From: Candidatus Ornithospirochaeta stercoripullorum
GTDB taxonomy: Bacteria > Spirochaetota > Spirochaetia > Sphaerochaetales > Sphaerochaetaceae
Assembly (NCBI GenBank): GCA_017694595.1
Contig: JADIMT010000099.1
Span: 1-45,552 of the forward strand
Direction: 5' to 3'
DNA length: 45,552 nucleotides
Each line of letters opens with the position of its first letter. Position 1 is the first letter of the stretch. This document shows positions 1-45,552 of the stretch, piece by piece. The position numbers and the translations under genes were made by a program. Under the pieces are notes generated by a model, which saw nothing but the letters and a program-made list of their open reading frames with translations, was not told where the DNA came from and searched no databases.

Positions 1-123
1 TTTGCCTGCACCTTCCTTCAGATTCCACCTCACGATGGACACCCTTGGTGTTCAGCTAACGGTAAGCACTGCAACTCCCGCAGAGGTCTTTCACCTCCTA
101 GATACGTGACATGCCAGTCACAC
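1..123 (-). mobile_element. 5' part of a group IIC intron (truncated by window edge)
   Basis: Read on the minus strand from 123 to 1, the sequence opens with GTGTGACTGGCATG, a GTGYG-type group II intron 5' end. It then shows the conserved domain I stretch AAGGGTGTCC (around 49-40) followed by GTGGAATCTGAAGGAAG. From memory this order, including the TTAGC before it and GCAAA after it, matches bacterial class C introns such as Oceanobacillus iheyensis O.i.I1. The position also fits: class C introns insert just behind the hairpin of intrinsic terminators, and here the intron begins five bases after the alaS terminator stem. Only the start of the ribozyme is visible. The reverse-transcriptase ORF and the catalytic domain V would lie left of the window, so completeness is unknown. 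Confidence 0.87.
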
Positions 124-154
124 ATAGAAAAGCGGACCCGAAGATCCGCTTTTT
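124..154 (-). terminator. Rho-independent terminator of alaS
   Basis: On the minus strand a stem of about 11 pairs (arm AAAAGCGGATC, 153-143, and its partner 138-128, with one G-U pair) is closed by a UUCG tetraloop. It is followed by TTTTCTAT and then the intron boundary. It lies a few bases after the alaS stop codon, so it ends the panE-dprA-alaS transcription unit. The U-tract region also serves as the 5' exon of the group IIC intron. Confidence 0.88.
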
Positions 155-158
155 GTCA

Positions 159-1952
159 TTATTTCTCAAGTACAGCCTTGATTCTTCTGACTCCCGCAGA
201 AGATGACTGCTCTTTGAGTATATGGAAATGACCCATATCGCCAGTGTGTGTGACATGCGGACCACCACAGACTTCCTTTGAGAAATCGCCAATAGTATAC
301 ACAGTGACTTTCTCACCATACTTTGAGTCAAAGAATGCGATAGCGCCTTCCTTTCTAGCTTCATCAAGCGTCATCGTCTCAACAGTGACAGGAAGATCTC
401 TCTTGATCTGTTCATTTACAAGATCCTCGACTTCCTGGATCTGCTCCTTTGTCATCGGCTCAGGATGAGTAAAGTCGAATCTCAAGCGTTCTGCTGTAAT
501 GTTAGATCCCTTCTGTCCGACATGCGTGCCTAGGACACGGCGAAGAGATGCATGAAGAAGGTGTGTCGCAGTATGCAGCGCTGTTGTCTCATTGCTGTGA
601 TCTGCCAATCCACCTTTGAACTCCTTCTCTGCGCCAGCTCTGGAAAGAGCCTGATGCTTCTCGAATGCTTCGTGGAAGCCAGCTTCATCAACTGTGAAGC
701 CATGCTCTGCAGCCAGCTCCTTAGTCAGCTCAATAGGGAATCCATATGTATCATAAAGCTTGAATGCCAAGCGGCCGGAGATGACACGGTCCTTGCCTTT
801 GAGGAGGTTTGGAAGCATCTTCTCGAACTCTTTCTCACCTTTTGTAAGCGTGACGGAGAACTTTTCCTCTTCCTTCTCCAGCTCTTCATGGATGAATGCC
901 TCATGCTCAGCAATCTCAGGATATGGCTCCTTATAGAGAGCGATTACGACATTCGAAAGCTCTGAAAGGAATGGATGGTCGATACCAATCTTCTTGCCAT
1001 GGCGCACTGCCCTTCTGATCAGACGGCGCAGGATATACCCCTGACCTACATTGGATGGAGCAACACCTTTCTGATCGCCTAGAATAAATACAGATGTACG
1101 GATATGATCGCTGATGATCCTGATAGAGATATCATCCTCTTCATTCTCTCCATACTTCCTGCCTGAAAGTCTCTCAATCTCATGGATGATTGGCTGGAAG
1201 ACTTCAGTCTCATAGACGCTCTTCTTGCCCTGAAGGACAGCAACAGTCCTTTCGATGCCCATTCCTGTATCGATGCACTTCCTCTCCATCTCATGGAACG
1301 TGCCATCCTTCTCTTTGCGATACTGCATGAAGACATCATTCCAGATCTCGAAGTACTTGCCACACTTGCATCCTGGCTTGCAATCAGGACCACAAGCTGG
1401 ACGACCTGTATCGAAGAACATCTCTGAATCAGGACCACAAGGACCTGTCTCTCCTGCCGGTCCCCACCAGTTATCCTCACGTGGCATAAAATAAATATGC
1501 GATGGATCGATACCCAGCTCCTGCCATCTCTGAGCAGCTTCAGTATCACGGGGAACATCTGCATCGCCTTCAAAGACAGTCACAGACAATCTCTCTACAG
1601 GAATTCCCAGTACCTTCGTCAGGAACTCAAAGCTGTAGCCAATCATCTCGTTCTTGAAATAATCGCCAAGTGACCAGTTGCCAAGCATCTCGAAGAATGT
1701 GAGATGATGCGGATCTCCGACGCTATCGATATCACCTGTGCGGATGCACTTCTGATAATCACAAAGCCTTTTTCCTGCTGGATGCTCAGCTCCAAGAATA
1801 TACGGTACAAGCGGATGCATGCCTGCTGTAGTGAAAAGCACAGTTGGATCGTTTTCCGGAATCAGGGATGCTCCCGATATCTGCTTATGTCCCTTAGAGA
1901 CAAAGAAATCAATATACAGCTTTCTCAGCTGATCTGCTGTGATGTCTTTCAT
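159..1952 (-). CDS. alaS: Alanyl-tRNA synthetase, short form
   Basis: Charges tRNA-Ala with alanine in the cytoplasm. The class II catalytic core fills about residues 1-250 (TTAGM at 41-45, the [10 protein letters not shown] region at 91-100, GMGIERT at 231-237). A tRNA-recognition region follows. The editing domain has both zinc-binding pairs: H460/H464 in HTATHLLH and C562/H566 in CGGPH. At 597 residues it stops right after the editing domain, against about 875 for the usual enzyme. The C-terminal dimerisation/C-Ala part is therefore absent, as in other spirochaetes to my knowledge. A cysteine-rich insert ([12 protein letters not shown], 187-198) sits in the catalytic domain. The ATG at 1952 follows AAGGA. 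The gene is last in a unit with dprA-like and panE. Confidence 0.96.
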
Positions 1953-1998
1953 ACTTTTTCCTTACTCCGCTATATCCTATTCAGCTGAAAATCCATGG

Positions 1999-2898
1999 TC
2001 AAGAGAAAGAGAACAAATCAGAGCCATCGATTTCCTTGCGCGCCTTCGGAATGATTCTTTTCAGATCCCTATGAGAAGAGAATGTCAGCGCGCCATTATT
2101 GATGCGCTTAGCGGCAAATGTATAGGAAGGCACTTCCAGCATGGAAGAGGAAAGCATTGCACGTCCACCAGAAGCCAACACGCGATCGAACACAGCCCAT
2201 GAGGGGCCTCCATCCTTCTCTTCCGCCAGGAATGCGGCTTCTGTAATGGATGACAGGAAGCTGTTGCGCACCATGACAAGCCAACGCTCTATCTTCTGGG
2301 AAGGAGGAAAGACAGAAAGCAACAAGCCAGATGCGTAAATCCTTCCTCTCAGCATAGCTTGCTCTTTATCTTGGCACTTGGACACAGGCGAAGGCAGAAC
2401 CGCAATCACATTACCGCTGTTATTGAGAAGAAACTGAGCTGCGAATACAGGAAGACCATCATCGAGAGTAAGAAGCACCGTCACATCCTCTTTCATCAGA
2501 CAGCCAAGTGCATCGAGTGCATCGCTTTTGCCTTGCATCGACGGGCGTGGCATACCAAGAAAAGTGACTTTGCGCTTTTTCAGCAATTCAAGATTGCCAG
2601 ATGCATATATCACAGGAAAGAACTCCCCTCTCTCTTCAGGGAAATATGGATGCTCAGGATATAGCACATTTGTCTCGATGCGCTCAGATGCGAAAGCAGA
2701 CGCTATAGATGCACGTTCGGATATGATTCTCTCAGCGCTTACTCCAATGACCGAGGCGATGACTTCGGCTGATTCTGTCAGCGGTATTTCAGGATCTGGG
2801 AGAGCCATCAAAAGCTTCCAGGAACGTTCCCTATCACCTGTCAGAGCAAAAAGCGTCTCATAATTCGCGGCTTTTTCTTTATCCTTGGTCAAAGGCAT
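1999..2898 (-). CDS. Divergent DprA/Smf-like protein, motifs degenerate
   Basis: DprA binds single-stranded DNA and loads RecA during transformation. This 299-residue protein keeps the family's order: a helical N-terminal region, the FPVIYASGNLELL entry (94-106), a Rossmann-like region, the GLLLSVFPP strand (191-199) and VRNSFLSSIT (210-219) where DprA has the FPRRNR region. The key motifs have changed: the GSR loop reads GMP (115-117) and the SGLARGID loop reads TLDDGLP (144-150). Ligand binding is probably altered or lost. The start overlaps the end of panE by 10 bases, and alaS follows after 46 bases. No other competence gene is nearby. Family assignment is fairly sure; a transformation role is not. 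Confidence 0.7.
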   Translation of the reverse strand: MPLTKDKEKAANYETLFALTGDRERSWKLLMALPDPEIPLTESAEVIASVIGVSAERIISERASIASAFASERIETNVLYPEHPYFPEERGEFFPVIYASGNLELLKKRKVTFLGMPRPSMQGKSDALDALGCLMKEDVTVLLTLDDGLPVFAAQFLLNNSGNVIAVLPSPVSKCQDKEQAMLRGRIYASGLLLSVFPPSQKIERWLVMVRNSFLSSITEAAFLAEEKDGGPSWAVFDRVLASGGRAMLSSSMLEVPSYTFAAKRINNGALTFSSHRDLKRIIPKARKEIDGSDLFSFS

Positions 2899-3782
2899 CG
2901 CCGTTTGGCCTCCAGCAGTATCTGAACAAAATCCGCAAGTGGTGTGGAAATGTCATGCTTCTTGCCAAGCCTTGAGACAGCGCCTGCGAAATATCTGTTT
3001 TCCGTCTCACGCCCAGAGAGAAGATCCTGAAGCATCGATGTCTTGCCATGATCGCGCAACGCTGTGACTGTCGCATTCATCTTCTCTATATCATCCTGGG
3101 TAAGCGCAATGCCTTCAGCTGCCGCTACACGTTGCACTTCTCTGGCAACCAATCGAACAGCTCTGATGAAGTCAGGATTGCTGGAAATTGCAGCGTAATC
3201 AGCAACCAATATAGCTGATAGCGTATTGAAGCAGGTGTTAAGCATGAACTTCCACCACTTCTCATGAAGGATATCTTCTGCGATAGTATATCGTTGCCCT
3301 GCTTCCTCAAAAAGCGTAGCAATTGCTTTCACGCGTTCCGTCTTCTCATTGTGCTTCTCTGCGAAGACAATCCTTCCTCCATCGGAGAAGCATGTAGTTT
3401 CAAAACTAGAGTGGACAGATGAGAGATCCGTTATAAATGCATAAAGAAGTTTCTCTTCTCCGAAAGCGGAAGCGAGAACGCTCTCAGCTTCAATACCATT
3501 GAGAAGTGACATCAATACAGTCTTGTTGTCAATGAAAGGACGGGCTTCTTTGATGGCATCATCAAGCTGCATGTTCTTCACAGCAAAGATAACCAGATCA
3601 GCAATATCGCTCTCATCAGGTGTCAGGAAGCGGAAATCAACATGTTCACCGTTGTAGATCAGGCCATTTCCATAACGTTCCTTGCGCTCCTCATCCACGA
3701 TAAAAGCCAAATCAGAATGCGCTTTCAGCTTCCAGCCTACAGCAATTCCTACAGCACCTGCCCCGATAATCCGTATTTTCAT
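2889..3782 (-). CDS. panE: 2-dehydropantoate 2-reductase (ketopantoate reductase)
   Basis: Reduces ketopantoate to pantoate with NADPH, a step of pantothenate/CoA synthesis. The N-terminal Rossmann fold opens with IGAGAVGIAVG (6-16). FAVKNMQLDDAI and SLLNGIEAE mark the family's NADP and substrate region. The helical C-terminal domain carries HEKWWKFMLNTCFNTLSA, with the conserved lysine and asparagine expected in PanE. Length (297) is normal. The ATG at 3782 has no clear Shine-Dalgarno but lies six bases after a TATTCT -10 element, suggesting a leaderless transcript. It heads the panE - dprA-like - alaS unit and is divergent from the sensor kinase at 3868. Some proteins of this fold act on other 2-oxo acids, so the exact substrate is inferred. 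Confidence 0.88.
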   Translation of the reverse strand: MKIRIIGAGAVGIAVGWKLKAHSDLAFIVDEERKERYGNGLIYNGEHVDFRFLTPDESDIADLVIFAVKNMQLDDAIKEARPFIDNKTVLMSLLNGIEAESVLASAFGEEKLLYAFITDLSSVHSSFETTCFSDGGRIVFAEKHNEKTERVKAIATLFEEAGQRYTIAEDILHEKWWKFMLNTCFNTLSAILVADYAAISSNPDFIRAVRLVAREVQRVAAAEGIALTQDDIEKMNATVTALRDHGKTSMLQDLLSGRETENRYFAGAVSRLGKKHDISTPLADFVQILLEAKRRCL

Positions 3783-3788
3783 GCCTCA

Positions 3789-3818
3789 AGAATACATTCC
3801 ACGAAACAGGTCAGGCAA
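3789..3818 (-). promoter_or_regulatory. Candidate leaderless promoter of panE
   Basis: On the minus strand TTGCCT (3818-3813) is followed 18 bases later by TATTCT (3794-3789). The panE ATG begins exactly after six more bases, so transcription would start on the start codon. Confidence 0.5.
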
Positions 3819-3852
3819 GACAAAGTAGCAACTATCTGAAAAGTTTCCTTTA

Positions 3853-3861
3853 TGGTATCAT
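3853..3861 (+). promoter_or_regulatory. Extended -10 promoter of the first sensor kinase, leaderless type
   Basis: TGGTATCAT is a TGn extended -10 element. The hexamer ends six bases before the ATG at 3868, and no Shine-Dalgarno lies between. No good -35 was seen, which an extended -10 does not need. Confidence 0.55.
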
Positions 3862-3867
3862 TGATAT

Positions 3868-5127
3868 ATGGTCCTTGTCCTGCATTGCATTCTATCGTTC
3901 ATACTTGCATGGAACATCAGCGCTGCAATCCCTGCGTTCCTCACGCCGAGATTCCAGTCCAGAACATCCATGATACTGAAGACCGCGATGCTGTACATCA
4001 TCTGTCTTTTTCCAATCATTCCGGACTTTGTGCAGACTTATCTTATATCGTTTGCAGTCTTCATCGCGTATATTTTCATTTTCTATAAAGATAGCAATGA
4101 GAAAGATCTTTCCTTCTCTGCAATCTTCTTCTCTATCATTGGTTCCTGGTCATATCTATCATCATGGTGGATTGAGAGAATAAGCATGCAAAGCTTCCCG
4201 ACAGGTATCGGTGCGTTATCAGCAGTGCTGCTTGTCGTACTTGCAATACTGTATTTCAGCATCTTCCGTGTCTATTTCAGACAAGTATCGGACAGCATGC
4301 TTCTGGCATCTTTCTCGAAGAGAATGTGGAATTATGCGACGATTATCGCACTCGCACCCTCTGTTATCGTGCTGACTCTTGTCGTGAACCCACCGAAAAA
4401 CCTTCTTCTGCTGCAGGCGCTTACATTCTTCTCGATACTAATCGCTACCATGCTGTTTCCTCTGCTTTATCAGATGGGAAGAAGTGCCAAGCTTTCTGAA
4501 GAGAACTCCAGACTGAGAGCCATGGGAGCATACTACCAGAGCGTTGAAGCCCAGCAACAGGAAATCAGGAAGCTGAAACACGATCTGATGAACCACCTCA
4601 CTGTTATCGCAACATACTTAGATCTCGGAGAGAACGATAAAGCTGTTGATTACCTGAAAGAACTGGGAACCCGGTTTTCAGAGCTGACAAAACAATATAC
4701 GCAGAACACACTCATCAATGCCATTCTCAACTCGAAGCAGCAAAAAGCCTCCACGCAGGGACTTGCCATTGAGATAAAAGCAGATGTGGAGTCAAAGCTG
4801 AATCTAGATGAGACTGATCTCTGCACGCTTATCGCAAACAGCCTCGACAACGCTATCGAAGCAAATCCTCCAGATAAGAAAATCCAACTGGAACTGCTGC
4901 AGGACGAGGACAGATTGCTATTCTCTGTCACCAACCGCTATGAAAAGAAAATCAGGATGGAAGCTGATGGCAGTTTCATCACTTCAAAAGATGACAGCAA
5001 GAACCATGGACTGGGCATAAAAAACATCAAAGAAGCTGTTGAGAGAATGGGTGGAAAGATTGAAATCACAACAAATGACAACATCTTCCGCCTCTATGCT
5101 GAAATAAGGCTTGAAAATGAAGCGTAA
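3868..5127 (+). CDS. Membrane sensor histidine kinase, AgrC/CitA-like (HDxxNHL type)
   Basis: A 419-residue membrane kinase. Residues 1-205 hold about six hydrophobic segments with no large extracytoplasmic domain, as in AgrC-like peptide or signal sensors. A linker leads to the phospho-acceptor motif LKHDLMNHLTVI with H238. The GHKL ATPase domain follows, with the N box NSLDNAIEA (324-332) and the G box NHGLGIKNI (379-387). The downstream kinase gene starts inside its end, and a response regulator comes third, so one regulator may serve two kinases. No LytTR regulator, which usually pairs with AgrC kinases, is present. The start at 3868 rests on the extended -10 placed six bases upstream. 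The ligand is unknown. Confidence 0.85.
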   Translation: MVLVLHCILSFILAWNISAAIPAFLTPRFQSRTSMILKTAMLYIICLFPIIPDFVQTYLISFAVFIAYIFIFYKDSNEKDLSFSAIFFSIIGSWSYLSSWWIERISMQSFPTGIGALSAVLLVVLAILYFSIFRVYFRQVSDSMLLASFSKRMWNYATIIALAPSVIVLTLVVNPPKNLLLLQALTFFSILIATMLFPLLYQMGRSAKLSEENSRLRAMGAYYQSVEAQQQEIRKLKHDLMNHLTVIATYLDLGENDKAVDYLKELGTRFSELTKQYTQNTLINAILNSKQQKASTQGLAIEIKADVESKLNLDETDLCTLIANSLDNAIEANPPDKKIQLELLQDEDRLLFSVTNRYEKKIRMEADGSFITSKDDSKNHGLGIKNIKEAVERMGGKIEITTNDNIFRLYAEIRLENEA

Positions 5128-6745
5128 CACAACTCTGAGAAAGCGCCTGATGCTCTATTTCCTGATAGTCATGCTTCTGCCTCTCTTCGTCTTCCTCTCC
5201 TTCTATCTAATCTCCGGTGACAGAACAATCATGCATATACTCACAGAGCAGGCTTCCCTTTTGATAGACTCCGATGCCCAGGCAGCTGCAAGCGTTGTAG
5301 AGAAATACAGGCATAAGTCTTATCAGGCAGCACAGGATGCATTGATACAGAGCATGCTTGAATCCGGAGAGAAGCCGGAGAGGACTATCACATCGCTTTA
5401 CCATATCATGGAAGGAGATACATATCTTGCTTCTCTTACTATATGGCGAAAAGATGGCATGATGATGACAAGTACGCACAATCCATCATCAAGTGGTAAC
5501 GAGTGGGACACAATTCGCAAGATACTGCCAGAAAACCGCGAATGGATTGTAACAATCGATGGAGAGAGAAACGAAAACGGCCATCAGATAGCTTTCACTA
5601 TCGTACGAAGAATCAGGGTTGATGGCGAGATTGCCGGCTATGCGGTAATCAATGTCTATAGTGGAGCCATCACTCCGCTTCTCGATGGAGGCGGCTTCTT
5701 CTCGGACTTGCTTCTCATAGACAAAGAGCGGGGAAAAGCTGCTTCGCTAATGAAGCCTCAGAGCTTCTACGATATCTATCATGACAATGGCAACAACATC
5801 GTGACCCGCCCTATCGCAGGGACCAATCTCATGATAACTGGAACAATCAGCAGGACAGGACTGGAGAACAGCCTCAGAGAGATTGTGATTTATATCATCA
5901 TAAGCCTCTCTGCAGGCTTTATGCTCTCTCTTATTCTCACTCTCCTTTTCTCTCGCTCAATCTCGCGCAGCTTCTCTCTTCTGAGCTCCGGCATGAAACA
6001 GTTCGAGAAAGGTGACTTCTCTACAGCATTAAGCACGACTGGAATCTCGGAGTTCGATGAGCTTTCCAGAACATTCAACAGCATGGTCAAGCAAATTGAA
6101 GTGCTTATCGCGAGAGAACGCGAAGAGGAAGCAAAAGCCGCAGAAGCGGAACGAAAAGCACTGGAAAGCCAGCTCAACCCACACTTCCTTTTCAATACGC
6201 TCTCCACTATCAAGGCACTGGCACATCTGCACGGGGAAGAAGAAATCAGCATAATAGCCACAAAGTTGGGCAAGCTGCTTCGTTACAGCATCAACAACCA
6301 TTCTCCCGATGCCACAATCAAAGAATCACTGGAATTGGCAGAAAGCTATCTGATGATTCAGAAAATCCGCTTCGGGGAGCGGCTTGAATATAGCATCAAC
6401 TGCCCAGACGAGCTTCTTTCCTTCTCAACTCCACGCCTTCTGATCCAGCCGCTGGCTGAGAATGCAGTCACGCATGGACTTGAGGGGAAGACTGGAGACT
6501 GGAAGATTGAAATCAAAGTGAAAAAATATGGTGCAAATCTCTCTATCATTGTCGAGGACAATGGCACAGGTTTCGATGCCAGTCAAGATTTCAAAACTCT
6601 TGCAGAAGAAGGTCACACAGGGCTTTACAATATAAAGCGACGGCTGGAACTGCGCTATGGCAACGAGTTCAGCTTCATGCTTGATTCAGCTCCAGGGAAA
6701 GGCACTAAAGCTATAATCATCATCCCTTACGGGAAGGAGGCATAG
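5117..6745 (+). CDS. Sensor histidine kinase, YesM/LytS type with HAMP
   Basis: A two-pass membrane kinase. In the 542-residue form, transmembrane segments lie at about 10-33 and 256-278, enclosing an extracytoplasmic sensor region of about 220 residues. A HAMP domain and coiled linker (about 279-345) follow. The His_kinase motif QLNPHFLFNTL places the phosphorylated histidine at 356, and the GHKL ATPase domain has LAENAVTHGLE, DNGTGFDA and GLYNIKRRL. ATG 5117 is preferred over the in-frame TTG 5111 because AAGG lies seven bases before it. It overlaps the upstream kinase by 11 bases. YesM/YesN pairs typically control carbohydrate genes; a sugar ABC importer lies convergently just downstream and is a plausible target. 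Confidence 0.92.
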   Translation: MKRNTTLRKRLMLYFLIVMLLPLFVFLSFYLISGDRTIMHILTEQASLLIDSDAQAAASVVEKYRHKSYQAAQDALIQSMLESGEKPERTITSLYHIMEGDTYLASLTIWRKDGMMMTSTHNPSSSGNEWDTIRKILPENREWIVTIDGERNENGHQIAFTIVRRIRVDGEIAGYAVINVYSGAITPLLDGGGFFSDLLLIDKERGKAASLMKPQSFYDIYHDNGNNIVTRPIAGTNLMITGTISRTGLENSLREIVIYIIISLSAGFMLSLILTLLFSRSISRSFSLLSSGMKQFEKGDFSTALSTTGISEFDELSRTFNSMVKQIEVLIAREREEEAKAAEAERKALESQLNPHFLFNTLSTIKALAHLHGEEEISIIATKLGKLLRYSINNHSPDATIKESLELAESYLMIQKIRFGERLEYSINCPDELLSFSTPRLLIQPLAENAVTHGLEGKTGDWKIEIKVKKYGANLSIIVEDNGTGFDASQDFKTLAEEGHTGLYNIKRRLELRYGNEFSFMLDSAPGKGTKAIIIIPYGKEA

Positions 6746-6746
6746 C

Positions 6747-7478
6747 ATGCTCAGCACAGTGATTGTTGAAGACGAAACTTTGATACTCCAGGAACTACTG
6801 TTGACTATACCTTGGAACGAACTTGGACTGAGTGTAGAAGGGACTGCCGAGAATGGTCTTGATGGAGAGAGGATCATCAGAAGCATCGATCCTGATATAG
6901 TCGTCACTGACATCAGGCTTCCAGGCAAAGATGGGCTTGAGATGCTCAAAGATGCCGCAGTGGAGCATGGAATCATCATCTCTGGCTATACAGATTACAG
7001 CTATATGAGAAAAGCTATCAGGCTTGGTGTGTTCGACTATCTGCAGAAACCGATAGAGACATCCGAACTTATAGTAGCACTGAAACGGCTTAGGGATGAG
7101 ATAAACGAAGAGAAGAAGAGCGAAATCATCACAGAGCATCTTTTGCCTGAGAAGATCAGCAACCACAGCATCAGGCTAGCTGTCAGCTATATCAACGAAC
7201 ACTACAGGGACAGCATAGGATTACAGGATATCGCAAGTATTGCAAATGTATCGGAAAACTACATCTCGACGCTCTTCAGAGAGGAAACAGGCATGAACTT
7301 CCTTCAATATCTCAATGCTGTGAGAATCAGCAAAGCTACCGAGCTTCTGCGGAAGAGCTCAATGAACATCTCTGAGATAGCTGAAGCGACAGGCTTCCCC
7401 ACCCCAGGTTATTTCACAAAAGTGTTCAGACGCTTCTTCTCAGTCACTCCATCGGAATACAGAAGCAACGAGAACTGA
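6747..7478 (+). CDS. Response regulator with AraC-type DNA-binding domain (YesN-like)
   Basis: Partner of the kinase that ends one base earlier. The receiver domain (about 1-120) has the acidic pair in VEDE (8-9), the phosphorylation site D55 in VVTDIRLPG, a serine in IISGYTD and the lysine of YLQKPIE. The C-terminal AraC domain (about 140-240) shows two helix-turn-helix units (IGLQDIASIANVSENYISTLF and ISEIAEATGFPTPGYFTKVF) and the family ending FRRFFSVTPSEYR. At 243 residues it is compact; many YesN proteins carry a longer linker. A strong GGAGG precedes ATG 6747. It is expected to activate transport or catabolic genes, with the adjacent sugar importer the nearest candidate. Confidence 0.93.
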   Translation: MLSTVIVEDETLILQELLLTIPWNELGLSVEGTAENGLDGERIIRSIDPDIVVTDIRLPGKDGLEMLKDAAVEHGIIISGYTDYSYMRKAIRLGVFDYLQKPIETSELIVALKRLRDEINEEKKSEIITEHLLPEKISNHSIRLAVSYINEHYRDSIGLQDIASIANVSENYISTLFREETGMNFLQYLNAVRISKATELLRKSSMNISEIAEATGFPTPGYFTKVFRRFFSVTPSEYRSNEN

Positions 7479-7480
7479 AA

Positions 7481-7502
7481 GTCCCTCCCGGAAGAGAGGG
7501 AC
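7481..7502. terminator. Hairpin between convergent regulator and permease genes
   Basis: GTCCCTC and GAGGGAC form a perfect 7-bp stem with an 8-base loop in the 35-base gap between two convergent stop codons. Neither strand has a U tract, so it may work as a weak bidirectional terminator or 3'-end barrier. Confidence 0.45.
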
Positions 7503-7513
7503 AAGGAGAAACA

Positions 7514-8389
7514 TCAGCCTTTGCGGGAATCATAAACAGCAGCACCACCAAGGAAATAGCGTGAAAGAGTGAAAAAGAGAATGAACATCGGAATGGATGC
7601 CAGGAAGGCGCAAGCCATCATAGCTCCTTCATCAGTCATCTTCTCCTCACTGAATTTCGTTATATACTGCGGTATCGTCTTCATAGCTTCGCTCTGTGCT
7701 ACAAGCAGAGGCCAGAGAAGATTATCCCACTGGTTGCGGAATGAGAGAATGCCAAGTGTCGCGATTACAGGCTTGGAATTCGGTATGACTATTTTTGCAT
7801 AGATTCCAGGCTCGGAGACGCCATCAACCCTCGCAGCATCCAAGTACTCTGAGGGGAACGTGAGCAGGTACTGCCTCATCTGGAACACACCGAATGCAGA
7901 TACCATGAATGGGATAATCATGCCACGGTATGTATTGATCATGTCCATACCAGATACAACCATGTACAGCGGTATCATGATAGCCTCGAATGGAATCATC
8001 ATCGTAGACATGATTGAAATGAATATCAGATTACGGCCACGGAAGCGGAACTTAGCCAGCCCATAGCCGCACAGAGATGCAAGGAAAACTGTCGTGAAAC
8101 TATCCGTAATAGCGACTACCAGCGAATTGAACAGATTGCGGAAGAACGTAGGGTTATCATTATTGCCCATTATCGCTCTATGGAAATTCGTGAAGAATGT
8201 CCTGTCTGCCGACGTGAAGTATTCTTTCGATGGTATCCACGAGAATGGCATAGCGAGAATCTGCTTCGCATCCATGAATGAGGCTGTAATCATGAAGATG
8301 ATCGGAGTGATTGTGAAGATGAGAACTGCAATCAGAAGCACCCAGATCAACACTTCCACAACTGTCACTTTTCCAACAAATTTATTCAT
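7514..8389 (-). CDS. Sugar ABC transporter permease, MalG family
   Basis: Inner-membrane half of a carbohydrate importer with about six hydrophobic segments. The cytoplasmic EAA loop reads EYLDAARVDGVSEPGIYAKI, the site that docks the ATPase. The protein ends with the family-like GAAVYDSRKG tail. Length (291) is normal. GGAGG overlaps the stop region of the upstream permease, nine bases before it, which implies coupled translation. It is last in the binding protein - permease - permease order. No ATPase gene is present, so a shared MsmK/UgpC-type ATPase encoded elsewhere is expected. The sugar cannot be named from sequence; the nearby GH43 glycosidase would fit xylo-oligosaccharides or arabinan, but it is not in this operon. 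Confidence 0.93.
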   Translation of the reverse strand: MNKFVGKVTVVEVLIWVLLIAVLIFTITPIIFMITASFMDAKQILAMPFSWIPSKEYFTSADRTFFTNFHRAIMGNNDNPTFFRNLFNSLVVAITDSFTTVFLASLCGYGLAKFRFRGRNLIFISIMSTMMIPFEAIMIPLYMVVSGMDMINTYRGMIIPFMVSAFGVFQMRQYLLTFPSEYLDAARVDGVSEPGIYAKIVIPNSKPVIATLGILSFRNQWDNLLWPLLVAQSEAMKTIPQYITKFSEEKMTDEGAMMACAFLASIPMFILFFTLSRYFLGGAAVYDSRKG

Positions 8390-8398
8390 ACAGCCCTC

Positions 8399-9322
8399 CT
8401 AGTACTCCACATCCTCGCTCGAGCGTGTGAGCCTGAGCTGCAGATAAGTAAAAGCCAGCATGATCAGGAAGAGGACTATGGACATAGCGCTCGCTCTTCC
8501 CAGCCTTCCATTCCTGATACCTGTAAAATAGATATTCATCGTGATGACATCGATTGGGAAACGGGAAGAACCACCCTGATAAAGCATGTACTGCGTACTA
8601 AATGTCTTCAAGCATTGCAGCATAGCCATAATTGAAACCATAGCTGTTGTAGGTTTCAGAAGCGGAAGTGTGATACGCCAGAATGTATGCCAGCGTGATG
8701 AGCCATCCACAGTGGCTGCTTCATAAATTGTATTGGGAATGGATGCCAATCCAGTAATAAAGAGAATGACAAAGTATCCGATGTATTTCCAGAAATAAAT
8801 CATCATCGTCGATATCTGCAGCATCGTTGAATCAACAAGCCAGTTGTAATCGACACCTTGCGTATGCATGACAGTATTCGAGATTTGGTTCATCAATCCC
8901 CTGGGATCGAAGATTATCATCCAGATTGAAGCTGCAACGACCGATGAAAGCACAGCCGGAGTATAGTACATCAGCTGAAAGAATCCTCTGTACTTATCCT
9001 TCCTGAGCTGCATGAGGAATGTAGCAAGAATGAGAGAAGCGATAATCATCGGAATGAATGTTCCGATAGTGAATATAAGCGTCGCTCTAATTGAATTGGA
9101 AAGCGGGAAGCCTCCATTGTCTTTCGTGAATATGTAGATGTAGTTTTCCAGTCCTACGAACTCACTCGTTCTTGCTATAGCCCTGCGGTTCGTAAGAGAA
9201 GTCACAAAAGCATTGATGATTGGATAAAAACTGAAAACTGCGAAGAATATCAGGCAAGGAATGGTGAAGACAAATCCCCATTTCGCTTGCTTCCGCTCTA
9301 TGCTGTATCTCTTCTGAGACAA
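8399..9322 (-). CDS. Sugar ABC transporter permease, MalF/UgpA family
   Basis: First permease of the importer, with about six transmembrane segments and the EAA loop EAATVDGSSRWHTFWRITLP. I place the start at the TTG at 9322 (MSQKRYSIERKQ, 307 residues), because a perfect TAAGGAGG lies six bases before it. The longer reading from 9361 would run through the intergenic hairpin and has no ribosome site. The gene follows the binding protein after a 44-base gap containing that hairpin and precedes the second permease by nine bases. MalF-type and MalG-type subunits form the heterodimeric channel. Confidence 0.92.
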   Translation of the reverse strand: MSQKRYSIERKQAKWGFVFTIPCLIFFAVFSFYPIINAFVTSLTNRRAIARTSEFVGLENYIYIFTKDNGGFPLSNSIRATLIFTIGTFIPMIIASLILATFLMQLRKDKYRGFFQLMYYTPAVLSSVVAASIWMIIFDPRGLMNQISNTVMHTQGVDYNWLVDSTMLQISTMMIYFWKYIGYFVILFITGLASIPNTIYEAATVDGSSRWHTFWRITLPLLKPTTAMVSIMAMLQCLKTFSTQYMLYQGGSSRFPIDVITMNIYFTGIRNGRLGRASAMSIVLFLIMLAFTYLQLRLTRSSEDVEY

Positions 9323-9337
9323 CTCATCCTCCTTAGT

Positions 9338-9361
9338 TTGCCCGGGGAAAGCCCCGGGCAA
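9338..9361 (-). promoter_or_regulatory. Perfect intercistronic hairpin between binding-protein and permease genes
   Basis: TTGCCCGGGG (9338-9347) pairs completely with CCCCGGGCAA (9352-9361) around a four-base loop, five bases after the binding protein's stop codon. It is very GC-rich and has no U tract on the minus strand, so it is more likely an mRNA-stabilising or processing hairpin than an intrinsic terminator. Such elements raise binding protein over permease output in other sugar importers. Confidence 0.85.
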
Positions 9362-9366
9362 TGAAA

Positions 9367-10662
9367 TCAGGCTTCTTCGTCAAGAATCTCCTGACAATTG
9401 GCTTTGAGATCAAGATAAGCCTGCTCCGGTGTAACGCCCTGGAGCATGACAGCTTCTACTGCATTCCTAAGCTGTGCCTGGAATTCTGCGGAAGCGGCTC
9501 CGTAGTAAACGACATGACCACGCTCGAAATCACCGAGGAAGACTTCGGAATATGGCATATTCTGATATGTCTCAGATTCCATAAGTTCCTTTGTCGGCTG
9601 AATCAGCTGGACTTCTGCAAGATACTCTTCACCATGTGAAAGCATATAGCCAATCAGCTCCCATGCTGCTTTCTGTGTAGCTTCATCGGCATCTGCGTTG
9701 ACCATGTAATAGTGGCCGTAGTAGCAAGCAGCAACGTCATTGACAGCATCTTCAAAGACTGGGAATGGAACAACCATCCACTCTCCAGAATCATAGAACT
9801 CTGGGTTATCAGCTTTGATTCTGGCTTCCTGGTAAAGACCTGTCGTACACATAGCGATATCGTTATTGTCTTTATTGAAGAGTGAACGTGCGTTTGTGTA
9901 TGTAGGAGAACCAAGGTTAAGACCACTCGGACCCCACTGCTGCATGAATGTAAGAACCTTTACCCATGCATCTTCGCCAATGATAGCCTCTGTTCCATCA
10001 TCGCTGACAAGCTTTCCACCCAGCTGCTCAACCATTGGAACGAGCGTCTCAAGGTAGTATGGATATCTGAAATCATAGCCACGGCGAACAAGGATATCAC
10101 CATCGCGGATCACAAGCTTCTCGGAAAGCTCTACCATATCCTCCCATGTCTTTGGATAATCTGTCTCTGGATCAAGACCTGCATCGCGGAAGACTTTCTT
10201 GTTGATGAATATACACCAGTTCGTCAACTCAAGAGGCAAACCATAGACTTCGCCATCATATGTCACTGGATCGATCATACCATCGAGATATGCATCCTTC
10301 ACGGACTGAGCATCTGTAAAGCCTGCAGCTTCGTAATCCATTGGCGCGACACGGCCTGCTACAATGTATGGATACTCATCGCTGATGGAGAGATTGAACA
10401 TTGTCGGTCCCTCACCTGCTGCAAATGCTGTCTGCACAAGCTCAATCAGCTTTGTTGAAGCCTGTCTTGTCACATTGACAGTAACATTTGGATGAGTCGC
10501 CTCAAACTCCTCGATATACCTATCTTCCAATGCCTGTCTGTTGACATCTTCATGTGTCCAGAATTCGATGACAATCTGCTTGTCTCCGCTCTCACCAGAG
10601 CCACCTGCAAAGATTGAGAGTGCCATTAAAAATACAAGAAGAAGCGAAAGTGCTTTTCTCAT
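9367..10662 (-). CDS. Sugar-binding protein of an ABC importer (extracellular family 1)
   Basis: Periplasmic receptor that delivers sugar to the two permeases. The N-terminus has a classic signal peptide (basic MRKA, a hydrophobic run to about residue 18, then IFAGG). There is no cysteine at the cleavage region, so it should be a soluble periplasmic protein, not a lipoprotein. The mature part starts with VIEFWTHEDVNRQALEDRYI, typical of the family, and the length (431) is normal. A strong AGGAGG lies before ATG 10662. It is first in the operon and followed by a stable hairpin, which fits the need for excess receptor. The substrate is unknown. Confidence 0.93.
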   Translation of the reverse strand: MRKALSLLLVFLMALSIFAGGSGESGDKQIVIEFWTHEDVNRQALEDRYIEEFEATHPNVTVNVTRQASTKLIELVQTAFAAGEGPTMFNLSISDEYPYIVAGRVAPMDYEAAGFTDAQSVKDAYLDGMIDPVTYDGEVYGLPLELTNWCIFINKKVFRDAGLDPETDYPKTWEDMVELSEKLVIRDGDILVRRGYDFRYPYYLETLVPMVEQLGGKLVSDDGTEAIIGEDAWVKVLTFMQQWGPSGLNLGSPTYTNARSLFNKDNNDIAMCTTGLYQEARIKADNPEFYDSGEWMVVPFPVFEDAVNDVAACYYGHYYMVNADADEATQKAAWELIGYMLSHGEEYLAEVQLIQPTKELMESETYQNMPYSEVFLGDFERGHVVYYGAASAEFQAQLRNAVEAVMLQGVTPEQAYLDLKANCQEILDEEA

Positions 10663-10779
10663 GCCTACCTCCTATTGTCTTCTGTACTTCCATTGTCGAT
10701 TTTCAAAAGGGAGGGGGCAATGGTCGATTCTTCCGCTTTCTGGAACAAATCAACGCTTTCCGTGTCCGATACAGACGAT

Positions 10780-10785
10780 TATAAT
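10780..10785 (+). promoter_or_regulatory. TATAAT -10 six bases before the uvrA2-like ATG
   Basis: A perfect TATAAT inside the palindrome GATTATAATC ends six bases before ATG 10792, the leaderless spacing seen at other genes here. The -35 is poor (TTTCCG, 17 bases away). Because the element is palindromic it also offers a minus-strand -10 toward the binding-protein gene. Confidence 0.5.
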
Positions 10786-10791
10786 CGTGAT

Positions 10792-13266
10792 ATGTCCGAC
10801 AAAATCATCGTTCATGGTGCAAAAGTCCATAATCTGAAAAACATTGATGTGGAAATACCGCTTGGCAAGATTACAGTAATCGCTGGCGTTTCCGGTTCTG
10901 GAAAATCATCCCTGGCACTGGGCGTTCTCTATGCGGAAGGTTCCAGACGATACCTTGAAGCTCTCTCCACTTACACAAGGCGCAGAATGACACAGCAAGA
11001 GAGAGCAGATGTCGACGAAGTACTCTACATACCAGCTTCTCTTGCGCTTCGCCAAAGGCCTGGTGTCCCTGATATCCGCAGCACATTCGGAACAGGTTCG
11101 GAACTTCTCAACTCGCTGCGCCTGATGTATTCGCGTCTTGCAAGCCATAAGTGTCCAAACGGCCACTATGTTGCGCCATCGATGAACGTGGCGGCGGGAA
11201 AAGCACTTACCTGCCCCATATGCGGAGAGAGTTTCTACGCACCTGGCGCTGAAGAGCTCTCATTCAACAGCACAGGAGCTTGCAAGAAATGCAACGGTAC
11301 TGGCATGATCAGAACTGTCGATGAAACAACACTGATTCCAAACCCATCTCTCACTATCGATGAAGGAGCTGTGGCTCCCTGGAACTCTTTAATGTGGTCT
11401 CTGATGACAGATGTATGCCGTGCTATGGGCGTAAGGACGGATATTCCATTCAAGGACCTAACAGAGGAAGAGAAAGAGATTGTACTCCATGGTCCAGCTG
11501 TCAAGAAACATATACTCTACAAAGCTAAGAGTTCCAATCAGGCAGCCGAGATGGATTTCACATACTACAGCGCTGTATATACAGTTGAGAATGCCCTAGC
11601 TAAAGTAAAAGATGAAAGCGGAATGAAGCGTGTCTCCAAATTCCTGAAAGAGGAAATATGCCCAGATTGCCATGGCTCAAGATTCAGCAGCAATGCACGT
11701 TCACCTCTTATTCTTGGCCTTTCCATCGATCAGGCTTCTGCTATGACGCTGACGAATCTTCTTGCATGGACAGGAAAAGTTCCTCAAAGCTTACCAGAAG
11801 AGATGCGAAAGATGGCAGAGAACATCACAGAAGCTTTCCAGGATACAGCGAAAAGACTCATCGATCTGGGCCTCGGATATCTTACACTCGACAGAGCAGC
11901 TTCCACTCTCAGCACTGGAGAAAGACAGCGAATGCAGCTTGCAAGAGCTGTGCGAAACCGTACAACTGGTGTGCTCTATGTCCTCGATGAACCATCAATC
12001 GGTCTTCATCCAGCCAACCTTGAAGGACTCAAGAGCGTCATGCATGACCTAATAGCAGATGGCAATTCCGTAGTACTCGTTGACCACGACACAGATCTGC
12101 TCAAAGAAGCTGATTACCTTATCGAAATGGGAAAAGGTGCAGGAGAGAAAGGCGGAGAAGTGATTTGTACTGGCACAATCGACGAGATTACAAAAGCGAA
12201 ACAATCTGTTATAGGGGCATTCCTCAGTGGCAATAAAAGCGCTGCCTTGCCTCCACAAGCGAAGGAGGCAATCTTCTCAAATGGTACAATTCATATCAAA
12301 ACAAGAGCAATCCATACAGTGAAGCCACTTGATGCCTCTATCCCGAAAGGCCGCCTTACTGTCATTACAGGTGTCTCAGGTTCTGGCAAGACAACTCTTG
12401 TCCTCGAAAGCCTTGTTCCAGCAATGGAAGCAAATATAAAAAATGAAAAGCTTCCAAGCCATGTCGAATCCATCGCTTGCTGCAACATCAGAAACGTGAA
12501 GCTCATTGACGCGACACCAATAGGCATCAATGTCAGATCCACAGTGGCAACTTACTCGGAAGTACATGATGAGCTGAGAAAGCTCTTCGCGAAAACTAAC
12601 GATGCCAAGGCTGGCAAATATAAAGCTGGGGACTTCTCTTACAATACAGGCAAACTTCGCTGTCCAGTCTGCGATGGTACAGGCTACATCAGTCTTGATG
12701 TGCAATTCCTGCCCGATGTCGATATCCCCTGCCCTGAATGCCATGGTTCAAGATACTCGAAAGAAGCAAAGAAGATAAAATACACAAACCATAAAGGAGA
12801 GGCATACTCAATCGACAGCATCATGGCTATGGATACGGAACAAGCTGCACAAGCCATCACGGATAGCGCGATCATCACATCAAGGCTGGAGACGCTGAAA
12901 AGCCTGGGACTTGGCTATCTCACGCTAGGCGAGCAGACTCCTGGACTTTCAGGGGGAGAAGCACAGCGTCTGAAGCTTGCAAGCGAGATGGGACGGAAGC
13001 AGGATGATGCGCTCTTTGTATTCGATGAACCTACAATCGGGCTTCATCCACTGGATGTCAGAGTGCTATTGTCTGTGTTTCAGACATTGCTGAACGCTGG
13101 CGTAACGCTTGTCGTAATCGAACATGACAAAGATGTGATCAGAAGCGCTGACTGGATCATCGACATGGGGCCGGGTGGCGGAGATGAAGGAGGAAAGATA
13201 GTAGTAGCAGGAACAGCTGAGGACATCAGAGGATGCAAAGAAAGCCTGACGGGCCGCTACATCTAA
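10792..13266 (+). CDS. UvrA2-like excinuclease ATPase lacking the UvrB-binding domain
   Basis: A DNA-binding ABC-type ATPase of the UvrA family. ABC half 1 has GVSGSGKSS and the signature [12 protein letters not shown], where the usual form is LSGGE. Half 2 has GVSGSGKTT and [12 protein letters not shown]. CxxC pairs ([30 protein letters not shown]) resemble UvrA zinc modules. After HKCPNGH it passes quickly to the next zinc region, so the UvrB-binding insert appears missing. With 824 residues against about 940, this fits class II UvrA, linked to drug or DNA-adduct tolerance more than to core repair. Start 10792 gives the family-typical [18 protein letters not shown] and has TATAAT six bases upstream. 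The in-frame ATG 10720 after GGGAGGGGG (848 residues) is a real alternative. Confidence 0.85.
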
Positions 13267-13269
13267 TCA

Positions 13270-15072
13270 TCATGAAAGTTCAAAGAGCCCTGTATATAAG
13301 TCGTAATAACGGCCTTTCAGAGCCATCAGATCATCATGACTGCCTCTCTCAATGATACGCCCACTTTCAAGAACTATGATTGCATCAGCATTCCTGACTG
13401 TAGAAAGCCTGTGCGCGATAACAAAGACAGTACGGCCTTCCATCAGCCTGTCCATGCCCTTCTCAATCAAGTCTTCTGTTCTAGTATCAATATTGCTGGT
13501 AGCTTCATCGAGGATGAGAACAGGAGGGTTTGCAACTGCAGCCCTTGCAATTGCAAGCAGCTGTCTCTGTCCGCTTGAAAGATTGGCGCCATCTCCTGTG
13601 ACCACCGTATCATATCCTTCAGGAAGACGCCTGATGAACGAATCGGCATTAGCAATCCTAGCCGCATTCTCCACTTCTTCATCAGTCGCGTTCAGATTAC
13701 CATAGCGTATATTATCCCTGACAGTTCCTGTAAAGAGATGTGTATCCTGCAAAACCATGCCCAATGAGTGGCGCAGATCATCTTTTCTGATTCTCCTGAC
13801 ATCAATACCATCGAAAAGAATCATTCCACTTTCCACATCATAGAACCTGTTGATCAGATTTGTGATTGTAGTTTTGCCCGCACCTGTCGAACCGACGAAT
13901 GCAATCTTCTGCCCCGGCTTAGCATAGAGCGAGATGTCTTTAAGGATTGGATGGTTCGCATCATAGGCAAAGACGACATTCTCAAAGCGCACATCACCTT
14001 TAAGAGGAATACGTTTGTCTCCATCCTTCCATACCCAGCCATTACCAGCTTTCTCAAGGGTGACACTGCCTTCATCGACTTCGCTTTTCTTATCTATCAA
14101 TTCAAAGATTCTCTCAGCACCAGCTAAAGACGAGAGAAGGAAATTACTCTGCTGCGTGAACTGGTTGATAGGAGCGGCCGCCTGTCTTACAAATACCAGA
14201 TAACTTGCAAGTGCACCTAAGCTTGTCCAGCCAGCAAGCGCCATAAAGCCACCGAAAAGAGCTACTATCGTATATGTCAGAAACGAGATGCTGACAACGG
14301 CTGGAATCATCGTGGAAGCAAAGGATTGAGCGGCGGTTCCCATCTCCTGCAATTCGCTGTTCTTCTCACGGAAGATACGTAGATTCTCCTCTTCATGGTT
14401 GAATACTTTGATAACCTTCTGTCCGGCCACCATCTCCTGTATATATCCATCGATGGAACCAAGGCTCTCCTGGTACTTCTTGTAGTACTGCTTGCTATGG
14501 CGTGCTGAATAGCGGACATAGAAGAACATGCAAGCGTATGAGAGCACTACAATCATCGAGAGTCTCCAGTTCAGTACAAGCAGCATCGTCATAGTTCCAA
14601 GAATCTGGAACCCGTTCTTAATCACAGCTGAGAAACTGTTATTCAACGCATCTGAGATTGTATCTACATCGTTAGTGTAGTAGCTCATGACATCTCCATG
14701 CTGATGGCTGTCGAAGAAGCTCAGCGGCAGTGTCTGCATATGCGTGAAAAGATCCTGACGTATATCATAGACTATCTTCTGGCTAGCTATTGCCATGATC
14801 TGGCTATATCCAAGGGACGTGAGCACACCGATAAGATATATGAGAGCTGTAATCAAAACTCCTTTCACAAGCGCATTCATTCCCCCACCTGAGACAAGGC
14901 TGTTTATGACTGGGCTTATCATATAAGTACCCAGCAGATTGCAAAGAACGCTTATGATTACCATCACAGCTACCAAAAGAAGCGATAAACGATGACGCCC
15001 CATATAAGAGAGGAGGCGTTTGACAGTATAGACCAAATTCCTTGGCTTCTTTGAACTTACCATGCGTGGCAT
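13270..15072 (-). CDS. ABC exporter half-transporter, consensus ATP site subunit
   Basis: Six-helix membrane domain (about residues 15-330) fused to an ABC ATPase. The Walker A is GSTGAGKTT, the signature LSSGQRQLLAIARA and the Walker B VLILDEATSNID, with the catalytic glutamate present. It is a partner of the upstream half-transporter: the start codon overlaps the upstream stop as TGATG, with GGAGGG ahead, so translation is coupled. Together they resemble TM287/288-type heterodimeric multidrug exporters. The gene ends three bases from the convergent uvrA2-like stop. The MarR gene at the head of the operon points to control by a toxic compound; the substrate is unknown. Confidence 0.94.
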   Translation of the reverse strand: MPRMVSSKKPRNLVYTVKRLLSYMGRHRLSLLLVAVMVIISVLCNLLGTYMISPVINSLVSGGGMNALVKGVLITALIYLIGVLTSLGYSQIMAIASQKIVYDIRQDLFTHMQTLPLSFFDSHQHGDVMSYYTNDVDTISDALNNSFSAVIKNGFQILGTMTMLLVLNWRLSMIVVLSYACMFFYVRYSARHSKQYYKKYQESLGSIDGYIQEMVAGQKVIKVFNHEEENLRIFREKNSELQEMGTAAQSFASTMIPAVVSISFLTYTIVALFGGFMALAGWTSLGALASYLVFVRQAAAPINQFTQQSNFLLSSLAGAERIFELIDKKSEVDEGSVTLEKAGNGWVWKDGDKRIPLKGDVRFENVVFAYDANHPILKDISLYAKPGQKIAFVGSTGAGKTTITNLINRFYDVESGMILFDGIDVRRIRKDDLRHSLGMVLQDTHLFTGTVRDNIRYGNLNATDEEVENAARIANADSFIRRLPEGYDTVVTGDGANLSSGQRQLLAIARAAVANPPVLILDEATSNIDTRTEDLIEKGMDRLMEGRTVFVIAHRLSTVRNADAIIVLESGRIIERGSHDDLMALKGRYYDLYTGLFELS

Positions 15073-16802
15073 CAGAATGTCCCTCCTTTCATTTGAGAGT
15101 CATATATTTCACGGTAAATCTGGCTTGTCTTCAAAAGCTCTTCATGAGAGCCTGATGCCACCAAGTGGCCATTATCGAGGATGAAGATACAATCAGCTTC
15201 CATCACAGTTGAGATACGCTGCGCAATGAAAATCTTTGTAACTCCTTCCAGCTTCTGCAAGCCTTCCCTGATGCAGCGCTCAGTTGCACTGTCCACAGCA
15301 CTTGTTGAGTCATCGAAGATAAGCACCTTAGGTTTCTTCAACAGCGCACGTGCAATACAAAGCCTCTGTTTCTGTCCGCCGGAGACATTGACACCTCCTT
15401 GTCCAAGATCAGTATCAAGACCTGCGGGGAATCGATGTATGAATTCGCTAGCTCCCGCTATATCGCAAGCTTTCCAGATTTCATCATCACTAGCATTCTT
15501 ATCGCCCCATTGCAGATTCTCCCTAATAGTACCGCTGAAAAGAAGATTTTTCTGAAGTACCATGCCGATAGCATCTCGGAGAACTTGCAAAGAGTAATTT
15601 CTTACATCTATGCCACCGACCAGGACCTCACCTTCCCCGACATCATAGAGCCTGTCAATCAGCTGCACAAGCGTCGTCTTACCGCTTCCAGTGCCTCCCA
15701 GTATTCCAACTGTAGAGCCTGCAGGAATCGTCAGATTTATATCAGAGAGTGTTTTTTCCCTAGCTTTCGCGCTATAGCTGAATGAAACATTCCTGAACTC
15801 AACAGAAGATGATGGTACATCATGCAAGGCATCATCACGTTCACTGAGCGAAGGTTCCTCATCCAGCACTGTCCCGATTCTCATAGCGGAAGCGAGGGAA
15901 CGCGTAAGAAGAAGGAAGACATTGGATAGCATCATCATGGAATTAAGAACTTGCATGACATAGCTCAAGAAGCCTGTAAGCTCCCCAACTTGCAACGTGC
16001 CAGCAAGTACCATTGAGCCACCGAAGAACATCAGGCAGAGCACACAGATATACATCGCAGTCTGAAAGAACGGGAGATTAAGCACAGCTGTGCGATTTGT
16101 CTTGGTAGCAACGGAGGAGAGTGTTTCGTTGACATTGTCGAATTTAGCTTCCTCATACTCCCCTCGCACAAAAGCCTTCACTGTCCTGATAGCCCGCAAA
16201 TTCTCTTCGACAACTCCATTAAGATTATCTACTGTCTTCTGAAGTACTGAATACATCGGAGCGACATGACGAACGATAGCAAAGAGCACAAGGCCTAGCA
16301 GCGGTGTTAATATGATAAAGACCAAAGCAAGCTCCGCGTTCATTGAAAAAGAGAATATAATCCCAAGCACAAGCATTACAGGAGCTCTCACCAACGGTCT
16401 CAGGCCATTGTTTATCGTGTTCTGCATCACTGTGATATCACTAGTCAGCCTAGTCACGAGCGAACTTGTCTCGAATTTATCGATATTCGAGAATGCGTAC
16501 TGTTGCAGCTTCTCATACTCTTTCTCTCTTATCCGTGCACCCCAGCCATAAGCTGCACGAGCGGCGAATCTCGCATACGTCAGACCAGTGGCAAGAGCAA
16601 GAAGCGCACAGAATGCCATCTCACCACCCTTGAATAGCATGTATCGAACATCGTTGTTTGCAACTCCGATATCAATCAGATCAGCCATCATCGTCGGAAT
16701 GATCAACTCAAAGCTCGTTTCAACAGCGACCAGGATGCATGCAATGATAGCAGAACTTTTATATGGGCCGAAAAGTGCAAAGAGGCGTCGGAGGTTTTTC
16801 AT
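15072..16802 (-). CDS. ABC exporter half-transporter, degenerate ATP site subunit
   Basis: Membrane domain (six helices) plus ABC ATPase with Walker A GGTGSGKTT and signature VSGGQKQRLCIARA. The Walker B reads VLIFDDSTSAVD: the catalytic glutamate is aspartate. That substitution is the hallmark of the non-hydrolysing site in heterodimeric exporters such as TM287 and BmrC, and the downstream gene supplies the normal glutamate. The start is ATG 16802, overlapping the MarR stop as ATGA with GGGAGG seven bases upstream, giving 576 residues. The in-frame TTG at 16808 lacks a suitable site. Part of the marR - exporter - exporter operon. Confidence 0.93.
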   Translation of the reverse strand: MKNLRRLFALFGPYKSSAIIACILVAVETSFELIIPTMMADLIDIGVANNDVRYMLFKGGEMAFCALLALATGLTYARFAARAAYGWGARIREKEYEKLQQYAFSNIDKFETSSLVTRLTSDITVMQNTINNGLRPLVRAPVMLVLGIIFSFSMNAELALVFIILTPLLGLVLFAIVRHVAPMYSVLQKTVDNLNGVVEENLRAIRTVKAFVRGEYEEAKFDNVNETLSSVATKTNRTAVLNLPFFQTAMYICVLCLMFFGGSMVLAGTLQVGELTGFLSYVMQVLNSMMMLSNVFLLLTRSLASAMRIGTVLDEEPSLSERDDALHDVPSSSVEFRNVSFSYSAKAREKTLSDINLTIPAGSTVGILGGTGSGKTTLVQLIDRLYDVGEGEVLVGGIDVRNYSLQVLRDAIGMVLQKNLLFSGTIRENLQWGDKNASDDEIWKACDIAGASEFIHRFPAGLDTDLGQGGVNVSGGQKQRLCIARALLKKPKVLIFDDSTSAVDSATERCIREGLQKLEGVTKIFIAQRISTVMEADCIFILDNGHLVASGSHEELLKTSQIYREIYDSQMKGGTF

Positions 16803-17227
16803 AAACAATCCTCCCTCTGTAGATTTTCAAGAAGACGTTGCAACAGGTCATGCAGGACAGCGCTCTCTTCTTCAGTGAATCCGGTAAGGATCTGGTCGTC
16901 AAGCTTTGCACATTCTTCCGTCCAGCGGATGGCGGCCTCTCTGCCCTTCTCTGTCAGTTCAAGTCTGTTTGAACGTCTGCAATCTACATTTTCCGTACGC
17001 GTGAGAAATCCATTTTTCCTCAACGATTCTGTCATACGCGATACAGCTGCAGGATCGATTCTGAAATAGCTTGCAATCATATTCTGCGTTGCAGGGCCAT
17101 AGGAATGGAGATAAGAGAGAATCCTGGGCTGTCCACGTCCCAGTCCAAGTTCATCTCGAAGGGGTTGCAACGCATTGTCTTTTTCGTGGAAGACACGGAA
17201 TATCAGTTGATTCAATGAAAGGTCCAT
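16799..17227 (-). CDS. MarR-family repressor of the exporter operon
   Basis: 142-residue winged-helix regulator. The helix-turn-helix region is ATQNMIASYFRIDPAAVSRMTESLRKNGF and the wing LTRTENVDCRRSNRLELTEKG, close to the MarR consensus. It overlaps the next gene by four bases (ATGA), so repressor and exporter are made together. An AAGGA site lies before ATG 17227. Two TTGATATATCAA-type palindromes begin within the ribosome-binding region and extend upstream, so the protein probably represses its own operon and releases DNA when a ligand binds. This autoregulation is inferred from position and symmetry. Confidence 0.9.
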   Translation of the reverse strand: MDLSLNQLIFRVFHEKDNALQPLRDELGLGRGQPRILSYLHSYGPATQNMIASYFRIDPAAVSRMTESLRKNGFLTRTENVDCRRSNRLELTEKGREAAIRWTEECAKLDDQILTGFTEEESAVLHDLLQRLLENLQREDCL

Positions 17228-17237
17228 AGCAGCATCC

Positions 17238-17264
17238 TTGATATATCAATCGTTGATATATCAT
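17238..17264. promoter_or_regulatory. Tandem palindrome, likely MarR operator
   Basis: TTGATATATCAA (17238-17249) is a perfect 12-bp palindrome. TTGATATATCAT (17253-17264) repeats it with one change, and the centres are 15 bp apart. It sits 11-37 bases before the marR start and overlaps its AAGGA site. Two symmetric half-site sets at this spacing are what a MarR dimer pair would bind. Confidence 0.75.
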
Positions 17265-17402
17265 ATTCATCTTCAACGCATATGTCAGTCAACTATCTAG
17301 GCGGACTGGCTTAGACATGAACGGTACTGCGATGCGCTAACGGCACCATTCCATCATCCATCTCGACACTTGTTGATTGACAATGCAAAGAAATCAATTA
17401 AC

Positions 17403-17909
17403 TTACAGATGGCTTACTGTCTCAGACAGTTCCTTCCTATGCTTTACAATCTTTTCTTTCTTCTCGTTTGCATGGCCGAGATCCAGGAACATCAGCACTT
17501 CCTCACAATCTGGAAGTCCAAGAACACTCTTTGCCTCATCAGGATTGAAGAAATTAATCCAACAGCTATCAACACCAATCGAAGCGGCTGCAAGCATCAT
17601 ATGTGTTGCTACAATTGATGCATCTTCAATACCTGAATCCCTTTTTTCGCCTGGGTAAACAAAGACATTATTCTTATCATATGCAACAACAAGAACTGTA
17701 GATGCACCATATCGGCATGGAGTGAGCTTATCGATTTTGGCAAGCCCCTCTTCACTTTGAACTACATAGACATGCTGTTCTTGCAGGTTCTTTGCCGTTG
17801 GAGCCAGCCTCCCAGCCTCAAGTATCGTATTTAGTTCCTCATCTGTAATCTTCTGTCCGCTATAGGCTTTGCATGAGTATCGTTCAGCAACAAGTTCAGA
17901 GAATTTCAT
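17403..17909 (-). CDS. Nitroreductase-family FMN oxidoreductase
   Basis: 168-residue flavoprotein that uses NAD(P)H to reduce nitro or quinone-like compounds. The N-terminal RYSCKAYSGQKI (10-21) and LAPTAKNLQEQH (35-46) correspond to the FMN-phosphate and ring-binding segments. The helix ASIVATHMMLAAASIGVDSC and the strand FLDLGH complete the fold. A strong GGAGGTG lies five bases before ATG 17909. It follows the GH43 gene on the same strand after 138 bases that contain no recognisable gene, so it may have its own promoter. The physiological substrate is unknown. The 175-base gap after it, before the marR start, holds only the MarR operator region. Confidence 0.88.
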   Translation of the reverse strand: MKFSELVAERYSCKAYSGQKITDEELNTILEAGRLAPTAKNLQEQHVYVVQSEEGLAKIDKLTPCRYGASTVLVVAYDKNNVFVYPGEKRDSGIEDASIVATHMMLAAASIGVDSCWINFFNPDEAKSVLGLPDCEEVLMFLDLGHANEKKEKIVKHRKELSETVSHL

Positions 17910-18047
17910 TTGACACCTCCAATACGAATATCATAATGAAAAACGGAAACTTCAAGTGTGACGCAATAGCAGAAATTCTGATACAGCACAAAATTCTCAA
18001 GAGAGGATGCCCGATACACAAGCCAGTTCATACCCTAATCCGCTTAT

Positions 18048-19502
18048 TTAAGAACCGAAGCCAAAACCTTCTTCAAAAACACCATCTCCAGCTTCTGCGA
18101 AGATACCAATAAGAGTTCCAGTGAAAGTCATATACATTGTGCATTCAGTTGCAAATGAAGCCAATGAAGCACGGCCTACTTCTACTCCATCCGCAAGGAA
18201 TGCATACCACTCCCTATCACTCTTCACTTCAAGACGGAGATAAGGACACTGAGGAATGATCTTCTCTGTGACAATGGTCTCCAAATCATGAATTCTTCTT
18301 CGGAAAAATAGCTTAAGCCCACCAGCAAAACGCTCCAGATACAGATCTGCATGGTAATCGCTATTGTAGAAAACAGAGATGCCAGCACGTCCCGTAAGGG
18401 TTGTATCACATCGGACAAGCGCGGAGAATGCTGTCTCGAATTCTGTCTGTCTCAAGAGTAACATCACCGGTTCCCCCTTGTCATCTGAAAGGCAATCCTT
18501 CCCGTGCAGAATCAGGCTTCTGCCATCCGTCTCATAGCTTGCTGCATTTTCTGTTCTGACCCGAAGAAGAGGAACACCAGAAAAGCCTTCGGCAAAGCTA
18601 ACAGAAGGTGCTTTCATCGGAACCGTTTCAATCCGAGAGGCCTCTTCCAACTCAACATACCCATCATGTCCAACAACAGGCCAGCCATCTTTCCATGTAA
18701 CCTCTGCCATGAATGTCTCACGCCCAAGATTATGCAGATGTGCCCTTCCCGGCACTCTGATTGCAAGGAATACAGCAATCCAGCTTCCATCATAAAGTTC
18801 AAGAAGATCTGCGTGTCCAGTTGCCTGTATCTCATGACCTTTTCTATCAACATGGGAAAGTATTGGCTCTCTTCTTATTTCATATGGTCCGTAGATTGAC
18901 TCAGAACGTCCCACAACTGCATGATGGCCGTACTCTGTTCCACCTTCTGCAAAAACAAGATAGTAAAGCCCATCCTTCATGTAGATATGAGGAGCTTCTG
19001 TTGCATTGCCGGATAAACCTGGAGAAATCAAGCGAAGAGGTTCAAGAAGCTTTCCGTTATCAGGATTGATGAAAGCTCCAAATAACCCGCCCTTCCCGTT
19101 CTGAGCATAAAAGCAACTTCCATCAGGCAGAAAGACGAGGCTTGGATCTATTCCGTCTTTATATATGTAGAGCGGTTCAGACCACGGTCCATCCAAAGAG
19201 TCTGAGTGGGATACAAAGTTGCCTGAACCATTTTTGTTTGTTGTCACCATATAGTATCTGCCACAATGGAAACGAATCGTTGCCGCATATAAACCACTGC
19301 TATTTCTAGCGCCTGAAAGGGCGAATCCATTTCCAGATGTCATGACGGAAGTCTCATACTTCCATTCTGAGAGATCCTCAGATGTATATAGTGAAACACC
19401 CGGATAATACTCAAAAGTTGATGTAGCGATTATGTATCTCTTACCATCATAGGTTATCGAAGGATCCGGATTGAAGCCTGATATGATTGGATTGTGTATC
19501 AT
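18048..19502 (-). CDS. Glycoside hydrolase family 43 (beta-xylosidase / arabinofuranosidase type)
   Basis: Cleaves xylosyl or arabinosyl residues from short oligosaccharides. The five-bladed propeller domain opens with NPIISGFNPDPSITYDG, carrying the catalytic base D13. D119 in DGIDPSLVF is the pKa modulator and E169 in GNATEAPHIY the catalytic acid. From about residue 300 a beta-sandwich domain follows, typical of GH43 beta-xylosidases. There is no signal peptide, so it acts in the cytoplasm on imported sugars; the ABC importer at 7514-10662 could supply them. The start at 19502 has no Shine-Dalgarno but lies six bases after a perfect TATAAT. Substrate preference within GH43 cannot be fixed from sequence. 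Confidence 0.92.
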   Translation of the reverse strand: MIHNPIISGFNPDPSITYDGKRYIIATSTFEYYPGVSLYTSEDLSEWKYETSVMTSGNGFALSGARNSSGLYAATIRFHCGRYYMVTTNKNGSGNFVSHSDSLDGPWSEPLYIYKDGIDPSLVFLPDGSCFYAQNGKGGLFGAFINPDNGKLLEPLRLISPGLSGNATEAPHIYMKDGLYYLVFAEGGTEYGHHAVVGRSESIYGPYEIRREPILSHVDRKGHEIQATGHADLLELYDGSWIAVFLAIRVPGRAHLHNLGRETFMAEVTWKDGWPVVGHDGYVELEEASRIETVPMKAPSVSFAEGFSGVPLLRVRTENAASYETDGRSLILHGKDCLSDDKGEPVMLLLRQTEFETAFSALVRCDTTLTGRAGISVFYNSDYHADLYLERFAGGLKLFFRRRIHDLETIVTEKIIPQCPYLRLEVKSDREWYAFLADGVEVGRASLASFATECTMYMTFTGTLIGIFAEAGDGVFEEGFGFGS

Positions 19503-19508
19503 AAAGTG

Positions 19509-19538
19509 ATTATAACCGGACTACGGCAACTCATACAA
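19509..19538 (-). promoter_or_regulatory. Candidate leaderless promoter of the GH43 gene
   Basis: On the minus strand TTGTAT (19538-19533), 18 bases, then a perfect TATAAT (19514-19509), then six bases and the ATG at 19502. Transcription is expected to begin on the start codon. Confidence 0.6.
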
Positions 19539-19662
19539 ACCATCCTAATATTCTTCAAATCACTTCACATGCTCCCCCATAGTCAGAATCAACATCCAGA
19601 AAGTGTTTTCCCGAGGTTTCTGACTTGTATCGCATTCGAATTGTCCTAAGCTAACTTTGCTG

Positions 19663-19692
19663 TTCACTAAAGTCAAAGACAAATGCTACAAT
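19663..19692 (+). promoter_or_regulatory. Promoter of the thioredoxin-ccdA operon
   Basis: TTCACT (19663-19668), 18 bases, then TACAAT (19687-19692) preceded by TGC, an extended -10. Transcription should start near 19699, giving a leader of about 45 bases. Upstream, 19503-19662 holds no recognisable gene. Confidence 0.55.
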
Positions 19693-19706
19693 CTTTGAAA
19701 CAAAAA

Positions 19707-19743
19707 GGGAGGAAAGCAAAGCAAGTACTTTGTCTTTTGGGCT
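19707..19743 (+). promoter_or_regulatory. Distant Shine-Dalgarno joined to the start by a hairpin
   Basis: GGGAGG (19707-19712) is the only good ribosome site before ATG 19744 but lies 31 bases away. Directly after it AAAGCAAAG (19713-19721) can pair with CTTTG and CTTT (19728-19737, one bulged T) around a six-base loop. Folding it would leave six bases between the stem and the ATG. A hairpin that shortens the effective spacing is the simplest reading. Confidence 0.5.
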
Positions 19744-20286
19744 ATGAACAAGAAAACTATACAAGCTATTGTGATCCTATTGGTCATAGTGCTTATCGGA
19801 GTAGTATTCGTCATAAAAGTTTCAAGCAAAGGGAATCTAGCAACCGCACAAGAAACTATAGATGGCAACGCAAACGCAGCGCAATCAAACAGGACAGAGC
19901 TTGAGATTGAGGGATTCACTCCTGAAATGATCCAGAAGAATGAGAAACCTCTGATCATTGTAATGGGTGAAAGCTGGTGCCAGCCATGCCTACGCATGCT
20001 TCCAGATCTAAGAGAATTGAATAAGACTGTTTCCGATGTGGAGATACGATACATGGACCTGGAAAAGAATGAAGAAGCATTCTCATACTTTCCAATCCGC
20101 GTAACTCCGACAATAGCAATCTTCATGCCAGAGGGAAAGCCATTCACCCCGCCTGAAGATAGCACGATAAACTATATCATCTACACATACCGCGACACAG
20201 GCGAGCATGCACTCACAATACATGAGGGAGCTTTGACCAGAGATCAGCTGGAGACAATGATAGAGGACGTAAGAAATGCTGGATAA
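19744..20286 (+). CDS. Membrane-anchored extracytoplasmic thioredoxin-like protein
   Basis: Disulfide reductase acting outside the cytoplasmic membrane. Residues 6-26 form one uncleaved-looking hydrophobic anchor after MNKK. The thioredoxin fold has the active site WCQPC (C79, C82) in ESWCQPCLRMLPDLRELN and a cis-proline loop at RVTPTIAIF. There is no other start in this frame after the preceding TGA, so ATG 19744 is firm despite the unusual ribosome-site spacing. The ccdA gene begins 11 bases before its end, so the two are co-translated: CcdA would pass electrons across the membrane to this protein. No cytochrome c maturation or methionine sulfoxide reductase gene is nearby, so the final target is unknown. 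Confidence 0.92.
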   Translation: MNKKTIQAIVILLVIVLIGVVFVIKVSSKGNLATAQETIDGNANAAQSNRTELEIEGFTPEMIQKNEKPLIIVMGESWCQPCLRMLPDLRELNKTVSDVEIRYMDLEKNEEAFSYFPIRVTPTIAIFMPEGKPFTPPEDSTINYIIYTYRDTGEHALTIHEGALTRDQLETMIEDVRNAG

Positions 20287-20962
20287 CACGCTGAACGCAC
20301 TTTCAGAGAGCATTGCCTCATCAGGCTGGCTTTCCCCAGTTATTGCCTTGGTTGCAGGACTTATCACATCAATTACACCTTGTGCATTGTCCCAGATACC
20401 GCTTGTACTGGGCTATGTTGGAAAAGAAGCCTCGCCAGGAAAAGCATTCAGGCTTTCCTTGGTCTATGCGCTTGGCACGGCTGTAACATTCACAGCATTC
20501 GGCATCGCAGCATCTCTTATGGGGACTCTGATCGGCAATGCAAGCAGATGGTGGTACCTGTTTCTTGGAATACTGATGATACTCATGGCTTTGCAGATGT
20601 GGGAGATCATCAACCTTATTCCATCCACCTATCTCTCAGCCATAAACAGAAGAAGAGGTTACATCGGCGCGCTTGCAGCTGGAGTGCTTGGAGGAATTTT
20701 CTCATCCCCATGCTCCACGCCAGTATTGGTCGCACTTCTCTCGATAGCTGCAACAGAAGGCGAAGTGCTCAGAGGAGGCTTCTTGCTCCTTCTCTACTCA
20801 ATCGGATGTACAGCGCTGGCTGTAGTACTTGGTTCCTCGCCTTCTCTTATCAGGAAACTTGGCACAAAGAAGTCATTCCAGCGTATCAGCAAAATACTGA
20901 ATATCGTGCTGGGAATCATAGTACTTCTCATCGGGCTGTATATGCTCTATTTAGCTTTCTGA
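20276..20962 (+). CDS. ccdA: CcdA-type transmembrane thiol electron carrier
   Basis: A 228-residue protein with about six membrane helices that carries reducing power from cytoplasmic thioredoxin to extracytoplasmic partners, as in the core of DsbD. The two redox cysteines are in the conserved places: C36 in SITPCALSQIP and C146 in IFSSPCSTP. It overlaps the thioredoxin-like gene by 11 bases, and that protein is its probable acceptor. Its last 16 bases overlap the convergent unknown gene ending at 20947. Length matches stand-alone CcdA rather than full DsbD. Confidence 0.92.
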   Translation: MLDNTLNALSESIASSGWLSPVIALVAGLITSITPCALSQIPLVLGYVGKEASPGKAFRLSLVYALGTAVTFTAFGIAASLMGTLIGNASRWWYLFLGILMILMALQMWEIINLIPSTYLSAINRRRGYIGALAAGVLGGIFSSPCSTPVLVALLSIAATEGEVLRGGFLLLLYSIGCTALAVVLGSSPSLIRKLGTKKSFQRISKILNIVLGIIVLLIGLYMLYLAF

Positions 20963-21408
20963 ACTTCGACAGGCTCTGCAATCTCATCAAGCGAATCAAG
21001 CACAAGCGAGAGAAGGAAGTTGATGACATCCTCTTCCTTTTCAGAGCCCTGATACTCCCCAAGACTCTCTTTCTCCCCTCCACCATAGAGGGAGATTTTC
21101 TTCTCTCCGTAGAAGCCTTTGACACCGTACTCTTCCTGGAGTTCTCTTAGAGGAATGCCAGCCATTGGCGCAATTGCTCTCAAATCATCAGCTTCGATAG
21201 CAGCCGCGAAGATATATCTGCCATTCCAATACGCTGAAACTGCATATGGAGTGGCTATCATCACATCAGAACCTGCCAGCTCTGGATTACGGTGGTATCT
21301 GATTTCAATATCCCCCGCCTGATAACATCTCACGACAGCGCTATCAGATAGCGGGATGGTTGCGAAAGCGCCTTCAATGCTCTCTGTTTCTCTTCTATCA
21401 AGTATCAT
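20947..21408 (-). CDS. Conserved-looking protein of unknown function
   Basis: I do not recognise a family for this 153-residue protein. It has no signal peptide or membrane segment. It mixes beta-rich stretches (VVRCYQAGDIEIRYHR, DVMIATPYAVSAYWNG) with an acidic C-terminal half (EKEEDVINFLLSLVLDSLDE). It is very likely real: its ATG overlaps the yihY stop as ATGA, and its codon use resembles its neighbours. Its last 16 bases overlap the end of ccdA on the other strand. Coupling to yihY suggests a related job, perhaps at the membrane surface, but this is only position-based. Confidence 0.7.
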   Translation of the reverse strand: MILDRRETESIEGAFATIPLSDSAVVRCYQAGDIEIRYHRNPELAGSDVMIATPYAVSAYWNGRYIFAAAIEADDLRAIAPMAGIPLRELQEEYGVKGFYGEKKISLYGGGEKESLGEYQGSEKEEDVINFLLSLVLDSLDEIAEPVEVQKAK

Positions 21409-22655
21409 ATTCTCTCCAGTAAATTCTCCACAGTCACCGATGATGTATCCGCAACACCGCGGTGCATGAACTCAGCGGCTACCGCCTCTCCCATTGTCTC
21501 AATTGAGCTGTCATCAGACTCTCCATAAAGAGCTATTATTACATCTGACAGCTTAATCTGATCCAGAGGTCTTGCAGGGACATAGAGCGTGCGCTGTGTA
21601 TTCACACACATAATCATTCCCCCATCCTCCAGATCCGAGATATGTTTTCCAAGCTTAGCAGCTGGAATAGCTAGCTTTCTTATAAGCTCTTTCTGGCTCA
21701 TTGCACCATCACCTCTGCGGTATTTATCGCTGATGAGCAGAAGCGTATTCACAGCTTCTGAAATCTGCCTGAAAGGAGATTCAAGATTTCCTAAAAGGAA
21801 GGTTTTATCAGGTCTGAACTGATATACAAACGCAAGCTCCGCAGCGAAGAATACTGAAAACCAGACGATATAGAGGTAGAGAAGCGCAATGAAAAGCGTC
21901 GCAAGAGAACCATAGATTACAGAGTAACTTACCATAGTTGAAGCAATCATGCGGAATGCGGCTGTAGCTATTGTCAATGATATTATGCAAGTAGTTGCAC
22001 CAACAGCAGCAGATCCGAATTTGATTCTTGCGCTAGGCACAATCTTATATAGCAGCAGAAGCGCTCCCCAGCCGATAAGGATGAGAAGAAAGGTATAGAA
22101 CAAGCTTCCATCACCATCCGTATCAAGAGCGATTTTCCTCAGTGTGTCCCCTGCCATCGAGCGGATAGCAAGCAGAGCAACTACCATGAACGCTCCGAGA
22201 ATCAAGAGCGTGAGGAACGAAGTGAAACGACGTACTGTACCTGAGGATGGATGAGTCCTGAAAATACTGTTGATGACTGTATAGATCTTATTCACTAGCA
22301 GAATGCCAGTGAAGATGAATGAGATAAGACCAATCACACCCAAACTCATAGCATTAGAAGAGAACAATTCCAAATAGCTTACTATCTCAGCACCGGTTCC
22401 CTCACCAAATGTATCAACCATGATGATTTTTATCAGCTCCATGAAAGGCTGAAGTACCCCGAAAGCAGAGAGGAAGGCAAAGAGGAACGTAAAACAGGGA
22501 ATGACAGCGATAAGCGTGGAATAAACCATGCCAGAAGCCATCAATGAGATGTTATCACGCCCCATACCACGAATAGCCAGTGAAGCAGCTTTCAGGTACG
22601 AAAGCCACCATGAACCTAAACAAGAAACAACCTTGCTTCCACTTCTTCCTTTCAT
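21405..22655 (-). CDS. YihY/BrkB-family membrane protein with C-terminal winged helix
   Basis: About six membrane helices (residues about 35-290 of the 416-residue form) with family features such as the N-terminal helix ending in MASGMVYSTLIAVIPCFTFLFA and the VVGASL-like region near GSAAVGATTCIISL. It was once misnamed ribonuclease BN; its function is unknown. The C-terminal 130 residues are soluble and look like an Rrf2/MarR-like winged helix (MSQKELIRKLAIPAAKLGKHISDLEDGGMI). ATG 22655 (MKGRSGSKVV) with GTAGG nearby is preferred; the upstream GTG at 22688 has no ribosome site and overlaps the likely promoter. The unknown gene at 20947 is coupled to it. Confidence 0.85.
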   Translation of the reverse strand: MKGRSGSKVVSCLGSWWLSYLKAASLAIRGMGRDNISLMASGMVYSTLIAVIPCFTFLFAFLSAFGVLQPFMELIKIIMVDTFGEGTGAEIVSYLELFSSNAMSLGVIGLISFIFTGILLVNKIYTVINSIFRTHPSSGTVRRFTSFLTLLILGAFMVVALLAIRSMAGDTLRKIALDTDGDGSLFYTFLLILIGWGALLLLYKIVPSARIKFGSAAVGATTCIISLTIATAAFRMIASTMVSYSVIYGSLATLFIALLYLYIVWFSVFFAAELAFVYQFRPDKTFLLGNLESPFRQISEAVNTLLLISDKYRRGDGAMSQKELIRKLAIPAAKLGKHISDLEDGGMIMCVNTQRTLYVPARPLDQIKLSDVIIALYGESDDSSIETMGEAVAAEFMHRGVADTSSVTVENLLERI

Positions 22656-22688
22656 AAAACCTACCAAAAAAGACAAAGCTATATGCAC

Positions 22689-22697
22689 ACTATAGCA
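22689..22697 (-). promoter_or_regulatory. Extended -10 promoter of yihY
   Basis: Minus-strand TGCTATAGT (22697-22689) is a TGn extended -10. The transcript would start near 22682, leaving a leader of about 27 bases to ATG 22655. The element overlaps no gene if the short start is right. Confidence 0.45.
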
Positions 22698-22706
22698 TCG
22701 GACATT

Positions 22707-23636
22707 CTACTTGAAAGTTCTCTGTCTTTCCATTATTCCCAGGAAAAAGTCAGAAATGCACTTCATGACATCTTCTTTATCAGTCTCATTGAGAAGTTCA
22801 TGCCTATCATTCTTAAAGAGCTGCAGCGCGACATTTTCTATCCCAGCCTGCTTGTACATGCGCCAGACTTTCTCAACACCTTTGCCATAATCCCCGACAG
22901 GATCCTGATCACCTGAAATCAGCATAAGAGGCAGGTCTTTTCTGATACTCAGACAAGCTTCCGGATCGTTGGCAGCAAAAGATAGCGTGATGAGATCTGC
23001 ATAGAACGATGAAGTGCACAGAAAGCCGCAAAGAGGATCTTCCTCATACTTCTTCCGCTCCTCTTTGTCCTTTGTCAACCATGCGATCTTTCCTTCTTTC
23101 GGGAAATGTTTCGTATAGTTCCCGAACGCCAATGAGTCCAATAACCTATCCTCAGCCTTTGAGCCATATTTAGCTGCCCGCTTCCGTGCCAGATGCAGTC
23201 CAATCCGGCCTACAATCCCCTGGCTTGCTCCCGTTCCGCATATACAAGCTCCATCATATGCAGACGAGTTCAGATTCAGGCATATCCTGGTCACGAATGA
23301 CCCCATCGAATGTCCAAAGACGAAATGAGGGATGCCAGGATTTTCTTCAGTGATGAGACTATCGACAAGGATAGCATCGGAAACAACACGCCTCCACCCA
23401 TTGCTCTCTGCGAACCAGCCAGTCTCACCATCCTCTTTCGTATAGCCATGGCCACGATGATCCTGGGCATAGACAGAAAAACCAAGCGAGACGAGATACT
23501 CAGCAAAAAGAGAATAACGCTGGCTATGCTCAGCCATACCGTGATTTATATGCACAGTGGCCACTGGATTCTCATTCTTCCAGATCCTGATAAATATCCT
23601 GTGCCCATCATCTGAACGAAGATATCTTGTTTCCAT
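22707..23636 (-). CDS. Alpha/beta hydrolase, monoacylglycerol lipase / lysophospholipase type
   Basis: A 309-residue serine hydrolase. The fold begins with INHGMAEHSQRY (30-41, oxyanion region) and DHRGHG (59-64). The nucleophile S110 sits in FGHSMGS, the acid is D245 in SGDQDPVGDYG and the histidine H279 in KNDRHELLNE. This set matches the Hydrolase_4/PldB group, which cuts monoacyl glycerides or lysophospholipids. There is no signal peptide, so it is cytoplasmic. GAGG lies before ATG 23636. It is divergent from the phosphodiesterase gene at 23725. The actual lipid substrate is unknown. Confidence 0.92.
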   Translation of the reverse strand: METRYLRSDDGHRIFIRIWKNENPVATVHINHGMAEHSQRYSLFAEYLVSLGFSVYAQDHRGHGYTKEDGETGWFAESNGWRRVVSDAILVDSLITEENPGIPHFVFGHSMGSFVTRICLNLNSSAYDGACICGTGASQGIVGRIGLHLARKRAAKYGSKAEDRLLDSLAFGNYTKHFPKEGKIAWLTKDKEERKKYEEDPLCGFLCTSSFYADLITLSFAANDPEACLSIRKDLPLMLISGDQDPVGDYGKGVEKVWRMYKQAGIENVALQLFKNDRHELLNETDKEDVMKCISDFFLGIMERQRTFK

Positions 23637-23688
23637 AACAACCTCAGAGAAAAAGATATCCTACACAAAGCCATCAAGCAAGCTGACG

Positions 23689-23717
23689 TTGAACAGTTCA
23701 CAGTCTCTGTGTATTCT
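23689..23717 (+). promoter_or_regulatory. Promoter of the phosphodiesterase gene, leaderless or near-leaderless
   Basis: TTGAAC (23689-23694), 17 bases, then TATTCT (23712-23717), then seven bases to ATG 23725. No Shine-Dalgarno is present between. Confidence 0.55.
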
Positions 23718-23724
23718 TTCTAAT

Positions 23725-24216
23725 ATGTATCTTGTGACATCTGACATCCACGGCTCGGCAGAAGGAATGAAGTTGTTGCTTAATGCTGTCAAGCATTTCA
23801 GAACTGAAGGCATACTCAGCGCAGGCGATCAATGCCCAGATCCGCTTTATCAGGCGTTTTACTCTTCACTGATCCAAGTCAGAGGAAATTGCGACAGATT
23901 CTATGAATACACATCATCTTTCCCGCCTATCGATAAAGAGCTGATGCTCTATGGACACAGAATCATCATGACACATGGGGACAGAATGAGTTCTGATGAC
24001 TATTCACTCTTCCCTGGGGATATCTTCATCTCAGGACACACTCATGTGCCATCACTGGAATCGGAAGGAGGCGTTGTATTTTGCAATCCCGGCTCCCCTT
24101 CTAGGCCAAGATCCTCGGAAGGTCCTACAGCCGCACTGCTATCGGAAGAAGGTTTATGTCTCTTCTCTCTTCTCGATTTCAGCACGATACGGGCAATACG
24201 CTTCTCGCTTTCATAA
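23725..24216 (+). CDS. YfcE/MJ0936-type metallophosphodiesterase
   Basis: A small 163-residue calcineurin-like phosphoesterase. Metal-binding motifs run in order: SDIHGS near the start, AGDQ, RGNCD, THGD and SGHTHVP. The family ending NPGSPSRPR is also present. Related enzymes hydrolyse model phosphodiesters; the natural substrate is unclear. ATG 23725 is preferred because MYLVTSDIHGS is the standard N-terminus; any longer reading would run into the hydrolase gene on the other strand. Its last 175 bases overlap the convergent AOR-like gene, including the GHTH and NPGSP coding region. Confidence 0.9.
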   Translation: MYLVTSDIHGSAEGMKLLLNAVKHFRTEGILSAGDQCPDPLYQAFYSSLIQVRGNCDRFYEYTSSFPPIDKELMLYGHRIIMTHGDRMSSDDYSLFPGDIFISGHTHVPSLESEGGVVFCNPGSPSRPRSSEGPTAALLSEEGLCLFSLLDFSTIRAIRFSLS

Positions 24217-25775
24217 TACTCTCTGATGCGTATAGGAGAGACGGTAGCCCCATCACCATATGCGCTCTCTGGATCGAGTATGAAATGCTTATGTATCTCC
24301 GTAGGCTGTGAGAGTTCATCCATCAAGCGCATACCTTCCTCGAGGATATCGATTCCTCTCAGGCCATAAGCCCTGAAAGACAACGCTACAACGCGCAGCA
24401 GGAATGGGAAGCGGAAGATGAATGAAGGAAAACGCCCCCACCATTGTACCATAGCACATATCGGGGAATATCCTCTGGAGGCAAGCACCAGATTATATGC
24501 AATCTCATAGAGTGCCATGATAGCTCCAGCTTTATCGGAGAGAGGCTTATGAGGTAGCATCCAAGCAGCGTATGGCGTATAAGGCAATGAAAGGGATGCT
24601 AGTACTGCGCCTGCTTTATCCCCCCTTATATCGCTCAGCAAAGGCAGGTTGCCCATCTTTATTGCCTCAGGAAATGTCTTCAAGCCCTGCTGAAGCTTCT
24701 CACCAAGACCTCTGTTCTCTCCTATCAAGTGAATAACGCGCACATACTCTTGCGCACCTTTCCCACGGAAAACAGGCAGAGTGTAATCATCGCCTGAAAG
24801 CGTTTTCAAATAAGCAAACAAAGCACCTGTATCTGCTGCAGACAGTCCTTCCTCTCTAACTGCATCAGCAATGGCTCTCACGCTTTCAATGGAGTAAAAC
24901 CCTAAATTGCTACCCAGCATGATGCACTCTTTAAACGAAGGGAGCATATGATTATCCTTTGTGCGCCTGCCACAAGCGAAATTGCACTCTGGGCAGGTCT
25001 CTGGATAAATACCGTATAAATCAGCACACGCTTTGCCATCAAGGAAATACGCTCGCGGATCAAAGCGCTCAGAGTAATATTCAACAGGAAGCCAGCCTAA
25101 AGCAAGCGCAGAATCTATAATCGTACAGCTCCCTTCCTTCCTGAAACGGCGGAAAATGTGTGATTTCTCTATCCTTTTTTGTGATTTACGTTCCACTTTG
25201 CCTTTTGACAGACTATCTTTGCGCGAAAATCCTGGCAACATGATGCCTTTGAGGTTCTTCCAGCCAAAGAGGCATCCCAGCCCCATGCTTATAGCTTCCC
25301 TTCCCCCAGATTGCACCGCTGCGTACAGCACTCCATTCTCTCCAGCCCTGCCGATTGACAGAAAGACATCAGCAAGACTGCGTCTCATCCTCATCTCAGT
25401 CTCCAAGGAAGAAAGCCCCCGGCACTCCTCTGCAGGAATGCTCACAGCGCCTTCTGTGGAAAGCGAAAGCAATTGCATTTTGCGAGAACGTCCTGTTATC
25501 ACAAGCGCTTCATAGCCCAACGAAAGCAATGAAAAGCCTACCGGCGATGCAGAAAAAGAAGCCGACATCCTCTCTGTAATCGGCGATTTGAAAACTGCTG
25601 AGAAGAATGCTCCACCCTGAAAAGAGACAGCTCTGCGTTCCGGGGATGCAAAGACTATCGGAGAAAGCTTCTCGAACTCCCTGTAGAGACTTATCGCGAG
25701 CGGAAGCCCATAAGCAGGAACCTCCTCGCGGATCTCACTCTCTTCTCTATCCAGATGGATTAACAGAATGGCCAT
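24042..25775 (-). CDS. Divergent aldehyde:ferredoxin oxidoreductase-like protein
   Basis: AOR enzymes bind a tungsten-bispterin and a [4Fe-4S] cluster and oxidise aldehydes with ferredoxin. Family landmarks here are FKSPITERMSASFSASPVGFS with GYEALVITGRS (about 62-97), the cluster cysteines C261, C264 and C268 in CPECNFACGR, LGSNLGFYSIESV (287-299) and a possible fourth cysteine C440. The pterin motifs are weak: the usual DxxGxC reads SRGYSPIC. The length is 577, but the last 58 residues are encoded opposite the phosphodiesterase gene and are serine/glycine/proline-rich, so the core is about 519, below the usual 600. ATG 25775 (MAILLIHLDRE) lies six bases after an extended -10; an upstream ATG at 25883 has no such support. 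No pterin or MoaD gene is nearby. Activity is doubtful. Confidence 0.8.
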   Translation of the reverse strand: MAILLIHLDREESEIREEVPAYGLPLAISLYREFEKLSPIVFASPERRAVSFQGGAFFSAVFKSPITERMSASFSASPVGFSLLSLGYEALVITGRSRKMQLLSLSTEGAVSIPAEECRGLSSLETEMRMRRSLADVFLSIGRAGENGVLYAAVQSGGREAISMGLGCLFGWKNLKGIMLPGFSRKDSLSKGKVERKSQKRIEKSHIFRRFRKEGSCTIIDSALALGWLPVEYYSERFDPRAYFLDGKACADLYGIYPETCPECNFACGRRTKDNHMLPSFKECIMLGSNLGFYSIESVRAIADAVREEGLSAADTGALFAYLKTLSGDDYTLPVFRGKGAQEYVRVIHLIGENRGLGEKLQQGLKTFPEAIKMGNLPLLSDIRGDKAGAVLASLSLPYTPYAAWMLPHKPLSDKAGAIMALYEIAYNLVLASRGYSPICAMVQWWGRFPSFIFRFPFLLRVVALSFRAYGLRGIDILEEGMRLMDELSQPTEIHKHFILDPESAYGDGATVSPIRIREYYESEKRIARIVLKSRREKRHKPSSDSSAAVGPSEDLGLEGEPGLQNTTPPSDSSDGT

Positions 25776-25781
25776 ACGGAG

Positions 25782-25790
25782 AGTATAGCA
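25782..25790 (-). promoter_or_regulatory. Extended -10 promoter of the AOR-like gene, leaderless type
   Basis: Minus-strand TGCTATACT (25790-25782) followed by exactly six bases and ATG 25775. No Shine-Dalgarno is present. Confidence 0.6.
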
Positions 25791-25868
25791 GAAGATGGAC
25801 TCTCTTACACGTGCATGCCACGCTTCACAATAGTACATGCAAACTTTATCTTCCCAAAGTCTTAGCTG

Positions 25869-25877
25869 TGTTATCAT
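25869..25877 (+). promoter_or_regulatory. Extended -10 promoter of the TGS-uridine kinase gene, leaderless type
   Basis: TGTTATCAT (25869-25877) followed by exactly six bases and ATG 25884. No Shine-Dalgarno is present. It diverges from the AOR-like promoter about 80 bases away. Confidence 0.6.
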
Positions 25878-25883
25878 CTTCAT

Positions 25884-27536
25884 ATGAAGCGATTGGAATT
25901 GACTATTGACGGACAGAAGACAACAGCCCTAGCTGGAACGAAGATCCTGGACATTCTGGATATCGAGGATTTTTCTTACAGTTCCAATCCAATTGTGGCT
26001 GCAAAGGCAAATGGCATGCTCGTCTCACTGCAGGAAAGCATCGAAGGCAATACCACGATAGAGACAGTCCGTCTCATCTCACCGCTTGGCAAGAGAGTAT
26101 ACAGAAAGACACTCTGCTTCCTCTTGTGCTATGCCTCTGCGCTTATCGCGCCAGAACGCACTCTGATCATCGGGCACAGTTTGGGCGATGGCTACTATTT
26201 CAGATATCGAAATGGAGAAAAACCAGATACAAAGAGGCTTGAGGAAGTGATGAACAAAGCAATCTCCGACTCCCTCCCCATAGAGATTGCAGAGCTTACT
26301 CATGGCGAAGCTCTTGAATACGCTATCAGCCACGGACTGAATGAGACAGCAGAACTCCTGAAGACAATAAATGCATCTTCATACCGCTTCGCGAAGCTGG
26401 GTTCATGCTATGAGATGTACTATGAACCGATGTTGCCAACAGTAAAACCGCTGGGGCTCTGGGAGCTTAAAGAATACCAGGATGGACTACTTCTCAGATA
26501 TCCGCAAAGCAGAAGCCCATACACGCTTATGCCTTTCAGCGACAATCCATTGCTCTTCTCAGTCTTCAAGGAAAACAAAGCATATGCAAGAATTCTGGGA
26601 ATATCTTCAGTCGGTGAGCTGAACAGCAAGGCCAGAAGCGGAGAGATCAGCAAGACAATACTGCTCTCTGAAGCGTTGCATCGACGCCGCATCTCAGATA
26701 TCTCAAGAGCTATCAAAGCAAAAGGCACAGTAAAAGCTGTATTCATCGCTGGGCCATCCTCTTCCGGAAAAACAACATTCTCTCTCCGGCTTTCAGATGA
26801 GCTCAGAGTCGATGGATTCGATCCTGTGAAAATCTCTCTAGATGATTACTATCTTCCTTCCTCCGAAGTTCCAGTCGATGAAGATGGAGAGAAAGACTAT
26901 GAAGTGCTAGAAGCCCTGAACCTGCCTCTTCTGAGGAAACAGCTCACAGCTCTCATTGCTGGAGAAAGCGTTCACCTGGCTGAATTCTCATTCAAGGACA
27001 GAACGACAATCTTCCGAAAAGAAAGCGTAAAGCTTGCAGAGAATTCAATACTGGTTATTGAAGGCATACATGGACTCAACCCTCAGCTAATACCGGAGAT
27101 GAAAGCAGAGAACGCATTCCGCATCTACATCTCTGCACTGACTGTAGTGAATCTGGATACAAGATCGAGAATCAGTACAACTGACAACAGAATCCTAAGG
27201 AGGATGGTAAGAGACTACAGGACAAGAGGCTTCGATGCCCTTGATACGCTTTCACGCTGGCCATCTGTGGAGCGTGGGGAGAAGAATCACATCTTCCCCT
27301 TCCAGAACAATGCAGATGTTATGATTAACAGCTCTCTTGAGTATGAGCTTGGAGTGCTTAAGACTTATGCAGTCCCGCTTCTGCGCTCAGTTGGCAAAGA
27401 ACATGGTGATTCATATGCAACTGCCAGAAGGCTGCTTGATGAACTAGAGTTCTTCAATCCAATACCTCCAGAGTTCGTCCCCGGAGACTCGCTTCTAAGA
27501 GAGTTCATCGGAGGCTCTGTCTATGGAGCTATCTGA
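25884..27536 (+). CDS. TGS-domain nucleoside (uridine-type) kinase
   Basis: A 550-residue two-part protein. The N-terminal 60 residues resemble a TGS domain and the following region to about 240 resembles the threonyl-tRNA synthetase N2 domain, including the HSLGDGYYF-type segment (98-106). From about 280 a uridine kinase/phosphoribulokinase P-loop domain begins: IAGPSSSGKTT (288-298), SLDDYY, and VIEGIHGLNPQL as the Walker B-like strand. This architecture is known in Firmicutes, Thermotoga and spirochaetes, where it is usually called nucleoside kinase or phosphoribulokinase-family protein. The TGS part may sense a ligand. The start at 25884 has an extended -10 six bases upstream. Its 3' end overlaps the convergent HTH gene by eight bases. 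Confidence 0.9.
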   Translation: MKRLELTIDGQKTTALAGTKILDILDIEDFSYSSNPIVAAKANGMLVSLQESIEGNTTIETVRLISPLGKRVYRKTLCFLLCYASALIAPERTLIIGHSLGDGYYFRYRNGEKPDTKRLEEVMNKAISDSLPIEIAELTHGEALEYAISHGLNETAELLKTINASSYRFAKLGSCYEMYYEPMLPTVKPLGLWELKEYQDGLLLRYPQSRSPYTLMPFSDNPLLFSVFKENKAYARILGISSVGELNSKARSGEISKTILLSEALHRRRISDISRAIKAKGTVKAVFIAGPSSSGKTTFSLRLSDELRVDGFDPVKISLDDYYLPSSEVPVDEDGEKDYEVLEALNLPLLRKQLTALIAGESVHLAEFSFKDRTTIFRKESVKLAENSILVIEGIHGLNPQLIPEMKAENAFRIYISALTVVNLDTRSRISTTDNRILRRMVRDYRTRGFDALDTLSRWPSVERGEKNHIFPFQNNADVMINSSLEYELGVLKTYAVPLLRSVGKEHGDSYATARRLLDELEFFNPIPPEFVPGDSLLREFIGGSVYGAI

Positions 27537-27843
27537 TTACATAAACAGTGTGTGATTCAGTCAGCACGTCAGGATAGCGCTGGATCATATTCATCAGACG
27601 CAGCGCAGGACCAGAAGGCGTACTATGGCCGCTCTCCCAAGATTCTACAGTCTTGGGAGAAACACCGAGCAGATCAGCAAAAAGCCCGACAGAGAGATGC
27701 AAGCGCAATCTCAGCGTCCTGATTTCATCATTCGTGTATGAACGAAGAGGCTCTATCTTTATATATTTGCTTCGTTTAGTGAGAACACCACTCTTCCTTG
27801 GGTAGAGGGCATCCCTCACTTCTTCCATATATACACTGATCAT
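27529..27843 (-). CDS. Small XRE/HigA-like helix-turn-helix regulator
   Basis: A 104-residue DNA-binding protein. The helix-turn-helix is LSVGLFADLLGVSPKTVESWESGHSTPSGPALRL, very like HigA/NadS-type antitoxins and their stand-alone relatives. I choose ATG 27843, which overlaps the nifU stop as ATGA; ATG 27864 would read inside nifU and ATG 27828 is also possible. No HigB-like toxin gene lies next to it. Coupling to nifU suggests it is an orphan regulator made with the Fe-S assembly proteins, perhaps controlling them, but it has no cysteine that could sense a cluster. Confidence 0.82.
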   Translation of the reverse strand: MISVYMEEVRDALYPRKSGVLTKRSKYIKIEPLRSYTNDEIRTLRLRLHLSVGLFADLLGVSPKTVESWESGHSTPSGPALRLMNMIQRYPDVLTESHTVYVIR

Positions 27844-28448
27844 TTGCCGTAGATATGCAAGCATTCATTGAGGCATTCGAGGATCCTCTCGCGGCATTTG
27901 CCACAAGCGCTGGATGCACCAGTCTCCCTCTGCAATTCCTCCATGTTGCTGACCTTGTTTCCCTTAACAAGCTCCTCGATCATCTGATCAGTGACACCCT
28001 TGCACTCGCAGATAATCTTTGCAGTTGTCTTTTTATAAGGGTTGTTGAGACCATTCTTTTCAAGATAATCATCAATCGCAGCGCGTAGTGCTTTATCGCC
28101 GAGAACCGAGCAGTGGAACTTATGCTCAGGCAGTCCTCCGAGGGCATCTGTAATCGCAGCAGGCGTCAGATGATAAGCCTCTTCCAGCGTCATGCCTTTC
28201 GCCATCTCACTCATCATCGATGTGGATGCAATAGCTGAAGCACAACCATATGTAAGCCATCTGAGATCCGAGATCTTTCCATCAGCTACTTTTATGCCGA
28301 CTCTCATCTGATCGCCACATGCAAGAGAACCGACTTCCCCGACTCCATCTGGCACGAATTCCTCATCCTCCTTCCAGAGGTTGCGAGGATTAATGAAATG
28401 ATCCTTGACAGTATCTGTATAGACCCATTGAGCCATGAAACTTTGCAT
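27840..28448 (-). CDS. nifU: NifU-type Fe-S cluster scaffold
   Basis: Scaffold on which iron and sulfide are assembled. Residues about 6-130 are the IscU-like domain with its three cysteines in LACGDQM, YGCASAIAST and HCSVLGDKALRAAI. Residues about 142-190 are a BFD-like [2Fe-2S] domain with ICECK and ASSACGKCRERI. The C-terminal Nfu domain of full NifU is absent, as in many anaerobes. ATG 28448 shares a base with the nifS stop (TAATG) and follows AAGGAAGG, so the cysteine desulfurase and scaffold are co-translated. The HTH gene overlaps its end. Confidence 0.95.
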   Translation of the reverse strand: MQSFMAQWVYTDTVKDHFINPRNLWKEDEEFVPDGVGEVGSLACGDQMRVGIKVADGKISDLRWLTYGCASAIASTSMMSEMAKGMTLEEAYHLTPAAITDALGGLPEHKFHCSVLGDKALRAAIDDYLEKNGLNNPYKKTTAKIICECKGVTDQMIEELVKGNKVSNMEELQRETGASSACGKCRERILECLNECLHIYGK

Positions 28449-29620
28449 TAGACCTTCCTTGTGCTCATTGATCTCACACGAGAGATGATAGGAGGAAGCT
28501 TTTCGAGCACATAATCCACATCCTCCATAGTATTATAGCGGCCGAATGAGAATCTGATCGATCCATGGGCCAGCTCCACATCCAACCCTGCAGCTAGCAG
28601 AACATAGCTAGGTTCAAGTGAGCCAGTCGCACAAGCAGAACCTGTAGAGACTTCAATACCTTCCAGATCGAGGTACAGCAGTATCGACTCACCTTCAGCA
28701 GATGGGAATGAGATATTAAGAGTACCAGGCAAGCAGAGAGTCTCATCATTAGAGCCGTTTACTACAACATCCGGGATTCTCTCCTCTATGCCCTTTCTCA
28801 GCGCTTCCCTCATCTGCCAGAGCTTCTCATGCTCGCTCTCAAGACCAGATTCTGCCAGCTCTGCAGCTTTACCAAGTCCAAGAATAGCCTGATTATTATA
28901 CGTTCCAGCCCTCATACCATGCTCCTGATGTCCACCATGGACGAAGGGAGAAAGAGGAACGCTCTTTCTTGCATAGAGCACACCGACACCTTTAGGGCCA
29001 TAGAACTTATGAGCAGATAGCGAGAGGTAATCAGCACCAATATCCTTTACAGAGACAGGAATCTTGCCAATGGCCTGTGTCGCGTCAGTATGGAAGAATG
29101 AACCAGCTTCATGCGCTAGCTTTGCAGCTTCCTTCACAGGCTGTATAGTGCCGGATTCATTATTGCCAGTCATTATCGAAACAAGCGCCACATCATCGCC
29201 AAGCATTCTACCAAGTTCATCAAGTTTGACTCTGCCGATGCTATCAACTGGGCAATAATCGATAAGATACCCTTTTGCTTTCAGATACTTTGCGGTCTCA
29301 ATCGTTGCAGGATGCTCTACAGATGAAATGATGATGCGCTTACGGCTGTCACCTGAATCTATTCTGTCACGGAAGATATTGAGAACCATATTATTGCTCT
29401 CTGAAGCACCTGATGTGAAATAAATCTCTTCTGGTGAAGCATCTACAAGCGATGCAACCTTGCCTCTAGCCCATTCAATGCCTGAAGCAGCCTGGCGACC
29501 CAATGTATGCATGCTGGAAGCATTGCCGTACAGCTCATTATTCTCATCGATGAAAGCGATGACTTCATCAGCCATGCGCGTTGTACCATTGTTATCGAGA
29601 TAGACATATCTTCTGTCCAT
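28448..29620 (-). CDS. nifS: Cysteine desulfurase, NifS/IscS family
   Basis: A pyridoxal-phosphate enzyme that removes sulfur from cysteine for Fe-S clusters. YLDNNGTTRM opens the fold, SSVEHPA gives the cofactor histidine, HTDATQAIGKIP the aspartate, and SLSAHKFYGPKGVGVLY the Schiff-base lysine. The catalytic loop STGSACATGS holds the persulfide cysteine. I start at ATG 29620 (MDRRYVYL, 390 residues) with GGAGAG four bases before it; longer readings overlap the upstream YkgJ-like gene. It is first of a nifS - nifU - HTH order and sits 53 bases behind the YkgJ-like gene. Confidence 0.95.
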   Translation of the reverse strand: MDRRYVYLDNNGTTRMADEVIAFIDENNELYGNASSMHTLGRQAASGIEWARGKVASLVDASPEEIYFTSGASESNNMVLNIFRDRIDSGDSRKRIIISSVEHPATIETAKYLKAKGYLIDYCPVDSIGRVKLDELGRMLGDDVALVSIMTGNNESGTIQPVKEAAKLAHEAGSFFHTDATQAIGKIPVSVKDIGADYLSLSAHKFYGPKGVGVLYARKSVPLSPFVHGGHQEHGMRAGTYNNQAILGLGKAAELAESGLESEHEKLWQMREALRKGIEERIPDVVVNGSNDETLCLPGTLNISFPSAEGESILLYLDLEGIEVSTGSACATGSLEPSYVLLAAGLDVELAHGSIRFSFGRYNTMEDVDYVLEKLPPIISRVRSMSTRKV

Positions 29621-29673
29621 AATTCTCTCCATTGAATAAAAGTACCTTTCAGAATGTAGAGCGTCAAGCAGTG

Positions 29674-29970
29674 TCAGGAAGAAGAGAGAAGTACAGTCTC
29701 GCGCTTCCGCACCATCCTTATATGGTGAGATTTCGCCCATTGGACATATGCACAGGACTGCGGAAGGGATGCACTGAACATAGCTTTGAACAGAGTAACC
29801 TTCTCACACCGTGCACAGACACTGAAACGTGAGGAGTAAACAGAACATAGATGATTCTCGCTGTTATAATGATCACACGGAGCAGAGAGATCTATCTCCA
29901 AGCAATCCTGGTAGATTGTCTTCTCATGGCAGCACAGCCCGCAGCGCGAACAGATCTCCTCCCACTTCAC
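29674..29970 (-). CDS. YkgJ-type CxxCxxCC metal-binding protein
   Basis: A 98-residue cysteine-rich protein. CSRCGLCC at residues 8-15 is the CxxCxxCC signature of the YkgJ/UPF0153 family, thought to bind zinc or an Fe-S cluster; further cysteines follow in YQDCLEIDL, APCDHY, HLCSVY, SVCARCE and QSCAYVQW. Its function is unknown in the literature I recall. Its ATG overlaps the surE stop as ATGA, and it is followed by nifS, so a link to Fe-S supply is plausible. Confidence 0.85.
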   Translation of the reverse strand: MKWEEICSRCGLCCHEKTIYQDCLEIDLSAPCDHYNSENHLCSVYSSRFSVCARCEKVTLFKAMFSASLPQSCAYVQWAKSHHIRMVRKRETVLLSSS

Positions 29971-30707
29971 TTAACTAGCTCTCTCATACCTTCGACAGAT
30001 AGAGAAGGCAATGCCTCGATTATAGAGATTGATGCTTTCCCGGAGAGACATATCGCATGATCGGCCTTGAGAGATGACGAATGGGATGAACGATACTCAG
30101 GAGATGATGACTCCATCTCAAGAACCAGCTCTTTTCCTCTCCTCTCGCGTATTACGATTCGATCTTGATACAAAACATCTCCTATGGAAGCTGCTTTCCA
30201 CGTTCCGCTGAAAGCCAATGGAACATTGATATTCATGAAACTGCCTGGCTGGATCATCTGCGAGAAAAAGGAAAGATTGTCCGCAACAAACTCTGCAGAA
30301 GCTTTAAAGAGAGCTGTATCCCTTCCCTCCGCAGAGAGTGCAATTGCTTTAATCCCATCCAGAGTCGCCTGCCTAGCAGCAGCGCATGTACCGGAATAGA
30401 TGATATCCGTTGATTGATTATAACCATGGTTGATGCCTGAAATTACTACATCGAACTCAACAGGAAAGAGTGAACAGCGGTGGCTGTATAGAACGCAATC
30501 AGCCGGGGTACCAGCCATATGATAATGCCTAGGCGCATACTCAGTAGCTATAACTTCGCCCGAGATAGTGAAGCCATGGGATTTGCCGCTCTGCTCCCTA
30601 TCTGGAGCAGAAACATATACCATATGGCCTCTGGATGTGAGTACTTCGTCCAGCACTCTTAGCCCTTCTGCCTGATAACCATCATCATTAGATAAAAGGA
30701 TATTCAT
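29967..30707 (-). CDS. surE: 5'/3'-nucleotidase SurE
   Basis: A metal-dependent phosphatase that removes phosphate from nucleoside monophosphates. The N-terminus MNILLSNDDGYQAEGLRVL carries the metal ligands N7, D8 and D9. SAPDREQSGKSHGFT and VVISGINHGYNQSTDIIYSGT are further family signatures with the catalytic serine and asparagine. Length (246) is normal. AAGGA precedes ATG 30707. It overlaps the end of the upstream galactokinase-like gene by 20 bases and the start of the YkgJ-like gene by four. Confidence 0.95.
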   Translation of the reverse strand: MNILLSNDDGYQAEGLRVLDEVLTSRGHMVYVSAPDREQSGKSHGFTISGEVIATEYAPRHYHMAGTPADCVLYSHRCSLFPVEFDVVISGINHGYNQSTDIIYSGTCAAARQATLDGIKAIALSAEGRDTALFKASAEFVADNLSFFSQMIQPGSFMNINVPLAFSGTWKAASIGDVLYQDRIVIRERRGKELVLEMESSSPEYRSSHSSSLKADHAICLSGKASISIIEALPSLSVEGMRELVK

Positions 30708-31863
30708 CAGCTGTCCTTATTCTTATAGCCCCGGATGGGATATACTCCCTCATCTCAGGTTTAAAGCCGAATATACGCTCATACTCTGCAAGCTTATCTC
30801 TGAAGATGGATTCAGAGTCTTTATCCATCAAAGCTACAAGCGTACCTGTAATACCTACGGAAATCTCAGTAACACCCCAGACTGTATCCATCTCGCTGCC
30901 GCGTTTGACAAGCCAGTCTACCTCTGGAGATGTGAGACCCGTCAGTTGTGAGATATTATGCTGCTCTGTAGACATCACTTTGCCAAGCTGCTTTGAGTCT
31001 CCTGCAAGCAAAGCTTCATAGCCTTTCTCAGAGGCATTGCTATCTTCAGTGACAAATGTAATGACGCGCTTCCAGTCCTCGCTGAGCACTTTACTCTCGA
31101 TGATCTCCTTGCGAGGAACAGAACGGAGTTTCGTGCCCTTAGGCATCTCCGCTTTAAGGCACTCGAATGCCTTCTTCGCCTCTTCTCGGAAGATAGCAAC
31201 TTCTTGAGAAAGCTCATCAGCAGGAAGAGCGCAGTCAATGAACCAAGATCCTGTGCCGCTTGAGGATGTGAATGGATACGGGAACGATGAGTACTCATAG
31301 CTCTCCAAATCGAAGCGCAGCATCATACCCGGCTCCGAAGAGAAGATGGTAATCAAATCGCGAAGTCTCGACTTGTACACCTCGGAATAGCGATTTGAAT
31401 TGAACGCAATGCGCATCTGGCTATTAGCTTCCAAGCCTAATCCAAGTACTTCATTGAGCGCTAACAGCAATCCCGATGTGATAGCAGCTGTCACCGATGG
31501 CGCGTCTGCAATAGCGCTTTGGCCTTTAATTGTGAGGTTGAAACCTGGAACCGTGACATCCATCGATTGAAGCATCTGGCAGAGAGACTTGACTGGTGTA
31601 CACCACTTGTCCTCTTTCCTTGGCCTTATAGCGAGAAGCTGGAATTTCTTCCTTTCCTTGGCTGTAGAATTGAAAATATGCACCTGGCTATCTGAACGCA
31701 GAGATAGAGCAACTCTCAACCCTTGTGTATTAGTACTCATCAGAGCAAAGCCTGAACAGAATTCTGAGAAAGCTCCCAGCAATGTCGTAACCTGCGGCAC
31801 CTCTACAACAACGAGAGGTTCTGTCCCATATTCAGATTGATGTACGTTGACGATTCCCTTCAT
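30688..31863 (-). CDS. Galactokinase-like (GHMP fold) protein without catalytic motifs
   Basis: A 391-residue protein that follows the galactokinase layout. Where galactokinases have GRVNLIGEHTDYNGG, this has VPQVTTLLGAFSEFCSGF (22-39). Where they have the phosphate loop GLSSSAS, it has ADAPSVTAAITSGLLLALNE (119-138). Where they have GGGFGG, it has VTEISVGITGTLVAL. The surrounding helices, such as ALNEVLGLGL and the RIAFNSNRYSEVY region, still align. It is therefore probably a pseudokinase kept for binding or structure. The frame is intact. It overlaps surE by 20 bases. Fold assignment is by eye; a remote GHMP kinase of other specificity is possible. Confidence 0.6.
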   Translation of the reverse strand: MKGIVNVHQSEYGTEPLVVVEVPQVTTLLGAFSEFCSGFALMSTNTQGLRVALSLRSDSQVHIFNSTAKERKKFQLLAIRPRKEDKWCTPVKSLCQMLQSMDVTVPGFNLTIKGQSAIADAPSVTAAITSGLLLALNEVLGLGLEANSQMRIAFNSNRYSEVYKSRLRDLITIFSSEPGMMLRFDLESYEYSSFPYPFTSSSGTGSWFIDCALPADELSQEVAIFREEAKKAFECLKAEMPKGTKLRSVPRKEIIESKVLSEDWKRVITFVTEDSNASEKGYEALLAGDSKQLGKVMSTEQHNISQLTGLTSPEVDWLVKRGSEMDTVWGVTEISVGITGTLVALMDKDSESIFRDKLAEYERIFGFKPEMREYIPSGAIRIRTADEYPFI

Positions 31864-31919
31864 AGAAATATCCCGATTCTGGGGATAATATAGACAAGAG
31901 AAGCAGTTTTGTCAAAAAC

Positions 31920-31950
31920 GAAAAAAAACGGAGGCCGTTACAAGCCCCCG
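31920..31950 (-). terminator. Rho-independent terminator of rpmE
   Basis: Minus strand ACGGGGGC (31950-31943), eight-base loop, GCCTCCGT (31934-31927, one G-U pair), then seven or more T. It lies just after the rpmE stop. Confidence 0.85.
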
Positions 31951-31973
31951 TCATTTTGTAATATGGAAAATCC

Positions 31974-32180
31974 TCAGTTCGATTCTCTGTGGTATCTCTT
32001 GTTGAAGCGCTCAACACGTCCTGTTGTGTCAACAAGCTTCTGTGTACCTGTAAAGAATGGATGGCATGCGGAACAAATTTCCACATGGAGATTCTTTGCA
32101 GTAGATTTTGTCTTAATCACATTACCACAAGAGCAATGGATTTCCTGAAGTGTGTAATCAGGATGAATATTCTTCTTCAT
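31974..32180 (-). CDS. rpmE: 50S ribosomal protein L31, zinc-binding form
   Basis: A 68-residue protein of the large ribosomal subunit. CSCG (16-19) and CSAC (36-39) supply the four cysteines of the C+ form. The [22 protein letters not shown] stretch and FNKRY ending are typical. GGAGG lies before ATG 32180. It follows rho after 59 bases and is closed by a terminator at 31950-31920, so rho and rpmE can share a transcript, as in Treponema from memory. Confidence 0.96.
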
Positions 32181-32239
32181 TTCTTCCTCCGGTTTCTATG
32201 CAATATCTATCTGCTTTCACAGACAGCAAATATCTGTAG

Positions 32240-34039
32240 CTATCTTGACACAGACGGTGTATTCATCGAGTCAAGGAACTCCTTATTATTGTTCGTTTTC
32301 TTCATTTTGTCAATTAAGGCTACTGACATGTCAACATCGTCGAGATTACCGAAAGCTGAACGCAGAAGGAAAATTCTGGAAAGCACATCTGGAGGCAGCA
32401 GAAGGTCATCCCTTCTTGTTCCTGATTTCTTAATGTTGATAGCAGGGAACTTACGGTTATCAGCCATTTTGCGGTCAAGTACGATCTCGTTGTTGCCTGT
32501 ACCTTTGAACTCCTCAAAGATGACTTCATCCATTCTTGAGCCTGTTTCAATCAAAGCTGTGGAGATGATAGTCAGAGAACCACCTTGCTCAATATTGCGG
32601 GCAGCTCCGAAGAATCTCTTAGGCTTATGGAGCGCATTGGAGTCAACACCGCCAGAGAGAATCTTGCCTGAAGCTGGAACTGTCTGGTTGTAAGCTCTTG
32701 CAAGACGCGTAATCGAATCGAGGAGAATGACGACATCCTTTTTGTATTCGACAAGCCTCTTAGCTTTCTCAATCACCATCTCCGCGACCTGGACATGATG
32801 CAATGCCTGCTCATCGAATGTGGATGCAATGACTTCAGCTTTAACATTGCGCCTCATGTCTGTGACTTCCTCAGGCCTTTCATCAACAAGCAGAACAATC
32901 AAAGTAACCTCAGGATGATTTGTTGTGATAGCATTAGCAATCTTCTGCATCAGCACAGTCTTACCTGTTCTAGGAGGAGCGACTATCAGAGAACGCTGGC
33001 CTTTGCCGATTGGGCAGAAAAGATCTACTACACGATTTGAGAGATCCGCGGGTTTTTCATCCTCAATAACTTCCAGATGCAGCCTCTCATCAGGGAAAAG
33101 CGGTGTGAGAGTATCGAAAGGAGCTCTGATCTTAGCCATCTTTGGCTCTTCACCATTCACTTTCAGCACACGTACGACAGCTGCGCTTTTCTCATTCTCA
33201 CGAGGAGCGCGGATCTGGGCATAAACTGTATCTCCAGTCTTCATGCCGATTGCTTTGATCAAAGAAGCAGAGACATATACATCTTCGGTGCCTGCGAGAT
33301 AGTTATTGACTGCATATCTCAAATAACCGAAGCTGCCATCCTGAAGTATCTCAAGCGTTCCTTCAACGAGGAGCGCACCGCCATTTGCAGAGTGCAAGCG
33401 GAGCATTCTGGCAATCAGTTCAGATTTTCGGCAGTCGAGGATGACGTCTTCCGGAATTCCTTGTGCTTTTGCCCTGTCTCTAAGCTCATCGATGTGCAAA
33501 GCCGTAAGAACAGAGATGAAGAGCTGAGGAGCATCGGGATGCTCATCGAGATTTATCTCCGGCTGGAAATCCTCAGGCCTTCTCCTGTTATTCCCATTCT
33601 TCAGGCGCCTGTCGCGTCTGCCATTATGATATCTATCGTCATAACGCTTATCGAATGGCTCTTTTCTATCTTCATTCTCTTCTGAAGCTGAATCTGCATT
33701 GCTATCGCATTCTGCATCCGAGGGAGAAACAGTCTCTTCAGGAGAAGGATCCTCTCTTTCTGCTACGGCCTCCTCGATTGCAGGAGCTGCTGGAACTTCA
33801 ACTTGCACTTCAGCAATCTCTGCCGCCTCAGCAGGCTGAGCTTCAATTTCGCTCTCCTGGATGACTTCAGGGGCACGCACGCTGACACGGGCTTTCCTCT
33901 TGATTGTCACACGTGGTTTTACCGTCTCGCCTTCTGTTTTTGCTTTTCTAGGACGGCCAGGCCTTCTTTTCTGAGGCTTTACACCTTCCGATGCAGGAGC
34001 GGAAGCTACCTCTTCGGAATCTTCTAATAAATCTGACAT
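32240..34039 (-). CDS. rho: Transcription termination factor Rho with acidic N-terminal extension
   Basis: A hexameric RNA helicase that ends transcription. Residues 1-130 are a low-complexity, acidic extension (runs such as [14 protein letters not shown], then many E/A/P), absent from the 419-residue E. coli protein. A Rho N domain ([21 protein letters not shown]) and a cold-shock RNA-binding domain ([15 protein letters not shown]) follow. The ATPase core has the Walker [20 protein letters not shown], and the [11 protein letters not shown] Walker B region. I use ATG 34039 ([10 protein letters not shown], 599 residues) with TTGGAG ahead; the upstream ATG 34087 lacks a ribosome site. The gene has its own good promoter and a leader with a hairpin. 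Confidence 0.95.
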
Positions 34040-34076
34040 TATTACTCCAAAAGAAATTGTTGGTTTCTGAAAGAAT

Positions 34077-34093
34077 TTAGCCCTCATGGCTAA
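34077..34093 (-). promoter_or_regulatory. Leader hairpin before rho
   Basis: Minus-strand TTAGCC (34093-34088), five-base loop, GGCTAA (34082-34077). An alternative pairing of CCCTC with GAGGG uses the same bases. The two forms exclude each other, which would suit a regulated leader; Rho is known to control its own gene by attenuation in E. coli. Confidence 0.4.
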
Positions 34094-34114
34094 GAGGGAT
34101 TAATTACATTCACG

Positions 34115-34144
34115 ATAATATTGCCTTCAGCGGGAACAAGTCAA
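34115..34144 (-). promoter_or_regulatory. Promoter of rho
   Basis: Minus-strand TTGACT (34144-34139), 18 bases, TATTAT (34120-34115), both near consensus. Transcription should start near 34108, giving a leader of about 69 bases before ATG 34039. Confidence 0.7.
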
Positions 34145-34156
34145 CAGAAAAGACGC

Positions 34157-35395
34157 TCAGATATAGTTCCAGCCAGAAACAATTTCATTAACATTCTCCC
34201 CTTCTATATAAGAAGAAAGCAGTATAAACGCTGCTGTTGCCGCTTTCCTTCTGATTGACTCACGCCCCCAAGAAGAGAAACGAAGCAGGACAGAACAGCT
34301 TTCTCTATTCTTTCCCGAGAATGCTAAGTAGACTGTGCCAACATCCTTTCCCTCATCCTTGTCAGGTCCTGCGACTCCAGTGACGGAAACTGAATAATCG
34401 GACGCTGTAAGCATTCTCACGCCATCAACCATCGCAATCGCACATTCTGACGAGACAGTACCATGCTTCTCGATAATCTCATGGCTGACGCCCAGTACGT
34501 TCTCTTTCACAGATGGCGCATAGCTTGTGACAGAACCAAGCATGTAACGAGAGGAACCGGGGAGAGATGTCAAAAGCGATGAGACGACACCACCTGTGCA
34601 GCTTTCCGCAGCAGAGACAGTTGCAGAATGCTTATCGAGCGAATTTACAAGCATGGAGAGGGCATCGCAGGAACCTTTCTCGATCCTATGCTTTCCAAGG
34701 ATGGATTCCAGTTCTCTGACAGCTTCATCCCGAGCGTTCTTCGTCTTACCTGAGACATAAAGGGAAATCCTGTAATCCTGGAACCTTGTTCCCCAGTCCA
34801 GCTCTGGATCGACAGATTCATAGAGCTCTTCCAGCTTAGCTTCTGCCGTGATGAATGACGTATATTCATCGCGTTCCGCATCTGGCAGATCAAGCTTCTC
34901 CCTGATCAATGGAATCACGCTTTCATAGAACATCGGTTCCATCTCTCTTGGAGGACCGGGAAGGGAAACAAGCAATGTATCTCCACCATAGCCATAGAAG
35001 CCAGGAGCTGTACCATTATCATTGCTGATTGCTGTAAAGCCTTCTGGAATCATAGCCTGCCTTGCGTTTGCTCCATAAGCTTTCTCTCCAAGCTTTCCTA
35101 AAAGGAACTTCCAAGAAGACGAGTCCTGTACAAGAACTTTTCCAGCCGCTTCAGCGATAACGGAGCGTGTCAGGTCATCACTGGTAGGACCAAGTCCTCC
35201 TGTGATGACTACAACATCAGCTTCTTTCATCAAAGCCCCTAATACGCTTTTTATAGTGCCATCATCAGGCAACGAAACCACCTGGGAGATATGGACTCCC
35301 AGATGTGTCAGCTCCCTAGCGATAAGCGGACCATTGCTATCGTGGATGATTCCACGTGTAAGCTCAGTCCCAATGACAATGATGCTTGCATTCAT
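34157..35395 (-). CDS. cinA: CinA-family protein (competence/damage-inducible, NMN deamidase type)
   Basis: Two domains. The N-terminal MoaB-like domain (about 1-170) opens with ASIIVIGTELTRG and has ITGGLGPTSDDLT, the COG1058 part that acts as ADP-ribose pyrophosphatase in some species. The C-terminal CinA/PncC domain (about 255-400) has SAAESCTGGVVSSLLTSLPG, typical of NMN amidohydrolases. Length (412) is standard. Its ATG overlaps the lnt stop (35392-35395), so the two are co-translated. A link to transformation is possible because a DprA-like gene occurs in the window, but that protein looks degenerate. Confidence 0.94.
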   Translation of the reverse strand: MNASIIVIGTELTRGIIHDSNGPLIARELTHLGVHISQVVSLPDDGTIKSVLGALMKEADVVVITGGLGPTSDDLTRSVIAEAAGKVLVQDSSSWKFLLGKLGEKAYGANARQAMIPEGFTAISNDNGTAPGFYGYGGDTLLVSLPGPPREMEPMFYESVIPLIREKLDLPDAERDEYTSFITAEAKLEELYESVDPELDWGTRFQDYRISLYVSGKTKNARDEAVRELESILGKHRIEKGSCDALSMLVNSLDKHSATVSAAESCTGGVVSSLLTSLPGSSRYMLGSVTSYAPSVKENVLGVSHEIIEKHGTVSSECAIAMVDGVRMLTASDYSVSVTGVAGPDKDEGKDVGTVYLAFSGKNRESCSVLLRFSSWGRESIRRKAATAAFILLSSYIEGENVNEIVSGWNYI

Positions 35396-37086
35396 GCGTT
35401 CTTCTTCTTTCTCTGCACAAGTGAGACAATCTTCAAAACAGCTCCGATTGCCAGCAGTGCATACGATGCATAGACAGCGATATGAGCAAAGAGATCGATA
35501 TGCTGCACATAGAATGTATCGCTATTACTCTCATGTGTATAAACAGGCACATGATACAGATGCCAGCCCATCTTGAATGGCTCCATCTCATCATGCATCA
35601 TGCCATCCGGCGTGATGAGACAAGTAATGCCGCTGTTAGTTCCCCTGATTGTAGCCTTCCTTGTCTCTATGGAGCGGAAAGCACCCATGGCAGCATGCTG
35701 AAGCTCAGCAGTGACTTTCTTTGACCAGTTATCATTCGTCATATTCACGATCACATCAGAACCAGCTGCGACGAACTCCGCAGAGAGATAACCGAAGTTA
35801 TCCTCAAAGCAGATTGGTGTGGAGAATCTAACACCATCGGAATCGAAGACAACAGGCTCATCACCCTGAAGCCACCAGTTGTAGTCATTGGCGAGCAGCA
35901 GATTGTACAGCCATGGAAGCTCTTCTTCATACGGGAAGTGCTCAGTGAAAGGCACTAAGTGCTGTTTTCTATATGTCTCTTTAATTTCACCTTCATCGAA
36001 GAGGATGACGGTATTGTAATCTATCCTGTTTGTAGAGCCATCCTCGAGAATAGGAGGAAGGGATGGGTCTGCTATCACACCTTCTGGATTACCTGTCAAA
36101 AGCGGTACTCCAAGATTCTCTCCGAAACTGACGAACTCATCGACAAGCGCCGCTGTCGTTTCATAGCCAGAACCCTCTGTAGAATAAGCAGTGTGCCAAG
36201 CGACGGACGGAACGAACGCTGTCTCGCTCCAGATGACGATATCAGGATCGGTAGCGGCAAGCGCCTCAGTAGTATAGAGCCTGAGGTTATTGAAATTCCT
36301 CAGATACGTCATATACCCACCCTTCCATGAATCATGATTATGCTGTACAGCGACAACATCCCAGATTCTGTCTGGCTCCTTGTTCTGCCACTCTGAAGCC
36401 TTAACGAAGCCATAGATCAGTGTTGCAGCCATCAATAGCACATAGACAATCACAAATGCGATATTCTTGATTATATAAGTGCAAAAACGAGGCGCTTTCG
36501 AAGAGAACAAGTCAGAGAGCCATCGGCCGATGAACGGCTGAGGAAGGATGGCAAGAAAGACAATGCCCCATACTCCCGTGATGTCAGCAATCTGCACCAA
36601 TGGAGTGTACTGATAGAAAGCATACGCGATATTTCCATATGCAAGGCCTGCGAACCAGCTCTCTGCAAGATATGCATACGCTGTCCAGATAACAGCCTGA
36701 ACTATATATCCAAAGCGCTTGAAGAAACTGTCTGCGGCTTTCAAGGCCACAAAGCATAGCATCATCTCAAAGCCCTTGATTACAGGAATGAGTATGATTG
36801 CCAGAGCATGGAAGCTCTTTAGCCAATATGCAAAGAAAATGAAGAAAAGGAATCCAAACAGGAATCCCATCCACCATACATGCTTCCAGGATGTATGCCT
36901 TATCACGGCAAAAACCGGAATAAGCGCGACAAAAGCCAGGAAACCAAGCCCTTCCGGAATCATAAAGCCAGGGAAGGCCATCGCGTAAACTAATGCTGAT
37001 ATTGTTAAAACAAGAACCTCAGAACACAAAGTCCTGAGGCTTCTCGCGGTATTCTTCTTTACCGTTTTCAAGCTGTTATTCCTCAT
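35392..37086 (-). CDS. lnt: Apolipoprotein N-acyltransferase
   Basis: Adds the third acyl chain to lipoproteins at the inner membrane. The N-terminal 240 residues are hydrophobic with about six to eight helices. The C-terminal periplasmic nitrilase domain has the catalytic triad: glutamate in WSETAFVPS, lysine in YRKQHLVPFTEHFP and cysteine in STPICFEDNF. NMTNDNW is a further signature. Length 564 is a little above the usual 510. It overlaps HU upstream by 11 bases and cinA downstream by four, giving a compact HU - lnt - cinA order shared with Treponema from memory. Confidence 0.94.
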   Translation of the reverse strand: MRNNSLKTVKKNTARSLRTLCSEVLVLTISALVYAMAFPGFMIPEGLGFLAFVALIPVFAVIRHTSWKHVWWMGFLFGFLFFIFFAYWLKSFHALAIILIPVIKGFEMMLCFVALKAADSFFKRFGYIVQAVIWTAYAYLAESWFAGLAYGNIAYAFYQYTPLVQIADITGVWGIVFLAILPQPFIGRWLSDLFSSKAPRFCTYIIKNIAFVIVYVLLMAATLIYGFVKASEWQNKEPDRIWDVVAVQHNHDSWKGGYMTYLRNFNNLRLYTTEALAATDPDIVIWSETAFVPSVAWHTAYSTEGSGYETTAALVDEFVSFGENLGVPLLTGNPEGVIADPSLPPILEDGSTNRIDYNTVILFDEGEIKETYRKQHLVPFTEHFPYEEELPWLYNLLLANDYNWWLQGDEPVVFDSDGVRFSTPICFEDNFGYLSAEFVAAGSDVIVNMTNDNWSKKVTAELQHAAMGAFRSIETRKATIRGTNSGITCLITPDGMMHDEMEPFKMGWHLYHVPVYTHESNSDTFYVQHIDLFAHIAVYASYALLAIGAVLKIVSLVQRKKKNA

Positions 37087-37387
37087 CTGGTCCGGTTGTT
37101 ATATCCCAGACAAAATCCTTCAGCTCCTTACCAGGGCGGAAGATTGCAACTCCATGCCTATCGACAGCGACAACATCGCCTGTCTTTGGATTACGTGCCT
37201 TCTCGCGCCCCTTTCTGATGCGGACTTCGAATGTTCCGAATCCGCGGAGCTCGATTATGCGATTATCCTTCAAGCCGTCCTTGATTTCCTCGAAAAGCTC
37301 ATCGATGACAGCATGTATATCTGATCTATTAACGCCAAGCTTCGCATGAAGGCTCTCTATGATAGCAGCTTTAGTAAGTTTCTCCAT
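37076..37387 (-). CDS. HU-family DNA-binding protein
   Basis: A histone-like 103-residue protein. MEKLTKAAIIESLHAKLGV starts the helical body; IIELRGFGTFEVRIRKGREKARNPKTGDVV carries the beta arm with the NPKTG tip; AIFRPGKELKD is the expected ending. It has about a dozen extra C-terminal residues, partly acidic (TTGPDEE). GGGAG precedes ATG 37387. It lies 19 bases after rpsT and overlaps lnt. Confidence 0.95.
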   Translation of the reverse strand: MEKLTKAAIIESLHAKLGVNRSDIHAVIDELFEEIKDGLKDNRIIELRGFGTFEVRIRKGREKARNPKTGDVVAVDRHGVAIFRPGKELKDFVWDITTGPDEE

Positions 37388-37406
37388 AGCGCACTCCCTT
37401 CACGCG

Positions 37407-37667
37407 TCAAACCATCTTGTTGTAAGCGTGTGCGAGTCTGCTTTTCTTTCTAGCTGCGGTATTTCTGTGGATGATTCCCTTGCCTGCAACTGTATCAAGG
37501 AGCTTGTTGCTCTCTGCCAGTGCTTTTACGGCAGCTTCCTTGTCGCCAGCGGCAACAGCTGCATCGAACTTCTTGATAGCTGTGCGCATTGTGCTCTTAG
37601 CCATGCGGTTGCGCAGACGGCGTCTTGCTTCCTGGCGCTCTCTCTTTTCAGCTGACTTGTTAGCCAT
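37407..37667 (-). CDS. rpsT: 30S ribosomal protein S20
   Basis: An 86-residue, strongly basic, all-helical protein of the small subunit. The N-terminus MANKSAEKRERQEARRRLRN and the ending GIIHRNTAARKKSRLAHAYNKMV are classic for S20. GGAGG precedes ATG 37667. A perfect hairpin lies in its leader. It heads the rpsT - HU - lnt - cinA order. Confidence 0.97.
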   Translation of the reverse strand: MANKSAEKRERQEARRRLRNRMAKSTMRTAIKKFDAAVAAGDKEAAVKALAESNKLLDTVAGKGIIHRNTAARKKSRLAHAYNKMV

Positions 37668-37708
37668 TTATTCCTCCAAACAATTACAATCGTTAAATTC
37701 AAGAAACA

Positions 37709-37728
37709 GCTGTCATAAACATGACAGC
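37709..37728. promoter_or_regulatory. Perfect hairpin between ricT and rpsT
   Basis: GCTGTCAT (37709-37716), loop AAAC, ATGACAGC (37721-37728): eight perfect pairs. On the minus strand it is followed by TGTTTCTT, so it may end the ricT transcript weakly or act in the rpsT leader; S20 is autoregulated in other bacteria. Candidate -35 elements TTGACT and TTGACG lie just upstream on the minus strand. Confidence 0.55.
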
Positions 37729-37791
37729 GCTTCAGACGTTATCATAAAGATAATCAGACGTCAACACTTTATCAGGCAATGTTTTAACAAG

Positions 37792-38823
37792 TCAAGTTGA
37801 GAATATTTCCTCTTGGTACTCCTCGCTTACATCCCAATAGCCTGTAGAACTGTTGTAAGAGATTTCCTCGAATGGAATCTGCAACGTACGCCCTTCGCTT
37901 CCTGATACTGTGATTTTACGCGAAAGAATGTTGATTTCGCTGACTCGCCATAGCTCTCTGTCGATTTTCAGTCTGGTTCCTTCAGGTGGGCATCCTGCTT
38001 TCTCTTCCATGTAATAGTCATACTCATAAGCAAGACAGCATAAAAGACGTCCGCATGGCCCTGATATCTTCATCGAATTAAGCGATAGGTTCTGCTCTTT
38101 CGCCATCTTGATCGTGACAGGCTCCATCTCTTTTGTCATCAAGTGACAACAGTAATCACGACCGCAGACAGAAAGTCCTCCAATCAATCTCGACTCATCT
38201 CTGACACCAATCTGCCGCAATTCAATACGCATGCGGAAAACAGCAACCAGGTCTTTTACGAGATTGCGGAAATCAACACGCTCATCAGCTGTAAAGAAGA
38301 AGATGACTTTAGGTTCTCCAAGCAGGAAGTGCGTCGTGACAAGCTTCATGCCAAGCTCATGCTTACGGATCTTCTCCCTGCAAATCAGCAAAGCCTCTTC
38401 CTCTTTGGCTTCATTCTCGGCATAGCGTGCCATCTCTGCAGGCGTAGCAAGATGATCGATCCACGTCACATCACCATCAACCCTCACTCGTTCAGGCTCT
38501 TTCGTGATCTGACAGCAGAAACATGAATCACACTGATGTGCATTGCTATCAGTTTGATATCTTACATCATCTTCTTCCTTCTCTCCCGCAAAGTGAAGGC
38601 AAGCTCCATGGACATCCGTATTACCGGGGATATATGATGAACCTGGCATCGGCGCCGGTCCCACTATTATTCCCAGATCCAGGCCAAAGCGTGTTTCATA
38701 AACAACAGGAGTGCCTGCATAGAGAACACTGTCCCAGGCACAGAGACATATATCATTATAAGAAGGATTTTTTACAACATATACATAGGCCCAGTCATCG
38801 TCGTGCGCCATTTTCTGTTTCAT
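37792..38823 (-). CDS. ricT: PSP1-domain protein, RicT/YaaT family
   Basis: A relative of B. subtilis RicT (YaaT), part of a complex with Fe-S clusters that promotes RNA processing. The core reads RLIGGLSVCGRDYCCHLM, then the family-diagnostic VTIKMAKEQNLSLNSMKISG and CGRLLCCLAYEYDYY, with paired cysteines. At 343 residues it is longer than the usual 275: an N-terminal half adds more cysteines (HQCDSCFCCQIT). RicA and RicF are not adjacent. Start 38823 is an ATG without an obvious ribosome site; ATG 38811 is a possible alternative. Confidence 0.88.
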   Translation of the reverse strand: MKQKMAHDDDWAYVYVVKNPSYNDICLCAWDSVLYAGTPVVYETRFGLDLGIIVGPAPMPGSSYIPGNTDVHGACLHFAGEKEEDDVRYQTDSNAHQCDSCFCCQITKEPERVRVDGDVTWIDHLATPAEMARYAENEAKEEEALLICREKIRKHELGMKLVTTHFLLGEPKVIFFFTADERVDFRNLVKDLVAVFRMRIELRQIGVRDESRLIGGLSVCGRDYCCHLMTKEMEPVTIKMAKEQNLSLNSMKISGPCGRLLCCLAYEYDYYMEEKAGCPPEGTRLKIDRELWRVSEINILSRKITVSGSEGRTLQIPFEEISYNSSTGYWDVSEEYQEEIFST

Positions 38824-38864
38824 ATGAAAGAAGCTAACACACCGATGGCAATTTGAAAAGACTG

Positions 38865-38873
38865 TGGTATCAT
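38865..38873 (+). promoter_or_regulatory. Extended -10 promoter of dusB, leaderless type
   Basis: TGGTATCAT (38865-38873), the same nine bases as before the first sensor kinase, ends six bases before the GTG at 38880. No Shine-Dalgarno is present. Confidence 0.6.
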
Positions 38874-38879
38874 CATCGC

Positions 38880-39830
38880 GTGGACATTAAGACAATCAAC
38901 GGGCCTTTTATACTCGCGCCCTTAGCCGGATACACAGACAGAGCTTTCAGGAAAATCGCACATGAACATGGCGCGGACTGTTCGGTGACAGAGATGGTCA
39001 GTGCGGAGGGACTTGCAAGGGATGGAGAGAAGACAAAGACGCTGCTAGAGCGCTTCGATGGTGAGGATAAGCTGATCATCCAGCTCTTCTCTCCCACTGA
39101 CGATCCTGTAAGAAGAGCGATGCCAGCGCTGCTTGAATACAATCCTACAGTGATTGATATCAACTGTGGCTGTCCTGTACCGAAAGTTGTAAAGACTGGT
39201 GCAGGCTCTGCACTGATGAAGACGCCCGATATGATTGCACGTATCATAAAAGCCATCAAAGAGTTCACAGCGATACCAGTGTCTGTCAAATTCCGCTTAG
39301 GCTGGGATGAGCAATCGAAGAACTATCTAGCTTTTGCAGATGCCGCTGCAGAGGCAGGATGCGAGATGCTCACTCTCCATGCAAGAACAAGGGCACAAGG
39401 CTACAGCGGTCATGCGGACAGGGAAGCATTCCGAATCCTTTCAAAGCACTTTGAGAACAGCAGCATTCTTCTCTTCGGTTCTGGCGATGTCTTCAGCCCT
39501 GAAGATGCAAAAGCACTTCTCGAGACGGGACTCAACGGCGTAATGTTCGCGAGAGGCGCTATCGGGAATCCTTTCATCTTCCGTGAAACAAAAGAATATA
39601 TACAGACAGGCTTCTACGCAAAACCGGAACGTGAAGAGCGTATACTCACGGCCATCAAGCATCTGAATCTGATGATTGGATATTCAGGCGAAAAAGTAGC
39701 ATGCAGAGAGATGAAGAAACACCTCATGGCTTATATAAAAGGAATACCATCCAGCGCAAAAGCCAAGAACGCAATCGGAGAAGCACAGCAGAAAGAAGAT
39801 CTGGTAAAAGCCCTAAGAAGTCTCATCTGA
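38880..39830 (+). CDS. dusB: tRNA-dihydrouridine synthase, DusB/NifR3 type
   Basis: A flavoenzyme that reduces uridines in tRNA. ILAPLAGYTDRAFR opens the FMN barrel, INCGCPVPKVVKTGAGSAL carries the catalytic cysteine region, and VKFRLGWDE and HARTRAQGYSGHADR are family signatures. The start is GTG 38880 (MDIKTINGPFILAPLAG, 316 residues), because an extended -10 lies six bases upstream; the TTG at 38853 precedes the promoter. The PurD-like gene follows after 70 bases with its own ribosome site. Confidence 0.93.
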   Translation: MDIKTINGPFILAPLAGYTDRAFRKIAHEHGADCSVTEMVSAEGLARDGEKTKTLLERFDGEDKLIIQLFSPTDDPVRRAMPALLEYNPTVIDINCGCPVPKVVKTGAGSALMKTPDMIARIIKAIKEFTAIPVSVKFRLGWDEQSKNYLAFADAAAEAGCEMLTLHARTRAQGYSGHADREAFRILSKHFENSSILLFGSGDVFSPEDAKALLETGLNGVMFARGAIGNPFIFRETKEYIQTGFYAKPEREERILTAIKHLNLMIGYSGEKVACREMKKHLMAYIKGIPSSAKAKNAIGEAQQKEDLVKALRSLI

Positions 39831-39900
39831 AACAAATTCGGATTTTCTTTGCTTTTCACTTTCCAGTATGGTAGCGTTTTAAGTAAAGGAGTCAAAATCA

Positions 39901-41160
39901 ATGCGTGTTCTACTCTTGGGATCAGGAGCCAAAGATCATGCTGTCGCATGGTGGTTCAGCAAAAGCTGCTATCTCTCTGGCTTATATTCAGCACCAGGCA
40001 ATTTAGCAACCGGACGTTTCTCTACCAATCTTCCAGATGTGAATCCGGCAGATAAGGAAGTTGTATACAAAGCATGCGTTGAACATAAAATTGATTACGT
40101 CTTCATCGGCACTGAAGCACCTCTGTTTACTGGAGTTGTCAAATATCTGAACGAGAGAGGCATAAGAACATTCGGAGCAGCTGAGAACTCTGTGAAGCTC
40201 GAAGGTGACAGATCTTTCTCGAGAGCATTCACAAGAAGGCATAACATTCCTATTCCTCATAGTTCGCTCTTCGGTGATTTCAATGGATTGCAAAAGTATC
40301 TGGAAAGGCATGCTGGAGAGTATTTCACGATAAAGAGCAACTATGTCTCCCCATCAAGAATCATGCTCTCCTCTGATGATACAGGTGCGCTTCTTTCTTA
40401 TTCAAAGAAGCTTTTCGAGAAGGGACCAGTGCTATTGGAAGAGTTTGTGCGTGGCACACCTGCAAGCTGTTCATTGCTTCTAGATCGCAATGGCTATTTG
40501 GCACTGCCTATTACAAGCGACTACACGAAAAAGAGCGCAGAGGATCAGACTCCGACAGGTGGAATGGGAGCATTGTGTCCCATCCCTATCATCGATGAGA
40601 TAAAAGAGAAGATCATAGAGAAAATCATCAAGCCAACGCTCTATGGCATGCAAGTCGAGCAGTTATCATACAAAGGTATACTTACGCTCTCGCTGATGAT
40701 TACCGCAGACAAAGAACCGTATCTTGTTGATTACCACACTCGTTTCAACGATCCATCCGCTCAAGCGATGATTCCTATCATCAACACTGACCTCATATCT
40801 ATTCTCTTGGCAATGGAAGAAGACAAAGTCAGCTCGATAGAGCTCTCCACTTCAGATGAATGCACAGTCGCTGTTGTGCTTGCCTCCGATGGATATCCGA
40901 TGGAGCCGAAAATCGGACAGGAGATCAAAGGACTTTCCTCCGCATTCCTCGAACCGTTGGCAGATGGCCCCATCGTCTTCTGCGGCGCAATCCAAGAGAA
41001 AGATGGAAAAGCTATCACTACAGGTGGCAGGAATCTGACTGTAGTCGGCAAAGGCAGAAGCATTGGGGAAGCGAATAAGAACGCTTATGATTTCATAAAA
41101 AGAAGGCAATTCCCAGGCCTCTGGTACAGAGACGATATAGGAAATGCCTACTTCTGCTAA
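39901..41160 (+). CDS. PurD-like ATP-grasp protein with altered active site
   Basis: Related end-to-end to phosphoribosylamine-glycine ligase (GARS), the second step of purine synthesis. Retained: LLLGSGAKDHAVAW (4-17), APGN (31-34), GTEAPL (70-75), TGGMGA (219-224) and a YRDDIG-type ending. Changed: the ATP loop KADGLAAGKG is KSNYVSPSRI (145-154), and the metal site EFNxRFGDPE is DYHTRFNDPS (277-286), losing the usual glutamates and asparagine. No other purine gene is near. It may have a new substrate or no activity. AAAGGAG lies before ATG 39901. It ends base-to-base against convergent rlmB. Confidence 0.8.
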   Translation: MRVLLLGSGAKDHAVAWWFSKSCYLSGLYSAPGNLATGRFSTNLPDVNPADKEVVYKACVEHKIDYVFIGTEAPLFTGVVKYLNERGIRTFGAAENSVKLEGDRSFSRAFTRRHNIPIPHSSLFGDFNGLQKYLERHAGEYFTIKSNYVSPSRIMLSSDDTGALLSYSKKLFEKGPVLLEEFVRGTPASCSLLLDRNGYLALPITSDYTKKSAEDQTPTGGMGALCPIPIIDEIKEKIIEKIIKPTLYGMQVEQLSYKGILTLSLMITADKEPYLVDYHTRFNDPSAQAMIPIINTDLISILLAMEEDKVSSIELSTSDECTVAVVLASDGYPMEPKIGQEIKGLSSAFLEPLADGPIVFCGAIQEKDGKAITTGGRNLTVVGKGRSIGEANKNAYDFIKRRQFPGLWYRDDIGNAYFC

Positions 41161-41907
41161 TCAGTGGTTATTGCGTCTGAATTCGTAAAGGAGAATACCT
41201 GCAGCGACAGAGACATTGAGAGAATCAATGTGTCCTTGCATTGGAATTGAAATAATATGATCGCAGTTCTTTCTCACGAGCTGCGAGATGCCACTTCCTT
41301 CAGACCCCATCACAAATGCTGTTCGGGCAGGAAATGAGACAGAATAGCTATTCTCGCCTGCCATATCTGCGCCATAAATCCAGAATCCATTATCCTTCAG
41401 TACCTTTATCTCGCGCGTCAGATTAGTAACCACCGCGATATTCACATACTGAGCAGCACCTGAAGAGACTTTGACTACAGTCTCATTGGCCTGCACGGAC
41501 CTGCGTTCAGGAATCATAGCAAGATCGACTCCGAACTGATCTGCGGAGCGAAGAATCGCACCAAGATTATGAGGATCGGTGATACCATCGAGTATTATGA
41601 CAAGCGCACCTTCACCCTCTTTCAAAGAGGCACAGAACTCTTCAACTGACGTCTCCATCAGCCGAGAAGCCCCACGTCGGGGACCGCCAAGATCAAGGAT
41701 TGCGCCGCGGACATCAATGCCAGGCATCATACGCTCAAGCTCATCTTTCGAAAGCTTCTTGACAGCGACTTTACCTGTAAGCTTTGCACTGCGCACGAGA
41801 GTATCAAGCCTCTCTCCTCCCTGGCGCTGAACATAGAGCGTGGAACCCATTCCAGCTTTCTTCAGCGCTTCCTCAATTGCATGATAACCATAAACTTTCT
41901 CACCCAT
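41161..41907 (-). CDS. rlmB: 23S rRNA (guanosine-2251-2'-O)-methyltransferase RlmB/TrmH family
   Basis: A SPOUT-class RNA methyltransferase. A small substrate-binding domain (1-85: GYHAIEEALKKAG start) precedes the knotted catalytic domain with DGITDPHNLGAILRSADQFG, FVMGSEGSGIS and IPMQGHIDSLNVSVAAGILLYE, the three TrmH motifs. Length (248) is normal for RlmB. Its ATG shares a base with the dnaJ stop (TAATG), so it is the last gene of a grpE - dnaK - dnaJ - rlmB order. It abuts the PurD-like gene with no spacer. Confidence 0.94.
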   Translation of the reverse strand: MGEKVYGYHAIEEALKKAGMGSTLYVQRQGGERLDTLVRSAKLTGKVAVKKLSKDELERMMPGIDVRGAILDLGGPRRGASRLMETSVEEFCASLKEGEGALVIILDGITDPHNLGAILRSADQFGVDLAMIPERRSVQANETVVKVSSGAAQYVNIAVVTNLTREIKVLKDNGFWIYGADMAGENSYSVSFPARTAFVMGSEGSGISQLVRKNCDHIISIPMQGHIDSLNVSVAAGILLYEFRRNNH

Positions 41908-43019
41908 TATTCCTGAAACTCCATCGGTGTTGGATTTGTGGTTTCCTTAAGCTCTGAAGCCAACTCTTTCATCAGGTTCTTTGCCTTTGATGAAAGACGC
42001 CTCGGAGTCTCAATCATCACTCTGATATACATATCGCCACGCGATGAGCCTCGCAGCATCGGGATGCCTTTGCCCTTCACGCGCAGCATTGTGCCAGACT
42101 GTATGCCTGCAGGTATATCCACCTTGATACTAGTACCATCAACAGTGGGTACTAGTATAGAGGCACCGAGAGCAGCCTGTGTGATAGCAACGGGAATCTG
42201 CAGATATACATCGCTGCCTTCTCTGACGAAATACTTATCGGGGCGTACAGAGATGAAGAGCACCAAATCTCCATCAGAACCTCCATTCGTACCAGCATCC
42301 CCTTTTCCGCGGAGCGTAAGGCGTGCGCCGTTATCAACACCGGCAGGGATTGTGACAGCAAGCTTCTCTGTCTTGCTCACTTTGCCACTGCCATGGCATT
42401 CAGCACAAGGATTCTCTATCACATAGCCAGAACCTCCGCATGTGCGACATGTCGTAGACATCTGGAAAAATCCACCACCGCTGGTAACTCTCCCGGAACC
42501 ATGGCATGTTGGACAAGTCTTTCTGCCAGTACCACCTGTTCCTCCGCAGCTGGAACACTTCACTTTATGGGAGAATGTGATTTCCTTCTTGCATCCGCTG
42601 ACAGCTTCAGAGAAATCGATAGTAAGGTCATACCTAAGAGAGGCGCCAGGTTCGCCATAGCTTCCTCTCTGCTGAGCCCGTCCACCGCCAAAGAAAGATG
42701 AGAAGATGTCGGAGAAGCTTGACCCGCCTCCGAAGATATCGGAGAAGTCACGATAGACATTCGAGTAGTTGCCAGCAGCTCCACCCTGGAAATCATTCAT
42801 TCCGCTGAAGCCAAACTGATCGTAAGCACTTCGTTTTTTGGGATCTGAAAGCACTTCATAGGCCTCGCTAGCCTCCTTGAATCTCTCCTCTGCTTCCTTA
42901 TCGTTAGGATGCGTGTCAGGATGATTCTGCAAAGCTATTTTTCTGTAAGCTTTCTTTATTTCTTCTTCTGTCGCGGTTTTGGAGACTCCCAGAACCTCAT
43001 AATAATCTCTCTTTGCCAT
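41907..43019 (-). CDS. dnaJ: Chaperone DnaJ
   Basis: Co-chaperone that stimulates DnaK. The J domain (1-70) has the HPD motif in NHPDTHP. A glycine/phenylalanine-rich linker follows ([17 protein letters not shown]). The zinc domain has the four CxxCxGxG repeats [24 protein letters not shown] and CAECHGSG, then the two-part substrate-binding C-terminal domain. Length (370) is standard type I. GAGGGAG precedes ATG 43019. It lies 68 bases after dnaK, with a perfect hairpin between. Confidence 0.97.
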
Positions 43020-43040
43020 AGCTCCCTCTTAGACGGCAGA

Positions 43041-43064
43041 AAGCAGCATGCTTCCATGCTGCTT
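43041..43064 (-). promoter_or_regulatory. Perfect intercistronic hairpin between dnaK and dnaJ
   Basis: AAGCAGCATG (43041-43050) pairs fully with CATGCTGCTT (43055-43064) around a four-base loop, in the gap after the dnaK stop. On the minus strand only a short TTTC follows, so complete termination is unlikely. It could stabilise dnaK mRNA or lower dnaJ output, matching the usual excess of DnaK. Confidence 0.8.
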
Positions 43065-43087
43065 CCGCGTACAATGAATCAAGTCTG

Positions 43088-45019
43088 TTATTTGACCTCT
43101 TCGTAGCTTGCATCCATTGTTCCATCATCATTATTTGATGAGGATGATGTATTGCTCTCGCCAGTCGCAGAAGAGGAAGAAGCGTTCTGAGCGTTACCTC
43201 CATTCTGCTGAGCAGCTTCATAGACTTTCTGTCCGAGCTCCATAGAAGCCTGCTGGACTTTCTCAGTCTTGCTCTTGAGCTCATCGGCTGTAGCATTGCT
43301 GTTAGCAAGTGCATCCTTGAGCTCCTGAAGTGCGCTCTCAATCTTGCTCCTCTCATCTGCGGAGACTTTATCGCCATAGTCCTTAAGAGCTTTCTCTGTC
43401 GCATAGACGACACTCTCTCCGTTGTTCTTAGCTTCGATTGTGTCCCTAGCCTTTTTATCTTCAGCAGCATGAGCTTCCGCATCCTTGACCATTCTGTCAA
43501 TCTCCTGCTCAGACAAGCCGGAAGAGGACTCAATCCTAATCTTCTGTTCCTTGCCTGTTCCAAGATCCTTTGCGGAAACATGGACAATACCGTTTGCGTC
43601 GATATCGAAAGTGACTTCAATCTGAGGCACTCCACGAGGAGCAGGCGCAATGCCTTCCAAGTTGAATGTACCAAGCGTCCTGTTCTGGGAAGCAAGCTCA
43701 CGCTCGCCCTGGAGAACATGAATAGATACAGCTGTCTGTCCATCGCTTGCTGTAGAGAAAATCTGGCTCTTCCTTGTAGGAATAGTCGTATTTCTCTCAA
43801 TAAGCTTTGTGCAAACTCCACCAAGTGTCTCAATACCAAGTGAGAGCGGAGTTACATCGAGAAGAAGAACATCCTTGACATCTCCCTTGAGGATACCACC
43901 CTGGATTGATGCACCGACTGCAACAACTTCATCTGGGTTTACACCCTTGTGCGGTTCTTTTCCAAAGAGATCTTTTACGAGCTGCTGGACGCAAGGAATT
44001 CTGGAAGAGCCACCGACAAGGATGACCTCATCTACTCCAGAAGCTGAAATGCCAGCATCACGAAGAGCGTTCTCACACGGGATTCTTGTCCTCTCTACAA
44101 GCGGAGCAATCATCTGCTCGAACTTTGCTCTTGTAAGCTCCATCTGAAGGTGCTTCGGGCCTGTAGCATCTGCTGTGATGAATGGCAGGTTGATTGTAGT
44201 CGTTGTCGAAGAAGAGAGAACAATCTTAGCCTGCTCTGCAGCTTCCTTCAGACGCTGAAGGGCCATCTTGTCCTGTGACAAATCTATACCAGTATTCTTC
44301 TTGAAGTCTGCTACCATCCAGTCAATGATGACCTGATCGATATTATCACCACCGAGATGAGTATCACCATTTGTGGACTTTACTTCAAAAACACCATCAC
44401 CCAGCTCGAGGATTGAGATATCGAATGTACCACCACCGAAGTCATATACAGCGATTGTCTCTTCCTTATCGGACTTATCTTTTCCAAATCCATAAGCAAG
44501 AGCTGCCGCTGTAGGCTCGTTGACGATTCTCTTTACTTCCAGACCAGCTATACGTCCAGCATCCTTTGTAGCCTGGCGCTGTGCGTCGTTGAAATATGCA
44601 GGAACTGTGATGACAGCCTCTGTGACTGGCTCACCAAGATAATCCTCTGCTGTCTTCTTCATCTTCTGCAGAACGATTGCAGAGATTTCCTGAGGTGAGT
44701 ATTCATGACCTCTGATAGAAACCTTTATCTCATCATTGGCACCAGCTACTACCTTGTATGGCACCATCTTAATCTCTTCAGCAACCTCATGATACTTTCT
44801 GCCCATGAATCTCTTGATTGAATAGACAGTATTCTCAGGGTTTGTGACCATCTGATTCTTTGCAGGCTTTCCTACAAGACGGTCACTATCTGTAAAACCA
44901 ACAACGGATGGTGTCGTCCTGTCGCCCTCGCTGTTAGCGATAACGGTAGGCTCATTGCCTTCCATAACTGCAACACAGCTATTTGTTGTTCCAAGGTCTA
45001 TACCTATAATCTTTCCCAT
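43088..45019 (-). CDS. dnaK: Chaperone DnaK (Hsp70)
   Basis: ATP-driven chaperone. The N-terminus [20 protein letters not shown] and the signatures [14 protein letters not shown] and [13 protein letters not shown] mark the ATPase domain. [14 protein letters not shown] follows at the linker, then the substrate-binding domain and lid. The tail is rich in Q/N/S and ends in EEVK, close to the usual EEVD-like or EEVK end in bacteria. Length (643) is normal. GGAGAG lies before ATG 45019. It is preceded by grpE after 77 bases with no CIRCE element visible; any such element would be upstream of the window. Confidence 0.98.
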
Positions 45020-45096
45020 TTTATCTTCTCTCCATATTTATCAAATCAGTGCGGATTCTTCATCCAGTGGTAAAATAATAATGCTTGTCTCAATCG

Positions 45097-45552
45097 TCAA
45101 TTGCTTTTTGGCTTGCCAACGACAACCTTCGCTGCTCTTATGACTTTACCATGCAGCTTATAGCCTTTCATGAAGACCTGAAGGACAGTTTCTTTATCAA
45201 GGCCATCATCCTCCTTCACCATGCATGCTTCCATATCGGAAGGGTCGAAGGCTTCCCCTTCAGGAGAAAATGCTTCAAGCCCCCAGTTATTCTTCAAAAT
45301 CGTATGCAACTGATCTTCAACCATCACGACACCTGTCTTGATCGTGTCAAAATCCTTGCTCTTTTCAGCAGCTTCAATAGCTCTTGAGAAATTGTCGAGA
45401 GGATCAAGGAGATCGCGGATTAAAGCTTCATTAGCATATTTGACAGCATTGTCCTTCTCCTGCCTCATGCGTTTGCGGTAATTCTCATTCTCAGCAGCTT
45501 CCCTCAGCTCCTTGTCTTTCAGAGAAGCGACGCTCTCTTCAAGCTCTTTGAC
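45097..45552 (-). CDS. grpE: Nucleotide exchange factor GrpE (N-terminus cut by window edge)
   Basis: Releases ADP from DnaK. The visible 151 residues begin inside the long N-terminal coiled coil (VKELEESVASLKDKEL), which stays open to the right edge with no start needed. NYRKRMRQEKDNAVKYAN and LIRDLLDPLDNFSRAIE are the family's helix, and GVVMVEDQLHTILKNNWGLEAFSPEGEAFDPSDMEAC leads into the beta wing. The ending VLQKGYKLHGKVIRAAKVVV-like pattern is complete. The gene is upstream of dnaK on the same strand. The true start lies beyond 45552. Confidence 0.95.
   Translation of the reverse strand, partial: VKELEESVASLKDKELREAAENENYRKRMRQEKDNAVKYANEALIRDLLDPLDNFSRAIEAAEKSKDFDTIKTGVVMVEDQLHTILKNNWGLEAFSPEGEAFDPSDMEACMVKEDDGLDKETVLQVFMKGYKLHGKVIRAAKVVVGKPKSN

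Follow-up and report, generated by a model that had tools for sequence, protein, structure and literature searches.

The first 123 nt of the window, which is the whole 45,552-nucleotide stretch of DNA analysed from Candidatus Ornithospirochaeta stercoripullorum, almost certainly form, when read on the minus strand, the 5' end of a mobile group II intron of the bacterial class C (IIC), which lies after the terminator of alaS. The window is contig C79 of a draft genome (2.04 Mb, 83% complete, 113 contigs). Its base 1 is the end of that contig and falls inside the intron, so that the reverse transcriptase (RT) and domain V cannot appear in it.

The intron 5' end downstream of alaS

The features at this end of the window are as follows.

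1..123, minus strand: 5' end of the group IIC intron, nt 1-123, domain I (RF02001 match and 100% identity to the copy on contig C8)
124..127, minus strand: CTAT, putative IBS1, exon bases -4 to -1 (EBS1-IBS1 covariation)
128..153, minus strand: the insertion target, intrinsic-terminator hairpin of alaS, stem of 11 bp, TTCG loop (DNA fold; 19/19 related junctions likewise)
159..1952, minus strand: alaS, 597-aa alanine--tRNA ligase (NF002436, 1033.8 bits, whole length)

The sole Rfam match in the window is to RF02001 (group-II-D1D4-3), on the minus strand from 39 to 1, with 37.4 bits (the gathering score is 32), and it ends where the contig ends. In addition, contig C8 of this genome carries a complete intron whose nt 1-123 agree with minus-strand 123-1 at every base (100% identity). 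These two results support the sequence-only reading, in which 123-1 had been taken for the 5' region of a class C intron, and the coordinates given there were right. The 5' boundary of the intron, GTGTGACTGGCATG at window position 123, is common to most of the related copies, with small variants.

On the minus strand the order is alaS stop codon, hairpin, CTAT, intron, and alaS is untouched by the insertion. Since both the alaS frame and its terminator are intact, the cost to the host would be small. The alanyl-tRNA synthetase is a short form of 597 aa, and the relatives in the genus align across the same 597 residues. When folded as DNA, the alaS hairpin (153-128) has an energy of -9.6 kcal/mol (z = -5.1), with none of 200 shuffled sequences being as stable. 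The intron had been said to start five bases after a terminator stem with a UUCG loop; the 11-bp hairpin is indeed present at 153-128, but the gap between the stem and the intron is 4 nt (CTAT, 127-124).

The complete intron and further copies in the genome

The intron on C8 is full length (C8:4-1932, 1,929 nt) and has a GUGUG 5' end. Domains I-IV are matched in Rfam by RF02001 (92.9 bits) and RF01998 (49.9 bits), and domains V-VI by RF00029 (42.1 bits). The catalytic triad of domain V, which can be AGC or CGC, with CGC in some introns (PMC4424553), is here CGC (ACCGCCGUAU, facing GAGCCGUAU in the alignment to the model, whose triad is AGC). In the predicted fold of domain VI the A at -7 from the 3' end is bulged, being unpaired within the stem.

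The intron ORF encodes an intact RT/maturase of 478 aa (L008:413-1849) with a YADD motif. In the family search this protein matched only TIGR04416 (408.7 bits, cut-off 300), RVT_1 and GIIM, and an endonuclease domain was not found. Its nearest solved structure is the GsI-IIC RT (353.6 bits, with LtrA at 175.6 bits). The closest relatives, at 72–82% identity, are from uncultured Spirochaetaceae/Spirochaetales genomes, followed at about 40–60% identity by proteins of Clostridia, Sutterella, Synergistaceae, and others. On these best matches the RT/maturase would be of the class C type, and in its ribozyme domains, triad, bulged A, RT, terminator site, and EBS1-IBS1 pairing the C8 intron has the characters of group IIC. 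The RT, the domain V triad, and the 3' end, for which a search to the left had been recommended, are thus all present on the complete C8 copy, outside the window, and the recommended covariance-model search gives group II matches in Rfam both in the window and on C8. The intact ORF and ribozyme make it plausible that the element is active, as had been suggested; it may splice and be mobile at present.

The same 123 nt are present at 100% identity on two further contigs, C8 and C80, in the latter directly 3' of the fusA terminator. The intron 3' ends on C8 and C37 are identical, while the first 3' exon base is G on C8 and T on C37. At its end, contig C8 overlaps C80 by 126 nt and C37 by 129 nt. 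C37 has an HTH gene and an rlmN-like gene (the latter named by eye from its sequence), which in some twelve relatives adjoin the 3' end of alaS, and in one of these loci (L049) they converge on alaS, as the strands predict for the source genome. The kai-like gene of C8 is directly downstream of fusA in most relatives, where the promoter-like stretch ahead of it is conserved. From this gene order alaS would be paired with the 3' end on C37, and fusA with that on C8, giving the orders alaS-intron-C37 and fusA-intron-C8. The copy at alaS would then be of full length, with its 3' end placed by synteny. The window lacks the intron body and 3' end, the assembly having been broken by at least two copies whose ends are identical, at alaS and fusA, and the intron copies account for the contig breaks beside both genes. 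A third copy in the genome is possible.

A second kai-like ATPase gene, on C30 (L145:3591-4298), is 92% identical to the one linked to fusA and has different neighbours. The possibility that it marks a second copy linked to fusA was discarded, as no fusA adjoins it; it is either a paralogue or on a contig of another species in the bin.

Only 123 nt separate the junction from the end of the contig, the place where misjoins occur most often, and this is a draft assembly of the metagenome type, which raises the question of a chimera having joined an intron end to alaS. This is highly improbable, given that the join falls to the base on the 5' splice site of the intron, with the terminator hairpin as far away as expected, that the same type of junction is seen in many independent assemblies, and that C37 provides the expected other side by synteny.

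There are also diverged pieces of the intron in this genome. On the minus strand of C7 (L010:5724-6286, at about 21.7–22.3 kb) a tRNA-cluster terminator is followed by an intron 5' end (nt 1-123) of 88% identity, which gives way directly, at intron nt 123, to a piece resembling the HNH/C-terminal part of IscB. The arrangement suggests a truncated remnant of the intron that is fused to a remnant of IscB. The IscB-like fragment has no match in plasmids, Pfam, or NCBIfam, and matches longer, full-length homologues (414–434 aa) in relatives. The fragment is named IscB from its likeness to the relative of 414 aa (L111), which was recognised by motifs and not by a family match. On C23 (L033:1273-1711) there is a second, diverged (84%) 3' part, corresponding to nt 1485-1927, with the altered 3' end CTCGGG, which is probably a 5'-truncated remnant.

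The alaS copy, of which 123 nt are visible, might likewise be a dead 5' fragment instead of a full element, a truncated 5' fragment after a tRNA-cluster terminator being present on C7. That is very unlikely: the alaS sequence is 100% identical to the complete copy and the C7 fragment is 88% identical, and the alaS copy stops at a contig end, as does the one at fusA, as would be expected if the assembly broke at a repeat. In addition, the matching 3' end on C37 lies beside genes which, in relatives, are found next to the 3' end of alaS.

Target sites and empty sites

The statement of the sequence-only reading that a terminator is the recognised target of IIC introns is borne out by a set of 19 distinct 5' junctions, those at alaS and fusA and 17 others, drawn from the source genome, its relatives, and more distant hosts. 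All 19 come after a terminator-like hairpin, and the hairpin score at each exceeds the 95th percentile of the scores at random positions of these loci (the median is 26 for junctions and 9 for random positions; Mann-Whitney p about 4e-14).

Across these junctions a four-base loop, EBS1 (intron nt 171-174), covaries with exon positions -1 to -4. The mean number of EBS1-IBS1 pairs is 2.95, compared with 1.85 when shuffled, and none of 3000 shuffles was as good, for a loop that was picked after inspection of the alignment and then shuffle-tested, and in a set of which some ten copies, all from a single Acididesulfobacillus genome, are not independent. With the loop shifted to neighbouring registers the mean is 1.4 pairs at most. 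At alaS, three of the four positions of CTAT pair with the loop ATAA (intron nt 171-174, read on C8). A blind search of domain I for IBS1 complements was dropped, as it gave too many chance matches. The single complete chromosome of Acididesulfobacillus acetoxydans carries nine or more related introns, nearly identical to one another and each at a different site (L073-L078, L080, L081, and L106), which make a good set for target-site analysis.

The alaS loci of 29 genomes at the genus level were compared, 28 of which reach the alaS 3' end, and there is no intron match at this position in any of the 28, most of which have a simple terminator-like hairpin after alaS. The comparison of the alaS 3' end for empty sites, which had been proposed, therefore shows the sequence to be absent in 28 of 28 relatives. 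Similarly, the closer relatives have terminator-like hairpins and no intron between fusA and the kai-like gene. The identical ends at two loci, together with the empty sites in relatives, support the view that the element is a recent one, and are indirect signs that it may splice and be retromobile.

By itself, the window contains only a partial, truncated Rfam match, which might come from another conserved RNA or from an alaS regulatory element that resembles domain I. The probability of this is negligible; it is refuted by the absence of the sequence at alaS in the 28 relatives, by its presence after fusA and other unrelated genes, and by the fact that on C8 it continues as a complete intron that encodes an RT. 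The two observations that had been named in advance as arguing against an intron, a lack of RT and domain V and the presence of the same sequence at this site in all relatives, were both looked for, and neither was made.

The intron family as a whole is patchy, with matches in at least 20 of the 60 relatives searched, a lower bound from few candidates scored per genome.

Proposed insertion mechanism and relationship to known class C introns

Introns of class IIC insert at intrinsic terminators and have no endonuclease domain, and introns without this domain take their primers from the replication fork (PMC4424553). Most bacterial-C introns in 304 surveyed genomes lie just after terminators (PMC8919778). 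The exons are defined by the terminator stem-loop and the IBS elements, and the protein shifts splicing from hydrolysis to branching (PMC7161350). All of the present findings agree with these accounts. For the intron at alaS we infer a similar course, in which the RNP, made up of lariat RNA and RT/maturase, would recognise the terminator hairpin, probably as single-stranded DNA at the replication fork, with the short EBS1-IBS1 pairing helping in target recognition. Reverse splicing would take place 4 nt after the stem, and the intron's own RT would copy it into DNA from a nascent-strand primer, without an endonuclease.

The short intron RNA, the GUGUG-type 5' end, the CGC triad, the RT and maturase domain without an endonuclease, the site just after intrinsic terminators, and the short EBS1-IBS1 pairing are all shared with GsI-IIC of Geobacillus, Ta.it.I1, and B.h.I1 (PMC4424553, PMC8919778, PMC7161350), from which only the host, an uncultured spirochaete, and the sequence differ. 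The IIC-attC introns of integrons are likewise of class C and have a DNA stem-loop as their target (PMC4424553), whereas every junction examined here is terminator-like.

The alaS intron is an ordinary addition to the known IIC family, its relatives occurring in other spirochaetes, in Clostridia, and in further bacteria, and the understanding of IIC introns is unchanged by it. It does provide a well-documented IIC case from uncultured spirochaetes, with occupied and empty sites and with EBS1-IBS1 covariation at terminators. Somewhat short of probable, though worth considering, is that a spirochaete-associated IIC lineage may be expanding at present within this genus of uncultured spirochaetes by way of the terminators of housekeeping genes. 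If this is so, the mobility of IIC introns outside the Firmicutes could be studied in this lineage as a natural system.
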